Of a stretch of 64,000 nt of DNA, positions 1-64,000 are shown piece by piece. Source of the DNA: Longispora albida DSM 44784. GTDB taxonomy: Bacteria; Actinomycetota; Actinomycetes; Mycobacteriales; Micromonosporaceae. The stretch spans positions 457,655-521,654 of the forward strand of contig NZ_KB903835.1 of NCBI RefSeq assembly GCF_000379825.1, given 5' to 3'. The notes under the pieces were generated by a model. That model had not been told where the DNA came from and did no database searches. It was given only the letters and a program-made list of their open reading frames with translations. The position numbers were made by a program, and so were the translations under genes. The number at the start of each line of letters is the position of its first letter. The first letter of the stretch is position 1.

Positions 1-490
1 TCTCCTCGTTCTCGTCCCAGACCAGCGGCCAGGCCAGCGCCTCGGCCCAGAAGTAGCCGACGGCCTGCGAACCATCGCAGGCCAGTGCACCGATGACACC
101 GGTACCGGCGAGGAAGTTGTTGCCGGCCTCGATGACGCAGAACTCGTTACCCTCGGGGTCGGCCAGCACCACGTGACCCTCGTCCCCGGTCTGGCCGACG
201 TCGGCGTGCCGCCCGCCGAGCCTGAGTGCCGTGGACACCGTCTGCTTCTGCCCCTCGGGCGACTCGCTCGTCAGGTCGAAGTGCATCCGGTTCTGGACGG
301 TCTTCGGTTCCGCGGCTGGCACGAGCCGGATCCGGTATCCGCTGCCGGAGCCGGGCAGGAGCGCGACGCCGCCGTGCACCTCCTCAGCCAGCTCCCAGCC
401 GAGGAGCCCGGCCCAGAACCGCCCTGCCCGTGCTGGTTCGGCCGCGTCGAAAGTGATCGCGAACAACTGGGAACCCATCCGCCTGCTCAT
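1..490 (-). CDS. VOC (glyoxalase-like) family protein, truncated by window edge
   Basis: The frame is open from the left edge of the window to an ATG at 490, with a second in-frame ATG at 478. The translation begins MGSQLFAITFDAAEPARAG and continues with FWAGLLGWELAEE and a later VVLADPEGNEFCVIEAG, the usual N-terminal and DPxGNxFC strand pattern of vicinal-oxygen-chelate proteins. After that a second repeat seems to start (GALACDGSQAVGYFWAEAL), which suggests a two-module protein whose C-terminal part lies outside the window. Substrate unknown; such proteins are small dioxygenase, lyase or resistance enzymes. It is divergent from helR across a 276-bp gap. The start at 478 fits the spacing of a GGAG at 491-494 better than 490 does. 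Confidence 0.8.
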   Translation of the reverse strand, partial: MSRRMGSQLFAITFDAAEPARAGRFWAGLLGWELAEEVHGGVALLPGSGSGYRIRLVPAAEPKTVQNRMHFDLTSESPEGQKQTVSTALRLGGRHADVGQTGDEGHVVLADPEGNEFCVIEAGNNFLAGTGVIGALACDGSQAVGYFWAEALAWPLVWDENEE

Positions 491-766
491 CTCCGATCCG
501 CGCCGAACGCGGATCTGTCGCCGTACGCGCAGCACTCTGCCGCCTGATGATCGGGAGCCTAGAGACGAGCAGGCGGCATCGCAGCCGACTTACCAGGGGA
601 TTCACCGGAAAGAGGGGCTGGAGAAGAACCTCAGCTATCCCCTCTGCTGTATCCAGCATATCGGCGTGTCAAGCAGATCAAATCGCCCTGGATGCTGATT
701 TTGCGGCCCTGGCCAGCACCTACTCTCGACAAGCACGCGAAGAACCATGCTTTTCGAAGGAGCCAC
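491..766. other. Divergent intergenic region with a weak hairpin
   Basis: No gene is supported here. The region separates the divergent VOC gene and helR and must carry both promoters. An imperfect hairpin (AGAGGGG at 611-617 pairing with CCCCTCT at 639-645, with CTG/CAG inside) could lie in the helR leader. I looked for a 19-bp rifamycin-associated inverted repeat and found none that fits the consensus I remember. Confidence 0.4.
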
Positions 767-2884
767 GTGTCCGAACTCGCTTCCGAGCTCGTATCCGAAA
801 CCGAACGTCAGATCGCCGTCGAGCAGCAGGTAGTCGACAAGGTCTACGACCGTCTGGAGGTCATGCGCGCACAGGCGAGGGAAGTGAAGCAGGAAGGGCA
901 CAGCCGGGGCATGTCCGGCCCGCCGACCGGGCTGGTCGAGCGGGACGTCCTGGTGCTGGGCGCAGCCGCCCGGATGTCCGACCTGGACGGCCAGGAGGAC
1001 GGCATCGTCTTCGGCCGCCTAGACTTCGAGGACGGGTACACCTACCGGGTCGGCCGGCTCGGTGTCCGCGACGAGGACAAGGAACCGCTCGTCGTGGACT
1101 GGCGCGCCCCGGCGGCGGCGCCGTTCTACCGGGCGACCCCCGGCGAGGCGCTCGGCGTGGACCGGCGGCGCGTCATCACGTGCGAGGGCCCGAAGGTCGT
1201 GGGCCTCGACGACGAGGTGCTGTCCGGCAAGGACGTCGAGGGTGTGGTCGGCGAGGGCGCGCTGCTCCGGTCGATCACCAGGGAACGCGGCGAGCACATG
1301 CGCGACATCGTCACCACGATCCAGCGCGAGCAGGACGAGGCGATCCGGGCACCGGCGACCGGCGTCACGCTGATCTCCGGCGGTCCCGGTACCGGCAAGA
1401 CGCAGGTCGCGCTGCACCGCGCCGCGTACCTGCTCTACACCGACCGGGGGAAGTTCTCCGACGGCCGGGTGCTCGTGGTCGGCCCGTCGACGGTGTTCAC
1501 CGAGTACATCGGGAAGGTGCTGCCGGGGCTCGGCGAGGACAGTGTCCACCTGCGGGCGCTCGGTGAGCTGTTCGACGGGGTCGTCGCGACCCGCCGGGAC
1601 TCCGCAGAGGTGGCCCGGGCCAAGGGCGACCTGACCATGGTCCGGGTACTGACGGACCTGGCCTGGGACACCCCGCCCGGCGCGCCGGACCGGCTCGGCC
1701 CGCTCACGGCCGACGTGCTGGCGAAGGCCCGCGCGGACATCCGGAAACAGTGCGAGGCGAAGGACATCAAGCCGAACGGTGCCCGCCCGGTGGCGGCCAG
1801 GGTGCTCACCGGGCTGCTGGACGGCCGGACGGTACCGGACGCCTTCCTCGACGTGTGGTGGCCGCCGCTGACCCCGCAGGACGTGCTGCCCGCGCAGGAC
1901 GGGGAGTGGACTGTGGACGACGTGCCGCTGCTCGACGAGCTCGCCGAGATCCTCGGTACACCGGAACTGCCGAAGGCCCGTGTGCCGGAGTGGCAGCTGC
2001 GTGAGCTGGGGAGCGGCGCGCGGCTGGCCGAGACGTTCGTGATGAGCTGGAGCCTGAACAACGGCTGGCAGCTCTACGCGCCGGGCCTGGCCACGCCGAT
2101 GGCGGCGACCGGCGACTCCCTCGAGGCCACCGACTACTGGGCGGCGCAGCGCTGGGCGGCCGCCGTCATCCTGCGCGAGGGGCACAAGGTCACCGGCTGG
2201 CGGGACGGCTTCGACCCGTACGGCGAGGAGGGGTACGTGCCGGTGCTGGCCGAGCCGCTGCCGGTCGCGGAGGCCGAGGAAGCGGCGCCGGACGTGTACC
2301 TGCACGTCATCCTCGACGAGGCCCAGGACCTGTCGCCGATGGAGTGCCGCATGATCGCCCGGCGGGCCGCCCACGCCTCCATGACGATCGTCGGCGACCT
2401 CGGCCAGGCCACCCACCCGCTGGCAGCCGGTACCTGGCCGGAACTCGTGCGGCGGCTGGGCAAGCGGAACCTGCGGATGCTCGACCTGCCGACCGGATAC
2501 CGGGTGCCGCAGGTCATCGCCGACTTCGCCGCCCGCGCGCTGGCCGAGGGGATCGAGCCGACCCGGTCGTTCCGCCCCGGCGGCACGCTCACGATCCGCC
2601 AGGTCGAGGACCTGGCCGGGGCGATCGCTGACGAGAAGGGCGAGAAGGAGGCCGCGGTCATCGCGCCCGACCACCTGGCGGCGGCGCTGGGCGCGATCCC
2701 GGTCAGCCAGGTCAAGGGCCTGGAGTACGACCGGGTGGTACTGGTCGAGCCCGCCGACATCGTGGCGGCCGAGCCCCGTGGCATGAACCGGCTCTACGTC
2801 GCCCTGACCAGGGCCGTCGCCGAGCTGGTCGTGCTGCACACCAAGCCGCTGCCCGCCGCCCTCACCGAACCCGCCGCTTCATGA
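767..2884 (+). CDS. helR: RNA polymerase recycling motor ATPase HelR (HelD-like)
   Basis: A 705-aa UvrD/Rep-like superfamily 1 ATPase without the full DNA helicase architecture. Walker A GGPGTGKT is at about residues 205-212, Walker B LDEAQDLSPME near residue 515, and a C-terminal KGLEYDRVVLVEP motif is followed by NRLYVALTRA. The N-terminus (SELVSETERQIAVEQQVV...) is the predicted coiled-coil arm that HelD proteins push into the RNA polymerase secondary channel. HelD/HelR proteins release stalled RNAP from DNA, and actinobacterial HelR is known to displace rifamycins and confer tolerance. The GTG at 767 is preferred over an upstream ATG at 692 because AAGGAG (757-762) sits 4 nt before it and the protein then starts like its family. 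Followed by a strong terminator. Assignment to HelR rather than another HelD class is inference. Confidence 0.85.
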   Translation: MSELASELVSETERQIAVEQQVVDKVYDRLEVMRAQAREVKQEGHSRGMSGPPTGLVERDVLVLGAAARMSDLDGQEDGIVFGRLDFEDGYTYRVGRLGVRDEDKEPLVVDWRAPAAAPFYRATPGEALGVDRRRVITCEGPKVVGLDDEVLSGKDVEGVVGEGALLRSITRERGEHMRDIVTTIQREQDEAIRAPATGVTLISGGPGTGKTQVALHRAAYLLYTDRGKFSDGRVLVVGPSTVFTEYIGKVLPGLGEDSVHLRALGELFDGVVATRRDSAEVARAKGDLTMVRVLTDLAWDTPPGAPDRLGPLTADVLAKARADIRKQCEAKDIKPNGARPVAARVLTGLLDGRTVPDAFLDVWWPPLTPQDVLPAQDGEWTVDDVPLLDELAEILGTPELPKARVPEWQLRELGSGARLAETFVMSWSLNNGWQLYAPGLATPMAATGDSLEATDYWAAQRWAAAVILREGHKVTGWRDGFDPYGEEGYVPVLAEPLPVAEAEEAAPDVYLHVILDEAQDLSPMECRMIARRAAHASMTIVGDLGQATHPLAAGTWPELVRRLGKRNLRMLDLPTGYRVPQVIADFAARALAEGIEPTRSFRPGGTLTIRQVEDLAGAIADEKGEKEAAVIAPDHLAAALGAIPVSQVKGLEYDRVVLVEPADIVAAEPRGMNRLYVALTRAVAELVVLHTKPLPAALTEPAAS

Positions 2885-2890
2885 ACACGC

Positions 2891-2923
2891 GGCCGGGCCG
2901 GGGAACACGACCCCGGCCCGGCC
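2891..2923 (+). terminator. Terminator hairpin after helR
   Basis: Perfect 13-bp inverted repeat GGCCGGGCCGGGG / CCCCGGCCCGGCC with a 7-nt loop, 6 nt after the helR stop. No T-run follows. Its right arm ends 6 nt before the -10 of the next gene. Confidence 0.8.
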
Positions 2924-2929
2924 AGTACC

Positions 2930-2935
2930 TACGCT
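2930..2935 (+). promoter_or_regulatory. Leaderless -10 (TACGCT)
   Basis: TACGCT lies 7 nt before the ATG at 2943, a geometry that gives a transcript starting at the start codon. Confidence 0.55.
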
Positions 2936-2942
2936 GGTGATC

Positions 2943-3344
2943 ATGGACTTCATCGACGAGCACTCGATCCGCATCCCCGCGTCGCGCGAGCGCGTGTGGG
3001 CAGCCCTCAAGTCCTACACCGCCACGTCGCTCGGCGTCGGCGGGCCGGTCGCGAAGATCCTCGGTACGCAGCCACCTGCGGGCTTCGAGGTGGCCGCCAG
3101 CCGGCCGGGCGAGCACCTGGAGCTGGTCGGGCGGCACCGCTTCTCCCGGTACAGGCTGGTGTTTGGCCTGGCCGAGGAGGGTGACGGCGGCACACGGCTG
3201 AGTGCGAGCAGCTACGCGGACTTCCCTGGGCTGCGGGGCAGGGCCTACCGGGCGCTGGTCATCGGGTCGGGCGGGCACGTCCTGTTCACCCGGCACGTGA
3301 TCCGGACGATCGGGAGCTTGGCCACGCGGAACCAGCCAGCCTGA
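2943..3344 (+). CDS. SRPBCC-like small protein
   Basis: A 133-aa protein opening MDFIDEHSIRIPASRERVWAAL, the typical first strand and helix of START/SRPBCC (polyketide cyclase/dehydrase-like) folds. The rest follows the alternation expected of the fold: HLELVGRHRFSRYRLVFGL, then TRLSASSYADFPG and a C-terminal helix. These proteins bind small hydrophobic ligands; no ligand can be named. The ATG at 2943 is preferred over GTG 2937 because of the leaderless -10. It lies between helR and a VOC gene on the same strand but probably has its own promoter. Confidence 0.6.
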   Translation: MDFIDEHSIRIPASRERVWAALKSYTATSLGVGGPVAKILGTQPPAGFEVAASRPGEHLELVGRHRFSRYRLVFGLAEEGDGGTRLSASSYADFPGLRGRAYRALVIGSGGHVLFTRHVIRTIGSLATRNQPA

Positions 3345-3406
3345 CCGCCTGATCGTTCACCCGGTCTGATCAGGGAGAACGCGCCTCGGACACCAGATAC
3401 TGCCAC

Positions 3407-3412
3407 TAGCGT
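3407..3412 (+). promoter_or_regulatory. Leaderless -10 (TAGCGT)
   Basis: TAGCGT is 7 nt before the ATG at 3420; it also argues against the alternative GTG at 3411, which overlaps it. Confidence 0.5.
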
Positions 3413-3419
3413 GAACCGC

Positions 3420-3833
3420 ATGGACATCAAGCTCTCGCACACGTTCCTGCCGGTCGACGACCCGGACAAGGCCGTCGAGTTCTACCGGGACGTCCTCGGC
3501 CTCGAGGTCCGCAACGATGTCGGCTACGAGAAGATGCGCTGGATCACGGTCGGCTCGCCGACCCAGCCCGAGGTCGACATCGTGCTCCAGCCGCCGGCCG
3601 CCAACCCGGCCATGTCCGAGCAGGACAAGGAGGCTATCGCCGACCTGATGGCCAAGGGCTTCTACGGCGCGGTCGTCTTCTGGACCGACAGCTGCGACGC
3701 GACCTTCGAGCACGTCTCCGCCGCAGGGGCCGACGTGCTCCAGGAGCCGACGGACCAGCCCTACGGCGTGCGGGACTGCGCCTTCCGCGATCCGGCCGGC
3801 AACATGGTCCGCTTCGCTGAGGCTAAGTCCTGA
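3420..3833 (+). CDS. VOC (glyoxalase/bleomycin resistance-like) family protein
   Basis: A 137-aa single-module vicinal-oxygen-chelate protein. It starts [20 protein letters not shown] with [13 protein letters not shown], and ends [19 protein letters not shown], the DPxGN signature of the family. The likely metal ligands are the N-terminal His in LSHTFLPV and the acidic residue in the C-terminal strand. Members range from lactoylglutathione lyase-like enzymes to antibiotic-binding proteins; the substrate is unknown. Its 3' end overlaps the end of the convergent NUDIX gene by 11 bp (3823-3833), so no terminator separates the two. Confidence 0.8.
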
Positions 3834-4626
3834 GGGTCCTCAGGTAGTGCAGCACGGCCGCCGTTGTTGGCGACAGGTCCACATTGGGCAGTTCGTCAGC
3901 TGGTACGAGGCGGGCCTGAGCGTCCTCCGGCACTCCGGCATCGATCTCGCCGGCGAAAGCGTGCAGCTCCACGGCCGGCGCGTCACCGGTCAGATCAGGT
4001 CGTAGGTCCTGCCACAGTGGACGCAGCTCGGCGCTGAGCCCTGTCTCCTCGGCCAGCTCGCGGACGGCGGCCTCGGCTGGCGTCTCACCCGCTTCGACAT
4101 GGCCGCCGGGCAGGCCCCACTGGCCGGGCTCGGCGGCGGCGTCCTGCGCGCGGAGCCGGAGCAGCACCGAGCCATCCGGGCTGGTCAGGGCGACAACGGC
4201 GATCCTGGTCGGCAGCCCAGGCCGGTCCTCGCCGCCGCCTTCACCCATTCCACTGAGGACCCGATGCCGGAGCAGTGCGTACTGACCCCGGCACCGGCCG
4301 AGCGGCCCGGCAGGCCGATGCCGGACGACACCACCGGTCACGACCTCGCCGGGCCGGAACTGCCCGGCCGTCAGGTCCGCGTCCGTGCCGTCGGGCAGCC
4401 TGTTCCACCAGTGGAAACCGAGCCGCACGCCGTCCTGGTGGACCTCGCCGCACACCAGATCCCCGCCGAGCAGGTCCTGGACGACCAGCGCCGTGGGCCC
4501 GCACTGCCCGCGAGCCGGGTTGCCGGGGTGCCAGCTCGCCAGGTCGTGGGGGTCGCAGGTGTCTGGCCCCCAGGCGGAGAGGAAGAACGGCCGGAGTTCG
4601 TCCACGGTCAGCATGCCCAGCATCAT
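3823..4626 (-). CDS. YunG-like / NUDIX hydrolase fusion protein
   Basis: About 267 aa with two parts. Residues 1-120 ([20 protein letters not shown], then [20 protein letters not shown] and [21 protein letters not shown]) resemble the small YunG family, with a Cys in QCGPTA and a His/Asp pair that look protease- or transglutaminase-like. The rest is a NUDIX domain with a complete box [22 protein letters not shown], so it should hydrolyse a nucleoside diphosphate linked to another moiety and need Mg2+. The chosen ATG at 4626 follows the stop of the upstream gene (4647); 4623 and 4614 are alternatives. Probable operon with the membrane gene and DUF2867 gene upstream. The substrate and the reason for the fusion are unknown. 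Confidence 0.75.
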
Positions 4627-4646
4627 GGCCCGGGGGTACGACAGTT

Positions 4647-5072
4647 CTACGAGGACGGCCGCGGAGCCCGCGACCACGCCACGCCGAAGGCCACCGTCGC
4701 CACGGTGAACAGCGCGATCGGCGGAGTCGGCAGGAGCCACACCGACACGGCCAGCACGACGGCGGACATGCCGAGCGCGAGGGCACACAACGACCGGTTC
4801 ACCAGGGCCGGAGCCAGCCGGGCCATCCGCAGCAACAGCAACCCGCTGAAGACCAGCGCGACGCCCATCGCGAGCGACATGCCCTGGCTGATCTCGTCCA
4901 TGCCGCGCTCGATCCCGCCGAACGCCAGGCGGTACTCGCGCATCGCCGCCGTGGCCCGGGCGATCTCCGGCGTCTCGGTGCGCAACTCCATCAGCGCGTC
5001 GAGCACGAGGTGCCCGGTACCGGTGGCGATCCAGGCCCAGGCGCCGACCCGGAAGGCCGTCAGCCGCTTCAC
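4647..5072 (-). CDS. Small four-helix membrane protein, unknown function
   Basis: A 141-aa protein with about four hydrophobic segments: [20 protein letters not shown], then [36 protein letters not shown] and [17 protein letters not shown] conserved-looking loop, [17 protein letters not shown], sits before the second segment. I do not recognise an enzymatic motif. The start is a GTG at 5072 that overlaps the stop of the DUF2867 gene (GTGA), so the two are translationally coupled and probably share the TetR-type operator upstream. Codon use matches the neighbours. Confidence 0.7.
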
Positions 5073-5662
5073 GAGCCGGCCGCCCACTCGCGCCCGATCA
5101 TGCGGAGCAGGGCCGGGTACACGCCGACGTACCGGAACGGCTTGATCGCCGTCATGTACAGCGAGCCGAGCAGCCCGTTCGGCTTCACCAGGACCGTCAT
5201 CTGCGCCCGGTGGCACCCGGCGCCCGGGTCGGGTACCCACCCGAGGTGCATGACGGTGTGGACGGTCCGGTTGGCCATCTCGGCGGCCCACTCGTCGTGC
5301 GCCTGGTACACGGAACGGAAGGGCGCAGCCTGGAGGTCCGGCCCGCGATCACCGGCGCGGAGGTCCTCGGGCAGCCGGTCGCGGAGGCTCGGTACCCGGC
5401 CGCCGAAGCCGTCGCCGGGCCTGTCCCAGCCGAGCAGCTTCCCGAGCTTCCACCGGATCGCGAACAGCACCTTGGCGACCGGCGCGTCGATCGGCGAGTT
5501 CCTGCCGCCGCCGTCCCCGCTCGCGAACTGCCGTACCAGCCGGGCCAGGTCGTCCGGCCCGCCCGGCGTCGGCAGCGCCCAGACGTCCTCGACGGTGAAG
5601 TCCGGTGCGATCTCGTGGATCCGCCATGGCCTGCCGGTGTGGGCGGTACTGGGGAGTCTCAT
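5069..5662 (-). CDS. DUF2867 family protein
   Basis: A 197-aa protein with the hallmarks I associate with DUF2867: [66 protein letters not shown] and [20 protein letters not shown] near the end. Members are SRPBCC-like and of unknown function; some are fused to SDR domains. The ATG at 5662 is chosen because the region upstream contains the operators and the longer frame (to 5875) would run through them into the TetR gene. Divergent from TetR with only 94 bp between them, and followed by the coupled membrane gene. Regulation by the adjacent TetR is inferred from two TATAC-N6-GTATR boxes. Confidence 0.7.
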
Positions 5663-5676
5663 CTCGTGCCCCGATC

Positions 5677-5692
5677 TATACGATGGCGTATG
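5677..5692. promoter_or_regulatory. Putative TetR operator 1
   Basis: TATAC-GATGGC-GTATG, a near-perfect dyad close to the DUF2867 start. Its outer side (CCCCGATCTATAC, 5669-5681) is repeated inverted at 5723-5735. Confidence 0.65.
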
Positions 5693-5711
5693 GATTGAGG
5701 CTAGCCCGATG

Positions 5712-5727
5712 TATACGGTGCTGTATA
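5712..5727. promoter_or_regulatory. Putative TetR operator 2
   Basis: TATAC-GGTGCT-GTATA, a perfect 5+5 dyad with the same spacing as operator 1, 35 bp from it and 30 bp before the TetR ATG. Together the two boxes could shut off both divergent promoters. Confidence 0.7.
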
Positions 5728-5756
5728 GATCGGGGAGGACGTGAGGGGAGACACAC

Positions 5757-6317
5757 ATGGCCCTGCCCCGTACGCCGCGCGGCGCATGGATAGAGGAAGG
5801 GCTGCGGGCCCTGGCGGCCGGCGGGCCGGAGGCGGTGCGGATCGAGCCCCTCGCCCAGGCGCTCGGCGTCACCAAGGGCGGCTTCTACGGCTACTTCGCC
5901 AACCGTGACGCCCTGCTGGCCGAGATGCTCGACGCCTGGGCGCACGGCGTGTCCCAGTCGGTCATCGAGCAGGTGGAGCAGGGTGGGGGAGACGGCAGGG
6001 CGAAGCTGACCCGGCTGTTCACGATCGTCGCCGAGTCCACGGACGCCGTGGTGCGCGGCATCGCCGTCGACCTCGCGATCCGCGACTGGGCACGCAGGGA
6101 CCCGGCTGTCGCCGACCGGCTCCGGCAGGTCGACAACCTGCGCATGGACTACCTGCGGACACTGTTCTCGTCGTTCTGCCCCGATCCCGCCGACGTCGAG
6201 GTCCGGTGCATGCTGACCTTCTCAGTACGGATCGGGACACACCTGATCGGCGTCGACCACGGCGCCTACAGCCGGGAGGACGTGATGGGACTGGTCACGA
6301 AGGAACTGCTCAGGTGA
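5757..6317 (+). CDS. TetR/AcrR family transcriptional regulator
   Basis: A 186-aa repressor. The N-terminal helix-turn-helix reads WIEEGLRALAAGGPEAVRIE then PLAQALGVTKGGFYGYFANR, a textbook TetR HTH ending in YFxNRDALLAEML. The C-terminal ligand-binding part has the pattern ESTDAVVRGIAVDLAIRDWA found in TetR_C regulators. AGGGGAG at 5744-5750 is the ribosome binding site. Its stop overlaps the start of the methyltransferase gene (GTGA, 6314-6317), so it is the first gene of a four-gene overlapping operon as well as divergent from DUF2867. It most likely represses both directions through the two TATAC-N6-GTATR boxes. The ligand is unknown. Confidence 0.85.
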   Translation: MALPRTPRGAWIEEGLRALAAGGPEAVRIEPLAQALGVTKGGFYGYFANRDALLAEMLDAWAHGVSQSVIEQVEQGGGDGRAKLTRLFTIVAESTDAVVRGIAVDLAIRDWARRDPAVADRLRQVDNLRMDYLRTLFSSFCPDPADVEVRCMLTFSVRIGTHLIGVDHGAYSREDVMGLVTKELLR

Positions 6318-7249
6318 CGGCCGAGACCTGGCGGCAGGCCACGGAACGGGCACTGTACGGGCCGGGCGGCTTCTTCATCCGCAACGCACCGGCCAGCCAG
6401 TTCCGGACCAGCGTGCACGCCTCGCCGCTCTTCGCCGGAGCGCTCGCCAGGCTGGCCCGGCAGGTACACGACGCGCTCGGCCGTCCACAGCGGATGGACA
6501 TCGTGGATGTCGGAGCCGGGCGGGGCGAGCTGCTGACCGCGCTCGGCCGGGAACTCGCCGACATCGCCCCGGCCCTCACCGCCGTCGAGCTGGCACCCCG
6601 CCCCGGCGGGCTGCCCGAGGACATCGCCTGGCGCCGCGACGTACCCGAGGCGACGACCGGGCTGCTCATCGCGACCGAATGGCTCGACAACGTGCCCGTC
6701 GACGTCGTCCGCCGCGACGAGGACGGGCTGATCCGGCTGGTCCGCACCGACGGGACGCTCGGCGAGCCCGCCGGGGCAGAGGACCTGGCCTGGCTGGCCG
6801 AGTGGTGGCCGGACTTTGCCGAAGCCGAGCCCGGCTGGCCGCGGGATCGCGCCTGGCGGAGAGCCACCGAGGGGCACACCGGCCTGGCGCTCGCCGTGGA
6901 CTACGGGCACACGCTGGCGGATCGGCCGGTGGGCGGGTCGCTCACCGGGTACAGGGAAGGATTGCAGGTCGATCCGCGGCCGGACGGAAGCACGGACATC
7001 ACCGCGCACGTGGCCATGGACTCCCTCGGACCCGGACTGCTGCTCACCCAGCGGGACGCGCTGCTGAAACTGGGGGTGACCGGCCAGCGCCCGCCGCTGT
7101 CCGAAGCGAGCACCGATCCCCGCGGCTACCTGGCCAAACTCGCCGCGGCCGGCCAGGCGGCGGAGCTGTGCGACCCCGCCGGGCTCGGCAGGCACTGGTG
7201 GTTGCTCCAAAGCAGGGGCCTGGACATGGGACGATGCTGGCGTGACTGA
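6314..7249 (+). CDS. MidA/NDUFAF7-type SAM-dependent methyltransferase
   Basis: A 311-aa class I methyltransferase of the MidA type. After the N-terminal GPGGFFIRN and [16 protein letters not shown] block comes motif [14 protein letters not shown] (residues 62-74), then [13 protein letters not shown], which corresponds to the NExFDALPV motif of MidA, and later [10 protein letters not shown], equivalent to the DYG motif. In mitochondria NDUFAF7 (the MidA homologue) dimethylates an arginine of complex I subunit NDUFS2. Here the gene overlaps by 8 bp a gene for the bacterial NDUFS2 homologue NuoD, so a protein arginine methyltransferase acting on it is a strong inference. GTG start overlaps the TetR stop. 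Confidence 0.8.
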
Positions 7250-8375
7250 GTTGACGGTAGGTGTCGGTGCCGGGCTGGAGACGGCCGACATGGTGCTGAA
7301 CATCGGCCCCCAGCACCCCTCGACCCACGGTGTGCTCCGGCTGAAACTGACCGTGGACGGCGAGCGGGTGACCGCCTGCGAGCCGATCATCGGCTACATG
7401 CACCGGGGCGCCGAGAAGCTGTTCGAGGTGCGCGACTACCGGCAGATCCTCGTGCTGGCCAACCGGCACGACTGGCTGAGCGCCTTCGCCAACGAGCTGG
7501 GCGTGGCGCTGGCCGTCGAGCGGCTGATGGGCATCGAGGTCCCCGAGCGGGCGACCTGGCTGCGCACCGGCATGGCCGAGCTGAACCGGGTGCTCAACCA
7601 CCTGATGTTCCTCGGCTCCTACCCGCTGGAGATCGGCGCGATCACCCCGGTCTTCTACGCCTTCCGGGAACGCGAGAAGCTCCAGGCCGTCATGGAGGAG
7701 GCAGCCGGCGGCCGGATGCACTTCATGTTCAACCGGGTCGGCGGAATCAAGGAGGAAGTACCGGCGGGCTGGACGCGCCGGGCACTCGAGACGATCGCCG
7801 AAGTCCGGGCGGGCATGAAGGACATCGCCCAGCTCATCCGGCACAACGACATCTTCCTCGCCCGGACGAAGGGCATCGGCGTGCTGACGGCGGAGGCCGC
7901 GGCGGGGTACGGGGCCTCGGGGCCGGTCGCGCGGGCCAGCGGCCTCGACTTCGACCTGCGGCGCGACGAGCCGTACCTGGCGTACGGCGAGCTGGACGTC
8001 CCTGTCGTCACGCGGACGGCCGGCGACTGCCACGCCCGGTTCGAGTGCCTGCTGGAGCAGGTGTACGTCTCGCTCGACCTCGCGGAACAGTGCCTGTCCA
8101 AGGTGGACACCCTGACCGGCCCGGTCAACACCCGGCTGCCCAAGGTCGTCAAGGCACCGGAGGGCCACACGTACGCGTGGACGGAGAGCCCCCTCGGCGT
8201 CAACGGCTACTACCTGGTGTCCCGGGGCGAGAAGACGCCGTGGCGGCTCAAGCTGCGCACCGCCTCGTACGCGAACGTCCAGGCGCTGTCGACCCTGCTG
8301 CCCGGCTGCCTGATCGCCGACCTGGTGGCCATCCTCGGCTCGATGTTCTTCGTGGTCGGCGACATCGACAAATGA
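7242..8375 (+). CDS. Orphan NADH-quinone oxidoreductase subunit D paralog (NuoD2-like)
   Basis: A 377-aa protein that aligns with NuoD over its whole length: [79 protein letters not shown] and the terminal [17 protein letters not shown]. NuoD/49-kDa forms the quinone site next to Fe-S cluster N2. His29 (in HPSTHG) matches the quinone-site His38 of Thermus, and Arg75 (ANRHDWL) aligns with Arg84 (TPRMDYL), the arginine methylated in mitochondria. The next key residue, Tyr87 in Thermus, is Trp78 here. No other nuo gene is nearby, so it is not part of a nuoA-N operon. GTG start inside the methyltransferase 3' end; overlaps the next gene by 4 bp. Confidence 0.85.
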
Positions 8376-9622
8376 CGGAGCCTGGCGACCTCGCGGAGCT
8401 GCTGACCTTCCTGCGCCGGCTCGGCGTCGCCATGTGCGACGCCGGTGACCCGGTCAACCAGACCACGGAACGCCTCCAGCGGATCGCCGACGCCTACGGC
8501 GCCGACCAGGTCCGGCTGTTCGTGCTCCCCACCGGCGTCTTCGTCCGGGTGGGCGGGCCGAGCGGCAGCGCCGACTTCTCCGAGGCCACCGGCAGCGGGC
8601 TGCGTCTCGACCAGATCACCAGGCTGTACGAGCTGATCGCCGACGCCACGGTCGCCAGGGTCACCCCGGCGGAGGGTCTGGCCCGGCTCGACGAGATCCG
8701 CGAGGCCCCGCCGAGGTTCGGCACGTGGACCACACTGCTCGGCCACGTGTTCTTCACCGTCGGCGTCGGGCTGCTCGTCGAGCCGACCCTGCGGGCTGTC
8801 GGTGCCTTCGTCGTCCTCGGCTTCGGCGTCGGCCTCCTCGGCCTGCTGGCCCGGCGCAGCCGCTCACTGTCCCTCGCGCTGCCCGTGCTGGCGAGCATGC
8901 TGGTGACCGCCATCGCGTACCAGGTGGCGGGCCCCTGGCTCAACGACACAGCCCTGCGGATCCTCATACCACCGCTCGTCTCCTTCCTGCCCGGCGCGAC
9001 CCTGACGATGGCGACCGTCGAGCTGGCCACCGGCGCGATGATCTCCGGCTCGGCCCGGCTCGTGTACGGGGTCAGCCGGCTGCTGCTGCTCGCCTTCGGG
9101 ATCGCCGCCGGTACCCAGCTCGCCGGTGCCCACGAGGCTGACGTCACCAAGATCGCACCGCTCGGCGCGTGGGCGCCCTGGCTGGGCGTCGCGATCTTCG
9201 GGCTCGGCGTGTACTTCTACTTCTCCGCGCCCACCCGGTCACTGCTCTGGCTGACCCTGATGCTGTACGTGGCCTACGCCGGCCAGTACTTCGGCACGCT
9301 CCTGATCGGCGCGCGGTTCAGCGGCTTCGTCGGTGCCCTCGTGATGACCGTGGCCGCCTACTGGCTCCAGCGCCTGCCGTCGGCCCCACCGGCCCAGGTG
9401 CTCTTCCTGCCCGCCTTCTGGCTGCTCGTACCGGGCGCCCTCGGGCTGCTCAGCCTCACAGAACTCGCCACGGACGTGCCGATCGGCGCGCGGGACGCGA
9501 TCGGCGCGCTGCTGACCCTCGTCTCGATCGCGCTGGGCATGCTGGTCGGCTCCAGCCTCGGCCGCTACTCCTTCAAGGACCTGATGGAGGTCGTCCCCTA
9601 CCGCGCGGCCCGCCGCCGCTGA
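8372..9622 (+). CDS. ThrE-type threonine/serine exporter
   Basis: A 416-aa membrane protein. The soluble N-terminal part ([40 protein letters not shown]) is the ThrE N-terminal domain, followed by about ten hydrophobic segments ([70 protein letters not shown] and others) split between the ThrE_1 and ThrE_2 halves. Corynebacterium ThrE exports threonine and serine by proton-driven transport; some relatives carry dicarboxylates. The ATG at 8372 overlaps the nuoD stop (ATGA), ending a run of four overlapping genes. Why an exporter should be coupled to a complex I-like subunit is not clear. Confidence 0.85.
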
Positions 9623-9658
9623 ACCTCCGGCCCGCGCTGCTCGCTGTGTACGGCCTGC

Positions 9659-11116
9659 CTAGCGCCAGCGTTCGTCCCGGGAGCGTTCCTCGCGCGGCCG
9701 GTAGCCGGTGTCTTCCTCGTACGTGTACTCCCGGGGCGGCGTCCACCCCGACAGCGTGCGCTCGTCCTCGTCCTCGGCGCCCCGCCACGACGAGCTCTCG
9801 CCCCGTCGCGGCGCGTTGTTCTCCCCGTCGCGCCATGACGACTCGATCGCCTCGCGCTGCTGGCGGCGCCCGGAACGCGGCGCGGACGGTTCCTGCCGCA
9901 CGGAGGCCCACCGGTCGGAGGCCCGGAACTCCTGCCCGTACTCACCCGAGCGGATCTCTGCCCGCCGCTCGCCCATCCGCAGCTCGTCGCCGTGCTGGTC
10001 GGAGCGCATCTCGGCCCACGCCTCCCCGGCCGACCGGGCGGTGCCCGGCTCGTCCAGCTCGGGGTCGGGTGACCGCAGGTCGGCCCACGGATCCTTGCTC
10101 CGCGGCCCGGTACGCATGTCGGAGAAGCTGGGTGCCTCCTCGGACTCGGCCCGGCGCGCGGCCCGGCGGCCGTCACCACGCGGACCGAGATCACGCGGGT
10201 CGGGCTCGCGGGACACCTGCGGCTCGTCGCGCCACCGCTCGCCGCGCGGCACGTCCCTGGCCGGCATCTGCTGAGGCTGCTGCCAGCTTCTCGGCTGCTG
10301 GGGCTGCGGCTCGGGCTCGGGGTCCGGCTCGCGGCGCGCCCTGCGCGGGGCGTCCTCCACCGGCTCCGGCGCTGCCCGGCGGCCGTAGGACACCGGCTCG
10401 GGCTCGTACTGCCGCTGCTCGTGCTGCTGCCCCCGTGCGATCACGGGCGGCGTGCCGAGCACAGCGGACGGCTCGATCCGGCTGGTCTCGATGGCCGGGC
10501 GGGAGTCGTACTCGCGCGGCCGGGCCGTCGCCCGTGCGACCACGGGCGCTGGGGCCGGTGGCGGAACGGGGGCCGGTGCCTCCTGCGGGTACGCGGCGGC
10601 ACGGCCACGCCCCGGCTCACCAGGGTGAGCGTGGTCGGCGGTGAGCGTGGTCTGCCGCGTCGTCACCTGCACGGTCTCGGTGTGGTGCACGACGCCGGGG
10701 CCGCCAGCGGGCACCGAGGCCGTCGCTGTGACCGGTGCCGCGCCCACCGGCCGCCGCTCGCGGAGCGAGTCGACCTCGTTGCGCAGGCTCTGTACCTCGC
10801 GGAGCAGCGCGGCATGGGTGGCCTTCGCCGCGGTACGGATGTCGTCGCGGACGTCCTCGCGGAGCAGCTCCAGCTCCTCGGCGAGGGTCGCTTCCATTTC
10901 CGCACTCATAGCAGTGCTCTCGCGACGGAGCGTAATAGAAAGTCCAATGAGCACGATGGAGGCGATCGCGAGTGCAGCGGCAACGCGCAGTGGGCCCCCA
11001 TCCTGGCCGAGCAGCAGCAGTGCGGCTGCGACTGGAGCCAGGCCCACCCCGATCCAGAACAGGATCGTTGGCAGACCGCCGCCCCGACGTCCCTCTGCGG
11101 AGTCCGAGGCCGGCAT
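9659..11116 (-). CDS. Membrane-anchored coiled-coil protein with long disordered tail
   Basis: About 485 aa, no family recognised. Residues 1-65 carry two hydrophobic segments (LPTILFWIGVGLAPVAAALL and VAAALAIASIVLIGLSITL). A heptad-rich coiled coil follows (EMEATLAEELELLREDVRDD to VQSLRNEVDSLRE), then about 340 residues rich in Pro, Arg, Glu and Gln with no hydrophobic core. Near the C-terminus short degenerate repeats recur: DPWADLRSPDP, EAWAEMRSDQH, RRAEIRSGEYG, DRWASVRQEP, then SSWRDGE and SSWRGAE. The layout resembles cell-envelope scaffolds with charged cytoplasmic tails. Start chosen at ATG 11116, 8 nt from a TACTGT -10. Transcribed away from the kinase gene. Role unknown. Confidence 0.75.
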   Translation of the reverse strand: MPASDSAEGRRGGGLPTILFWIGVGLAPVAAALLLLGQDGGPLRVAAALAIASIVLIGLSITLRRESTAMSAEMEATLAEELELLREDVRDDIRTAAKATHAALLREVQSLRNEVDSLRERRPVGAAPVTATASVPAGGPGVVHHTETVQVTTRQTTLTADHAHPGEPGRGRAAAYPQEAPAPVPPPAPAPVVARATARPREYDSRPAIETSRIEPSAVLGTPPVIARGQQHEQRQYEPEPVSYGRRAAPEPVEDAPRRARREPDPEPEPQPQQPRSWQQPQQMPARDVPRGERWRDEPQVSREPDPRDLGPRGDGRRAARRAESEEAPSFSDMRTGPRSKDPWADLRSPDPELDEPGTARSAGEAWAEMRSDQHGDELRMGERRAEIRSGEYGQEFRASDRWASVRQEPSAPRSGRRQQREAIESSWRDGENNAPRRGESSSWRGAEDEDERTLSGWTPPREYTYEEDTGYRPREERSRDERWR

Positions 11117-11124
11117 GGTTGCAG

Positions 11125-11130
11125 ACAGTA
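11125..11130 (-). promoter_or_regulatory. Candidate leaderless -10 (TACTGT)
   Basis: TACTGT on the minus strand, 8 nt before the ATG at 11116. Confidence 0.4.
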
Positions 11131-11495
11131 CCGAGTGTTTCAGCTTTGCGAAATAGGGAGGCGCCACAGAATCCCACTTTCCCCCTGAGCCTGTCCCGGG
11201 CGGTTTTCCTCCCTTTCCCAGGTGTCCGAGTGTTTCCTCAGTCTCCGAACCTTTCGGAGTTCACGAACCCTTCAGAGTTCGCGAACCTTTCCCAAGCCTT
11301 TCCCGGTGCCGGCGCCAGTGCCGATGCCGGTGCCTTTCACCGGATGCGCCGGATGCGGCCCTTTCCTGGCGGACCGGCCCTTTCCTGAGCCCACCCGGTC
11401 GTGTCCCGAACCTCACCCCGGTCCATGTTTCCCTGGTGCGACACGGGTAACGAACTTCCCCAGGGACAACGAGCGAGAGAGCTTCGGGTACTGGC
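11131..11495. other. Divergent intergenic region with short tandem repeat
   Basis: No gene is supported. The plus strand is pyrimidine-rich and holds an 18-bp unit in tandem at 11253-11270 and 11271-11288 (TTCGGAGTTCACGAACCC, then a copy with three changes). Several CCTTTCC and CGAACCTTTC strings surround it. It separates the membrane coiled-coil gene from the kinase gene. Confidence 0.5.
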
Positions 11496-11501
11496 TACGC
11501 T
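11496..11501 (+). promoter_or_regulatory. Leaderless -10 (TACGCT)
   Basis: TACGCT is 6 nt before the GTG at 11508 that starts the histidine kinase. Confidence 0.55.
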
Positions 11502-11507
11502 CGGTGA

Positions 11508-12659
11508 GTGCCCCGCACACTCTTCGGCCTGCCCCTGCGCAGCGTGCTGTTCGACAGCGCGCTGCTGTTCGGCTTGTTCCTGCTCACGGTGCTCAGCGCG
11601 CTGCCGGAGGGTGGTGGCGGCGCCGACTCGCTGGTCCTCGGCCTGCCGATGGTCGTGGCGCTCGCGTTCCGGCGGCACTACCCGACTCCGGCCTGCGCGG
11701 TGGTGGCCCTGCTCGCGCTGACGCAGACGTTGAGCGGGTTCCAGGTGATGCCGTACGACGTGGCGGTGCTGATCGCCGCCTACAGCGTCGTGAAGTACGC
11801 GAAACGCCTCATCGAGGGCATCTTCGCCGGCCTGGCCCTGCTGGTCGGGGTCGTCCTCGCCTCGCTGGAGAACGCGGACGCCAACTGGGAGACCGTCATG
11901 GCTTCCGGCGTCACGCTGATCTCGGTCTGCGCCGGCGTGTGGTTCGCCGGGCTCAACGCGCGTACCCGCCGCCTCTACGTCCGCAACCTCGAGGACAAGG
12001 CCAGCACGCTCGAGCGGGAGCGGGAGCACCTCGCCCGGATCGCGGTCGGCGAGGAGCGCAACCGGATCGCCCGCGAGCTGCACGACATCGTCGCGCACAG
12101 CCTCGCCGTGATGATCGTGCAGGCGGACGGCGCCCGGTACGTGCTCGACTCCTCGCCGGAGACGGCCCGCACGGCGCTCCAGACGATCGGTGACACGGGC
12201 AGGCAGTCGCTGGAGGAGATGCGGCGGCTGGTCAGCGTGCTCCGCGACAGCGGGCAGCCCGAGCGCAACGTGCCGGTGCTCGACCAGCTCGACGTCCTCA
12301 TCGAGCGCTCGTTCGCCGCCGGGCTGGTCATCCAGCGCGTCGACCGTGGCCAGCCGCGCCCGCTGCCCCAGGCGCAGCAGCTCACGGCGTACCGGATCGT
12401 GCAGGAGGCGCTGACCAACTCGCTCAAGCACGCCGGCGCCGGTACCAACGTCTCTCTGACCCTCGAATGGCTGCCGTCCGCGCTGAACATCGCCGTCATC
12501 GACGACGGTGGCGGCAAGGTGGCCTCGCCGATCGGCTCCGGCGGGCACGGCCTGGTCGGCATGCGCGAGCGTGTGACGCTCTACGGCGGTGAGCTGATCG
12601 CCAAACCGCGCCTGGTCGGCGGGTTCGAGGTCATCGCTTCGTTACCCTTACCGGCATGA
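11508..12659 (+). CDS. NarL-type sensor histidine kinase
   Basis: A 383-aa kinase. Residues 1-150 form about four to five membrane segments with little extracellular sequence, so it probably senses something in or near the membrane. A helical linker (LEDKASTLEREREHLARI) leads to the HisKA_3 dimerisation box GEERNRIARELHDIVAHSL, with His192 as the phosphorylation site. The HATPase domain shows the N-box VQEALTNSLKHAGA and a G-box GGHGLVGMRERV. The stop overlaps the response regulator start (ATGA), so they form a two-component pair. In actinobacteria such pairs often control a neighbouring MacB/FtsX-type ABC exporter, which is present 290 bp downstream. Confidence 0.9.
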   Translation: MPRTLFGLPLRSVLFDSALLFGLFLLTVLSALPEGGGGADSLVLGLPMVVALAFRRHYPTPACAVVALLALTQTLSGFQVMPYDVAVLIAAYSVVKYAKRLIEGIFAGLALLVGVVLASLENADANWETVMASGVTLISVCAGVWFAGLNARTRRLYVRNLEDKASTLEREREHLARIAVGEERNRIARELHDIVAHSLAVMIVQADGARYVLDSSPETARTALQTIGDTGRQSLEEMRRLVSVLRDSGQPERNVPVLDQLDVLIERSFAAGLVIQRVDRGQPRPLPQAQQLTAYRIVQEALTNSLKHAGAGTNVSLTLEWLPSALNIAVIDDGGGKVASPIGSGGHGLVGMRERVTLYGGELIAKPRLVGGFEVIASLPLPA

Positions 12660-13321
12660 CCATCCGGATCTTCCTCGTCGATGACCAGTCGCTCGTCCGG
12701 GCCGGATTCCGGATGGTGCTGGAGGCCCAGCCGGACATGACGGTGGTCGGCGAGGCTGGCGACGGGGCCGACGCGCTGCGCCAGCTCCGCGACACCGAGG
12801 CTGACCTGGTCGTGATGGACATCCGGATGCCGGTGCTCGACGGCGTGTCGGCGACGGAGCGGCTGACCGCGATCCCCGGCGGCCCGAAGGTCCTGGTCCT
12901 GACCACCTTCGACACGGACGAGGACGCCTTCGCGGCCCTCCGCGCCGGTGCCAGCGGCTTCCTCCTCAAGAGCGTCCCCCCGGAGGAGCTCCTGGCCGCG
13001 ATCCGGGTCGTCGCTGCTGGTGAGGCCGTCGTCGCGCCGCGGGTCACCAAGGCGCTGCTGGACAGGTTCGCCGGGCAGCTCGGCCCGCAGTCGGCCAGCG
13101 CGTCCGACGCGCGCCTGAGCCTGCTCACCGACCGGGAGAGCGAGGTCATGCTCCTGGTCGCGCAGGGCCTGTCCAACGCGGAGATCGCCGAGCGGCTGTT
13201 CGTCGCGGAGGCCACGGTGAAGACCCACATCGGCCGCATCCTCACCAAGCTCGAACTGCGCGACCGGGTCCAGGCCGTCATCCTCGCCTACGAGTCCGGC
13301 CTGATCCGCCCAGCCGGCTGA
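12656..13321 (+). CDS. NarL/FixJ-family response regulator
   Basis: A 221-aa two-domain regulator. The receiver starts MTIRIFLVDDQSLVRAGFRM, with phosphoacceptor Asp55 in LVVMDIRMPVLDG, Thr in VLVLTTFDTDE and Lys in GFLLKSVPPEE. After a short linker the LuxR helix-turn-helix runs LTDRESEVMLLVAQGLSNAE to EATVKTHIGRILTKLELRDR. It should bind DNA as a phosphorylated dimer when activated by the overlapping kinase. The likely target is the ABC exporter operon downstream; a GAGTGCC/GGCACTC dyad at 13457-13478 lies in that promoter region. Confidence 0.9.
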   Translation: MTIRIFLVDDQSLVRAGFRMVLEAQPDMTVVGEAGDGADALRQLRDTEADLVVMDIRMPVLDGVSATERLTAIPGGPKVLVLTTFDTDEDAFAALRAGASGFLLKSVPPEELLAAIRVVAAGEAVVAPRVTKALLDRFAGQLGPQSASASDARLSLLTDRESEVMLLVAQGLSNAEIAERLFVAEATVKTHIGRILTKLELRDRVQAVILAYESGLIRPAG

Positions 13322-13597
13322 TGGTCGTTTGAACTTCTAAGGGCAAACCCATATCAGTTTTTACCCGGCAGCCGATCTCCCACCCCTCTTCCCGCCCACC
13401 CCTGCACGGACGCGGCGGAAACGGAGCCCCCGGCGTACATCTCAGGAGTGACGGCCGAGTGCCTGGTCGCGGGCACTCTCCGGGATAACCCTCCTCACCG
13501 GTACACCTTGAGGACTACGGCGCGCCCCCTAGTGATGCGACCGCCGAGCTACGCGAAGTCCAGTACAGAGGCGGACGCCCGCGGACGGCCACCGCCA
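13322..13597. promoter_or_regulatory. Regulatory region of the ABC exporter with a dyad
   Basis: No gene here. GAGTGCC (13457-13463) and GGCACTC (13472-13478) form a perfect 7-bp dyad with an 8-nt spacer, about 120 bp upstream of the leaderless -10. It is a candidate binding site for the response regulator encoded just upstream; this is inference from position and symmetry. Confidence 0.4.
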
Positions 13598-13603
13598 TAG
13601 CGT
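13598..13603 (+). promoter_or_regulatory. Leaderless -10 (TAGCGT)
   Basis: TAGCGT lies 7 nt before the ATG at 13611 and supports that start over the GTG at 13602. Confidence 0.55.
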
Positions 13604-13610
13604 GGTCAGC

Positions 13611-14363
13611 ATGAACCAGAACGCGTCAGCAGTGGCCGCCATCGGCCTGAGCAAGCAGTACGGCACGGGCGAGGCCACGGTCGTCGCCCTCGACAACGTC
13701 AGCCTCCAGTTCGCGCCGAGCCAGTTCACGGCGATCATGGGGCCGTCGGGCTCGGGGAAGTCCACGCTGATGCACTGCCTGGCCGGGCTCGACCGGCCGA
13801 GCGCCGGCACGGTCCGGATCGGGGAGCACGACGTGACCCGGCTCGACGACAAGCGGCTGACGCTGCTGCGGCGCGACCATGTCGGTTTCGTGTTCCAGAA
13901 GTTCAACCTGCTCCCGGCCCTGTCCGCCGCGGAGAACATCATGCTGCCGTTGTCGATCGCCGGGAAGAAGGTCAACGGCAAGTGGTTCAGCCAGGTCGTC
14001 GCGGCGGTCGGCATCGCTGACCGGCTCGGCCACCGGCCGAGCGAGCTGTCCGGCGGCCAGCAGCAGCGCGTCGCGGTGGCCAGGGCGCTGATCACGCAGC
14101 CGCTGGTCATCTTCGCCGACGAGCCGACCGGCAACCTCGACTCGCGTTCGGGCGCCGAGGTGCTCCGGCTGCTCCGCGAGGCCGTGGACAGCCTCGGGCA
14201 GACGGTCATCATGGTCACCCACGACCCGGGCGCGGCCTCGGCGGCCGACCGGGTGGTGTTCCTCGCCGACGGCCGCCTGATCACCGAGCTGCACAAGCCG
14301 ACACCGGACCGGATCCTCGACGTCATGGGCAGCCTCGACAAGGCCACGGCGGTCGCGGCCTGA
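13611..14363 (+). CDS. MacB/LolD-type ABC transporter ATP-binding protein
   Basis: A 250-aa ATPase with Walker A GPSGSGKSTLMHCLAGLD, Q-loop FVFQKFNLLPALSAAENI, signature LSGGQQQRVAVARAL, Walker B VIFADEPTGNLDS and H-loop IMVTHDPGAASA. The sequence and size are those of the MacB/LolD/FtsE group, which pairs with FtsX-domain permeases and works by mechanotransmission rather than classical transport. The stop TGA shares bases with the permease ATG (TGATG), so the two are coupled. Expression is probably controlled by the two-component system upstream. Confidence 0.9.
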   Translation: MNQNASAVAAIGLSKQYGTGEATVVALDNVSLQFAPSQFTAIMGPSGSGKSTLMHCLAGLDRPSAGTVRIGEHDVTRLDDKRLTLLRRDHVGFVFQKFNLLPALSAAENIMLPLSIAGKKVNGKWFSQVVAAVGIADRLGHRPSELSGGQQQRVAVARALITQPLVIFADEPTGNLDSRSGAEVLRLLREAVDSLGQTVIMVTHDPGAASAADRVVFLADGRLITELHKPTPDRILDVMGSLDKATAVAA

Positions 14364-16861
14364 TGTTCAAGCTGACGATCAAGTCGCTGCGGGCCAACGC
14401 GGTCCGCCTCGTCCTTTCCTCACTCGCGATCGTGCTGGGCGTGGCGTTCATCGCCGGCACGTTCGTGTTCACCGACGGGCTCAAGGCCGCCTCCTACGAG
14501 AAGGTCGGCAAGCTCGACCAGAAGACCAGCGTCGGCGTGGCCCTCTCCGAGACCGCCTACCGCAACGGCACGTCAGACAGCCGCCCCGGCTTCGACCAGG
14601 CCACTGTGGACAAGGTCGCGGCCCTGCCGGGCGCCAAGGCCGCCGAGGGCGTGATCCGGGTCTCCGGCGGGCTGATCGGCGCGAACGGCAAGCCGGTACC
14701 GGGCTACGGGATGCTCTCCAGCATCCCCACGAACAAGGATCTCCAGTCCTACGAGGTCACCTCCGGCCGCCTCCCCGAGCGCGAGGGCGAGATCGTCGTC
14801 GACACCCGCACGGCGGACAAGCAGGGCTTCAAGGTCGGCCAGCAGGTCAAGGCCGGCGGCGACGCCGGGGCAGGGGTGTCGCTGACCCTGGTCGGCATCG
14901 TGAACGTCGAGGGCACGCAGATCGACTTCGGTGGCCCGTTCATGGGCGTGACCGGCTCTGAGGTGATGAAGCTCAGCAGCACCAAGAAGTTCGAGGGCAT
15001 GGTCGTCGCGGCCAAGCCGGGCGTGACCGACGAGGCGCTGGCCAAAGAGGTCAAGGGCGTCGTCGGCGACCTCGGCGACGTGAAGACCAAGCAGCAGCTG
15101 CTCGACGCCGGGCTCGCCCAGGTCGTCGGCCAGGTCGACCAGTTCAACTATGTCCTGCTGACCTTCGCCGCCATCTCGGCCTTCGTCGCGGCGTTCGTCA
15201 TCGCCAACACGTTCACCATCGTGCTCGCCCAGCGGGCCAGGCAGACCGCGCTGCTCCGGCTGGTCGGTGCGACCCGTGGCCAGGCCTTCCGCTCGGTCGT
15301 GCTGGAGTCTGTCGTGGTGGGCCTCACGGCCTCGGCGGCCGGCATCGTCGCAGGTCTCGGCGTCGCGGCCGGGCTGGAGGCGATCCTGCGCAAGATGGGC
15401 CTGCCGTTCGAGGGCGGCTTGGTGCTCACCTGGCAGACCGTCGTCATCTGCCTCGTGCTCGGCACGGTGATCACGGTCGTGTCGACCCTGGTGCCCGCCT
15501 GGCGCGGTACGCGGGTCGCGCCTGTCGCCGCGCTGTCGGACGCTGCGGTCGAGACGGCCCGCAAGGTCGGCAAGGTGCGCATCGTCTTCGGCGGGCTGAT
15601 CCTCGCGGCCGGCGTCGCCAGCCTGGTCTTCGCTGGCGTCCTGGAGACGTTCCTGTTCGTCGGCCTCGGCGGCGTGCTGACCTTCACCGGCATCGTGATG
15701 TTCGGCCCGGTCCTGGTGCCGGCCCTGGTCCGGCTGCTCGGCTGGCCGCTGGGCAAGCTGTTCGGCGCGACGGCCAAGCTGGCCACCTCCAACGCCATCC
15801 GCAACCCGCGCCGGATCGCCGCCACCGCCACGGCGATGGTGATCGGCATCGGGCTCGTCTCGGCCTTCCAGGTCGGCGGCGAGAGCGCGAAGGCCGGCAT
15901 CGTGAAGTCGATCGACGCGAACATCGGCGCCGACTTCATGATCCAGTCCTCGGGTGGCGAGGTCAGCCAGGACGTCGTCGACCGGCTGAAGAAGCTGCCG
16001 GAGCTGCGCGCGGTCACCGAGCCGCGGAACCGGGTGGAGAACGAGATCCTCATTTCCTCCGCCCACCCGGAGTTCGTCAAGCCCCGCAAGGGCAAGGTCG
16101 TCGACGGCGACCCGGGCAAGCTCGCGGCCGGCACGGCAGTGGTCTCCGAGCCGACCGGCAAGAAGGTCGGCGACAAGGTCACGGTCAACGGCAAGTCCTT
16201 CGAGGTGGTCTCCGTCCTGAAGTACCCGGAGGTCAACAAGAAGCCGGACACCGAGAAGCGGTACGCGATCACCGACGCCGACTTCACAGCCCTCTACCCG
16301 GAATCGCGGCCCTTCGAGGTCAACGCCGCCCTGGCCCCCGGCGTCAAGCTGGACAAGGCCCGGGACACGGTGAACACCCTCCTCCAGGACTACCCGACGC
16401 TGACCCTGATGGACCGGGCCGCGTACAAGCAGCAGCTCACCTCCACAGTGGACGTCATGCTGGCCTTCGTCACCGCCCTGCTGGGCCTGGCCGTGGTGAT
16501 CTCCCTGATCGGCGTCGCGAACACCCTGACGCTGTCGGTCGTCGAGCGCACCAGGGAGAACGGCGTGCTCCGCGCCGTCGGCCTGACCAGCGGCAGGCTC
16601 CGGGGCATGCTGGCGGTCGAGGCGGTCATGATGGCCGTGACCGGCGCGCTGCTCGGGGTGGCCCTGGGTGCCGCGGTGAGCGCGGGAGCGGTCAACTTCA
16701 TGAACACCCTGAGTGGCGGCGACCAGTTCGCGCTGGTCGTGCCGTGGCTGAAGCTGTCGGTCATCCTCGGGATCGCCGGCCTGGCAGCCCTGGCCGCCTC
16801 GGTCCTCCCGGCCCGCCGCGCGGTGAACCGCCCCGTCGTGGAAGCACTGGCCGCCGAGTAA
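14363..16861 (+). CDS. FtsX-domain ABC transporter permease
   Basis: An 832-aa permease with two MacB/FtsX modules. An N-terminal membrane helix (LVLSSLAIVLGVAFIAGTFV) is followed by a large extracytoplasmic domain (about residues 40-255), then three helices around FNYVLLTFAAISAFVAAFVI and the ATLLRLVGATR-like cytoplasmic loop TALLRLVGATRGQAF. The second module starts near NAIRNPRRIAATATAMVIGI, has another external domain and ends with helices including FVTALLGLAVVISLIGVAN and RENGVLRAVGLTSGR. Such pairs export peptides or lipids or confer resistance to envelope-active antibiotics. The substrate is unknown. A strong terminator follows at once. Confidence 0.9.
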   Translation: MFKLTIKSLRANAVRLVLSSLAIVLGVAFIAGTFVFTDGLKAASYEKVGKLDQKTSVGVALSETAYRNGTSDSRPGFDQATVDKVAALPGAKAAEGVIRVSGGLIGANGKPVPGYGMLSSIPTNKDLQSYEVTSGRLPEREGEIVVDTRTADKQGFKVGQQVKAGGDAGAGVSLTLVGIVNVEGTQIDFGGPFMGVTGSEVMKLSSTKKFEGMVVAAKPGVTDEALAKEVKGVVGDLGDVKTKQQLLDAGLAQVVGQVDQFNYVLLTFAAISAFVAAFVIANTFTIVLAQRARQTALLRLVGATRGQAFRSVVLESVVVGLTASAAGIVAGLGVAAGLEAILRKMGLPFEGGLVLTWQTVVICLVLGTVITVVSTLVPAWRGTRVAPVAALSDAAVETARKVGKVRIVFGGLILAAGVASLVFAGVLETFLFVGLGGVLTFTGIVMFGPVLVPALVRLLGWPLGKLFGATAKLATSNAIRNPRRIAATATAMVIGIGLVSAFQVGGESAKAGIVKSIDANIGADFMIQSSGGEVSQDVVDRLKKLPELRAVTEPRNRVENEILISSAHPEFVKPRKGKVVDGDPGKLAAGTAVVSEPTGKKVGDKVTVNGKSFEVVSVLKYPEVNKKPDTEKRYAITDADFTALYPESRPFEVNAALAPGVKLDKARDTVNTLLQDYPTLTLMDRAAYKQQLTSTVDVMLAFVTALLGLAVVISLIGVANTLTLSVVERTRENGVLRAVGLTSGRLRGMLAVEAVMMAVTGALLGVALGAAVSAGAVNFMNTLSGGDQFALVVPWLKLSVILGIAGLAALAASVLPARRAVNRPVVEALAAE

Positions 16862-16874
16862 CAACCGCTACACA

Positions 16875-16907
16875 GGACCCCTCACGCCCCCGAGGCGTGA
16901 GGGGTCC
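16875..16907. terminator. Bidirectional terminator hairpin
   Basis: Perfect 14-bp stem GGACCCCTCACGCC / GGCGTGAGGGGTCC with a 5-nt loop, between the convergent permease gene and the septum-like lipoprotein gene. Confidence 0.85.
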
Positions 16908-16913
16908 AGCCCG

Positions 16914-17723
16914 TCATGCGTAAGGAATGGGCTTCGTGCCGAGTCCCTTGAGGACGGACGCGAACCGCTTGCCCTTCGGCGCACCCAGGAAACACCGGTA
17001 GAAATGATTGCCGGGCTTCAGATCCGGAGCCAGCGGCCCGATCCATATGTTGAACACCTCGGCGTTCGGCCCGCCCAGGTACTTCACGCCCAGGGCCTCG
17101 CACTGCTTGATGGCCATCGTGTTGAGATCAGCGGCCGTGGACGGCAACGCGTGCACCGGCAGCTCGACGAACCCGGTGAATTCGGCGGTGTGCGCGCCCG
17201 AGCAGTCGGCTACGTGGGCGATGTCGCTGAGGCTGTTGTTCTCCCACCGGAGGTCGGCGCATCCCAGCTGCATGCCGGGGTTCTTCAGCGCATCGTGCAG
17301 CCTCCCCGTCCGGGCGACGAACTTACGGGAGATGATCGTGCTCGTCTCGGCCATGACGCAGGAGAACCAGTCCGGCCCGTGGAAGTACTCCAGCTCGACG
17401 CGGCCGGTGAGGTAGTCGGCCCCCAGGATGGCCTTGGCCTGGAGCGTGCACAGGTCGAGCTGCGCCTTGCCGGGTGTGCCGACCAGTGGTCCCGAGTAGT
17501 AGGTCTCGAACTCGTGGGGCTCGGAGCAGGGTACGACTGTGCCGGTCGCCTTCGGGAAACGCGAGGCGGAGTATGGCCCCTGCGATCGCCAGCACTCGTC
17601 GGCTCTCAGCACCGGGGGGACGGGCACGGGTGGCAGGCCGGTGACCTCGGCGTCGGTGCGGACTGTCACGGTGCACCCGGCAAGGAGCAGGCAGGACAGC
17701 AGTAAGACGCCGAGGGTCCTCAT
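16914..17723 (-). CDS. Lipoprotein of the septum-formation-like family
   Basis: A 269-aa protein with a signal peptide and lipobox (LLSCLLLAGC, Cys16). The mature part has eight further cysteines in the order ECW, PCSEPHEFE, DLCTL, FSCVM, LGCADL, DCSGAHTAEF, KQCEAL and RCFLG. The VPCSEPHxxE block matches the Septum_form domain found in actinobacterial proteins named septum formation proteins. Spacing of the cysteines and segments such as GRLHDAL, EFTGFVEL and the C-terminal GLGTKPIP match the two genes at 20050 and 20900, so it is a paralog. It is probably anchored outside the membrane with four disulfides. Function not established. The ATG is 8 nt from a TACGCT -10. Confidence 0.75.
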   Translation of the reverse strand: MRTLGVLLLSCLLLAGCTVTVRTDAEVTGLPPVPVPPVLRADECWRSQGPYSASRFPKATGTVVPCSEPHEFETYYSGPLVGTPGKAQLDLCTLQAKAILGADYLTGRVELEYFHGPDWFSCVMAETSTIISRKFVARTGRLHDALKNPGMQLGCADLRWENNSLSDIAHVADCSGAHTAEFTGFVELPVHALPSTAADLNTMAIKQCEALGVKYLGGPNAEVFNIWIGPLAPDLKPGNHFYRCFLGAPKGKRFASVLKGLGTKPIPYA

Positions 17724-17731
17724 GGGGGCTG

Positions 17732-17737
17732 AGCGTA
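17732..17737 (-). promoter_or_regulatory. Leaderless -10 (TACGCT)
   Basis: TACGCT on the minus strand, 8 nt before the ATG at 17723 and 4 nt after the panD terminator hairpin. Confidence 0.5.
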
Positions 17738-17741
17738 GAGC

Positions 17742-17771
17742 GCGCCCGGGGCTGTGGTCAGCCCCGGGCGC
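17742..17771 (-). terminator. Terminator of the DUF2520-panC-panD operon
   Basis: Perfect 12-bp stem GCGCCCGGGGCT / AGCCCCGGGCGC with a 6-nt loop, 20 bp after the panD stop and just upstream of the next gene's -10. Confidence 0.8.
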
Positions 17772-17790
17772 TTCGTGAGTCGGATGACGG

Positions 17791-18186
17791 TCAGGACAGC
17801 GGCACGCCCTCGGCGGCCACGGTCGGGTCGTTGCCCAGCTCGATGATCTGGTTCTTCGCGTTCACGTGGACGACCTTCGGCAGGTAGGACTTGGCCTCGG
17901 CCTCGTCCATCTGCCCGTAGGCGATCATGATCACGAGGTCGCCGGGGTGCACGAGGTGCGCGGCCGCGCCGTTGATCCCGATCACGCCGGTACCCCGCTC
18001 ACCAGGGATGACGTAGGTCTCCAGCCGGGCGCCGTTGGTGACGTCGACGATCGCCACCTTCTCGCCGGGCAGCAGGTCCGCGGCGTCCAGCAGGTCCTCG
18101 TCGATGGTCACCGAGCCGATGTAGTGCAGATCGGCCTGGGTCACCGTCGCGCGGTGGATCTTCGACTTCAGCATCGTACGCAGCAT
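17791..18186 (-). CDS. panD: Aspartate 1-decarboxylase proenzyme
   Basis: A 131-aa pyruvoyl enzyme that makes beta-alanine from aspartate for pantothenate synthesis. It starts [20 protein letters not shown] and self-cleavage should occur between Gly24 and Ser25 in HYIGSVTID, exactly the family position; Ser25 becomes the pyruvoyl group. Lys9, Tyr22, Arg54 ([10 protein letters not shown]) and the [19 protein letters not shown] core are present. The ATG shares bases with the panC stop (TGATG), so translation is coupled. It provides the second substrate for PanC. Confidence 0.95.
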
Positions 18187-18992
18187 CAGCACACCTCCAC
18201 GGGCGCGTTGTCGATCAGACGGGTGGTACCGACCCTGGCTGCCACGAGCAGCCGTCCGGGGCCGGGGGTGGCCGGGCCGAGCAGGGTGTCGGTCAGAGCC
18301 AGGTAGTCGAGGTCGACGCCGGTCAGCTCGGCCGCCGCGGCGTCGAGGATCTCGGCGGGGGTACCCCGGCGGCAGGCGAACAGCGCGCGGGACAGGGCCA
18401 GCGCCCGCTCCCGGTCCTCCGCCGACAGGTACCTGTTCCGGCTGGACAGCGCGAGACCGTCGGCCTCGCGTACCGTCGGCACGCCGACGATCTCCACGCC
18501 CATGTCGAGGTCGCGGACCATCTGCCGGATGAGGGCGAGCTGCTGGTAGTCCTTCTCGCCGAAGTACGCGACGTCGGCACGGGTCAGCCGGAGCAGCTTG
18601 TGGACGACGGTCAGCATGCCGGCGAAGTGGCCGGGCCTGCTGGCGCCGTCGAGGATCTCGCCGGTCGGGCCGGGGTCGATCCGCACGGACGGGGTGACCG
18701 GGTAGATCACGTCGTCGGCGGGCGTGAAGACCACGTCGACGCCGATCTCCCTGCACAGCTCGAGGTCGTCCTCCAGCGTGCGCGGGTACTTCGCCAGGTC
18801 CTCGTTCGGCCCGAACTGGAGCGGGTTCACGTAGATCGTGGCGATGACGTGCTCGGCCTCGGCGCGGGCCCGGCGGAGCAGTTCCGCGTGCCCGGCGTGC
18901 AGCGCGCCCATCGTCATGACCACCGCGGTGCGGCCGTCGTGCTTGGAGACGGCCGAGTCCAGCCAGACCCGGTCGGCGACGACGAGCGTCAT
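18186..18992 (-). CDS. panC: Pantothenate synthetase
   Basis: A 268-aa enzyme that condenses pantoate and beta-alanine with ATP, through a pantoyl adenylate. The ATP-binding HxGH motif is in [70 protein letters not shown] and the KMSKS-like [12 protein letters not shown] are all as in known PanC. The ATG overlaps the stop of the DUF2520 gene by 4 bp (ATGA) and its own stop overlaps panD. panB and panE are not in the window. Confidence 0.95.
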
Positions 18993-19861
18993 GACTCCAC
19001 CGCCAGTACCCCCAGAAGATCTTCCGCGTCGACGGCCTTGAGCCGCCCACCAGAGATGGCGCGGTCCGCGGTCCTGCGCGCGAGCGCGAGATAGGCGGCG
19101 ACCGATTCGGGCATGGTCTCCGACAGCACGCCCAGGTGCGCGGCCACGGTGCCGGCGTCGCCACGGACCACCGGCCCGGACAGCGCGGCGTCGCCGAGCC
19201 GCAGCGTGTTGTCCAGCGCGGCGGACAGCAGCGGGGCGATCATGCGCTCCGCGTTGACCACGCCGGAGGAGCGCAGCAGGTCCACGGCCTCGTTCACCAG
19301 CGTGACCAGGTGGTTCGCGCCGTGCACGAGCGCGGCGTGGTAGAGCGGCCTGGCAGCCTCCGCGATGAACTCGGGCTCGCCGCCCAGCTCGACGACCAGG
19401 GCCTCGGCGATCAGTTTCAGCTCGTCGGGAGCTGTGATCCCCCAGGAGATGCCGTCGAGCCGGTCGAGGTCCTCCGCCCGGTTCGTGAAGGTCATCGCCG
19501 GGTGCAGCGCCATCGGCAGGGCGTGGCGGCGCAGCGCCGGCTCAAGAACATTGATCCCGTACGCGCCAGCGGTGTGCACCACCAGCTGCCCGGCCGGGAA
19601 CTCCAGCGAGCCAGCCAGCCCCGGCAGCGTGTCGTCGGGCACGGTGAGCAGGACGAGGTCGGCCTGGGCGATCACCTCAGGCGGGGGAAGAATCGCGGTA
19701 CCGGGGAGCAGCCGCTCCACCCGGCCCCGTGAGGCTGCCGAGACTGCCGAGGCGGCGGTCACCCGGTGACCGGCTCGTGTCAGCGCCGCCCCGAGGACAG
19801 CTCCGACCCGGCCAGCCCCGATGATGCCGACGCGCAGGCGTCCAGGGCGTTCGTTGTGCAT
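18989..19861 (-). CDS. Rossmann-like and DUF2520 domain protein
   Basis: A 290-aa NAD(P)-binding protein. Residues 8-130 form the Rossmann part ([48 protein letters not shown]) and the rest is the helical DUF2520 domain ([20 protein letters not shown]). The architecture recalls ketopantoate reductase (PanE) and prephenate/6-phosphogluconate dehydrogenases. Its fixed place before panC in many actinobacteria suggests a role in pantoate supply, but that is inference. ATG 19861 is chosen ([12 protein letters not shown]); the longer frame has no homology signal. First gene of the panC-panD operon. Confidence 0.8.
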
Positions 19862-20037
19862 GTGCGATCCAGTCCTGGTTGGGGTACCGGTCGTCGCCAG
19901 TATGAACCCCGGCCGGCGCCCCCAGACAGACTGTGTGGCGCATTGCACCTCCGTGTCCGCGGGGGAACACGGACAGCGGAAACCCGGCGTCGTCTGGCAC
20001 ACTCAACGCTCCCTCCGCGCCCCGCCCTCCCCGCACA

Positions 20038-20106
20038 AAGAGAACATTCGTGACGTCTTTCCAGAAGAAACTCCTCGGCGGTACCCTCGCCGCCGTCATC
20101 CTGATC
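20038..20106 (+). repeat. 69-bp perfect direct repeat, copy 1
   Basis: Covers 12 bp upstream of the GTG and the first 19 codons of the septum-like gene at 20050. Identical base for base to 20888-20956. Confidence 0.95.
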
Positions 20107-20883
20107 ACCGTCGCCGCCGCGGTGACCCTCGGCCCGATCGCCCTGCGCGCCCTCACCGGGAAGCCCAGCACCCCGGCTGGCGGGCCCCGCGCCGGTACCT
20201 GCTGGGCGACGAACGCGGCCGCCGCCGTGACCTTCCTGCTCGGCTACGACCGCCAGGTCGACTGCTCCCAGCAGCACGTGATCGAGTCGGCGTACGTCGG
20301 CGAGCGTGGCGACCAGTCGGAGCCCGACATGGTCAGCTCGTGCTCGGACCGGGTGAAGGAGTTTCTCGGCGACCGGTACGAGGCGGCCCAGATCCAGATG
20401 TACGTCCGCCGCGAAGCGCGCTGGTACTCGTGTGACCTCGCCGTGGTCAAGTCCCTCGACGGGAACCTCGCCGGGCGGACCGGCTCGCTCAAGGGCAAGG
20501 CGGCAGACCTCGCGATCACCTGTGGCGCCGCCAGGTACGAGCAGGACCAGGTCGAGGACCTGGACTGGGTGACCTGCCAGTCCGGCCACGACACCGAGTT
20601 CTCCGGCCTCTACACGATCTCGGCCGGGAACCTGCCGGACGACGACGAGGCCCTGGGCCAGGCCATCCTCTCCGGCTGCCTGAAGACGACCGCGAAGTAC
20701 CTCGGCTGGTCCGACGACGAGCTGGAGGAGAGCGAGCAGCTCGCCTACTGGTACTGGGGTGCCGACCTGGGCCAGGCCAAGCTCGGCTACCGCACGTTCA
20801 AGTGCTTCGCCAGCACGTACGACGAAGGCACCCTGACCGCCTCCGTCAAGAACATCGGCACGGGCACCCTGCCCCTCAAGTGA
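20050..20883 (+). CDS. Membrane-anchored septum-formation-like protein, paralog 1
   Basis: A 277-aa protein with an N-terminal membrane anchor (LLGGTLAAVILITVAAAVTL) and an external domain. It has eight cysteines in the order TCWAT, DCSQQH, SSCSD, YSCDL, ITCGA, TCQSGHDTEF, GCLKT and KCFAS, the same pattern as the lipoprotein at 16914 and the next gene. GTG start at 20050. The first 19 codons are identical in DNA to those of the next gene, whereas the remainder is only moderately similar. Divergent from the DUF2520 gene. Function unknown; it is placed in the septum-formation-like group by cysteine pattern, and an envelope role is inferred. Confidence 0.75.
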   Translation: MTSFQKKLLGGTLAAVILITVAAAVTLGPIALRALTGKPSTPAGGPRAGTCWATNAAAAVTFLLGYDRQVDCSQQHVIESAYVGERGDQSEPDMVSSCSDRVKEFLGDRYEAAQIQMYVRREARWYSCDLAVVKSLDGNLAGRTGSLKGKAADLAITCGAARYEQDQVEDLDWVTCQSGHDTEFSGLYTISAGNLPDDDEALGQAILSGCLKTTAKYLGWSDDELEESEQLAYWYWGADLGQAKLGYRTFKCFASTYDEGTLTASVKNIGTGTLPLK

Positions 20884-20887
20884 TCCG

Positions 20888-20956
20888 AAGAGAACATTCG
20901 TGACGTCTTTCCAGAAGAAACTCCTCGGCGGTACCCTCGCCGCCGTCATCCTGATC
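20888..20956 (+). repeat. 69-bp perfect direct repeat, copy 2
   Basis: Identical to 20038-20106, starting 850 bp later. It begins 5 bp after the previous gene's stop codon and ends within the second gene's membrane anchor. Confidence 0.95.
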
Positions 20957-21739
20957 GTCTGCTGCGCCGCCGTGCTGGCAGGCCCCCGGCTCGTGGCCGA
21001 GTTCCGGAGCAGGGTGGCCAAGCCAGCTGCCGGCGACGCGCCCAAGGCTGGCACCTGCTGGGACGCGAAGCCGAAGGCCGAGAGCGGCTTCCCCGAGTCG
21101 TACGGCTCCCAGGCCCGCTGCGGCGACGTGCACCTGATCGAGACCGTGTACGTGGCCAAGCGCGGCAGCGAGACCGATGCCGGCCTGGTGACCTCGTGTG
21201 TGGCCGAGCTGGAGAAGTACCTCGGCGGCCGGTACGAGGCCAGCCAGCTCCAGCTCAACATCCGCACCGTCGCGGCCTGGTACTCGTGTGACGTGGCCCA
21301 GTCCCCGTCGCTGGAGGGCAGCCTCACCGTACGGAAGGGCTCGCTGCGGGGCAGGTTCGCCGAGGTGGCGCTCGCCTGTGGCGCCGGAGAGTACAAGGGC
21401 GAGTCGATCACGAACATGACGTTCGTCTCGTGCCAGGGCGACCACGACAGCGAGTTCGCCGGCCTGTACACGATCGCGGCCACCAACATGCCAGAGGACG
21501 ACGCCGCGCTGGAGAAGGCTGTGTTCGCCGGCTGCTCGAAGACCGTCGCCGGATACCTGGGCTGGACGACCGCCGAGCTGGAAAGGTACGAGAAGCTCAG
21601 GTACTGGTACTGGGGCTCCGACCTGGAGAACGCCAAGGCCGGCCACCGCACCTACCAGTGTTTCGCGAGCACCTTCGCCGGAAGCACCCTGACCTCCTCC
21701 CTCAGGAACATCGGCAGGGCCACGCTCCCCATCAAGTAG
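20900..21739 (+). CDS. Membrane-anchored septum-formation-like protein, paralog 2
   Basis: A 279-aa tandem paralog of the preceding gene, 16 bp after its stop. The N-terminal anchor (LLGGTLAAVILIVCCAAVLA) has an extra Cys-Cys pair. The external part keeps eight cysteines (TCWDA, RCGDVH, TSCVA, YSCDV, ACGAG, SCQGDHDSEF, GCSKT, QCFAS) and the endings GLYTIAATNMPEDD, YWYWGSDLENAKAGHRTY and NIGRATLPIK. The last sections match the first copy almost motif for motif. Probably co-transcribed with paralog 1. Function not known; secreted or membrane-anchored disulfide-rich envelope protein. Confidence 0.75.
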   Translation: MTSFQKKLLGGTLAAVILIVCCAAVLAGPRLVAEFRSRVAKPAAGDAPKAGTCWDAKPKAESGFPESYGSQARCGDVHLIETVYVAKRGSETDAGLVTSCVAELEKYLGGRYEASQLQLNIRTVAAWYSCDVAQSPSLEGSLTVRKGSLRGRFAEVALACGAGEYKGESITNMTFVSCQGDHDSEFAGLYTIAATNMPEDDAALEKAVFAGCSKTVAGYLGWTTAELERYEKLRYWYWGSDLENAKAGHRTYQCFASTFAGSTLTSSLRNIGRATLPIK

Positions 21740-21809
21740 CAGTCCCGGGAAGCCCCCGAGTGACGCAACCAACCGAACGGCCGCGTCACCGACGGTGCAG
21801 ACTGTGGGG

Positions 21810-23396
21810 ATGCACAGACTCTCCGCGCCCGAGCCGGGCTGGTTCGAGACCACGGACGTGCTGGTCGTCGGCTCGGGGATCGCCGGGCTGACTGCCGCGT
21901 TGCACCTGCGCGAGGCGGGCCACCACGTCACTGTCGTCACCAAGGTCAACATTGACGACGGCTCGACGCGCTGGGCGCAGGGCGGGATCGCCGCTGTGCT
22001 GCATCCGCTGGACACGCCGGAGGCGCACGCCGACGACACGCACGTGGCCGGCGTGGGCCTGTGTGACCCGGTGGCCGTGAAGGTGCTGACCGAGGAGGGC
22101 CCGGCCCGGATCAGGGAACTGATCCGGATGGGCGCGACCTTCGACCGCAACCCGGACGGCTCGCTGATGCTGACCCGTGAGGGCGGGCACCACGCGGACC
22201 GGATCGTCCACGCCGGCGGCGACGCCACGGGGGCCGAGGTGCAGCGCGCGCTCCACGCCGCTGTCCGCCGCGATCCCTGGATCCGTCTCGTCGAGCACGC
22301 CCTCGTCCTCGACCTGCTCAAGGACAGGACAGGCCGGGCGGCGGGCATCACCCTCCACGTCCTCGGCGAGGGTACGGAGGACGGCGTCGGCGCCATCCTC
22401 GCCCGAGCCGTCGTCCTCGCCACCGGCGGCCTGGGCCAGATCTTCAGCGTCACCACGAACCCGGAGGTCTCCACAGGGGACGGCGTCGCTGTCGCGCTCC
22501 GTGCCGGGGCCGTCGTCACCGACCTGGAGTTCGTCCAGTTCCACCCCACCTCCCTGTACCTCCCGGGCACCCGCGCCCAGCAGCCCCTCGTCAGCGAGGC
22601 GCTCCGCGGCGAGGGCGCGCACCTGAAGGACAGCCAGGGCAACCGGTTCATGCTCGGCAGGCACGAGCTGGCCGAGCTGGCCCCGCGTGACATCGTCGCC
22701 AAGAACATCACGCGCGTCATGCACGAGGAGGGCACCGAGCACGTCTGGCTGGACGCCACCCACGTCCCGGACGTGACGAACCGATTCCCGACCATCACCG
22801 CGTACTGCCACGCGGCGGGCATCGACCCGACCGCCGACCTGATCCCGGTCGCGCCGGCCGCGCACTACGCCTCGGGCGGTGTCCGTACCGACCTGCACGG
22901 CCGCACCAGCATCCCCGGCCTGTACGCCTGCGGCGAGGTCGCGTGCACCGGCGTGCACGGCGCCAACCGCCTCGCGTCGAACTCCCTGCTCGAGGGCCTG
23001 GTCTTCTCCCGGAGGATTGCGGAGGACATCGCGCGGGAACTCCCTTCACAGGCAGATCCCGTGTTCGGCGGCGCAGAGCAGAAGGTCGTCGACGAGGCGA
23101 TCCGGCCGAAGCTCCAGCGCGCGATGTCCCGTCACGCGGGCGTGCTGCGCAGCGAGTCCTCGCTGGACGCCGCGTCGGCCACGCTCACGGAGCTGGGCGG
23201 CCACCAGGGCCGTCCGCGCAACGTGAGCTGGGAGGCCACGAACCTGCTGACCGTCGCGAACGGCCTGCTGCGCGCCGCCGCGTACCGGAAGGAAACCCGT
23301 GGCTGCCACTGGCGGGAGGACTTCCCGGAGGCGCAGGAGGCTTTCCGCGGCCATGTGCTGCTCGGCCTGGACACCATGACCTGGGAGGACATGTGA
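21810..23396 (+). CDS. nadB: L-aspartate oxidase
   Basis: A 528-aa flavoprotein that oxidises aspartate to iminoaspartate, the first step of de novo NAD synthesis. FAD-binding GSGIAGLTAAL near residue 22, the STRWAQGGIAAVL loop, GGHHADRIVHAGGDATG, VVLATGGLGQIFSVTTNPEV, LEFVQFHPTSLYLPG, and the active-site AAHYASGGVRTDLHGRT and GANRLASNSLLEGLVF blocks are all present. A C-terminal helical domain ends ...RGCHWREDFPE. ATG 21810 is preferred to an upstream in-frame start. The stop overlaps the nadC GTG. A quinolinate synthase (nadA) gene is not next to it, unlike the common nadABC order. Confidence 0.95.
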   Translation: MHRLSAPEPGWFETTDVLVVGSGIAGLTAALHLREAGHHVTVVTKVNIDDGSTRWAQGGIAAVLHPLDTPEAHADDTHVAGVGLCDPVAVKVLTEEGPARIRELIRMGATFDRNPDGSLMLTREGGHHADRIVHAGGDATGAEVQRALHAAVRRDPWIRLVEHALVLDLLKDRTGRAAGITLHVLGEGTEDGVGAILARAVVLATGGLGQIFSVTTNPEVSTGDGVAVALRAGAVVTDLEFVQFHPTSLYLPGTRAQQPLVSEALRGEGAHLKDSQGNRFMLGRHELAELAPRDIVAKNITRVMHEEGTEHVWLDATHVPDVTNRFPTITAYCHAAGIDPTADLIPVAPAAHYASGGVRTDLHGRTSIPGLYACGEVACTGVHGANRLASNSLLEGLVFSRRIAEDIARELPSQADPVFGGAEQKVVDEAIRPKLQRAMSRHAGVLRSESSLDAASATLTELGGHQGRPRNVSWEATNLLTVANGLLRAAAYRKETRGCHWREDFPEAQEAFRGHVLLGLDTMTWEDM

Positions 23397-24241
23397 ACAT
23401 TTCCACTGTGGACGCCCGAGAGATCGATCGGATCGTCGCCACGGCGCTCGCCGAGGACCTCGGCCCCAACGGTGTCGACGTCACCTCGATGGCGACGATT
23501 CCCGAGGACCAGACCGACATCGCAGAGCTGGTCGCCCGGGCCGACGGCGTGGTGGCAGGCCTGGAGGTGGCCGCGGCTGTCTTCCAGGCCACCGGCCCCG
23601 TCAAGGTCGATCTTCTGGTCTCCGACTCCGATTTTGTACGCGAGGGTACGGTGCTCGCCACGTTCGAGGGCCCGAGCCGCTCCCTCCTGATGGCGGAGCG
23701 CACCGCGCTCAACCTGCTGTGCCGGATGTCCGGCGTGGCCACGCACACCCGCCTGTGGGTCGAGGCCCTCGAAGGCACGAAGGCCCAGGTCCTCGACACC
23801 CGCAAGACGACGCCGGGCCTGCGCGCCCTGGAGAAGTACGCCGTGCGGGCCGGCGGCGGCACCAACAAGCGCATGGGCCTGTACGACGTCGCCATGATCA
23901 AGGACAACCACAAGCTCGCGGCCGGCTCGATCTCCGTCGCCTACGCCCGGGTACGCGAGACGTTCCCCGACGTGACGATCCAGGTCGAGGTGACCACGCT
24001 GGACGAGGCGGTCGAGGCGGTCTCCGTCGGCGCGACGTTCCTGCTGCTGGACAACATGACACCCGGCCAGGTCCGCGAGATCGTGGCGGCCGTGGGCGGA
24101 CGGGCAGAGCTGGAGGCCACCGGCAACCTGACGCTCGATAAGGTTCGGGCGTACGCCGAGACGGGCGTCGACTATCTGTCCGTCGGGGCGCTGACCCACT
24201 CGTCACCCATCATGGACATCGCGCTGGATCTGCGGAGGTAG
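23393..24241 (+). CDS. nadC: Nicotinate-nucleotide diphosphorylase (carboxylating)
   Basis: A 282-aa quinolinate phosphoribosyltransferase producing nicotinate mononucleotide from quinolinate and PRPP. The core reads TALNLLCRMSGVATHTR, VLDTRKTTPGLRALEKYAVR, GGGTNKRMGLYDVAMIKDNH, IQVEVTTLDEAVEA, LLLDNMTPGQVREIV and GVDYLSVGALTHSSPIMDIA, all typical. The GTG start overlaps the nadB stop by 4 bp; the coaX gene starts 2 bp after its stop. It therefore shares the operon with nadB and coaX. Confidence 0.95.
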   Translation: MNISTVDAREIDRIVATALAEDLGPNGVDVTSMATIPEDQTDIAELVARADGVVAGLEVAAAVFQATGPVKVDLLVSDSDFVREGTVLATFEGPSRSLLMAERTALNLLCRMSGVATHTRLWVEALEGTKAQVLDTRKTTPGLRALEKYAVRAGGGTNKRMGLYDVAMIKDNHKLAAGSISVAYARVRETFPDVTIQVEVTTLDEAVEAVSVGATFLLLDNMTPGQVREIVAAVGGRAELEATGNLTLDKVRAYAETGVDYLSVGALTHSSPIMDIALDLRR

Positions 24242-24243
24242 AC

Positions 24244-25005
24244 GTGTTGCTCGCCATCGACGTGGGGAACACCAATACGGTGCTGGCTACCTTCGAGGGC
24301 GAGCGGCTCGTGCACTCCTGGCGGATCAAGACCGATCCGCGTTCGACGGCCGACGAGCTGGCCCTGACCTACAAGGGCCTGCTCGCCTCCGATTCCGTCC
24401 AGATCACGAGTGTCGCGGCCTGTTCATCGGTACCCGCTGCGCTGCGCGAGCTGCGCTGGATGCTCGACCGCCACTTCGGCGGCGTCCCGGCCGTGGTGGT
24501 CGAGCCCGGCGTCCGCACCGGCGTACCCCTCGCGATCGACAACCCGAAGGAGGTCGGCTCCGACCGGGTCGTCAACACGCTGGCCGCGTACCAGCTCTAC
24601 GGCGGGCCGTCCATTGTGGTCGACTTCGGTACCGCGACGAACTTCGACGTGGTCGGCCCGAAGGGCGAGTTCATGGGCGGGGCGTTCGCGCCCGGCATCG
24701 AGATCTCGATCGACGCGCTGGCCGCCAGGGCAGCCCAGCTCCGCAAGGTCGAGCCGATCCGGCCGCGTTCCGTCATCGGCAAGAACACCGTGGAGTGCCT
24801 TCAGTCCGGCCTGGTCTACGGCTTCGCGGCGCAGATCGACGGGCTGGTGCACCGGATGGTCGCCGAGCTGGGCGGCTCGGTCGCCGCCGTGATTGCGACC
24901 GGCGGGCTGGCCCCGGTGGTGATCGAGGAGTGCGAGACGGTCACCGCGCACGAGCCGCTGCTCACGCTGATCGGCCTGCGCATGGTCGCCGAACGCGTCC
25001 GCTAG
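24244..25005 (+). CDS. coaX: Type III pantothenate kinase
   Basis: A 253-aa acetate/sugar kinase-fold enzyme that phosphorylates pantothenate in CoA synthesis. Motifs: LLAIDVGNTNTVLATFEG (phosphate 1 with catalytic Asp), GVRTGVPLAIDNPKEVGSDR, VVDFGTATNFDVVGPKGEF (phosphate 2) and GGAFAPGIEISIDAL. GTG start 2 bp after nadC, with GGAGG at the end of nadC as ribosome binding site. It completes a pan/nad/coa neighbourhood. Its stop lies directly against the stop of the convergent methyltransferase gene (25005/25006). Confidence 0.95.
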   Translation: MLLAIDVGNTNTVLATFEGERLVHSWRIKTDPRSTADELALTYKGLLASDSVQITSVAACSSVPAALRELRWMLDRHFGGVPAVVVEPGVRTGVPLAIDNPKEVGSDRVVNTLAAYQLYGGPSIVVDFGTATNFDVVGPKGEFMGGAFAPGIEISIDALAARAAQLRKVEPIRPRSVIGKNTVECLQSGLVYGFAAQIDGLVHRMVAELGGSVAAVIATGGLAPVVIEECETVTAHEPLLTLIGLRMVAERVR

Positions 25006-25731
25006 CTAGCCTCTCGGCAGCCGCCGCGCCCGCATCGCCACCGTCACGTACGGCAGCTCGAAGGGCTGGGGCATCGGCGCGACCAGCGCGCGCAGCTCGT
25101 CCTCCACTTCGGCCTGCCGTTCGGCCGTCGCGGTCAGGTAGTACGAGCGGCTGCGGACCAGGGAGATCAGGGTGTCGGCGGTGTGCGCCGTGACGTGCCG
25201 GTAGGTCGTGCGCTCCGTCTGGCCGAAGGCCGGCCCGAAGTCGCCCGGCACCTCGTGCAGCACGGACTGCGCCTCCGACTCGGCGATCTTCGAGATCTCG
25301 CGTACCCAGTCGACCGACTCGTCCCGCAGGTTCCACACGGGACCGAAGATCCCGCCGTCCTTGAGCACCCTGGCCGCCTCGTGGTGTGCCCGCCCGGGAT
25401 CGAACCAGTGGTAGGCCTGCGCGGCGACGACGGCGTCCACGGAGGCGTCGGGCAGCGGGATGGCCTCGGCCGTACCGGCCAGTGCCGTCACCGACGGCCC
25501 GATCAGCGCGCGCATCGCCGGGTCGGGCTCGACGGCGATCACCTCGTGGCCCAGCCTGGCCAGCAGGCGGCTGAAGATCCCCGTACCGGCGCCCAGATCG
25601 GCGACCCGCAGCGGGGACCTGCCGAGCAGCCAGGTCGCTGCCTCGGCGGGGTAGGAGGGTCTTATCCGGTCATAGAGGTCCGCGGCAGGCCCGAAGGACA
25701 GGGCCTTGCGGGAGAAGTCGAAGGCGTCCAT
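25006..25731 (-). CDS. Class I SAM-dependent methyltransferase
   Basis: A 241-aa methyltransferase of the UbiE/Coq5-like type. Motif I is LRVADLGAGTGIFSRLLARL, the acidic residue after strand 2 is in VIAVEPDPAMRALI, motif post-II is ASVDAVVAAQAYHWFDPGRA, and ARVLKDGGIFGPVWNLRDES is motif III. The N-terminal FSRKALSFGPAADLYDRIRP is common in small-molecule methyltransferases. ATG 25731 is chosen since a TAGGTT -10 lies 8 nt before it. Substrate unknown. Convergent with coaX with no gap. Confidence 0.85.
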   Translation of the reverse strand: MDAFDFSRKALSFGPAADLYDRIRPSYPAEAATWLLGRSPLRVADLGAGTGIFSRLLARLGHEVIAVEPDPAMRALIGPSVTALAGTAEAIPLPDASVDAVVAAQAYHWFDPGRAHHEAARVLKDGGIFGPVWNLRDESVDWVREISKIAESEAQSVLHEVPGDFGPAFGQTERTTYRHVTAHTADTLISLVRSRSYYLTATAERQAEVEDELRALVAPMPQPFELPYVTVAMRARRLPRG

Positions 25732-25739
25732 CGGAGGGG

Positions 25740-25745
25740 AACCTA
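25740..25745 (-). promoter_or_regulatory. Candidate leaderless -10 (TAGGTT)
   Basis: TAGGTT on the minus strand, 8 nt before ATG 25731. Confidence 0.35.
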
Positions 25746-26598
25746 TACCTTTCAGTGCATACAAGAAAGGTGCAAGTCTGGCGGTCCAGGTCGGACAGCG
25801 GGTCGCGTTCCGCTCACCGGACCACGCGCTGTGGCCGCCGCCGGCCGCGGGGCCGGACGGCCGGGCAGGTCACGTACCGTGCCGGCCCGTGTTCGCAGGG
25901 TTCTAGCTCCCGGTAAACGGGCGGCCAGCGGCCGGTAAAATTTACGGAATCCCCACGCTCGGCGGTGGCCGCCGTACGCCCGCCGCAGTCGTCACCAGGT
26001 AAGACATTGACAACTATCTCCGTATCTGCCTGAAGCGCACCTTAAGAGATGAGTGGGTGACGGAATCGCGGCAGGTTGATTTGGTGGCAGTGAAATTCTG
26101 GCGCCCTTTAGCCGCGTCGTCACCGATCGTGATTGGCCCGTCCCTCTCCAGGCCTTCGCTACTTGTATTCGTCCCGGCAGGACGCCCGGCGGCCGAAAGC
26201 CCCGCGCTTTCCCGGCGGCTGTCATCGCGCCGTCATCACACCGTGATCGGGTACTTCCGCGCGGATAGATTCGTACAAAGGTTCGATACCGGACAGTGGA
26301 AAGCCGGCCGGGAACCCCGCTCGGGCCGGCTGTGCGCGCGGGAGGAAGGAAGACGCAACCCTGGGCGCCAAAGGATCATGCCGCCGGATTTTTTGCCGTC
26401 ACTGGGTACTCGGCGGCCACATTCATAGTCACCGTAGCCGCCAAGCCATGCACGTGGATGGCCTTGATGCCGCCTTGATGGCCCGTAGATGGGCTTGTTC
26501 GGCCAAAGCCTGTGGTAAATGAATTGTCGCAGGCGCTTTTCTTTCCCTACTGCGTGGGCTATCTTTCTTTTAATTTGTTGGGAAAGAAGGGAATAGCC
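25746..26598. other. Long non-coding region upstream of lsr2
   Basis: About 850 bp in which no reading frame looks like a gene (short frames, poor codon bias, no family motifs). The second half is visibly richer in A and T than the rest of the window, especially 26500-26598. It holds short repeats such as GCCTTGATG twice at about 26462-26480. A TATCTT at 26560-26565 could be the lsr2 -10. It probably carries the lsr2 promoter and possibly Lsr2 self-binding sites. Confidence 0.5.
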
Positions 26599-26955
26599 GT
26601 GGCACAGAAGGTGCACGTCGTCCTCGTTGACGACCTCGACGGTGGTACTGCCGACGAGACCGTGAGCTTCGGGTTGGACGGGGCGAACTACATCATTGAC
26701 CTGTCCAGCGAGAATGCGAAGGTACTCCGCGAGTCCCTGGCGAAGTACATCACCGCAGGCCGCCGCCAGCGCGCCGGAGCTGGGCGCCCGGCAGCACGCC
26801 AGGCGACGGCCGCAGCCCGCACGGGCGGGGCGAACGACCGGGAGCAGAACAAGGCGATCCGGGACTGGGCCGTCCGCAACGGCCACAAGGTCTCCAGCCG
26901 TGGCCGGATCTCGCAGGACATCGTCGACCTGTACAACACGCAGGCCGGCCGCTAA
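26599..26955 (+). CDS. lsr2: Lsr2 nucleoid-associated protein
   Basis: A 118-aa xenogeneic silencer that bridges AT-rich DNA. The N-terminal oligomerisation domain is [19 protein letters not shown] through [15 protein letters not shown]; after a basic Ala/Arg linker the C-terminal DNA-binding domain has [20 protein letters not shown], whose RGR is the AT-hook-like minor-groove motif. GTG start at 26599 with an AGAAGGGA ribosome binding site. The upstream frame to 26512 is not supported. It lies in its usual position before clpC, and an intrinsic terminator follows. Confidence 0.95.
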
Positions 26956-26978
26956 ATAGCGCCAGCGAAGCAGCAACC

Positions 26979-27016
26979 GCCCGGCCCCTGGTCCCTGGGG
27001 GCCGGGCTTGCTTTTT
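26979..27016 (+). terminator. Intrinsic terminator of lsr2
   Basis: Stem GCCCGGCCCC / GGGGCCGGGC (10 bp, 9-nt loop) followed by TTGCTTTTT, a classical rho-independent terminator, 24 bp after the lsr2 stop. Confidence 0.9.
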
Positions 27017-27030
27017 CGCTCTTGGCGTAG
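27013..27030. promoter_or_regulatory. Candidate ClgR-type operator
   Basis: TTTTCGCTCTTGGCGTAG matches the ClgR consensus I recall (WNNWCGCYNANRGCGWWS) at all fixed positions except one. ClgR activates clpC in actinobacteria. It lies about 210 bp before clpC and overlaps the T-run of the lsr2 terminator. Confidence 0.4.
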
Positions 27031-27240
27031 CGCCCGAGCAGGGGGAACACCTCAAACAGGCCGTTGGTTAGGGCAAACAGGGAGCGCAAGCCGTCCAGGG
27101 CCCGCGACCCGGCGTCAAGCTACCCCGGAAGTGTCCGGGGCCAGCGATAGAGTAAGGGCACGGATACCAGGAGGTGTCCGCGAGCACACCCGGTGCCGTG
27201 ACACACCCAGAGGCCACCGCGCACGTGAGGAGCACGAGGA

Positions 27241-29760
27241 ATGTTTGAGAGGTTCACCGACCGCGCGCGGCGTGTTGTCGTCCTGGCCCAGGAAGAGGCC
27301 CGGATGCTCAACCACAACTACATCGGGACGGAGCACATCCTGCTCGGCCTGATCCACGAGGGTGAAGGCGTGGCCGCCAAAGCGCTGGAGAGCCTCGGGA
27401 TCTCCCTGGAAGGCGTGCGCCAGCAGGTCGAGGAGATCATCGGCCAGGGTCAGCAGGCGCCGAGCGGGCACATCCCGTTCACGCCCAGGGCCAAGAAGGT
27501 CCTCGAGCTGTCCCTGCGCGAGGCGCTCCAGCTCGGTCACAACTACATCGGCACCGAGCACATCCTGCTCGGCCTGATCCGTGAGGGCGAGGGCGTCGCG
27601 GCCCAGGTGCTCGTGAAGCTGGGCGCCGACCTCAACCGGGTCCGCCAGCAGGTCATCCAGCTCCTCTCCGGTTACCAGGGCAAGGAGCCGGCCGCGGCTG
27701 GCACCACCACGGAGGCCGCCCCGTCGACCTCCCTGGTGCTCGACCAGTTCGGCCGCAACCTGACCCAGGCCGCCCGTGAGGGCAAGCTCGACCCGGTGAT
27801 CGGCCGGGAGAAGGAAATCGAGCGGGTCATGCAGGTGCTGAGCCGCCGGACGAAGAACAACCCGGTCCTGATCGGCGAGCCCGGCGTGGGCAAGACCGCG
27901 GCCGTCGAGGGCCTGGCCCAGAAGATCGTCAAGGGCGAGGTCCCGGAGACGCTGAAGGACAAGCAGCTCTACACCCTCGACCTGGGCGCGCTGGTGGCCG
28001 GCTCGCGGTACCGGGGTGACTTCGAGGAGCGCCTGAAGAAGGTGCTCAAGGAGATCCGGACCCGCGGCGACATCATCCTGTTCATCGACGAGATCCACAC
28101 CCTGGTCGGCGCCGGTGCCGCCGAGGGCGCGATCGACGCGGCCTCGATCCTCAAGCCGATGCTGGCCCGTGGCGAGCTCCAGACCATCGGTGCCACCACC
28201 CTCGACGAGTACCGCAAGCACCTCGAGAAGGACGCGGCCCTCGAGCGCCGGTTCCAGCCGATCCAGGTCAGCGAGCCCTCGCTGGCGCACACGATCGAGA
28301 TCCTCAAGGGCCTGCGCGACCGGTACGAGGCGCACCACCGGATCTCCATCACCGACGCGGCGCTGGTCGCGGCGGCCACCCTGGCCGACAGGTACATCTC
28401 CGACCGGTTCCTGCCGGACAAGGCGATCGACCTGATCGACGAGGCCGGCGCCCGGATGCGGATCCGCCGGATGACCGCCCCGCCGGACCTCCGTGACTTC
28501 GACGAGAAGATCGCCCAGGTCCGCAAGGACAAGGAGTCCGCGATCGACGCGCAGGACTTCGAGCGGGCCGCGCAGCTCCGCGACAAGGAGAAGACCCTGC
28601 TCGGCCAGAAGTCGCAGCGGGAGAAGGAGTGGAAGGCCGGCGACCTCGACATCGTCAGCGAGGTCGACGACGAGCAGATCGCCGAGGTCCTGGCCAACTG
28701 GACGGGCATCCCGGTCTACAAGCTGACCGAGGAGGAGCAGTCCCGGCTGCTGCGCATGGAGGACGAGCTGCACAAGCGGATCGTCGGCCAGGTCGACGCG
28801 GTCAAGGCTGTCTCCAAGGCGATCCGCCGGACCAGGGCCGGACTGAAGGACCCGAAGCGCCCGGCTGGCTCGTTCATCTTCGCCGGTCCGTCCGGTGTCG
28901 GTAAGTCCGAGCTGTCCAAGGCGCTGGCCGAGTTCCTGTTCGGCAGCGAGGACGCGCTGATCCAGCTCGACATGTCGGAGTTCCACGACCGCTACACGGT
29001 CTCCCGGCTCGTCGGCGCGCCTCCCGGCTACGTCGGCTACGACGAGGGTGGCCAGCTCACCGAGAAGGTGCGGCGCAAGCCCTTCTCCGTGGTGCTGTTC
29101 GACGAGATCGAGAAGGCCCACCCGGACGTGTTCAACACGCTCCTCCAGATCCTGGAGGACGGCCGGCTCACCGACGGCCAGGGCCGGATCGTGGACTTCA
29201 AGAACACGGTCATCATCCTCACCACCAACCTGGGTACCCGTGACGTGGCCAAGGCCGTCTCGCTGGGCTTCCAGGCCTCCGAGGACACCGACGCCAGCTA
29301 CGACCGGATGAAGACGAAGGTCAACGACGAGCTCAAGCAGCACTTCCGGCCGGAGTTCCTGAACCGGATCGACGACACCATCGTCTTCCACCAGCTCTCC
29401 GAGCCGAACATCCTCGAGATCGTCGACATCTACGCCGCCCGGATCGAGGCCCAGCTCAAGAACAAGGACATGGGCCTGGAGCTGACGGAGAACGCCAAGA
29501 AGTACCTGGCGAAGAAGGGCTTCGACCCGGTCCTGGGTGCCCGGCCGCTGCGCCGGACGATCCAGCGGGAGATCGAGGACAACCTGTCGGAGCGGGTGCT
29601 CTACAACGAGCTCAAGCCGGGCCACATCGTCCTGGTGGACGTCGACGGCGACCCGTACGACATCGACCAGACGAAGCTGGTCTTCCAGGCCTCGGAGAAG
29701 CCTCCGCAGGTGCCGGACGCGGTGCCGGCCGAGCTTTCCGGCGAGCCCACCACCGAATAG
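27241..29760 (+). CDS. clpC: ATP-dependent Clp protease ATP-binding subunit ClpC (ClpC1)
   Basis: An 839-aa AAA+ unfoldase that feeds substrates to ClpP. Two N-terminal Clp_N repeats (residues 1-150, each with [14 protein letters not shown]), first AAA module with Walker A GEPGVGKT near residue 213 and [14 protein letters not shown], a UVR-like middle domain ([16 protein letters not shown]) near 440, second Walker A GPSGVGKS near 550 and [14 protein letters not shown]. The ClpP-docking LGF is in VSLGFQA. Length equals mycobacterial ClpC1. GAGGAG at 27227-27232 is 8 nt before the ATG. The N-domain is the target of cyclomarin-type antibiotics in mycobacteria. Terminated by a long hairpin. Confidence 0.97.
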
Positions 29761-29772
29761 CCGATAGCGGTG

Positions 29773-29814
29773 ACGAAACCGGCCCGGGTGCAGCTGCTCC
29801 CGGGCCGGTTTCGT
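29773..29814. terminator. Bidirectional terminator hairpin
   Basis: Perfect 16-bp stem ACGAAACCGGCCCGGG / CCCGGGCCGGTTTCGT with a 10-nt loop, between convergent clpC and the deacetylase gene. Confidence 0.88.
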
Positions 29815-29819
29815 ATGCC

Positions 29820-30638
29820 TTACGGCAGGTAGGACTCCAATAGCGCCGGGGTCAGGTTGTTGGCCTTCATGGCGCTGAGCGCCGCGAGGAAGTCGTCGGC
29901 GTAGGCGTCGCGGAAGTGCATGAGCATAATGTCGCCCGGCTGCATCTTCCCCCATTCGCCCTGGTAGCGGACTTTCCCCTTGTCGACGGTCTGGGTCCAG
30001 TGGAATACGGCTTTCATGCCGCAGTCCCTGGCCGCCCGCAAGGTGGTCTGGTTGTACTCGCCGAATGGCGGCCGGAACAGGGTCGGCCGTTCGCCGAACA
30101 GCTTCCCGAGTTGGTCGGCGCTGCCGCAGATCTCTTGCTTCTGCCGTTCGTAGCTCAGGCTGGGCATCGACAGGTGATTGAGGCTGTGTGCCTGGATCGT
30201 GGCCCCGTTGCGATGCAGGTCGGTGAAGAAATCCGGTTTCTCGGCCGCGACCGGCCCGAGCAGGAAGAGCGTGACCGGGATTCCCGCGGCTTTCAGCAGG
30301 GCGAGTGCCTCGGGCTTCTTCACCCAGCCATCGTCGATCGTGAGAAAAGCGACGCGCTGCGTGGTCGGGATCCGGTTCAGCAGCGGCGCCGTTGGCCCAC
30401 CGGCCAGAGTGATTTTCTCCGGTACCGGCGGGGGATCGAACTTCGGCAGCCGCCCGTCGAACGGACTGGCCGCCCGGCTCGGCGTCGCCGTACCCGTAGC
30501 CGTGCCCGTAGGCGAAGGAGTGGTTCCCGCGCTGGCCGTCGGCCCGGCCCACCGCCCGGCCGGCTCCCCGGTACCGCAGCCCGCGAGCCCGAGAACGGCA
30601 GTGAGCAGCAGCAGGCTGGTCCGGTGCAGTAGGCGCAT
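29820..30638 (-). CDS. Polysaccharide deacetylase lipoprotein
   Basis: A 272-aa NodB-homology enzyme. Signal peptide with lipobox LTAVLGLAGC (Cys21), a Thr/Ser/Pro/Ala-rich linker, then the deacetylase fold: VAFLTIDDGW (catalytic Asp and metal-binding Asp; the common F is I here), HSLNHLSM (the HxxxH metal ligands) and RPPFGEYN. It should act outside the membrane on N-acetylated glycans such as peptidoglycan or chitin oligomers. ATG 30638 is 6 nt from a TAAGAT -10. Convergent with clpC. Confidence 0.88.
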   Translation of the reverse strand: MRLLHRTSLLLLTAVLGLAGCGTGEPAGRWAGPTASAGTTPSPTGTATGTATPSRAASPFDGRLPKFDPPPVPEKITLAGGPTAPLLNRIPTTQRVAFLTIDDGWVKKPEALALLKAAGIPVTLFLLGPVAAEKPDFFTDLHRNGATIQAHSLNHLSMPSLSYERQKQEICGSADQLGKLFGERPTLFRPPFGEYNQTTLRAARDCGMKAVFHWTQTVDKGKVRYQGEWGKMQPGDIMLMHFRDAYADDFLAALSAMKANNLTPALLESYLP

Positions 30639-30644
30639 CGGGCC

Positions 30645-30650
30645 ATCTTA
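30645..30650 (-). promoter_or_regulatory. Leaderless -10 (TAAGAT)
   Basis: TAAGAT on the minus strand, 6 nt before the ATG at 30638. Confidence 0.5.
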
Positions 30651-30672
30651 TGGGCCGCCTGGCCGGTACCCG

Positions 30673-31536
30673 CTAACCGGGCAATTCGTACAGCCGCCCC
30701 GGGAGTTCCCTGGCCAGCCCGTCCTCGACCAGCCCGGCGAGCGCCCGCCCGCGCTGGACGGCATCCGGCCACACCGCGTCGAGCGCCGCCAGCGGTACCG
30801 GGTCGACGGCCTCCCGCAGCAGCGCCATCATCAGCCCCCGGACCTGCCGGTCGGTCCCCGCGTACCCCTGGGGCTTGCGAGCCGGCCCGGTCGCGGCAGG
30901 CTGCCCGGCCGCCCGCCACGCGCACGTCTCGATGACCGGGCAGTCCACGCACTTCGGAGCCCGTGCGGTGCACACCAGCGCCCCGATCTCCATGTACGCG
31001 GCTGACACCAGCGGAGCGTCCACTTCGGGCAGCAGCGACTCGCACAACGCGAAGTCCGCCGGCGTCGTCGCCGCTCCGCCGTCGGCAGCCCCGCTCACGG
31101 CCCGCGCCAGGAACCGGCGCACGTTCACGTCAACCACCGGTACCCGCTGGCCGAACGCGAACGCCGCCACAGCCCGCGCGGTGTAGGCACCAATTCCCGG
31201 CAGAGCCAGCAACCTGTCCACATCGGACGGTACAACCCCGTCGCACTCTTCCGTGATCGCGACCGCGCACGCGTGCAACCGCAGGGCCCGCCGCGGGTAC
31301 CCGAGCCGGTTCCACATCCGGATCGCCTCGGCCGGCGTGTCCGCTGCCAGGTCGGCAGGCGACGGCCAGCGTTCGAGCCACGCCGTCCAGGCCGGCAGTA
31401 CCCGGACGACCGGCGTCTGCTGGAGCATCACCTCGCTGACCAGGATGCCCCACGGGGTGGCTTCGGCCGCCCGCCAGGGCAGGTCGCGGGCGTGGCTGTC
31501 GTACCAGGTCAGGGCCTGGGCGGCGAGAGTGGTCAT
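30673..31536 (-). CDS. mutY: A/G-specific adenine glycosylase
   Basis: A 287-aa HhH-GPD DNA repair enzyme that removes adenine opposite 8-oxoguanine. LPWRAAEATPWGILVSEVML contains the catalytic Glu; the helix-hairpin-helix is LLALPGIGAYTARAVAAFA; VPVVDVNVRRFLAR carries the catalytic Asp. The [4Fe-4S] ligands C-x6-C-x2-C-x5-C occur in CTARAPKCVDCPVIETC. The C-terminal NUDIX-like 8-oxoG recognition domain typical of E. coli MutY (350 aa) is missing or very reduced, as in mycobacterial MutY (about 300 aa). Starts at 31554 or 31608 are possible. Confidence 0.9.
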   Translation of the reverse strand: MTTLAAQALTWYDSHARDLPWRAAEATPWGILVSEVMLQQTPVVRVLPAWTAWLERWPSPADLAADTPAEAIRMWNRLGYPRRALRLHACAVAITEECDGVVPSDVDRLLALPGIGAYTARAVAAFAFGQRVPVVDVNVRRFLARAVSGAADGGAATTPADFALCESLLPEVDAPLVSAAYMEIGALVCTARAPKCVDCPVIETCAWRAAGQPAATGPARKPQGYAGTDRQVRGLMMALLREAVDPVPLAALDAVWPDAVQRGRALAGLVEDGLARELPGRLYELPG

Positions 31537-31628
31537 CGGTGCTGATGATGGCATGCCTGGCAACCGGCGGCCGTGCCGGGCGTGCCGGTGCCCGGGATTG
31601 TGGCTCACTCGGCTAATGTGACGGGATT

Positions 31629-32300
31629 ATGCGATCGACGGTCGGACCCCTACCGCCCGCCGTCTACTGGCGGCGTCGAGTCATAGTGCTCGGAGCGATT
31701 CTGCTCGTCCTGCTGGCTGTTGTCTACGCCTGCCAGGGCTCAACTCCCCACGATGCCGGCGCGGTCTCCAGCCCCACGCCGAAGCGCACTGCCCCAGCTA
31801 CGGCACCGTCCACTTCGGGCGGTGCGACCTCCCCGGCGACCGCGAGTCCCCAGCCGGGCGCGACATCCAGCACCACCCCGGACCCGGCCGTGGCGGCCCT
31901 GCCGCCCTGCGCGGACACCGACATCGCCGTCACGGCGGCCGTGGATCGTGACCCGATCCCGAGCGGTGCGGTGCTCCAGGTGAAGCTGCGCATCAAGAAC
32001 ACGTCGGCCAAGCCGTGCAGCCGCAACGTGGGCGCCTCCCAGCAGGAAGCCCTCGTACGCCAGGGCGACAAGCGGATCTGGTCCTCCGACGACTGCAACC
32101 CGCCGGCCAGCGCGAAGGACCCCGACGTCGTCGCGCTCGCCCCGGGCGTCGAGCAGGAGTTCCACACGTTCTGGCACACGACGACGACGTCCAACCAGGC
32201 CGGGTGCAAGGACAAGGTCCTCGCCCCGCTCGGCGCCTACGAGATCGTGATCCGCTTCGGCGCCAAACTCAGCAACCCACTGCCGATCAAGGTGACCTGA
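31629..32300 (+). CDS. Single-pass membrane protein, Rv3587c-like
   Basis: A 223-aa protein with an N-terminal cytoplasmic stub, one membrane helix (RVIVLGAILLVLLAVVYAC), a Thr/Ser/Pro/Ala-rich linker of about 60 residues, and an external beta-rich domain with IAVTAAVDRDPIPSGAVLQV and IKNTSAKPCSRNVGA. The domain reads like the immunoglobulin-like DUF4232 type and has cysteines in PPCADT, PCSRN, DDCNP and AGCKD. Its place between mutY and disA matches Rv3587c of Mycobacterium (position recalled, not searched). Function unknown. Its stop is 2 bp before an IS630 insertion site. Confidence 0.7.
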   Translation: MRSTVGPLPPAVYWRRRVIVLGAILLVLLAVVYACQGSTPHDAGAVSSPTPKRTAPATAPSTSGGATSPATASPQPGATSSTTPDPAVAALPPCADTDIAVTAAVDRDPIPSGAVLQVKLRIKNTSAKPCSRNVGASQQEALVRQGDKRIWSSDDCNPPASAKDPDVVALAPGVEQEFHTFWHTTTTSNQAGCKDKVLAPLGAYEIVIRFGAKLSNPLPIKVT

Positions 32301-32302
32301 GC

Positions 32303-33429
32303 TAGTGACCTGAGTCAGAGATTTGCTGTTGGTTGGGTATGAGCCGTCCGGGTCCGAAGATTCCGCCGTTGTCTGTGTCTGATGCCGAGCGGGTTGTGCT
32401 GGAGGGCTGGGCGCGTCGCAGGTCGACGTCTCAGGCGCTGGCGCTGAGGTCACGGATTGTGCTGGAGTGCGCCGCCGGGGATTCGATTATGGAGGTGTCC
32501 CGTCGGCTGGGAATCACTCCGGACACGGTCCGGACCTGGCGGCGCCGGTTCCTGGAGCGCGGTGCGGACGGCCTGTGTGACGAGCCCCGGCCTGGCGTCC
32601 CGCGCAAAATCACCGATGCTGATGTCGAGCGGGTCATCGTCAAGACCCTGGAGGAGACGCCACGTAACGCCACGCACTGGTCGACCAGGTCGATGGCCGC
32701 GGCAACAGGCATGTCCCAGTCGGCGATCTCGCGGATCTGGCGGGCGTTCGCCCTCGCGCCGCACCGATCCGAGACGTTCAAGCTGTCGACGGATCCGCTG
32801 TTCATAGACAAGGTCCGCGACGTCGTCGGCCTCTACCTCGATCCGCCAGAAAAAGCCCTGGTCCTATGCGCTGACGAGAAGTCGCAGATCCAGGCCCTGG
32901 ACCGCTCCCAGCCCGTCCTGCCGATGATCCCCGGAGTCCCTGAACGCCGCAGCCATGACTACATCCGGGTCGGCACCACCACCCTGTTCGCCGCCCTGGA
33001 AGTCGCCACAGGCAAGGTAATCGGATCCCTGCACCGCCGCCACCGGGCAGCGGAGTTCAAGAAGTTCCTGGCCAAACTCGACAAGGAAGTCCCGCACGAG
33101 CTCGACGTCCACCTCATCCTGGACAACTACGCAACCCACAAGACACCCGGCATCAAGCGGTGGCTCCTGGCACATCCCCGGTTCCGCCTGCACTTCACAC
33201 CCACCAGCGCGTCCTGGCTGAACCTCGTGGAGCGGTGGTTCGCCGAGCTCACGCAGAAAAAGCTCAAGCGCGGCGTCCACCGCTCCGTCCAGGCCCTCGA
33301 ACGCGACATCCGGACCTGGCTCTCCGACTGGAACGAACACCCACGGCCCTTCGGCTGGACCAAAACCGCCGACGAAATCCTCGACAAACTCGCCCACTAC
33401 TGCCGACGAATCTCTGACTCAGGTCACTA
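32303..33429 (+). mobile_element. IS630-family insertion sequence with TA target duplication
   Basis: Terminal inverted repeats GTGACCTGAGTCAGAGATT (32305-32323) and its exact complement (33409-33427) are flanked by TA at 32303-32304 and 33428-33429, as expected for the IS630/Tc1 group. The single gene inside encodes a full-length DDE transposase with intact catalytic residues, so the element looks complete and possibly active. It lies between the Rv3587c-like gene and disA. It landed exactly at the CTAG that forms the left border of an adjacent MITE-like element. Confidence 0.92.
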
Positions 33430-33430
33430 G
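32339..33430 (+). CDS. IS630 family transposase
   Basis: A 363-aa transposase. The N-terminal helix-turn-helix region ([31 protein letters not shown] and a second winged domain [13 protein letters not shown]) precedes the DDE domain: first Asp in [18 protein letters not shown], second Asp in [19 protein letters not shown], Glu in [16 protein letters not shown]. All three catalytic residues are present and there is no frameshift. The stop codon TAG is made of the TA target duplication plus the next host base, so its length depends on the insertion site. ATG 32339 is used rather than an upstream TTG. Confidence 0.95.
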
Positions 33431-33541
33431 GGCGTGTCCTGCCGATCTTCGCCGGGCCGCGCCGGCCTGAGAGCACGACCGGCGGCGCCGCTCGCACTCT
33501 CAGGCTCGCGGCGACCTCGGCAAGATCGGCAGGAACCCTAG
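33427..33541. mobile_element. MITE-like hairpin element
   Basis: The 107 bp between two CTAG copies (33427-33430 and 33538-33541) form one long imperfect inverted repeat. The ends share TCCTGCCGATCTT (33436-33448) and AAGATCGGCAGGA (33522-33534), and inner parts also pair (CCTGAGAGC with GCACTCTCAGG). No gene fits inside. The CTAG target and TCCTGC-type ends resemble IS5-group elements, so it may be a non-autonomous derivative. The right CTAG contains the disA stop codon. Confidence 0.7.
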
Positions 33542-34617
33542 ACGTACCGCTCCAGAATGGACGCCTCGGCCAGGCGGGACAGTCCCTCCCGGACACTCCT
33601 GGCCCGGGCGTCGCCCACGCCGTCCACGGCCTGCAGGTCCTCGACCGTCGCGCCGAGCAGCCGCTGGAGGCTGCCGAAGTGGTCGACGATCCGGTCGATC
33701 ACCGTACCGGGCAGCCGGGGCACCTTCGTCAGCAGCCGGAAGCCACGCGGGCTGACCCCGGCCTCCAGCGCGTCCGTCGACGACGGGTACCCGAGGGCCC
33801 GGCCGACCAGCGTCAGGTCCAGCAGCTCGGTGGCCGACAGCGCGTCAAGCTCGGTCAGCGCCTCGCCGACCGGCCGGGTACTGCGCCGGGGCGGAGCCAG
33901 GTAGTCGCGGACGACCAGTGTCCGGTCGGCGTCCACGCCGGCCATCAGCTCGTCGAGCTGGAGCGCCAGCAGCCGCCCGTCCGTACCGAGCTCGATGACG
34001 TAGCCCTCGATCTCGTCGGCGATCCGCCGGACCATCTCCAGCCGCTGCACGACGGCCATCGCGTCGCGCACGGTGACCAGGTCCTCGATCTCCAGCGCGG
34101 ACAGCGTCCCAGCCACCTCGTCGAGCCGCAGCTTGTACCGCTCCAGCGTCGCGAGCGCCTGGTTGGCCCGGGACAGGATCGCGGCGGAGTCGTCGATGAC
34201 GTGCCGCTGGCCCGAGACATACAGGCTGATGATCCGCATCGACTGGCTGACCGAGATCACCGGGTGGCCGGTCTGCTTGGCGACCCGCTCGGCGGTGCGG
34301 TGCCGGGTGCCGGACTCCTCCGACAGGATCGTCGGGTCGGGCATCAGGTGCACGGCGGCCCGGACGATCCTCGTCCCGTCGCTGGACAGCACGACACCGC
34401 CGTCCATCTTGCAGAGCTCCCGCAGCCGGGTGGCGGAGAATTCGACATCAAGGGGGAAACCGCCGGTGCACAGGCTCTCGACCATCTTGTCGTACCCGAG
34501 CACGATCAGCCCCCCGGTACGCCCCCGGAGAATGCGCTCCAAACCGTCGCGGAGCGCTGTGCCCGGAGCCATCAGCGCGAGCGTGGCGCGCAGTGGGTCA
34601 TCGCGGTCGATCGGCAC
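33538..34617 (-). CDS. disA: DNA integrity scanning protein / diadenylate cyclase DisA
   Basis: A 359-aa protein that makes cyclic di-AMP and scans DNA. The DAC domain includes [38 protein letters not shown] and [15 protein letters not shown] (RHR motif); the linker is helical ([20 protein letters not shown]), and the C-terminal RuvA-like HhH reads [20 protein letters not shown]. The usual DGA motif is DGG here. GTG 34617 is chosen as TAAACT lies 7 nt upstream and the length matches other DisA. It follows radA with a 10-bp gap, the conserved order. The stop codon lies in the border CTAG of the MITE-like element. Confidence 0.93.
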
Positions 34618-34624
34618 GACAGCG

Positions 34625-34630
34625 AGTTTA
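34625..34630 (-). promoter_or_regulatory. Leaderless -10 (TAAACT) for disA
   Basis: TAAACT, 7 nt before the disA GTG at 34617; it overlaps the radA stop, so disA could be transcribed both with radA and by itself. Confidence 0.45.
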
Positions 34631-36085
34631 GCCGGTCGGCCCGCTGGCCGCCTCCGCATAGGCCGTGGCAGCGGCGTGCAAAGCCATCCGCAGATCGGAC
34701 ACTTCGAGCACCCGCATCCCGTCCGGAGCCGACTGGGCCGGCTTGCGCCCGCCCGGCCCGTCCACAGCGTTCGCCGGGCCGCAACCAGGAGGAACGAGCG
34801 CCAGCCTGTACCCGAGCCTCGCCGCCTCGGCCAGCCGGCGCGGCACCGCGCCGACCCGCCGCACCTCACCGGTCAGCCCGACCTCGCCGATCGCGATCAG
34901 GTCGGGCGTGAGGGGGATGTCGTGGGTGGCCGAAGCCACGGCGAGGGCCAGCGCCAGGTCGGCGGCCGGCTCGGTGATCTTCATACCGCCGACGGTCGCG
35001 GCGAACACCTCACGATCGTGCAGCTTCAACCGGGCCCGCCTCTGGAGCACGGCGAGCACCATCGCGAGCCGCGCCCCGTCCAGCCCGCTGACCGTACGCC
35101 GCGGGCTGCCAGCCGTCTCGGCCCCCACCAGCGCCTGGACCTCGGCGAGCAATGCCCGGCGCCCCTCCATCGTGACCGTCACACACGTACCGGGCACGGC
35201 GTCGGCGTGCCGCGTGATGAACAGCCCGGCCGGGTCGGGCAGCGAGGCGATGCCGCCCTCGTGCATCTCGAAACAGCCCACCTCGTCGGCGGCCCCGAAC
35301 CTGTTCTTCAGCCCGCGCACGAGCCGCAGCGACGAGTGCCGGTCGCCCTCGAAGTTCAGGACGACGTCGACCAGGTGCTCCAGCACCCGGGGCCCGGCGA
35401 CCGAGCCGTCCTTGGTGACGTGTCCGACCAGGACGGTCGCGATGCCCCGCTCCTTCGCCGTGGCGACCAGCGCGGCGGCGACGGCACGGACCTGCGTGAC
35501 TCCACCCGGTACACCTTCGGTGGCTGGTGAGGAAACGGTCTGCACCGAGTCGACGATCAGCAACCCGGGCTGGACGGCGTCGATGTGCCCGAGGATCGCC
35601 TGGAGGTCGGTCTCGGCTGCCATGAACAACTGCTCGTGCAGTGCGCCGATCCGCTCGGCGCGCAGCCGGACCTGGCTGGCCGACTCCTCGCCACTGACCA
35701 CCAGCGCAGGGCTACCAGCCGTGGCTGCCCACTGCTGGCCCACGTCGAGCAGCAGCGTCGACTTCCCCACACCCGGCTCACCGGCCAGCAGCACCACGGC
35801 ACCCGGCACCAGGCCACCGCCCAGCACCCGGTCCAGCTCGGGCACGTTCGTCGGTTTACGGCGGGCAGGCTCGGCGCTGATCGTGGCGATCGGCCTGGCC
35901 GGCTCGCTCGGCGCGCGGGCCGTCACGTTACGCAGGGCGGGAGCCTCCGCGCTGACCTCGATGATCGAGCCCCACTCGTTGCACTCCGGGCAGCGGCCGA
36001 GCCAGCGTGGCGGCCGGTGACCGCAGGCGTCGCACTGCACTGCGACCTTCGCGGCCTTGGCCCGGGGCGTCTTCGTCGTGGTCAC
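34628..36085 (-). CDS. radA: DNA repair protein RadA (Sms)
   Basis: A 485-aa RecA-like, DnaB-type helicase that processes recombination intermediates. The N-terminal zinc finger is Cys18, Cys21, Cys32, Cys35 ([18 protein letters not shown]); Walker A is [15 protein letters not shown] near residue 105; Walker B is [11 protein letters not shown]; the RadA signature KNRFGA is near 265; the Lon-protease-like C-terminal domain contains [16 protein letters not shown] and [23 protein letters not shown] 36085 is 6 nt from TAGCGT. Upstream of disA, as in many actinobacteria and firmicutes; RadA is known to modulate DisA activity in Bacillus and Mycobacterium. Confidence 0.95.
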
Positions 36086-36091
36086 GGAGCA

Positions 36092-36097
36092 ACGCTA
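36092..36097 (-). promoter_or_regulatory. Leaderless -10 (TAGCGT) for radA
   Basis: TAGCGT on the minus strand, 6 nt before the GTG at 36085. Confidence 0.55.
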
Positions 36098-36137
36098 ACC
36101 CACCCCTGTGACACTTCCCGCACACCAGGACAGCAAA

Positions 36138-36174
36138 ACGGCGGTGTACCTGGTCAACCCAGGCGCACCGCCGT
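36138..36174 (-). terminator. Terminator of lpqE
   Basis: Hairpin with outer stem ACGGCGGTG / CACCGCCGT and inner stem CCTGG / CCAGG, 13 bp after the lpqE stop and upstream of the radA promoter. Confidence 0.7.
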
Positions 36175-36186
36175 CAGCGCGAAAAC

Positions 36187-36879
36187 TCAGTGACCGCCGC
36201 CGCCCTGCGTGGCCTCGCCGTGGGTCTCGCTGCTGGCGCGCGGAGCCGGAGTCGACGGCGGGCCGACCGGCACCTGGAACACCTTGGTGGTCTCGACCTG
36301 GCCCTTGTCGTTCTCGAAGGTGAACTTCATCGGGACCTGGTGACCGGCCAGCAGCTTCTCGCTCAGGCCCTTGAGCTCCAGCGCCCCGGCCTGACCCGGC
36401 GTCAGCAGCGCGTACCCGCTGCCGGCCACCGTGATGTTCAGCGGGCAGGACCCACCGGCGGCCGGAGCCGACGGAGCGGCCGAAGGCGCAGCGGAAGCCG
36501 AACCAGACGGCGTCGGCGCGGGAGCCGAGGCGGAAGCAGCCGGTGCGGCGGCCGTGCCCGCGCCCACGCTGGTGGCCTTGTCGCTCTCGGCCTTGCACAG
36601 CTTGATCGGGGTGGTGCCCTGGTTGAAGACCCGGACGACCAGCGGGGCGTTACCGCCAGCCGCGTAGCCACCCTCCTTGTACTGGACCATCAGGTCCCGG
36701 AGCGCGACGGACCCGGTGACCAGGCCGTCGGAGTCCTTGAAGGCCACGGTCTGGGTCGCGCCAGGCACCGCGGCGGCCTGGTCGGAGGTCTGCGTCACCT
36801 GGCCGGCGCTGCACCCGGACAGCGCGAGTGCTGCGACCCCAAGGGCCAGCACCGGAATGGTGGTAGTCAGACGGCTCAC
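36187..36879 (-). CDS. lpqE: LpqE-like lipoprotein
   Basis: A 230-aa lipoprotein with signal peptide and lipobox LGVAALALSGC (Cys23). The external domain is beta-rich (TQTVAFKDSDGLVTGSVALR, PLVVRVFNQGTTPIKLC), is interrupted by a Ser/Ala/Pro-rich insert of about 45 residues, and continues LLAGHQVPMKFTFENDKGQV. Its tail is rich in Gly and His (TQGGGGH). The position next to radA and carD corresponds to Rv3584 (lpqE) of Mycobacterium, recalled. Domain type resembles copper-chaperone-like PCuAC folds, but no Met/His metal site is obvious. Function unknown. Confidence 0.7.
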   Translation of the reverse strand: MSRLTTTIPVLALGVAALALSGCSAGQVTQTSDQAAAVPGATQTVAFKDSDGLVTGSVALRDLMVQYKEGGYAAGGNAPLVVRVFNQGTTPIKLCKAESDKATSVGAGTAAAPAASASAPAPTPSGSASAAPSAAPSAPAAGGSCPLNITVAGSGYALLTPGQAGALELKGLSEKLLAGHQVPMKFTFENDKGQVETTKVFQVPVGPPSTPAPRASSETHGEATQGGGGH

Positions 36880-37010
36880 GGTCGGTCCTCCTCGATAGCC
36901 ACAGCCAGACCGGTTGACAGCCTAGTTGTCGCAATCGAGGCCGCGGTGGCTACCCCGCCGAAATCAACCCGGCCAGCTCAGCGCCACCCCGGAGCCGCCC
37001 CGGTAGCCGC

Positions 37011-37691
37011 TCAGCCGGCCAGCGCGAGCAGATCCGAGCTGAAGTCGTCGACCGTGTTCGTACCGGGGATCAGCCGCGTCACCTTGCCGGTGCGGTCGAG
37101 CAGGATCACCGAGGCCTTGTCCGGTACGGGTATGCCGGCCCCGGCCTCCTTGCGGACTTGCCCCGCCGGGTCGCCCAGCCGCATGCCGAGCCCGGTCGCC
37201 GCCGGCGGCTGCTTGCCCACGAGCAGCACGGACACCCCGGACGGCACATTGTGGGCCACGCTCGTCGCCAGCGGTACGCACGTGCAGCCGTCCAGCAGCA
37301 GCACGGCGGCCGGCAGCTGGTCCTTGAACCGGACGGGTGTGCCCTTCTCGTCGGTCAGGGTGATGTCGGCCAGCCCCGGATCCGCGCTCGGCCCCGACGA
37401 CGGCGCGCGCCCGAGCGGCCCGGCGATCGACAGGAGGCTGCTCAGCCCGAGCAGCAGCGCGAGCCCAATGATCATGATCGGTGCCCGCAGGATCGACCCG
37501 GTACCGAACCAGCGCCCGCGCCTGGCAGCCCAGCGCAGCTGCCTGCGGACCCTGGTGACCTCGTCAGCCAGCTCGGAGATGTCGTCGGGGATGACGATCC
37601 GGCCCCACTCGGCCGGCAGGCCTGCCACGGGCTCCCTGCCGTCGTCGGAGGGCAGCCGGGCGCCGTTGTCGTCCTCTCGCCACGTGGCCAT
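37011..37691 (-). CDS. Membrane-anchored redoxin-like protein
   Basis: A 226-aa protein. The first 70 residues are cytoplasmic (AEWGRIVIPDDISELADEVT), then one membrane helix (APIMIIGLALLLGLSSLLSI), then an external domain reading like a peroxiredoxin/TlpA fold: LADITLTDEKGTPVRFKDQL, AAVLLLDGCTCVPLATSVAH, VSVLLVGKQPPA, SVILLDRTGKVTRLIPG. The CxC pair falls where redoxins keep their CxxC, so disulfide chemistry is possible but unproven. ATG 37691 is used; GTG 37700 is also in frame. It stands alone between lpqE and carD. Confidence 0.6.
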   Translation of the reverse strand: MATWREDDNGARLPSDDGREPVAGLPAEWGRIVIPDDISELADEVTRVRRQLRWAARRGRWFGTGSILRAPIMIIGLALLLGLSSLLSIAGPLGRAPSSGPSADPGLADITLTDEKGTPVRFKDQLPAAVLLLDGCTCVPLATSVAHNVPSGVSVLLVGKQPPAATGLGMRLGDPAGQVRKEAGAGIPVPDKASVILLDRTGKVTRLIPGTNTVDDFSSDLLALAG

Positions 37692-37700
37692 GACCACCAC

Positions 37701-38047
37701 CTATCGCCGTGAAGGAGACCTCCGGTACCGCACGCTTTAAGCCCTCCTTTCCACTTTCCCGCACGGCGGGGGCGGGCGCCAGAGGGCTGACGGCTCCAAT
37801 TCACGGAGTGACGCTGGCCGCAGCCAGGGAGTGACACCGGCCTCACCCTAGTCCGAAATAAGGGATTGGTCCCCCATACTTGTCACTGGATCGTTACTCC
37901 ATGTGGCTGCGCGGGTGCGGAGCAGCGAGGCGCGGTGGTTGTCAAGTGGCTCACATGGCCTCTGAGCTGCGGTTTTGTCGCTCAGCACACTGTCCGGACT
38001 GCTGCGGAGCGTGTTACCCTAGACACAGCGAAAGGGGTTTCAAACCT
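37701..38047. promoter_or_regulatory. carD upstream region
   Basis: About 350 bp without a gene, between divergent genes. TACCCT at 38015-38020 is a good carD -10, giving a leader of about 25 nt with AAGGGG (38032-38037) as ribosome binding site. Two direct GGAGTGAC copies near 37806 and 37830 are possible regulator sites. No conventional -35 is evident. Confidence 0.45.
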
Positions 38048-38533
38048 ATGGCTTTCAGTGTCGGCGAGACCGTTGTATACCCCCACCACGGGGCCGCACT
38101 CATCGAGGCAATCGAGACTCGGGTCATCCGAGGCGAAGAGAAGCAGTACCTGGTGCTCAAGGTCGCCCAGGGTGATCTCACTGTCCGGGTGCCCGCTGAG
38201 AACGCCGAGATCGTCGGCGTGCGCGAGGTGGTTGGCGAAGAGGGCCTCACCAAGGTCTTCGACGTCCTCCGCGCTCCGCACACCGAGGAGCCGACCAACT
38301 GGTCGCGGCGGTACAAGGCGAATCTGGAGAAGCTTGCCTCCGGCAATCCGCTGAAGGTGGCGGAGGTCGTGCGTGACCTCTGGCGCCGGGAGCGGGAGCG
38401 CGGGCTTTCCGCAGGTGAGAAGCGCATGCTCGCCAAGGCCAGGGACATCCTGGTCGGTGAGGTGGCACTTGCCGAGAAGAGCACCAAGGACGATGCCGAG
38501 GGTCTCCTCGACAAGGTGCTCCTGGAGGCGTGA
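38048..38533 (+). CDS. carD: RNA polymerase-binding transcription factor CarD
   Basis: A 161-aa factor that binds the RNAP beta subunit and stabilises the open complex at promoters lacking a good -35, including rRNA promoters. The N-terminal RNAP interaction domain is [20 protein letters not shown] to [10 protein letters not shown]; the C-terminal helical DNA-binding domain includes [20 protein letters not shown] with the conserved Trp, and [21 protein letters not shown] 38048 gives the family's length (162 in Mycobacterium). The stop overlaps the GTG of ispD (GTGA). Confidence 0.97.
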
Positions 38534-39243
38534 CCAAGCAGCACGATCTGGCCGAGGGCCGCGGGATGACCACGCAATCCGAGCAGCGTGGTGATGTCGC
38601 GGCCCTCGTTCCGGCTGCGGGCATGGGCCTGCGGCTCGGGCCCGGAGCCCCCAAAGCCCTCCGTGATCTGGCTGGCGAGCCGTTGCTCGTGCACGCCGTC
38701 CGCCGTCTCCGTCAGGCCCCGTCCGTCGGCTGTGTCGTGGTGGCCGTGCCGCCGGGTGCGATCGAGGACGTGCGCGCGATGCTGGGGCCCGAGGTCCTGC
38801 TCGTCGAGGGCGGTGCGACCCGGCAGGATTCCGTGGCGCTGGCGCTCGCCGCCGTGCCCGGGCAGTACAAGATCATTCTGGTGCACGACGCCGCTCGTGC
38901 GCTGACTCCGCCCGCCGTGGTCGAGCGGGTCGCCGAGGCCGTGCGGGCAGGTGCCCCGGCCGTCATTCCCGTCCTGCCGGTGGTCGACACCATCAAGCAG
39001 GTCGACGCTTCCGAGCTGGTCACCGCGACCGTCGACCGCGCGGTCCTGCGTGCGGTGCAGACCCCGCAGGGTTTCGACCGCCAGACCCTGGTGAGTGCCC
39101 ACGACCAGGCCGATGACGCGCTCACCGACGACGCGGGGCTGGTGGAGCAGATGGGTGTAGCGGTGCTGACGGTCCCCGGTGACGAGCTCGCCATGAAGAT
39201 CACCCGCCCACTGGACCTGCGGATCGCCGAGGCTTTGCTGTGA
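38530..39243 (+). CDS. ispD: 2-C-methyl-D-erythritol 4-phosphate cytidylyltransferase
   Basis: Third enzyme of the MEP isoprenoid pathway: MEP plus CTP to CDP-ME. A 237-aa protein with the nucleotide loop [43 protein letters not shown], the core [17 protein letters not shown] and [12 protein letters not shown], and terminal [16 protein letters not shown]. The GTG overlaps the carD stop; an ATG at 38566 would remove a poorly conserved leader and may be the true start. The stop overlaps the ispF GTG, forming a carD-ispD-ispF-TPR chain. Confidence 0.95.
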
Positions 39244-39725
39244 TTGTCCCCCTGGTCGGCATCGGTACCGACGTGCACGCTTTCGCCGAGGGCCGCGAGT
39301 GCTGGATCGCCGGGCTGCACTGGCCGGGCGTGACGGGGCTCGCCGGGCACTCCGACGCCGACGTCGTGGCCCACGCCGCCTGCAACGCCCTGCTGTCCGC
39401 AGCCGGTCTCGGTGACCTGGGTTCCAACTTCGGTACCGACCGGCCGGAGTGGTCGGGGGCCTCCGGCGTGGCGCTGCTGACCGAGTCGGCCCGGCGGGTA
39501 CGCGAGGCGGGCTTCGAGATCGGGAACGTCGCGGTGCAGCTCATCGGGGTGAAGCCGAGGCTGGGGACCCGCAGGGACGAGGCACGGCGGGTGCTGTCCG
39601 AGGCGGTCGGCGCGCCGGTCAACGTGGCAGGGGCGACGACCGACGGGCTGGGCATGACCGGGCGGGCCGAGGGGCTCGTCGGGCTGGCGACCGCGCTGAT
39701 CTATCCGGTTACGCTCGACCAGTGA
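39240..39725 (+). CDS. ispF: 2-C-methyl-D-erythritol 2,4-cyclodiphosphate synthase
   Basis: A 161-aa trimeric enzyme that cyclises CDP-ME 2-phosphate. Zinc ligands are in GIGTDVHAF (Asp11, His13) and [35 protein letters not shown] and [18 protein letters not shown] are also standard. GTG start overlaps ispD (GTGA), and its own stop overlaps the TPR gene start (GTGA). Two successive MEP steps are therefore co-translated; the intermediate step (ispE) is elsewhere. Confidence 0.95.
39710..39715 (+). promoter_or_regulatory. Candidate leaderless -10 (TACGCT) inside ispF
   Basis: TACGCT is 6 nt before the GTG at 39722. Because it lies in ispF codons it may be coincidental, but it fits the pattern seen elsewhere. 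Confidence 0.35.
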
Positions 39726-40405
39726 CTGACGAGACCGCCGATGTGTACCTGAGCCGCGCCCGGCTGCTGTTCGACCTGGAGCGCTGGCAGGAGGCCAACG
39801 GCGAGCTGGAGGCGGCCCTGGCGATGGCGCCCGCCGACCCGGATGTCCTGAGCCTGATGGCGTTGTGCCAGCTCAACCTCGGGAACTCGGAGCGGGCGGC
39901 CCAGTGTGCGGCTGTGGCGACGAGCGTGGCACCCGGGCACGAGGACGCGCTGATCACCCGAGCCTGGGTACTCGCGTCTGCGGGGGACCCGGGGCCTGCG
40001 ATCGGGTACGCGGAGGAGTTGCAGCGGGAGTTCGGCGGGTCGGCGTACGCGACGCTGATCGCCGCGGCGCTGCTCGGCGTGGTGAGCGGCGGGCAGCCGG
40101 CCCTGGACGCCGCGTGGACCGCCGTACGGCTGGCGCCCGCCGATCCGGACGCCCACTGGGTACTGAGCCGGATCGCGCACCGGATGGACCTCGTCGAGGT
40201 CGAGCGCAACGCCGCCGACCAGGCCCGGGGCCTGCAGCCGTTCCCCCGGCAGCGTGCTGGGGTGTGGAAGCTGTGGTGGGCTCGCTACGGCGGGATCGCC
40301 GACGCCCAGCCCCGCTCGTCGGCCTGGCAGGAATGGCTGCCGATTATCAAGATCGCAGCCGTAGTGGTCGCGATCTTCCTAGCCCTCGCCTGGCTCGCCA
40401 AGTAG
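39722..40405 (+). CDS. TPR-repeat protein with C-terminal membrane helix
   Basis: A 227-aa protein with about four tetratricopeptide repeats ([80 protein letters not shown]) followed by a Trp/Arg-rich segment and a terminal hydrophobic helix, [19 protein letters not shown]. It would be anchored by its tail with the repeats in the cytoplasm as a protein-binding scaffold. Partner unknown. GTG start overlaps the ispF stop. Confidence 0.75.
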
Positions 40406-40470
40406 TTCACTGTGCGCGGCCGGTACACCTGAATGCCTTTGATCTTGCTCTTGATCTGACCTGAGGTGGC

Positions 40471-40563
40471 CCGCTGAGCGGAAATCTGACAAGCAGAACA
40501 AAAGCCCGTGTACAACCAGTACACGGGCTTTTGTTCTGCGCAGCTCAGATTTTCGCTCAGCGG
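40471..40563. terminator. Long bidirectional hairpin between TPR gene and hmgA
   Basis: A 93-nt near-perfect hairpin. The inner 21-bp stem (40493-40513 with 40519-40539, 5-nt loop AACCA) is perfect and contains A- and T-runs suited to termination in both directions. Outer parts CCGCTGAGCG and AAATCTGA also pair across a 3/5-nt asymmetric bulge. The outer right arm overlaps the last codons and stop of hmgA. Confidence 0.85.
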
Positions 40564-41720
40564 GTCGGCAGCTTGCTCCACGTCCAGGCGTAGTCGGTGT
40601 CTTCGACAGCTAGTCCGGGCTCGCAGAGGTCGAGGGGGCGGAAGGTGTCGACCATGACGGCGAGTTCGTCGAAGAAGTCGGCGCCGATGGCCCGCTCGGG
40701 GGCTCCCGGCTGGGGGCCGTGGGTGAAGCCGCCCGGGTGCAGGGAGATCGAGCCCTGGCCGATGCCGGAGCCGCGCCGGGCCTCGTAGTTGCCGCCGGTG
40801 TAGAACAGCACCTCGTCGGAGTCGACGTTGTGGTGGTTGTAGGGCACCGGGATGGCCTCGGGGTGGTAGTCCACCTTGCGGGGCACGAAGGAGCAGATCA
40901 CGAAGTTCGGCCCCTGGAACGTCTGGTGCACCGGCGGCGGCTGGTGGATCCGGCCGGTGATCGGCTCGAAGTCGCGGATCGAGAAGGCCCACGGGTACAT
41001 GTGGCCGTCCCAGCCGACGACGTCGAACGGGTGGTGGGCGTAGGTGAACTTCGTCCAGCCGGTGCGGTGCTGGACGTAGACCTCGACGTCCTCGCCGTCC
41101 TCGATCAGGGGCTCGGAGGGGCCGCGGACGTCACGCTCGCAGTACGGGGAGTGCTCCAGGAACTGGCCGCGGACCGACAGGTAGCGCTTGGGGGGTCCGA
41201 TGTGGCCGGTCGCCTCGACGACGAGCATCTTGACCATGCCGTCGGGCACGACGCGGTAGATGATCGAGGTGGGGACGATCAGGTAGTCGCCCGCCGTGAA
41301 CTCCAGGACGCCGAACGTGGTCTCGAGGCGGCCGGAGCCCTCCTCGATGTACAGGCACTCGTCGCCGATCGCGTTGCGGTACAGGACGGAGGTCTGGCTG
41401 GACGCGACGTAGGAGATGCGGCAGTCGGCGTTGGCCAGCATGTGCTGCCGGTCGAGGATCGGGTCGGCCTGCGAGCCGAGCTTGGCCGTCACCAGGTGGC
41501 GCGGCTTGAGCGGCTTGTTGGGGATCCGGCTCCAGGCCTGCGGCTCGTACTCCTCCGCGGCCACGATCGCCGTCGGCAGGTAGCGGTGGTAGAGCAGCGA
41601 GGAGTCGCTGGAGAAACCCTCCTGGCCCATGAGCTCCTCGGCGTACAGGCTGCCGTCGGGCTGGCGGAACTGGGTGTGCCGCTTGTGCGGAACCTCGCCA
41701 ACACTCCGGTAATAGGGCAT
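40557..41720 (-). CDS. hmgA: Homogentisate 1,2-dioxygenase
   Basis: A 387-aa non-haem iron enzyme that opens the homogentisate ring to maleylacetoacetate. The cupin-like core includes DECLYIEEGSGRLETTFGVL, DYLIVPTSIIYRVV, FDVVGWDGHMYPWAFSIRDF, VPYNHHNVDSDEVLFYTGG (metal His and Glu) and SLHPGGFTHGPQPG (further metal His). GGAGG at 41726-41730 sits 5 nt before the ATG. Somewhat shorter than E. coli-type and human enzymes (about 440 aa) but typical of actinobacterial members. Divergent from the unknown gene and fahA, with an inverted repeat between them. Confidence 0.93.
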   Translation of the reverse strand: MPYYRSVGEVPHKRHTQFRQPDGSLYAEELMGQEGFSSDSSLLYHRYLPTAIVAAEEYEPQAWSRIPNKPLKPRHLVTAKLGSQADPILDRQHMLANADCRISYVASSQTSVLYRNAIGDECLYIEEGSGRLETTFGVLEFTAGDYLIVPTSIIYRVVPDGMVKMLVVEATGHIGPPKRYLSVRGQFLEHSPYCERDVRGPSEPLIEDGEDVEVYVQHRTGWTKFTYAHHPFDVVGWDGHMYPWAFSIRDFEPITGRIHQPPPVHQTFQGPNFVICSFVPRKVDYHPEAIPVPYNHHNVDSDEVLFYTGGNYEARRGSGIGQGSISLHPGGFTHGPQPGAPERAIGADFFDELAVMVDTFRPLDLCEPGLAVEDTDYAWTWSKLPTR

Positions 41721-41734
41721 CTCAACCTCCGCTT

Positions 41735-41749
41735 GTCCGATAATCGGAC
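41735..41749. promoter_or_regulatory. Inverted repeat upstream of hmgA
   Basis: GTCCGAT-A-ATCGGAC, a perfect 7-bp dyad 14 bp before the hmgA start. A related half, CTTGTCCGCTA, occurs at about 41763-41773. Probably the operator for the divergent homogentisate genes. Confidence 0.6.
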
Positions 41750-41787
41750 GCCATGCCTAGTACTTGTCCGCTATTTGTAGCGTCGCC

Positions 41788-41793
41788 TAGAGT
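41788..41793 (+). promoter_or_regulatory. Leaderless -10 (TAGAGT)
   Basis: TAGAGT lies 7 nt before the GTG at 41801 that starts the uncharacterised gene. Confidence 0.55.
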
Positions 41794-41800
41794 ATGGGAT

Positions 41801-42613
41801 GTGTCAACGTCTGCTGTGCCACCCCTGCTCCAGGGCCTGATCGACGACGCGGCCGTGTTCCCGCCCGGCAACGCGCCGCTCCCCGCTGCCATCATCGCGC
41901 ACCGTGAGCACCGAGCCGCCTGGTATGCCAGGTTTGTCGGGCCGCTGCTCGTGAAGGCCTCGACGGCCGCCTCCGGTGAGCTGCGCGAGCTGGTCGAGCC
42001 TGCCGAGCGGTTCCAGGTCGGGCTGATCGGCGACACCGGGCCGGAGGGGCTGAGCCTCGCGACGACCGAGCTGGAGCGGCACGGGATCGTCGTCCGGCAG
42101 TACGAGGTCGCGGTGCCGGTCGGCCAGCTGCGAGGCTTCCTGGCCGACGAGCGCCCGGCCGGGATCACCGCCTACGTCGAGCTGTCGCGCTCCCAGGACT
42201 GGCGGGCCGGGCTGGACCTGCTGGCCGGGTCGGCCGTGATGCCGAAGTTCCGGACGGGCGGGCTGTCCGCCGAGCTGTTCCCCAGCGTCGGGGAGCTGGC
42301 GGACATCCTGGTCGCCTGCCGTGAGCGCGGGCTGCGGGTCAAGCTGACCGCCGGCCTGCACCACGCCGCCCGGCACGCCGACCCGGTGACCGGATTCACC
42401 CACCACGGGTTCCTGAACATCCTGGCCGCGTGCCTGGAGCCGGGGCGGGAGGCCGAGCTGCTGGCCGTGACCGACCCCGAGGAACTGGCCGGCGTCGTCC
42501 GGCCGTACCTCGGGACGGAAAGGCAGCTCTGGGTGGGTTTTGGGACCTGTAGCGTGACAGAACCGCTCGAAGACGTCGTCAAGCTGGGCCTCGCGGAGGA
42601 GGAGAAGAAGTGA
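41801..42613 (+). CDS. Uncharacterised protein coupled to fahA (candidate maleylacetoacetate isomerase)
   Basis: A 270-aa soluble protein I cannot place in a named family. Likely conserved blocks: LIDDAAVFPPGNAPL at the N-terminus, GPLLVKAS, SAVMPKFRTGGLSAELFPS, RGLRVKLTAGLHHAARH, TGFTHHGFLNILAA and LWVGFGTCSVTEPLEDV. The alternating pattern with Lys-containing strand ends and a His pair resembles a TIM-barrel enzyme. Its GTG start is set by the leaderless -10, and its stop overlaps the fahA GTG. In the pathway HmgA - isomerase - FahA, the isomerase is the only missing step, and no glutathione-transferase-type enzyme is nearby; actinobacteria lack glutathione. Isomerase function is inferred from context only. 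Confidence 0.75.
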   Translation: MSTSAVPPLLQGLIDDAAVFPPGNAPLPAAIIAHREHRAAWYARFVGPLLVKASTAASGELRELVEPAERFQVGLIGDTGPEGLSLATTELERHGIVVRQYEVAVPVGQLRGFLADERPAGITAYVELSRSQDWRAGLDLLAGSAVMPKFRTGGLSAELFPSVGELADILVACRERGLRVKLTAGLHHAARHADPVTGFTHHGFLNILAACLEPGREAELLAVTDPEELAGVVRPYLGTERQLWVGFGTCSVTEPLEDVVKLGLAEEEKK

Positions 42614-43761
42614 GCTGGGTACCTGGGGCTGATGGACCGTGGGGCGTGCACAACCTCCCCTACGGCGTCGCGGACGGCCGGATCGTGGTGAGGATCGGGG
42701 ACTATGCCCTCGACCTCCAGTCGGTGCTGGCCCTGGAGGCGCTGCGCGCCCCGGTGCTCAACGACTTCATGGCGCTGGGCCCCTCGGCCTGGGCCGCCGT
42801 CCGGGAGCGGATCGTCGAGCTGCTGAGCAGCGAGGAACACCGCGCGGAGGTCGAGCAGCACCTGAGCCCGCTGGCCGGCAAGACGATGAGCCTGCCGTTC
42901 ACGGTCGGCGACTATGTGGACTTCTACTCGTCCGAGGACCACGCGACGAACGTCGGGAAGCTGTTCCGGCCGGGTCAGCCGCCGCTGCTGCCGAACTGGA
43001 AGCACATCCCGATCGGGTACCACGGGCGCAGCGGGACCGTTGTCGTGTCCGGCACCGAGGTCAGGCGGCCCAGCGGGCAGCGCTCGGCCGACGGCGGGCC
43101 GGTGTTCGGGCCGTCTGTGCGGCTGGACATCGAGGCCGAGGTCGGCTTCGTGGTGGGCGTGCCCTCGGTGATGGGCGAGACGGTCGGCGTGGACTCCTTC
43201 GCCGAGCACGTCTTCGGCGTGGTGCTGGTCAACGACTGGTCGGCGCGGGACATCCAGGCGTGGGAGTACGTGCCGCTGGGCCCGTTCCTCGGCAAGTCCT
43301 TCGCGACCTCGGTGTCGGCGTGGGTGACGCCGCTGGCGGCGTTCGCCCGGGTCGCGGCTCCGGCTCAGGACCCGGTCGTCCTGCCGTACCTGGCGGAACG
43401 GGAGCGCTACACCTTCGGCCTTGACCTGGAGGTGGACTGGAACGGGTCCGTCGTGGCCCGGCCGCCCTTCGCCGGCATGTACTGGACGCCGGCCCAGCAG
43501 CTGGCGCACATGACCGTGAACGGGGCCAGCGTGCGGACCGGTGACCTGTTCGCCTCCGGCACGGTGTCGGGTCCCGAGCGCGGACAGGTCGGCTCGTTCC
43601 TGGAGCTGACGTGGTCGGGGGCCGAGCCGGTCAAGCTGGCCGACGGCAGCACCCGGACCTTCATCGAGGACGGGGACACCGTGACGCTGACGGCCACCGC
43701 GCCGGGCGCGAACGGCCAGGCCCTCGCGCTGGGCGAGGTCACGGGGCGCGTCGTCGCCTGA
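42610..43761 (+). CDS. fahA: Fumarylacetoacetase
   Basis: A 383-aa hydrolase that splits fumarylacetoacetate into fumarate and acetoacetate, the last step of tyrosine degradation. N-terminal SH3-like domain (WGVHNLPYGVADGRIVVRIG, LDLQSVLAL) then the FAH fold: VGDYVDFYSSEDHATNVGKL (metal Asp and catalytic His), PIGYHGRSGTVVVSG, LDIEAEVGFVVG (metal Glu), VFGVVLVNDWSARDIQAWEY (metal Asp), PLGPFLGKSFATSVSAWVTP. GTG start overlaps the stop of the unknown gene by 4 bp. A terminator hairpin follows about 100 bp downstream. Confidence 0.95.
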   Translation: MSWVPGADGPWGVHNLPYGVADGRIVVRIGDYALDLQSVLALEALRAPVLNDFMALGPSAWAAVRERIVELLSSEEHRAEVEQHLSPLAGKTMSLPFTVGDYVDFYSSEDHATNVGKLFRPGQPPLLPNWKHIPIGYHGRSGTVVVSGTEVRRPSGQRSADGGPVFGPSVRLDIEAEVGFVVGVPSVMGETVGVDSFAEHVFGVVLVNDWSARDIQAWEYVPLGPFLGKSFATSVSAWVTPLAAFARVAAPAQDPVVLPYLAERERYTFGLDLEVDWNGSVVARPPFAGMYWTPAQQLAHMTVNGASVRTGDLFASGTVSGPERGQVGSFLELTWSGAEPVKLADGSTRTFIEDGDTVTLTATAPGANGQALALGEVTGRVVA

Positions 43762-43860
43762 TCACCGCCTCGCACTTCCGCCGGTCAGTGAACTGTCGTC
43801 GCTGGCCGGCGGTGCCGCGTGTCCGGCTGGGGGCTTCGGATCGCACGCGGCGAACAGGCC

Positions 43861-43893
43861 GGGCTCCTTCGCCCTGATGGGGTGAAGGAGCCC
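43861..43893. terminator. Bidirectional terminator hairpin
   Basis: Stem GGGCTCCTTC / GAAGGAGCCC extended by CCC/GGG, between convergent fahA and the aminotransferase gene. Confidence 0.8.
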
Positions 43894-43971
43894 GGCTCTG
43901 CTGGGTGTCCAGGGGGGACGGCTGGGATCGTGGGGCGCCGCCGCTGGTACAAAATTATGGTTTTGCGCTTT

Positions 43972-45048
43972 TTACAGCGCTGCTTCGGCGACCTTGAGCA
44001 TGGCGTCGTTCTCCGCCGGGGTGCCGATCGTGATCCGGACGCCGTCGCCCTGGAACGGGCGGACGATGACGCCGCGCTGCTCACAGGCCTGGGCGAAGGC
44101 GAGGGACTTGTCGCCCAGCGGCAGCCAGACGAAGTTGGCCTGGCTGTCCGGCACGTCGACGCCCAGGGCGCGCAGGCCCTCGGTGACCCGGCCGCGCTCG
44201 GCGACCACCAGGTCGACCCGGCGCTGCATCTCGTCCTTGGCGGACAGTGCGGCCAGGGCACCGGCCTGGGCTGCGGCGCTGGTCGAGAACGGCGTGACGC
44301 ACTTGCGGACGGCGTTGGCCACCTCCGGCGCGCCGTGCAGCCAGCCGATCCGCAGGCCCGCCAGGCCCCAGGCCTTGGACAGGGTGCGCAGCACGACCAC
44401 GTTCGGGCGGTCACCGAAGGCTTCGAGGGCGTCGGGCACCTCGGGGTCGGTGACGAACTCGCGGTAGGCCTCGTCGAGGACGATCAGCACGTCCTTCGGC
44501 GCGGCGTCGAGGAACGCGGTCAGCTCGGCGCGGCGGAGGAACGTGCCGGTCGGGTTGTTCGGGTTGCAGACGAACACGATGCGGGTCTTCGGCGTGATCG
44601 CCTTCAGCATCGCGTCGAGGTCGTGGCCGTGGTCGGGCGTGTTCGGCACCTTGACGCTGGTGGCGCCGGCCGTGGCCGCGATGATCGGGTAGGCCTCGAA
44701 GGACCGCCACGAGTACAGGACCTCGTCGCCCGGCAGGCAGGTCGCCTTGACCAGGTGCTCGGCGAGCGCGACGGAACCACAGCCGGTCGCGACCGAGGCC
44801 GGGTCCACGCCGTACACCTCGGCGAACTTGGCGCGCAGCTCCAGCACGCCCATGTCCGGGTAGCGGTGGGACTGCGTGGCGGCCTCGGTGACGGCCTCCA
44901 CCACGCCGGGCAGCGGGCCGTAGGGCACCTCGTTGCTCGCCAGCTTGATCGCCTCGGGGATACCCAGCTCACGAGCCAGGTCCGCCGGGGAACGACCGGG
45001 AACGTAGTTCGGCAGCGCCTCGAGGTCCTCGCGGGTCAGCCGGGTCAT
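43972..45048 (-). CDS. HisC-like / aromatic aminotransferase
   Basis: A 358-aa class I/II PLP enzyme. Motifs: KLASNEVPYGPLPGVVEAV, ATGCGSVALAEHLVKA, VFVCNPNNPTGTFLRR, VLIVLDEAYREFV and the PLP lysine in LRTLSKAWGLAGLRIGWLHG, ending RITIGTPAEND. The fold is that of histidinol-phosphate aminotransferase, but a true histidine operon is not here; surrounded by hpd, hmgA and fahA it more likely converts tyrosine or phenylalanine to the 2-oxo acid (Pat-type). AAGGAG precedes the ATG, which overlaps the RDD gene stop (ATGA). Name kept open between HisC and Pat. Confidence 0.85.
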   Translation of the reverse strand: MTRLTREDLEALPNYVPGRSPADLARELGIPEAIKLASNEVPYGPLPGVVEAVTEAATQSHRYPDMGVLELRAKFAEVYGVDPASVATGCGSVALAEHLVKATCLPGDEVLYSWRSFEAYPIIAATAGATSVKVPNTPDHGHDLDAMLKAITPKTRIVFVCNPNNPTGTFLRRAELTAFLDAAPKDVLIVLDEAYREFVTDPEVPDALEAFGDRPNVVVLRTLSKAWGLAGLRIGWLHGAPEVANAVRKCVTPFSTSAAAQAGALAALSAKDEMQRRVDLVVAERGRVTEGLRALGVDVPDSQANFVWLPLGDKSLAFAQACEQRGVIVRPFQGDGVRITIGTPAENDAMLKVAEAAL

Positions 45049-45845
45049 GTGCGTACTCCTTCACGTATGTCCACCACGACGGTGTCCACCGCGCGGTCAT
45101 GCATGCACTGCTGGTAGGGCCGGTTGAGCACCCCGGAGATCACGTCGATGAACTGGAAGGCGAACCCGAGACCGCAGCAGCCGTACCAGAGCAGGCACGG
45201 AATCGACATCTGCGCCCAGCGCCGCAGCGACCGGCCCACCCCGAGCCTGCCCAGCGGCTCACTGCGCTCGTCGCCCTTCAGGCGGACCACCCGGATCCCG
45301 ACCACGCGCTTGCCGAGCGTCTGGCCGGTGCTCGCGATCCCCGGCACCTCGTACGCGCCCCAGACCGCGATCAGCACGCCGATCATCGCGAACATCAGGT
45401 ACGCGAGCCGCTCCGGCGGGTCCGGCAGGGTGCCACCGGCGGCGAACTGCGCCTGGTACTCCCTGGCCCACGGCACGAACGTCTGGAGGAACAGGTACAG
45501 GAACCAGCCGTTGGCCACCAGGACCAGCAACGACACAGCCGTGACGTCGATGATCCTGGCGACCAGCCGGGCACCCATCGTCGCGAGCGGAAAGCCGTGC
45601 GGCCGGGGAGGTGGCCCGGCCGCACGCAGCTGTGCACGGGGCAGCCCGCCGAAACCAGGCGGAGCCTGCGGAACCGGGGGTGCCACGGGCACCTGCGCCG
45701 GCGTGGCCAGGATCGGGCCCGGCGGCGGGGTGGCGTCCAGCGGGAGGGAGTCGCCCACCCACTGCTCGCCGTCCCAGAACCGCTGGGTGTCCGGATCAGC
45801 CGGGTCGCGATGCCAGCCGGGCTGCACGCCTTGGTCGTTGGTCAC
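45045..45845 (-). CDS. DUF2510 and RDD domain membrane protein
   Basis: A 266-aa protein. An N-terminal DUF2510-like motif (GWHRDPADPDTQRFWDGEQW) is followed by a Pro/Ala-rich linker and an RDD domain with three membrane helices: ARLVARIIDVTAVSLLVLVA, YLMFAMIGVLIAVWGAYEV, and MSIPCLLWYGCCGLGFAF. The RDD signature Arg-Asp-Asp appears as ARIID. The loop STGQTLGKRVVGIRVVRLKG is typical. RDD proteins are linked to ion exchange or secretion; role here unknown. GTG start. It is translationally coupled to the aminotransferase gene. Confidence 0.85.
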   Translation of the reverse strand: MTNDQGVQPGWHRDPADPDTQRFWDGEQWVGDSLPLDATPPPGPILATPAQVPVAPPVPQAPPGFGGLPRAQLRAAGPPPRPHGFPLATMGARLVARIIDVTAVSLLVLVANGWFLYLFLQTFVPWAREYQAQFAAGGTLPDPPERLAYLMFAMIGVLIAVWGAYEVPGIASTGQTLGKRVVGIRVVRLKGDERSEPLGRLGVGRSLRRWAQMSIPCLLWYGCCGLGFAFQFIDVISGVLNRPYQQCMHDRAVDTVVVDIREGVRT

Positions 45846-45882
45846 GGCCCCTATATTGCTACAGCCGTTCCCCCGGGGCCCG

Positions 45883-48511
<2,629 letters not shown>

Positions 48512-48645
48512 CGTGTGCTCCTTCGTCTCCGCCCAGGGGGTTCTGCTGGGTACGAGACGACGTTAGGCGGGATTGTGGCCACTTCCTGACCTGAAGGGCG
48601 GAGTGACTTGGCCGATCCGGGGCAGGCATCGGCGGGCGCCGGCGA

Positions 48646-48651
48646 TACCCT
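48646..48651 (+). promoter_or_regulatory. Leaderless -10 (TACCCT)
   Basis: TACCCT lies 7 nt before the ATG at 48659 and favours that start over GTG/TTG candidates further up. Confidence 0.55.
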
Positions 48652-48658
48652 GGCTGCT

Positions 48659-50299
<1,641 letters not shown>

Positions 50300-50305
50300 C
50301 TCCTG

Positions 50306-50344
50306 GTGCACGGAAGCCGTGGTGTTCCGCCACGGCTTCCGCAC
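50306..50344 (+). terminator. Terminator of fumarase gene
   Basis: Stem CGGAAGCCGTGG / CCACGGCTTCCG with a 7-nt loop, extended by GTGC/GCAC with one bulge. The right arm covers where the -35 of the next gene would lie. Confidence 0.82.
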
Positions 50345-50354
50345 ATCCACTGGT

Positions 50355-50360
50355 TAGCGT
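50355..50360 (+). promoter_or_regulatory. Leaderless -10 (TAGCGT)
   Basis: TAGCGT is 6 nt before the ATG at 50367. Confidence 0.5.
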
Positions 50361-50366
50361 CACTGC

Positions 50367-51122
50367 ATGCCGCTGACCTTTCCGTCCCACGCCGCTATCG
50401 TCCTGCCGCTGAAACTGTGGCGGCCGAAGCGCTTCGACGGCGTGGCGCTGGTGCTGGGCACGACCGCGCCTGACCTGCCGTACGCGGCGGTGGGCGTGCT
50501 GCCCTACACGCCCGGCGTTCACAACCTGGCCGGGATCGTGTGGTTCTGCCTGCCGGTCGTGCTGCTCGGCTGCTTCCTCACCCGGTGGGCAGCCCCGCTG
50601 GTCGCGCCGAACCTGCCAGGGTTCCTGAAGGACTACGGCGTGCTGGGGCGGGTGCGGCATCCCTGGTACGTCACTGTCTGGTCGGCGGTGCTGGGCTCCT
50701 TCAGCCACCTGTTCTGGGACGGCTTCACCCACAATCCGGAGAGCTTCCAGGCGTGGGCGACCCGGTTGCTGACCTTCATGGATTGGGAACCCTTCACCGG
50801 TGTACCCGTGTGGTGGCTCGCCCAGCAGGCATCCACCGTGTTCGGCGGCCTGATCGCCGTCGCCTTGGTACTCCACATCGGACGGAGCGGCCTGCTCCGC
50901 GACTGGCACGGCGCCCCGCCGCCCGGCCGCAGCGCCCCGGCACTGTTCTGGGGAGTGCTGGCCGCCGCCACGGCCCTCTTCGCGCTGGTCAGCTTCCTGC
51001 TGCCGAGCTCGTGGTTCACCGCGGTGATCGGTGTCCGGCTGCTCGTCTCCGGCGGGCTGGGCGTACTGGCGGGAGCGGCAGCGCTGGCTGTCACCGGTAC
51101 CAGGAAAAGGGTTGTGGCATAA
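50367..51122 (+). CDS. DUF4184 family membrane protein
   Basis: A 251-aa integral membrane protein starting MPLTFPSHAAIVLPLKLW, the typical DUF4184 opening, followed by LVLGTTAPDLPY, then about six helices. A conserved-looking GSFSHLFWDGFTH in the third helix and the histidines in FPSH and VHNLAG resemble the metal-binding patterns of membrane hydrolases of the YdjM/phospholipase C-like type. Function unknown. Monocistronic between two terminators. Confidence 0.75.
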   Translation: MPLTFPSHAAIVLPLKLWRPKRFDGVALVLGTTAPDLPYAAVGVLPYTPGVHNLAGIVWFCLPVVLLGCFLTRWAAPLVAPNLPGFLKDYGVLGRVRHPWYVTVWSAVLGSFSHLFWDGFTHNPESFQAWATRLLTFMDWEPFTGVPVWWLAQQASTVFGGLIAVALVLHIGRSGLLRDWHGAPPPGRSAPALFWGVLAAATALFALVSFLLPSSWFTAVIGVRLLVSGGLGVLAGAAALAVTGTRKRVVA

Positions 51123-51151
51123 AGAAAAACGGGGGCCTGTGGCAGGCCCCC
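51121..51151 (-). terminator. Intrinsic terminator of the LPVTG protein gene
   Basis: Read on the minus strand: GGGGGCCTG-CCA-CAGGCCCCC followed by GTTTTTCTTT. A classical rho-independent terminator that ends just at the stop codon of DUF4184. Confidence 0.9.
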
Positions 51152-51170
51152 GCTCGCATTTCTGAACTGG

Positions 51171-52727
51171 CTACCGGTTGTCAGCCACGAACCGGATGCG
51201 CCGGCGGCGCGCCAGCACGAAGCCGAAGACGCCGAGCCCGAGCAGCGCGGCACCACCCGTGGCGATGCCGATCGCCGCAGCACCGGTCACCGGCAGCTCA
51301 CCGGGGTTGTTGGCCGGGGGAGCCGGTGCGGCCTTCGGGTTGAGGACGATCTTCGCCTCGTCGTTGGCCGGGTTGCCATCGACCTGCATGTTCTCGTTGT
51401 CGAAGAAGTACGGGTAGGCGCGGATGCTGCCGGTGGCGTTGTCCGTCACCTGGTCGATGCGCAGGGCGAACTCGGCGAACTCCTCGCCGCCCACCGCGAT
51501 GCGGTCCAGCTGCGAGTAGCAGTCGTAGACCTTGCCGCCCGGCTTGTTGACGTAGCGGTCGCCGTCCTTGTAGTAGCAACGCTTCGGCACCTCGGTGAAG
51601 GTGGCACCCGCCGGGGCGGTCACCCGGAACCCGAAGGCCGCACCGCTCCAGTCGCGGACGGCCGGCCCGTTGTTCTTCACACCGACCTTGACCCGGACCA
51701 CGTCGCCGGCCTTGCCGGTCGCGGTCGCGCCGATGCCGGCCAGGTCGACCGGGTTCTTGCCCGTGAGCCTGATGCTCAGCCACGACCAGTTGTCCGCGTC
51801 GTTCTCGTCGGTCTGCGGCACGGCATGCGTCTGGGCCTGCTTCTCCACCAGTTCGAGCTTGCCGCCCGTGCCCGGAGTGAACTTCAGCTCCCGCATCCAG
51901 GTGCTCTGCTCGACCTGCCAGTCGGCAGGGGTCATCCACGTGACCATGCCCCAGGAGCCGCCGGGCGCCTCCATGTCGGCGGGCAGCTTGTACTCGGTGG
52001 GCTGGCCGAGCTGGTACTCGCGGCCACCTGCGAGAACGGTGGAGAAGGTGCAGACGGCGACGTTCTCGCCCGGGGCGTCGCTGTAGGAGCAGTTGGAGTA
52101 GCGCTGCGCCGGGGCGATGACCGGGTCGATCCTCGTGAGGAGGACGACGCCGTCGACGGCGGTCTTACCGCTGTTGCGTACTCCCCACGGCGCCTTGACG
52201 GTGTCGCCGGGCTTGGCGTCGACCCTGGTACCGGGGCCGGCCACGAGGTTGACGGCCTGGCCGACCGTCACCTTGCTCGTGGTGGCCTTGTCGGGAGTGG
52301 CCGACGAGGAGAACGTCGTCTTGACGGTGCCGACGGCACCCGGCTTGGCCTGCTCGGCGGCGGTGATCGTCCCAACCCCGAAGCCGTACGGGTACTTGCC
52401 GATCGTGGTGGGGTACGGCCACTCGCAGATGACGGTAGTGCCCTCCGCTTTGCACTCCGTCCGGTACTTCGGCAGCTCGAAGGTCGCGATGCCCGCGATG
52501 CCGGAGAGGTCGATCTTGACGGTGTAGCCCTTGGGCAGCTCGACTTCCTCAGCGGACCGCACGGTGACCGCGGCCATCTTGCCAGCCCCGCCCGAGGCGA
52601 CGACGAGGTCATGGAAGGTCGCGGCGACCTCGGCGGCCGGGGCCGCGGTGGCGGGGGCCGTGACGCCGGCGACCATGGCCGCGGCGATACCCAGGCCGGC
52701 GAGTACCCGGCGGACGTTGGAGCGCAT
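51171..52727 (-). CDS. LPXTG-anchored surface protein
   Basis: A 518-aa cell-wall protein. Signal peptide MRSNVRRVLAGLGIAAAMVA to about ATAAPAAE; several beta-sandwich regions such as KPGDTVKAPWGVRNSGKTAV and GKAGDVVRVKVGVKNNGPAV that look like CARDB/DUF11-type repeats; a C-terminal sorting signal LPVTG, hydrophobic stretch ATGGAALLGLGVFGFVLA and RRRRIR tail. It should be linked to peptidoglycan by a sortase. Cysteine pairs (TECKAEGTTVICEW, NCSYSDAPGENVAVC, KRCYY...VYDCY) suggest disulfides. No binding partner can be named. Confidence 0.85.
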   Translation of the reverse strand: MRSNVRRVLAGLGIAAAMVAGVTAPATAAPAAEVAATFHDLVVASGGAGKMAAVTVRSAEEVELPKGYTVKIDLSGIAGIATFELPKYRTECKAEGTTVICEWPYPTTIGKYPYGFGVGTITAAEQAKPGAVGTVKTTFSSSATPDKATTSKVTVGQAVNLVAGPGTRVDAKPGDTVKAPWGVRNSGKTAVDGVVLLTRIDPVIAPAQRYSNCSYSDAPGENVAVCTFSTVLAGGREYQLGQPTEYKLPADMEAPGGSWGMVTWMTPADWQVEQSTWMRELKFTPGTGGKLELVEKQAQTHAVPQTDENDADNWSWLSIRLTGKNPVDLAGIGATATGKAGDVVRVKVGVKNNGPAVRDWSGAAFGFRVTAPAGATFTEVPKRCYYKDGDRYVNKPGGKVYDCYSQLDRIAVGGEEFAEFALRIDQVTDNATGSIRAYPYFFDNENMQVDGNPANDEAKIVLNPKAAPAPPANNPGELPVTGAAAIGIATGGAALLGLGVFGFVLARRRRIRFVADNR

Positions 52728-52898
52728 AGAAACTCCTGGTTAGGGGTGAGGGATCGCGCGCAACCTACCAGGCTTCCCCGCCGGTAGCTGTCCCCTCGGA
52801 GCCCGGTACGGCGCTCTTGGCCGGTTTCGCGGCGAAGGTCGCTGACTCTTTCCTCACAGGACCGGCCTGGAGCTGGCGACGGGGGCAAGATAAGGATC

Positions 52899-54269
52899 AT
52901 GGAGTATCGCATCGAACGTGACACGATGGGCGAAGTCGCCGTTCCGTCCGAGGCCAGGTACGGGGCGCAGACCCAGCGGGCCGTCGAGAACTTCCCGATC
53001 TCTGGCCTGACCCTCGACCCGGCTCACGTGCGGGCCCTCGCCCGGATCAAGTCAGCCGCCGCCCGGTCCAATCCGGAACTCGAGCCGGAGCTGGCCGCCG
53101 CGATCGCCTCGGCGGCCGACGAGGTGGCTGGGGGAGACTGGGACGGCGAGTTCCCGATCGACGTGTTCCAGACCGGCTCGGGTACGTCGTCCAACATGAA
53201 CGTCAACGAGGTCGTGGCGCGGCTGGCCTCGGAGCGGCTCGGCCGGACAGTACACCCGAATGATCATGTCAACGCGGCTCAGTCCTCGAACGACGTGTTC
53301 CCCTCCGCGCTGCACATCGCGGCGACCGGCGCCGTCGTGCACAGCCTGATCCCGGCCCTCTCCTATCTGGAGAGCGTCCTGGCTGCGAAGGCCGCGGAGT
53401 GGCGTGACGTCGTGAAGGCCGGCCGGACGCATCTCATGGACGCGACGCCGGTGACCTTCGGCCAGGAGTTCGGCGGGTACGCGGCGCAGATCCGGTACGG
53501 CGTCGAGCGGCTGGAGTCCACTGTGCCGAGAGTGGCTGAACTGCCGCTGGGCGGGACGGCTGTCGGCACGGGCATCAACACGCTGCCCGGCTTCGCCGCC
53601 CGGGTGATCGCGCTGCTGGCAGCCGAGACCGGCCTGCCGCTGACCGAGGCCCGCGACCACTTCGAGGCGCAGGGGGCAAGGGACGCCCTCGTCGAGCTGT
53701 CCGGTCAGGCGCGGACGGTCGCGGTGAGCCTGTACAAGATCGCGAACGATGTGCGGTGGATGGGCTCCGGGCCGCGCGCCGGGCTGGGCGAGCTGCGGAT
53801 TCCCGATCTCCAGCCGGGTTCGTCGATCATGCCGGGCAAGGTCAATCCGGTGCTGTGTGAGGCGGTCCGGCAGGTCGCGGCCCAGGTGATCGGGAACGAC
53901 GCCGCCATAGCCTTCTCCGGCTCGCAGGGCGACTTCGAGCTGAACGTGATGCTCCCGGTGATCTCCCGGAACCTGCTGGAGTCGCTGCGCCTGCTCGCCA
54001 ACGTCGCCCGGCTCTTCGCGGACGGGTGCGTGGCCGGGCTGGAGATCAATGTGGAGCGGGCCCTGGAGTACGCGGCAGGCTCGCCCTCGATCGTCACCCC
54101 GCTGAACCGGTACCTCGGTTACGCCGAGGGTGCTGCCATCGCCAAGGACGCGCTGGCCACCCGCCGGACGATCCGGGAGGTCGTGATCGACCGGGGTCAC
54201 GTGGCCTCGGGGAAGATCACCGAGGAGCAGCTCGACGAAGCACTCAACTTGCTCAACATGACGCGGTGA
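52899..54269 (+). CDS. fumC: Class II fumarate hydratase
   Basis: A 456-aa iron-free fumarase of the aspartase/fumarase superfamily. [20 protein letters not shown] and [14 protein letters not shown] at the start, [70 protein letters not shown] and the superfamily signature [12 protein letters not shown] are complete. ATG 52899 has AAGG 3 nt upstream plus the standard N-terminus. It coexists with the class I enzyme gene. A long hairpin follows and leads straight into the iclR promoter. Confidence 0.96.
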
Positions 54270-54270
54270 T

Positions 54271-54314
54271 CGTGGGACCCCTGAAGTCGTGATAGCGACT
54301 TCAGGGGTCCCACG
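54271..54314. terminator. Terminator hairpin between fumC and the IclR gene
   Basis: Perfect 19-bp stem CGTGGGACCCCTGAAGTCG / CGACTTCAGGGGTCCCACG with a 6-nt loop, 1 bp after the fumC stop. The IclR -10 begins at the next base, so the hairpin could double as an operator. Confidence 0.85.
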
Positions 54315-54320
54315 TATGTT
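54315..54320 (+). promoter_or_regulatory. Leaderless -10 (TATGTT)
   Basis: TATGTT is 6 nt before the GTG at 54327 and abuts the hairpin. Confidence 0.5.
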
Positions 54321-54326
54321 CTTCAG

Positions 54327-54953
54327 GTGACCACCGAGACCGCCCAGACCCTCGACCGGGGGCTTCGCCTGCTCGCGCTCGTGTCGGAGACGCCCGACGG
54401 GCTGACGATCACCGAGGCCGCCGAGCGGCTGGGCGTGGGCCGGGCGGTGGTGTACCGGCTGGTCGGCACCCTGACCAGCCACGGCCTGATCCGCCGCGAC
54501 CAGGCCGGCCGGCTACGGCTCGGCCTCGGCGTGCTCCAGCTCGCCCGCCGGGCCCAGCCGCTGGTGGCCGACGCCGCGCTGGCCCCGCTCCGCAGGCTCG
54601 CCGAGGCCTCGGGTGCCACCGCGCACCTGACCGTCGCCGACGGCGGCGAGGCGCTGGCGCTGGTCGTGGTGGAGCCGAGCTGGACGCAGTTCCACGTCGC
54701 GTACCGGGCCGGCTCCCGCCACCCCCTCGACCGGGGCGCGGCAGGCCGGGCGATTCTCAGTGACCAGCCCGGGTGGATCGCGTCGAGCGGCGAGTTGCAG
54801 CCGGGGGCGCACGGCATCGCGGCCCGGGTGCGCGGCGTACCGGGGCTGGAGTGCAGTGTGGGCGTCGTCGCACTCGGCCCGTTCGCCGAGTCGGAGATCG
54901 GCCCGCTGGTCCTGGCGGCGGCGGAGGAACTGTCAGCGGCCCTGTCCAGCTGA
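54327..54953 (+). CDS. IclR family transcriptional regulator
   Basis: A 208-aa regulator, shorter than the usual 250 aa. N-terminal HTH_IclR: QTLDRGLRLLALVSETPDGL, TITEAAERLGVGRAVVYRLV, GTLTSHGLIRRDQAGRLRLG. The C-terminal effector domain is reduced: APLRRLAEASGATAHLTVAD, GGEALALVVVEPS, RHPLDRGAAGRAILSD and PGLECSVGVVALGPF. IclR proteins bind small carboxylic acids; adjacency to fumC suggests an organic acid ligand, which is inference. GTG start by the leaderless -10. Confidence 0.88.
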   Translation: MTTETAQTLDRGLRLLALVSETPDGLTITEAAERLGVGRAVVYRLVGTLTSHGLIRRDQAGRLRLGLGVLQLARRAQPLVADAALAPLRRLAEASGATAHLTVADGGEALALVVVEPSWTQFHVAYRAGSRHPLDRGAAGRAILSDQPGWIASSGELQPGAHGIAARVRGVPGLECSVGVVALGPFAESEIGPLVLAAAEELSAALSS

Positions 54954-55100
54954 CCCAGCCCTCGTACTAATTGCGCAAAAAGGACTTATCTCCGCCCGCT
55001 CGGCACCCCGGTGAGCAAGATCGACAGTCGTCACCCGGGCGCTGTTCCGCCAGGCGGCCCGGAAGCAGGCGTGGAAGGCAGGGCTGGCCGGGGCGGGCGG

Positions 55101-55106
55101 TACCCT
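55101..55106 (+). promoter_or_regulatory. Leaderless -10 (TACCCT) for cysS
   Basis: TACCCT is 6 nt before the GTG at 55113, which removes 34 poorly conserved residues from the longer frame beginning at 55011. Confidence 0.55.
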
Positions 55107-55112
55107 TTTGAG

Positions 55113-56510
55113 GTGACTCTCAGGCTGCATGACACCGCGACCCGCTCGGTGCGGGACTTCGTCCCGCGGGAACCCGGCAAGGCGGGGATCTACCTGTGTG
55201 GTGTCACCGTGCAGTCCGGCCCGCACATCGGGCACATGCGGTCGGCGATCAACTACGACGTGCTCCGCCGCTGGCTGATCCACTCCGGATACGAGGTCCG
55301 GTTCGTCCGTAACATCACGGACATCGACGACAAGGTGCTCGCCAAGGCCCAGGAGGCCGGCGTCCCGTTCTGGCAGATCGCGTACGCGAACGAGCTGCTG
55401 CTCGGCCGCATGTACGACGCGCTCGGCGTGCTTCCCGCGACCGTGGAGCCCCGCGCGACCGGCCACATCCCCGAGATGTTCACGCTGATCGAGCAGCTGA
55501 TCGAGCGCGGGCACGCCTACGCGGCCGGCGGCGACGTCTACTTCGACGTGCGCTCGTGGGACCGGTACGGCGAGCTGTCCGGCCAGCGGCCCGACGCCAT
55601 GCAGTCCAGCGAGGGCGAGGCGCGCGGCAAGCGTTCCCCGCTCGACTTCGCCCTGTGGAAGAGCGAGAAGCCGACCGAGCCGCAGGACGCGTACTGGCCG
55701 AGCCCGTGGGGCCGTGGCCGCCCCGGCTGGCACATCGAGTGCTCGGCGATGTCCTGGCGGTACCTGGGCGAGGAGTTCGACATCCACGGCGGCGGGCTGG
55801 ACATCCAGTTCCCCCACCACGAGAACGAGATCGCCCAGTCGAAGGCCGCCGGGTTCGGCTTCGCGAGGTACTGGGTGCACCACGCCCTGCTCAACCTGGG
55901 CGGCGAGAAGATGTCGAAGTCGATCGGCAACGTGATCGACCTCGACGCGCTGGTCGCCAAGGGCCTGCGCCCGGTCGAGGTGCGCTACTACATGGCAGCC
56001 CCGCACTACCGGTCGACGATCGAGTACTCCGACGACGCGGTGCGTGAGGCCGCCGTGGCGTACAAGCGGATCGAGGGTTTTGTCCTCCGCGCCACCGAGA
56101 CCCTGGGTGACGTGCCCCCCGGCGTGCTCGGCGCGGAGTTCGTCGCGGCGATGAACGACGACCTGAACACCTCCCGCGCCCTGGCCTCGGTGCACGAGGC
56201 GATCCGGCACGGCAACGCCGCGCTCGCCGACCGCAACCTCAAGGCGGCCCGTGGCGCGCTGTCGACCGTCCGCGCGATGCTGGACATTCTGGGCCTGGAC
56301 CCGCTGCACGAGCAGTGGCGGGAGGCCAAGGGAGACGACCTGCTCCGCCCCGCGGTGGACGCGCTCGTCGCCCTGGCCCTGGAGCAGCGCAACGCTGCCA
56401 GGGCACGTAAGGACTACCCGGCGGCTGACGCGGTACGCGACCAGCTCAAACAGGCCGGGATCATTGTCGAGGACACCCCGCACGGGCCTCGCTGGACGTT
56501 GGGGAGCTGA
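55113..56510 (+). CDS. cysS: Cysteinyl-tRNA synthetase
   Basis: A 465-aa class I aminoacyl-tRNA synthetase. Start [15 protein letters not shown] then the zinc Cys and HIGH motif in [20 protein letters not shown]; later [20 protein letters not shown] and [16 protein letters not shown] (zinc ligands) and [14 protein letters not shown] (KMSKS). The C-terminal helical domain ends [20 protein letters not shown]. It is a true CysS rather than the mycothiol ligase MshC, because the anticodon-binding domain is complete and the length is right. rlmB starts 2 bp after the stop, the usual pair. Confidence 0.96.
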
Positions 56511-56512
56511 CA

Positions 56513-57634
56513 TTGGCAGGCAATTCACAGCGCAAGGGCGCTATCCGCAAGACGAGCAAGAAGGGTACGGCGCAGGGCAGCGGTGGTAAGCGCGGCGCGC
56601 AGACCCTGAAGGCTCGCGGGCGGACCCTGCCTGCCGAGGAAAGGCCGTGGCACAAGGGCTACTCGGGTACCGAGGACGTCCCGAGCAAGACGGCCTGGAA
56701 GCAGCACAAGGAGAAGAAGGCCGCCGCGGCCGAGGGCCGTGCGCCCAAGGTCGGCAAGCCGGGCACGCTCCAGACCACCAAGGGCGGCAAGGCGGCACCT
56801 GGTACCCGGCTGCGCCAGCAGGGTGGCGGTGGCCGTGCCGCCGCCGGCCCCCGGGTCGCGCCCGGCCGCCGGGCCAACACGCCGCGTGAGGCTCCCGAGC
56901 TGCTCGTCGGCCGTAACCCGGTCGTCGAGGCGATGCGGGCACACGTGCCGTGCACGGCGCTGTACGTCGCGCAGGGCATCGAGATCGACGAGCGGGTCAC
57001 CGAGATCGTCCGCACGGCCGGCAACCGGGGCATCGCCATCATGGAGGTCAGCCGGCGCGAGCTGGACAAGATGACCGGTGGCGTGCTGCACCAGGGCATC
57101 GGCCTGGCCGTGCCGCCGTACGCGTACGAGTCCTTCGAGGACCTGCTGGCCAACGCCCGTGACCACGCGACGGCCCCGCTGCTCGTCGCGCTCGACGGCG
57201 TGACCGACCCGCGTAACCTCGGTGCGGTCGTCCGCTCGGCTGCCGCGTTCGGCGCGCAGGGCGTGTTCCTGCCGGAGCGCCGGGCGGCCAGCATGACCGC
57301 CACCGCGTGGCGTACGTCGGCGGGTGCTGCGGCCCGGCTGCCGATCGCCCAGGTCACGAACCTGACCCGGGCGCTGAAGGCCTGCCAGGAGGAGGGGTAC
57401 ATCGTGATCGGCCTCGACGCCGACGGCGAGGTGTCCCTGGACGACCTCGAAGCCGCTGTCGACCCGGTGGTCGTCGTGGTCGGCTCGGAGGGCCGCGGGC
57501 TGTCCCGGCTGGTCGGCGAGTCCTGCGACCTGCTGCTCAACATCCCGATGGCCGGCGAGGTCGAGTCGCTGAACGCCTCGGTGGCCGCTGCGGTCACCCT
57601 GTCGGAGATCGCCCGCCGCCGCCGTAACCAGTAG
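56513..57634 (+). CDS. rlmB: 23S rRNA (guanosine-2'-O-)-methyltransferase RlmB-like
   Basis: A 373-aa SpoU-family methyltransferase acting on 23S rRNA G2251. The first 125 residues are a basic, low-complexity tail (many K, R, G and A), typical of actinobacterial forms and probably for RNA binding. Then the substrate-binding part [18 protein letters not shown], and the knotted SPOUT core with motif 1 [20 protein letters not shown], motif 2 [14 protein letters not shown] and motif 3 [20 protein letters not shown]. The start is TTG at 56513 with GGGGAG at the end of cysS as ribosome binding site. Confidence 0.93.
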
Positions 57635-57651
57635 GTGACGATCTGCCCAGG

Positions 57652-57657
57652 TAACCT
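57652..57657 (+). promoter_or_regulatory. Leaderless -10 (TAACCT)
   Basis: TAACCT is 6 nt before the GTG at 57664. Confidence 0.45.
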
Positions 57658-57663
57658 CCTGGG

Positions 57664-58887
57664 GTGAAGCGAACGGTCCAGTGCCTGGTCTGTGCACTGT
57701 GGACGGTAGTGCTGGTTCTGGCCTGCTCCGCCTCGGCGGGCAGGCCAGCTGGCTTCACCGGGCTGCTCGTGAGCCCGGGGCCGTACCCGGCCGCAGGGCA
57801 GGCGCTGGCCGGCCGGGCGCTCTACGTGCTGTCCGGCGAGGCTGTCGAGGCTCTCGACCTGTCGGCCAGGCCCCCGCGCCGGCTCTGGCGGGTCACCGGG
57901 GCGCAGGCAGGCCCGGAGCCGGAGATCCGCGCGGCGCCCGGCCTGGTCCTGATCCTCGGCGAGGGCCGGACGATCGCGCTCGACGCCCGCACCGGCGCGC
58001 GCCGGTGGCAGCTCGAAACCCGCCTCCTGCACACGGTCCGGCGGCTCGGCCTGGCCGAGAGCCCCGAGGGTGGGATCGCCGGCGTCGACCTGGCGAGTGG
58101 CAGAACCCTCTGGGTGTACCCGGACAGCGGTGCGATCCAGCTAGACCCGTCCGGCACCCCCGTCTGGCCCGTCCGGCTGCTCACCGTCCGCGACACCCCG
58201 GCACCGGACGGCCCGTGCCGGGTCACGCCGGCGTACGAGCTGGTCGATCCCGAGTCCGGGACGGTCGCCGCCCGGCACCCGGTCAGCACGGGCACGTGTG
58301 GCTTCGCCGCGATGTACACCCCGCTCGAACTGCCCGGTGCCCTCACCGTCATCCGCCGCCAGCACGGTACCTGGCTGGAGCGCCTCGACCCGTCGACCCT
58401 CCGGCCACTGTGGACGGCGAATCAGCCGTCGGCTGCCAACGCCGCCCGGGTCGCGACCTGCGGGGCGATGTTCTGCCTCACCCGTTCCGACCGTGAGGGC
58501 CGCGAACGGCTCGTGGTCCTCGACGGCGGTACCGGGGCCGAGCGCTGGTCCGGCAGCTGGCGCACGACGCTGGTCACGGCCGGCGGCGCCCTGTTCCGGC
58601 CACCCGGCCGGGCCGGCGGCGCGATGCTCCTCGACCGGGCCGGCCAGCCCCGCCGGGACCTGGGCGGGTGGCTGCCACTGGCCGCGCTGCCGGGCGGGCG
58701 GCTCGTGGTGCAGGACCAGGGTGAGGGCGGCTGGGCTGGGCTGCTCGATCCCGGTACCGGCTCGATCCGGCCGCTGGCCAGGCTCGGCGTACCGGTCGGC
58801 GGCTGCCAGGCGACGGCGGCTCATCTGTCCTGTTTCGACGATCAGGACCGTTTGCACGTGTGGGCACTGGGCCGGACGGCCGGCTGA
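57664..58887 (+). CDS. Exported PQQ-like beta-propeller protein 1
   Basis: A 407-aa protein with a signal sequence (VVLVLACSASAG; the Cys may be a marginal lipobox). The rest has repeating blade motifs of the PQQ/BamB type: LYVLSGEAVEALDL, TIALDARTGARRWQLET, GVDLASGRTLWVY, LVVLDGGTGAERWSGSW and DRLHVWALG. A cysteine pattern (GPCRV, GTCGF, ATCGAMFC, GGCQ, LSCF) suggests disulfides, so it should be outside the membrane. No catalytic residues are evident; probably binding or structural. It is followed by a second protein of the same type. Confidence 0.75.
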   Translation: MKRTVQCLVCALWTVVLVLACSASAGRPAGFTGLLVSPGPYPAAGQALAGRALYVLSGEAVEALDLSARPPRRLWRVTGAQAGPEPEIRAAPGLVLILGEGRTIALDARTGARRWQLETRLLHTVRRLGLAESPEGGIAGVDLASGRTLWVYPDSGAIQLDPSGTPVWPVRLLTVRDTPAPDGPCRVTPAYELVDPESGTVAARHPVSTGTCGFAAMYTPLELPGALTVIRRQHGTWLERLDPSTLRPLWTANQPSAANAARVATCGAMFCLTRSDREGRERLVVLDGGTGAERWSGSWRTTLVTAGGALFRPPGRAGGAMLLDRAGQPRRDLGGWLPLAALPGGRLVVQDQGEGGWAGLLDPGTGSIRPLARLGVPVGGCQATAAHLSCFDDQDRLHVWALGRTAG

Positions 58888-58905
58888 GAGCTGTGCCCGG
58901 CCCGC

Positions 58906-58911
58906 TATCGT
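58906..58911 (+). promoter_or_regulatory. Leaderless -10 (TATCGT)
   Basis: TATCGT is 7 nt before the GTG at 58919. Confidence 0.5.
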
Positions 58912-58918
58912 TGGCGCC

Positions 58919-60325
58919 GTGACGTTCATCGATCTCGGGGTCATCGGCTCCGAGCCGCCGCCCCGGGTACCGGAGCGGCCGCCCCTGCCCCGGCTCCTGC
59001 GCCAGGGCAGCCCGTGGCGCCGCAGGTTCCTGGCTGTCGTTCTCGTTCTCGGCGTCCTCCTGGCGACCGGGGCCACCGAGTCGGTGCCGAAGCGTCAGTT
59101 CCGCGAGATCCCGATGCCGGACGTCGCCCAGGCCCACCGGGCTGTGGTGTCGTTCCACGGCGACGAGCTGTACGTGATCACCCGCGAGCGGAGCGGCCAG
59201 GCGATCAGCCGCTACGACCTGGGCGAGGACCGGGGCCGGCTCCGGTGGCGCGCGCCGCTGCCAGAACTCCCGGGGCAGCCCCAGAACGGGGACGCCCGCG
59301 ACGCGAGCCTGGTCCACCTCCACGACGGGGTACTCATCGTCTCGGTCATGCTGGCTGTGTACTCGTCGGCGCCATCGGCCGAGCCCGGGCAGGAGTACCT
59401 CACCCTCGCGCTCGACCAGGCGGACGGCCGCGAGCTGTGGCGGGCTGACGGGGAGATGTCGAACCTCTGGGCGCCACTGCTCAGTACCGGAGAGACTCTG
59501 GCCCTTGTCGACCCCCGCACCGGAAACCGCATCTGGGAGCGGAAGGTCACCGACGCCTATCAGCCGCTCGTCAACCGGGACGGCAAACCAGCCTCCCCGG
59601 TCCTCCTGCACCGCTACACCGTCTCGGCGGAAGCCGGCACCGTGCAGGTCTGGGACCCGGCAGCCGACCAGGTACTCGCGACGCGTGTCCTGCCCCCAGA
59701 GGTCGATCTGGAGAACAACCACGGCATGGCAGCCGCCGGCCTGCTCCTGTTCATCGCGAACCGCACGATCGTGGCCTACGACGCCAGCACCCTCGAACCC
59801 CGGTGGACCAGCACTGTCCGGTCCGGCGCGCCCAGCGCCTGGCCGTGCGGGGAGCTGATCTGCACCACGACCCGGGACGGCATCGGCAGCCGTGGCCTGG
59901 TGGCGGCCCTCGACCCCGCCACGGGCCGCCAGCTCTGGGAGCGGCGCGACGACCGGGTCGTGCTGAACGACGCGCTGTGGATGGCCCCGGCCCGCCGGTT
60001 CCGGGACAACGGCGCACCCTCGCCGGTCCTGTACGACACCCGGACGGGCAGGATGCTCGGCCCGCTCGGCGAGTGGGAGTTTCCCGCGGCCAGCAGCCTG
60101 ACACTTCCTGGCTGGGCGATCGGCGAGGCCGGCCTGGTCAGTGTGATGATGCCGGCCCCGGCGTCACCCCGGGACCTCTGGGTCGGCCGGCTCAACACCC
60201 GGACGGGCACGATCCGTGCGATCGGGAGGACCGGGCTGCCGCTGGACACGCCGTGCGTGGAGGGCGGCAAGTACCTGGCATGCGCCGAATTTGGCGAAAA
60301 GCTACACGTCTGGCGGTACCAGTGA
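58919..60325 (+). CDS. Membrane-anchored PQQ-like beta-propeller protein 2
   Basis: A 468-aa protein. A Pro-rich cytoplasmic stub (GVIGSEPPPRVPERPPLPRL), one membrane helix (RRRFLAVVLVLGVLLATGAT) and an external propeller with blades such as ELYVITRERSGQAISRYDL, LTLALDQADGRELWRADGEM, LALVDPRTGNRIWERKV, IVAYDASTLEPRWTSTV and VAALDPATGRQLWERRD. The last blade (YLACAEFGEKLHVWRY) closely matches the end of the preceding protein, so they are paralogs with different anchors. Function unknown. Confidence 0.75.
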   Translation: MTFIDLGVIGSEPPPRVPERPPLPRLLRQGSPWRRRFLAVVLVLGVLLATGATESVPKRQFREIPMPDVAQAHRAVVSFHGDELYVITRERSGQAISRYDLGEDRGRLRWRAPLPELPGQPQNGDARDASLVHLHDGVLIVSVMLAVYSSAPSAEPGQEYLTLALDQADGRELWRADGEMSNLWAPLLSTGETLALVDPRTGNRIWERKVTDAYQPLVNRDGKPASPVLLHRYTVSAEAGTVQVWDPAADQVLATRVLPPEVDLENNHGMAAAGLLLFIANRTIVAYDASTLEPRWTSTVRSGAPSAWPCGELICTTTRDGIGSRGLVAALDPATGRQLWERRDDRVVLNDALWMAPARRFRDNGAPSPVLYDTRTGRMLGPLGEWEFPAASSLTLPGWAIGEAGLVSVMMPAPASPRDLWVGRLNTRTGTIRAIGRTGLPLDTPCVEGGKYLACAEFGEKLHVWRYQ

Positions 60326-60353
60326 AATACTCGGACATACCCAGGCAATTCCC

Positions 60354-60393
60354 AGTGAGGCGGTACGTCACGGCCGTGACGTACCGCCTCACT
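60354..60393. terminator. 40-bp perfect palindrome, bidirectional terminator
   Basis: AGTGAGGCGGTACGTCACGG followed directly by its complement with no loop bases. It lies between the convergent propeller gene and msiK. The stem would form with a small loop by opening the central pairs. Confidence 0.8.
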
Positions 60394-60413
60394 ACTCGTC
60401 TGGGGACTGATCG

Positions 60414-61496
<1,083 letters not shown>

Positions 61497-61629
61497 GCCG
61501 AATCAACCTTTCACCGGCAGGAACGTGCCGGACGATCCGAGTGAAAGAAAGTTGGTAGTGCCCCAGCCACTCTAGGTGCGCGGCATGCCGAACGCCAGCG
61601 GCCGGCTGTATGATCCACGAGGCACGCCC

Positions 61630-61702
61630 GCCGGTATGGCGCAACTGGTAGCGCACCCGACTTGTAATCGGAAGGTTCCGGGTTCGAGTCCCGGTACCGG
61701 CT
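61630..61702 (+). tRNA. tRNA-Thr (UGU)
   Basis: A 73-nt cloverleaf: acceptor GCCGGTA / TACCGGC, D-stem GCGC/GCGC, anticodon loop CTTGTAA (anticodon TGT, T33 and purine 37 present), T-arm CCGGG-TTCGAGT-CCCGG, discriminator T. The first anticodon-stem pair is a C-A mismatch. CCA is not encoded. A strong terminator follows 9 bp later. Confidence 0.93.
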
Positions 61703-61711
61703 CAGTGCGAA

Positions 61712-61757
61712 AAAGCTCCCCCACCCAGCGTCACCGCAGGTGGGGGAGCTTTATTTC
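61712..61757 (+). terminator. Terminator after tRNA-Thr
   Basis: 14-bp stem AAAGCTCCCCCACC / GGTGGGGGAGCTTT with a 13-nt loop, followed by ATTTC. May also end the convergent small gene. Confidence 0.85.
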
Positions 61758-61767
61758 GTTCGAGTAC

Positions 61768-62208
61768 CTAGCTGTTCGTCCCGGGCGGTCCGTCGTACCC
61801 CCACACCCACCCGCGCCCCCGGCAGGCCCGGCAGCGGGCGGCGCGCAGCACGGTACTCAGCTCGCCGGCGCTCAGCGGTGTGCCCATGATCGGCCCGGTG
61901 ATCGCCCTCGGCAGGTCCACCATGCCGTCGTCACAGCCGGCCGTGCACCGTACCGGCTGGCAGCCGCCCGGCGGAGCCGTGATGTCGTGCTCGTCGCGGA
62001 CCGGCGCGGTCGCTGTGGCGCCCCAGTAGTCGCGGATCTGCCGGTCGGGGACCGTGTGCTCGACGGCGACCAGGCCGGTGTCCTCGCAGTGTTCGCAGGT
62101 ACCTGCCTGGCGGGCCGTGCGGCCGGGCAGCGGCTGGTACCCGGCCTGCCGGGCGCCGGGCGGCTGGTGGCCCAGTGGGCAGGCGAGGTACCGGGTCCGT
62201 GTCGCCAT
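61768..62208 (-). CDS. Small protein with DnaJ-like cysteine clusters
   Basis: A 146-aa protein with three Cys-x2/3-Cys groups each followed by an acidic or glycine-rich turn: GTCEHCEDTG, RCTAGCDDGM and RCRACRGRGW, plus a single Cys in YLACPLGHQP. The CxxCxGxG-like spacing recalls the zinc-binding domain of DnaJ, without a J-domain. It probably binds zinc; otherwise unknown. ATG 62208 has GAGGAG 3 nt upstream; the longer frame starting at 62301 is not supported. Confidence 0.6.
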   Translation of the reverse strand: MATRTRYLACPLGHQPPGARQAGYQPLPGRTARQAGTCEHCEDTGLVAVEHTVPDRQIRDYWGATATAPVRDEHDITAPPGGCQPVRCTAGCDDGMVDLPRAITGPIMGTPLSAGELSTVLRAARCRACRGRGWVWGYDGPPGTNS

Positions 62209-62307
62209 CTGCTCCTCGTCTCGTTCCGGGTAGGCCGACCCCTGACGGTAGCTGTTCGGGCCGGTCCGGCGCGCCTCCGATCGCCGGCCCGGCGTGTGCA
62301 CGCGAAA

Positions 62308-62340
62308 GAGGCAGCCGGGGCGAAGAGCCCCGGCTGCCTC
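62308..62340 (-). terminator. Terminator of the MFS gene
   Basis: Perfect 14-bp stem GAGGCAGCCGGGGC / GCCCCGGCTGCCTC with a 5-nt loop, 16 bp beyond the MFS stop. Confidence 0.85.
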
Positions 62341-62356
62341 CGGTTCGAACTGCTGA

Positions 62357-63895
62357 CTAGTGCGAAGCGCTCACCAGCTCGGCGTCCGCCTCCTGCGTCT
62401 CGGCCGTGGTGTTCTTCCCGCCGCGCATCAGGACGAGCGCGAGGATCGCGGCGACCACCACGCCGGCCGCCCCGGCGAAGAAGGTCGTGGACATCGCGGT
62501 CGTGAAGGCGTCCTTGGCCGCTCCGGCCAGGCCGGCGTCACCGGTCGCCCCGGCCAGGCCCAGCGCCTCGGCGATCGAGCTGCGTGCCTTCTCCGGTGCG
62601 CCGGACGGCATCGCGCCGCCGTAGGAGCTGGACAGCACCGAGCCGAGGATGGCGACGCCGAGCGCCGCGCCGGTCTGCTGCACCGTGTCGTTCAGCGCCG
62701 ACCCGACCCCGGCGTGCGCCGGCGGCACGGCACCCATCAGGGCCGCGATCGCGGCGGGCATCGCCAGGCCGCAGCCGCCGCCGAGCAGCACCATCGCCGC
62801 CGAGACGTGCAGCCAGCCGGAGTCACTCTCCATAGTGGCCAGTGCGGCGAAGCCTGCCGCGATCACGAGCAGGCCGAGCGAGGTCAGCACCCGGTTGCCG
62901 AGCTTCTTGGCCAGCGCGGCACCGACACCGTTCAGCGCGAGGGTCGCGACGGCCAGCGGGGTCATCGCCAGGCCGGTCTCGGTCGGCGTGTAGCCGAGCA
63001 CGAACTGCAGGTACTGCGTCAGGACCAGCATCAGCCCGCCGTTGGCGAACGTGACGAGCACCAGGGAGAAGCTGGAACCGGTGAACATCCGGTTCCGGAA
63101 GAGCTCCAGCGGGATCATCGGGGACTTCGTCCGCAGCTCCCAGAAGGCGAACCCGCCCAGGGCCACGACCGCGATGACCAGCGAGGTGATGGTGCCGGCG
63201 TCGGAGAGCCCGGTCTGCGGCAGCTCGATGATCGTCCAGATGAGAGCCGTCATGCCGGTCATCGACAGCACCATGCCCAGCGGGTCGGCCTTACGGACCG
63301 GGCCGCGCGACTCGGGCATCAGGAACAGCGCGGCGAGGATGGCCAGCAGCGCGATCGGCACGTTCATCACGAAGACCGCGCCCCACCAGAAGTTCGAGAT
63401 CAGCGCGCCGCCGACCGTCGGGCCGCCCACCATGCCCAGCATCGCCACCGCGCTCCACGCCGCGATCGCCTTCGGCCGCTCGTCCTCGTCGAACACGGTG
63501 ATCAGGATCGACAGGGTGCTCGGCATGATCAGGGCGCCGCCGACGCCCATCAGGGCCCGGCCGGCGATGAGCTGCGCGGGGTCGGCGGCGTAGGCCGCGA
63601 GTACCGAGGCCGCCCCGAAGAGCACCAACCCGATGATCATGACTTTCCGGCGGCCGAACCTGTCGGACAGGCTGCCCGAGGTGAGCAGCAGCCCGGCGAA
63701 GACCAGGATGTACGAGTCGATGATCCACTGGATGTGCTGCGGCGTGGCCTTCAGGTCCTCGACGATCGGCGGGATCGAGACCGTCAGCACCATGTTGTCG
63801 ATCACGAGCACCAAGGTGCTCAGGCAGAGCACGATCAGGATCAGCCAGCGCTTCGGGTTGCGCTGCTTGAGGTCCTTCACGTCCTTGGTATCCAC
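62357..63895 (-). CDS. DHA2-type MFS drug/proton antiporter
   Basis: About 512 aa with 14 predicted helices, the DHA2 (EmrB/QacA) layout. Motif A is in LTSGSLSDRFGRRKVMIIGL, the D1 region LSTLVLVIDNMVLTVSIPPI, motif C-like GMVGGPTVGGALISNFWWGA, and ALNDTVQQTGAALGVAILGS in helix 11-12. A QacA/EmrB pump exports hydrophobic cations, dyes or antibiotics; the substrate is unknown. GTG 63895 is preferred, since GGAGG (63901-63905) is 5 nt before it; ATG 63898 is also possible. The longer frame to 63991 would run through the operator boxes. Confidence 0.88.
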   Translation of the reverse strand: MDTKDVKDLKQRNPKRWLILIVLCLSTLVLVIDNMVLTVSIPPIVEDLKATPQHIQWIIDSYILVFAGLLLTSGSLSDRFGRRKVMIIGLVLFGAASVLAAYAADPAQLIAGRALMGVGGALIMPSTLSILITVFDEDERPKAIAAWSAVAMLGMVGGPTVGGALISNFWWGAVFVMNVPIALLAILAALFLMPESRGPVRKADPLGMVLSMTGMTALIWTIIELPQTGLSDAGTITSLVIAVVALGGFAFWELRTKSPMIPLELFRNRMFTGSSFSLVLVTFANGGLMLVLTQYLQFVLGYTPTETGLAMTPLAVATLALNGVGAALAKKLGNRVLTSLGLLVIAAGFAALATMESDSGWLHVSAAMVLLGGGCGLAMPAAIAALMGAVPPAHAGVGSALNDTVQQTGAALGVAILGSVLSSSYGGAMPSGAPEKARSSIAEALGLAGATGDAGLAGAAKDAFTTAMSTTFFAGAAGVVVAAILALVLMRGGKNTTAETQEADAELVSASH

Positions 63896-63935
63896 CATGT
63901 CCTCCGAGGGGTTCCGCGTTCCGGGTTCCGCACAC

Positions 63936-63953
63936 TGTTCGCTACTCCGAACA
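63936..63953. promoter_or_regulatory. Putative operator box 1 upstream of MFS gene
   Basis: TGTTCG-CTACTC-CGAACA, a perfect 6+6 dyad. A 7-bp unit, GTTCCGC/G, is repeated three times between it and the ribosome binding site (63911-63931). Confidence 0.7.
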
Positions 63954-63972
63954 CCGTACGGACACCGCACAG

Positions 63973-63990
63973 TGTTCGCAAGGCCGAACA
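63973..63990. promoter_or_regulatory. Putative operator box 2 upstream of MFS gene
   Basis: TGTTCG-CAAGGC-CGAACA, the same dyad with the same spacing, starting 37 bp after box 1. Fits a TetR-type repressor, probably encoded divergently just beyond the window. Confidence 0.7.
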
Positions 63991-64000
63991 TCGTCCAATT

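Follow-up and report, generated by a model that had tools for sequence, protein, structure and literature searches.

A candidate maleylacetoacetate isomerase from an apparently undescribed family, encoded directly upstream of fahA in Longispora albida and other bacteria

Which protein carries out the maleylacetoacetate isomerase step of the homogentisate pathway in Longispora albida is the question raised by the tyrosine/homogentisate gene cluster in the window, as the whole 64-kb stretch of DNA analyzed here is called. The initial annotation had read this cluster as encoding an aminotransferase, Hpd, HmgA and FahA, with no glutathione-dependent isomerase among them, and had proposed the uncharacterized gene between hmgA and fahA for the missing step. 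Pfam and NCBIfam profile matches bore out the cluster content, which accounts for all the pathway steps other than the isomerase:

40557–41720, minus strand: hmgA, short divergent homogentisate 1,2-dioxygenase (Pfam HgmA_N and HgmA_C over cut-off)
41801–42613, plus strand: gene of interest, candidate maleylacetoacetate isomerase of 270 aa, apparently undescribed family, predicted (beta/alpha)8 barrel
42610–43761, plus strand: fahA, fumarylacetoacetase (TIGR01266, 426.7 bits against a cut-off of 375.3), in GTGA overlap with the gene of interest
43972–45048, minus strand: HisC-type aminotransferase (HisC-like match), probable tyrosine aminotransferase of the cluster
45883–47040, minus strand: hpd, 4-hydroxyphenylpyruvate dioxygenase (TIGR01263, 432.5 bits), with its ATG at 47040
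47161–47628, plus strand: Lrp/AsnC-type regulator, divergent from hpd (identity and start assigned from the sequence)

The HmgA of the window (387 aa) scored 53 bits against the TIGR01015 cut-off of 510.75, so that this short form is missed by the equivalog cut-off; a similar short form occurs in clusters of Priestia and Kovacikia. No match to MaiA (TIGR01262) was found anywhere in the L. albida genome, and no GST N-terminal domain in the genome exceeded its cut-off. Twelve DinB/MDMPI_N places in the genome scored above cut-off, none of those listed being on the contig of the window, and the genome has a DeoC of its own.

Direct reading of the sequence confirmed the 270-aa ORF, which begins with a GTG, contains the blocks KFRTGG, KLTAGLHHA and THHGFLN in its protein, and ends in a TGA (42611–42613) that overlaps the GTG of fahA (42610–42612) within the 4-bp GTGA. 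The gene is conserved as well as real, a search of genome contigs having yielded 227 relatives; the 80 that were kept are all actinobacterial according to the titles of their records. The protein had no match in Pfam or NCBIfam, its comparison by sequence with the PDB gave chance matches only, and no member of the 30-sequence alignment A2 had a convincing Pfam match. Additional members, 25–42% identical, were found on plasmids of Rhodococcus, Pseudonocardia, Streptomyces, Tsukamurella, Nonomuraea, Priestia (Bacillota) and Kovacikia (Cyanobacteriota), those of the Bacillota and Cyanobacteriota being known from plasmid records only, and a search of phages found none with a relative. Where the plasmid matches carried an annotation it was “hypothetical protein”, the exception being one spurious match (E = 3). 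The accessible literature on maleylacetoacetate isomerase in relation to mycothiol, actinobacteria, Rhodococcus and glutathione-independence, in which subscription journals are thinly represented, does not describe the family, which is apparently undescribed.

Two putative control elements lie between hmgA and the gene:

41735–41749, unstranded: candidate operator, the perfect 15-nt palindrome GTCCGATAATCGGAC, between hmgA and the gene
41764–41793, plus strand: promoter of the gene, with –35 TTGTCC (41764–41769), an 18-nt spacer and –10 TAGAGT (41788–41793)

The –10 element ends 7 nt before GTG 41801, and the promoter motif precedes the gene in 55 of 80 other loci, at a distance of 6–8 nt from the start codon in 45 of those; given this spacing, the transcript is probably leaderless. 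An upstream ATG at 41753, which would give a longer protein, is an unlikely start because the promoter lies 3′ of it and would place the transcription start at about GTG 41801. Divergence from hmgA over a shared operator had also been proposed; the gene is indeed divergent, and the candidate operator is a palindrome kept in the hmgA/gene gap of many Micromonosporaceae. Since palindromes of this size are common enough in the window (15 in 64 kb), the case for an operator rests on that conservation.

Conservation with fahA across genomes, one of the checks suggested by the initial annotation, was examined in 197 actinobacterial genomes. The gene was present in 11 of these, and 22 had FahA over cut-off; every gene-bearing genome is among the 22 (hypergeometric 2e-12, ignoring kinship), and the 11 are spread over nine families. 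In each of them, the coordinates place the gene immediately upstream of fahA. The broader profile A2 retrieved the same 11 genomes, with E up to 3e-77, and gave nothing between 3e-77 and 0.04 that could be a distant copy in the FahA genomes lacking the gene. MaiA (TIGR01262) exceeded its cut-off in none of the 197. Because half of the FahA genomes (11 of 22, namely seven of genus g6, probably Streptomyces, together with G017, G179, G031 and G166) are without the gene, it is no universal need of FahA-bearing genomes; the few neighbors scanned in them included no evident isomerase gene.

Clusters of hmgA and fahA without the gene exist in G017, G179 and G031, and would fit an account in which FahA or the gene product hydrolyzes maleylacetoacetate directly to maleate and acetoacetate, the barrel protein assisting or disposing of a by-product; PMC4457819 cites a report of a maleylacetoacetate hydrolase in some Bacillus species. 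Such hydrolysis is improbable here, however, as the FahA of the window scores over the equivalog cut-off and is thus of the fumarylacetoacetate type, and as hydrolysis by FahA would not account for a partner gene that is never found without FahA. In the loci L111, L101 and L102, from other actinobacterial families, hmgA-fahA clusters have neither the gene nor an evident isomerase nearby. HmgA-like genes were also seen beside an FAA-hydrolase-family gene scoring far below the FahA cut-off (G173:C155 and G134:C86, and also in G001, G067 and G189), and these pairs perhaps belong to another ring-cleavage pathway or to a direct hydrolase route.

Comparison of 81 loci showed that fahA adjoins the gene in most, with linkage apparently lost in 21. 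Twelve genomes in which the first-found copy is not beside fahA were followed up; all have FahA elsewhere (ten over the cut-off, two at 375 and 348 bits), and seven of the 12 carried a second, fahA-linked copy, so that the apparent loss of linkage is partly paralogy. The protein occurs in two forms, one with T183, H187 and C250 and the other, seen in Actinoplanes, in which these positions hold Ala, Arg and, for the most part, Ala or Val. Seven genomes have both, with the T183-H187-C250 form on the fahA-linked copy; in other Actinoplanes, the Ala/Arg form is the only copy and is placed in the hmgA-fahA operon, which suggests that the enzyme does not depend on C250. The Actinoplanes copies away from fahA (L037, L047, L048 and L051) still have an upstream promoter, TTGTCC/TAGGTT, which suggests that the pathway and these unlinked copies are under common control.

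The adjacency of the gene to fahA was found in three phyla, Actinomycetota, Bacillota (Priestia) and Cyanobacteriota (Kovacikia). In Priestia, the genes form one run in the order hppD-gene-fahA-hisC-hmgA, hisC again being part of the cluster and lying between fahA and hmgA, while in Kovacikia the gene overlaps fahA, with HPPD and a short HmgA nearby. Plasmid clusters with fahA linkage also occur in Rhodococcus, Pseudonocardia, Streptomyces and Tsukamurella, and an Lrp/AsnC gene neighbors hppD in the Priestia and Tsukamurella clusters. As for maiA, it adjoins fahA in four of the eight proteobacterial fahA plasmid clusters that were read (Paracoccus AK26, Acinetobacter, Rhizobium and Sphingobium), overlaps it by 4 bp in the Paracoccus and Sphingobium plasmids, and is not within 3.5 kb on either side of fahA on the plasmids of Dinoroseobacter, Tropicibacter, Sphaerotilus and Paracoccus TOH. 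A profile scan found the gene of interest in none of these eight clusters, and there was no proteobacterial plasmid match to it at E up to 10. A VOC family gene was observed near or overlapping fahA on the Acinetobacter (L143, 5431–5994) and Sphaerotilus (L147, 2887–3444) plasmids.

This distribution bears on whether the protein acts instead on some other pathway-tied compound, as a tautomerase, in repair of succinylacetone-like by-products, or as an aldolase of a side route. Half of the FahA genomes manage without the gene, and the natural structures that best match one model over its full length are aldolases (see below), both of which agree with such a role; the operon place beside fahA in three phyla, in the same neighborhood that is used by maiA in several proteobacterial clusters, nevertheless points to a core step, and a side function of this kind is considered quite improbable.

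The gene is the best candidate for the missing isomerase because it lies directly before fahA, which maiA often adjoins in other bacteria. With moderate confidence, the genomic context favors the 270-aa protein as the maleylacetoacetate isomerase of the homogentisate pathway, replacing the GST-type MaiA without being its ortholog. The role first suggested has good contextual support from FahA co-occurrence without exception, from fahA adjacency in three phyla and from maiA standing beside fahA in several proteobacterial clusters, whereas the reason then offered for it, that the use of mycothiol makes a different fold necessary, does not hold up. DinB-fold enzymes serve mycothiol users, one of them performing the analogous step, their domain is well represented in the L. 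albida genome, and the family is also present in Priestia and in the cyanobacterium Kovacikia; cyanobacteria make glutathione. A DinB-fold, mycothiol-dependent enzyme encoded elsewhere might instead isomerize maleylacetoacetate, as related enzymes do with maleylpyruvate, the gene then having another role in the pathway; the 12 DinB/MDMPI_N places and the g6 genomes with fahA and without the gene are in line with this. Such a division of labor is unlikely, though: none of the listed DinB places shares the contig of the window, the annotations of the Gram-positive plasmid clusters (Priestia, Rhodococcus, Pseudonocardia, Streptomyces and Tsukamurella) list neither a DinB nor a GST gene, and it leaves unexplained why the family is confined to FahA genomes and occupies the position next to fahA that maiA has in several proteobacterial clusters.

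Structure prediction, another of the suggested checks, gave a confident and complete (beta/alpha)8 barrel for the window protein (AlphaFold2, pLDDT 93.1), unlike the GST fold, and the same architecture for a 41% identical ortholog (pLDDT 92.9). The putative isomerase therefore appears, from these models, to be built on a different protein fold. Foldseek returned no match below E 0.001 for the window model, with mixed barrels on top. One of those near the top was an enolase-superfamily barrel, which was set aside: the metal site of that superfamily expects an acid on strand 3, and the expected acid is not conserved in alignment A1. For the ortholog model, a de novo design came first and deoxyribose-phosphate aldolase (DERA, DeoC) was best among natural full-length superpositions, with TM 0.58–0.64 by target for structures 3ng3, 1mzh and 5c6m (3ng3_C: prob 1.00, TM 0.64 by target, rmsd 5.0).

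Across 99 sequences of the family, D15, E102, E127, R151, P161, G185, G203, G248 and P255 are invariant, and K149, R191, H202 and N206 are found in 98. Position 181 is Lys in 79 and Arg in 20. DSSP on the window model places D15 on strand 1, E102 on strand 4, E127 on strand 5, K149 and R151 on strand 6, and K181 on strand 7, with H202 and N206 after strand 7 and C250 at the end of strand 8. A universal catalytic cysteine was considered and rejected, C250 being present in 56 of the 99 sequences and absent from the sole operon copies of Actinoplanes. None of the hhalign settings tried gave a significant match to the DeoC alignment (probability about 1% or less). When a full-length profile alignment was forced, the match again not being significant, D15, E127, K149 and K181 paired with the strand 1 Asp, the strand 5 Glu, the Schiff-base Lys and the strand 7 Lys of DeoC. 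This register may be regarded as a lead, and is no test of kinship.

If the protein is the isomerase, HmgA would make maleylacetoacetate, the 270-aa protein would convert the cis double bond of this compound to the trans form, and the resulting fumarylacetoacetate would be cleaved by FahA, whose reading frame follows and overlaps that of the gene. How the bond would be turned is less certain than the activity itself. By analogy with class I aldolases, K149 on strand 6 could form a Schiff base with one keto group of the diketone, conjugation would lower the order of the C2–C3 bond and make rotation possible, and hydrolysis of the Schiff base would release the product, with neither a thiol cofactor nor a universal cysteine needed. 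This mechanism is speculative, and an obligatory K149 is weakened by one fahA-linked member, L113, in which the residue is Ala. The full proposal of an undescribed family of thiol-free cis-trans isomerases across Actinomycetota, Bacillota and Cyanobacteriota, with an aldolase-like barrel and a lysine Schiff base in place of glutathione or mycothiol addition, is accordingly offered as tentative and somewhat doubtful.

The family provides a concrete candidate isomerase for many actinobacteria, for Priestia and for a cyanobacterium; if confirmed, it would close a gap in the pathway and show that a reaction known to be thiol-assisted can also proceed by another chemistry. In the accessible parts of the literature, the isomerase gene of this pathway lacks an assignment in several Gram-positive bacteria: B. 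anthracis has no identifiable isomerase gene and the fate of its maleylacetoacetate is said to need more analysis (PMC4457819), the cluster figure of the R. ruber genome paper shows hmgA and hmgB and no isomerase (PMC6498646), and the isomerase step of Streptomyces rests on annotation. The family leaves the B. cereus group and the sampled chromosomes of g6 (probably Streptomyces) unexplained.

Three known systems are comparable to different extents. The mycothiol-dependent maleylpyruvate isomerase of the DinB/MDMPI type (PF11716) does an analogous cis-trans step in actinobacteria, and a DinB-fold enzyme of this kind is named in the accessible text of PMC6498646; the 270-aa protein, in contrast, has no PF11716 match and is predicted to be a barrel, whereas DinB proteins are four-helix-bundle metalloproteins according to the available part of PMC10950700. 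With DeoC (TIGR00126) and the class I aldolases, it has in common the predicted (beta/alpha)8 barrel, and DeoC structures gave the top Foldseek matches of the ortholog model among natural full-length ones; in the forced, non-significant alignment, the Lys residues of strands 6 and 7, the strand 5 Glu and the strand 1 Asp line up with those of DeoC. It differs from them in that profile similarity is not significant (probability about 1% or less), that DeoC was not among its NCBIfam matches, and that 20 of 99 family members have Arg in place of the strand 7 Lys. From MaiA of the GST zeta class (TIGR01262), the protein differs in sequence, no similarity having been found, in domain content, with neither a TIGR01262 nor a GST domain match, and in its predicted barrel as opposed to the GST fold; the two are alike in the reaction proposed for the barrel protein, in their place beside fahA, and in having the HmgA and FahA genes in the same cluster.
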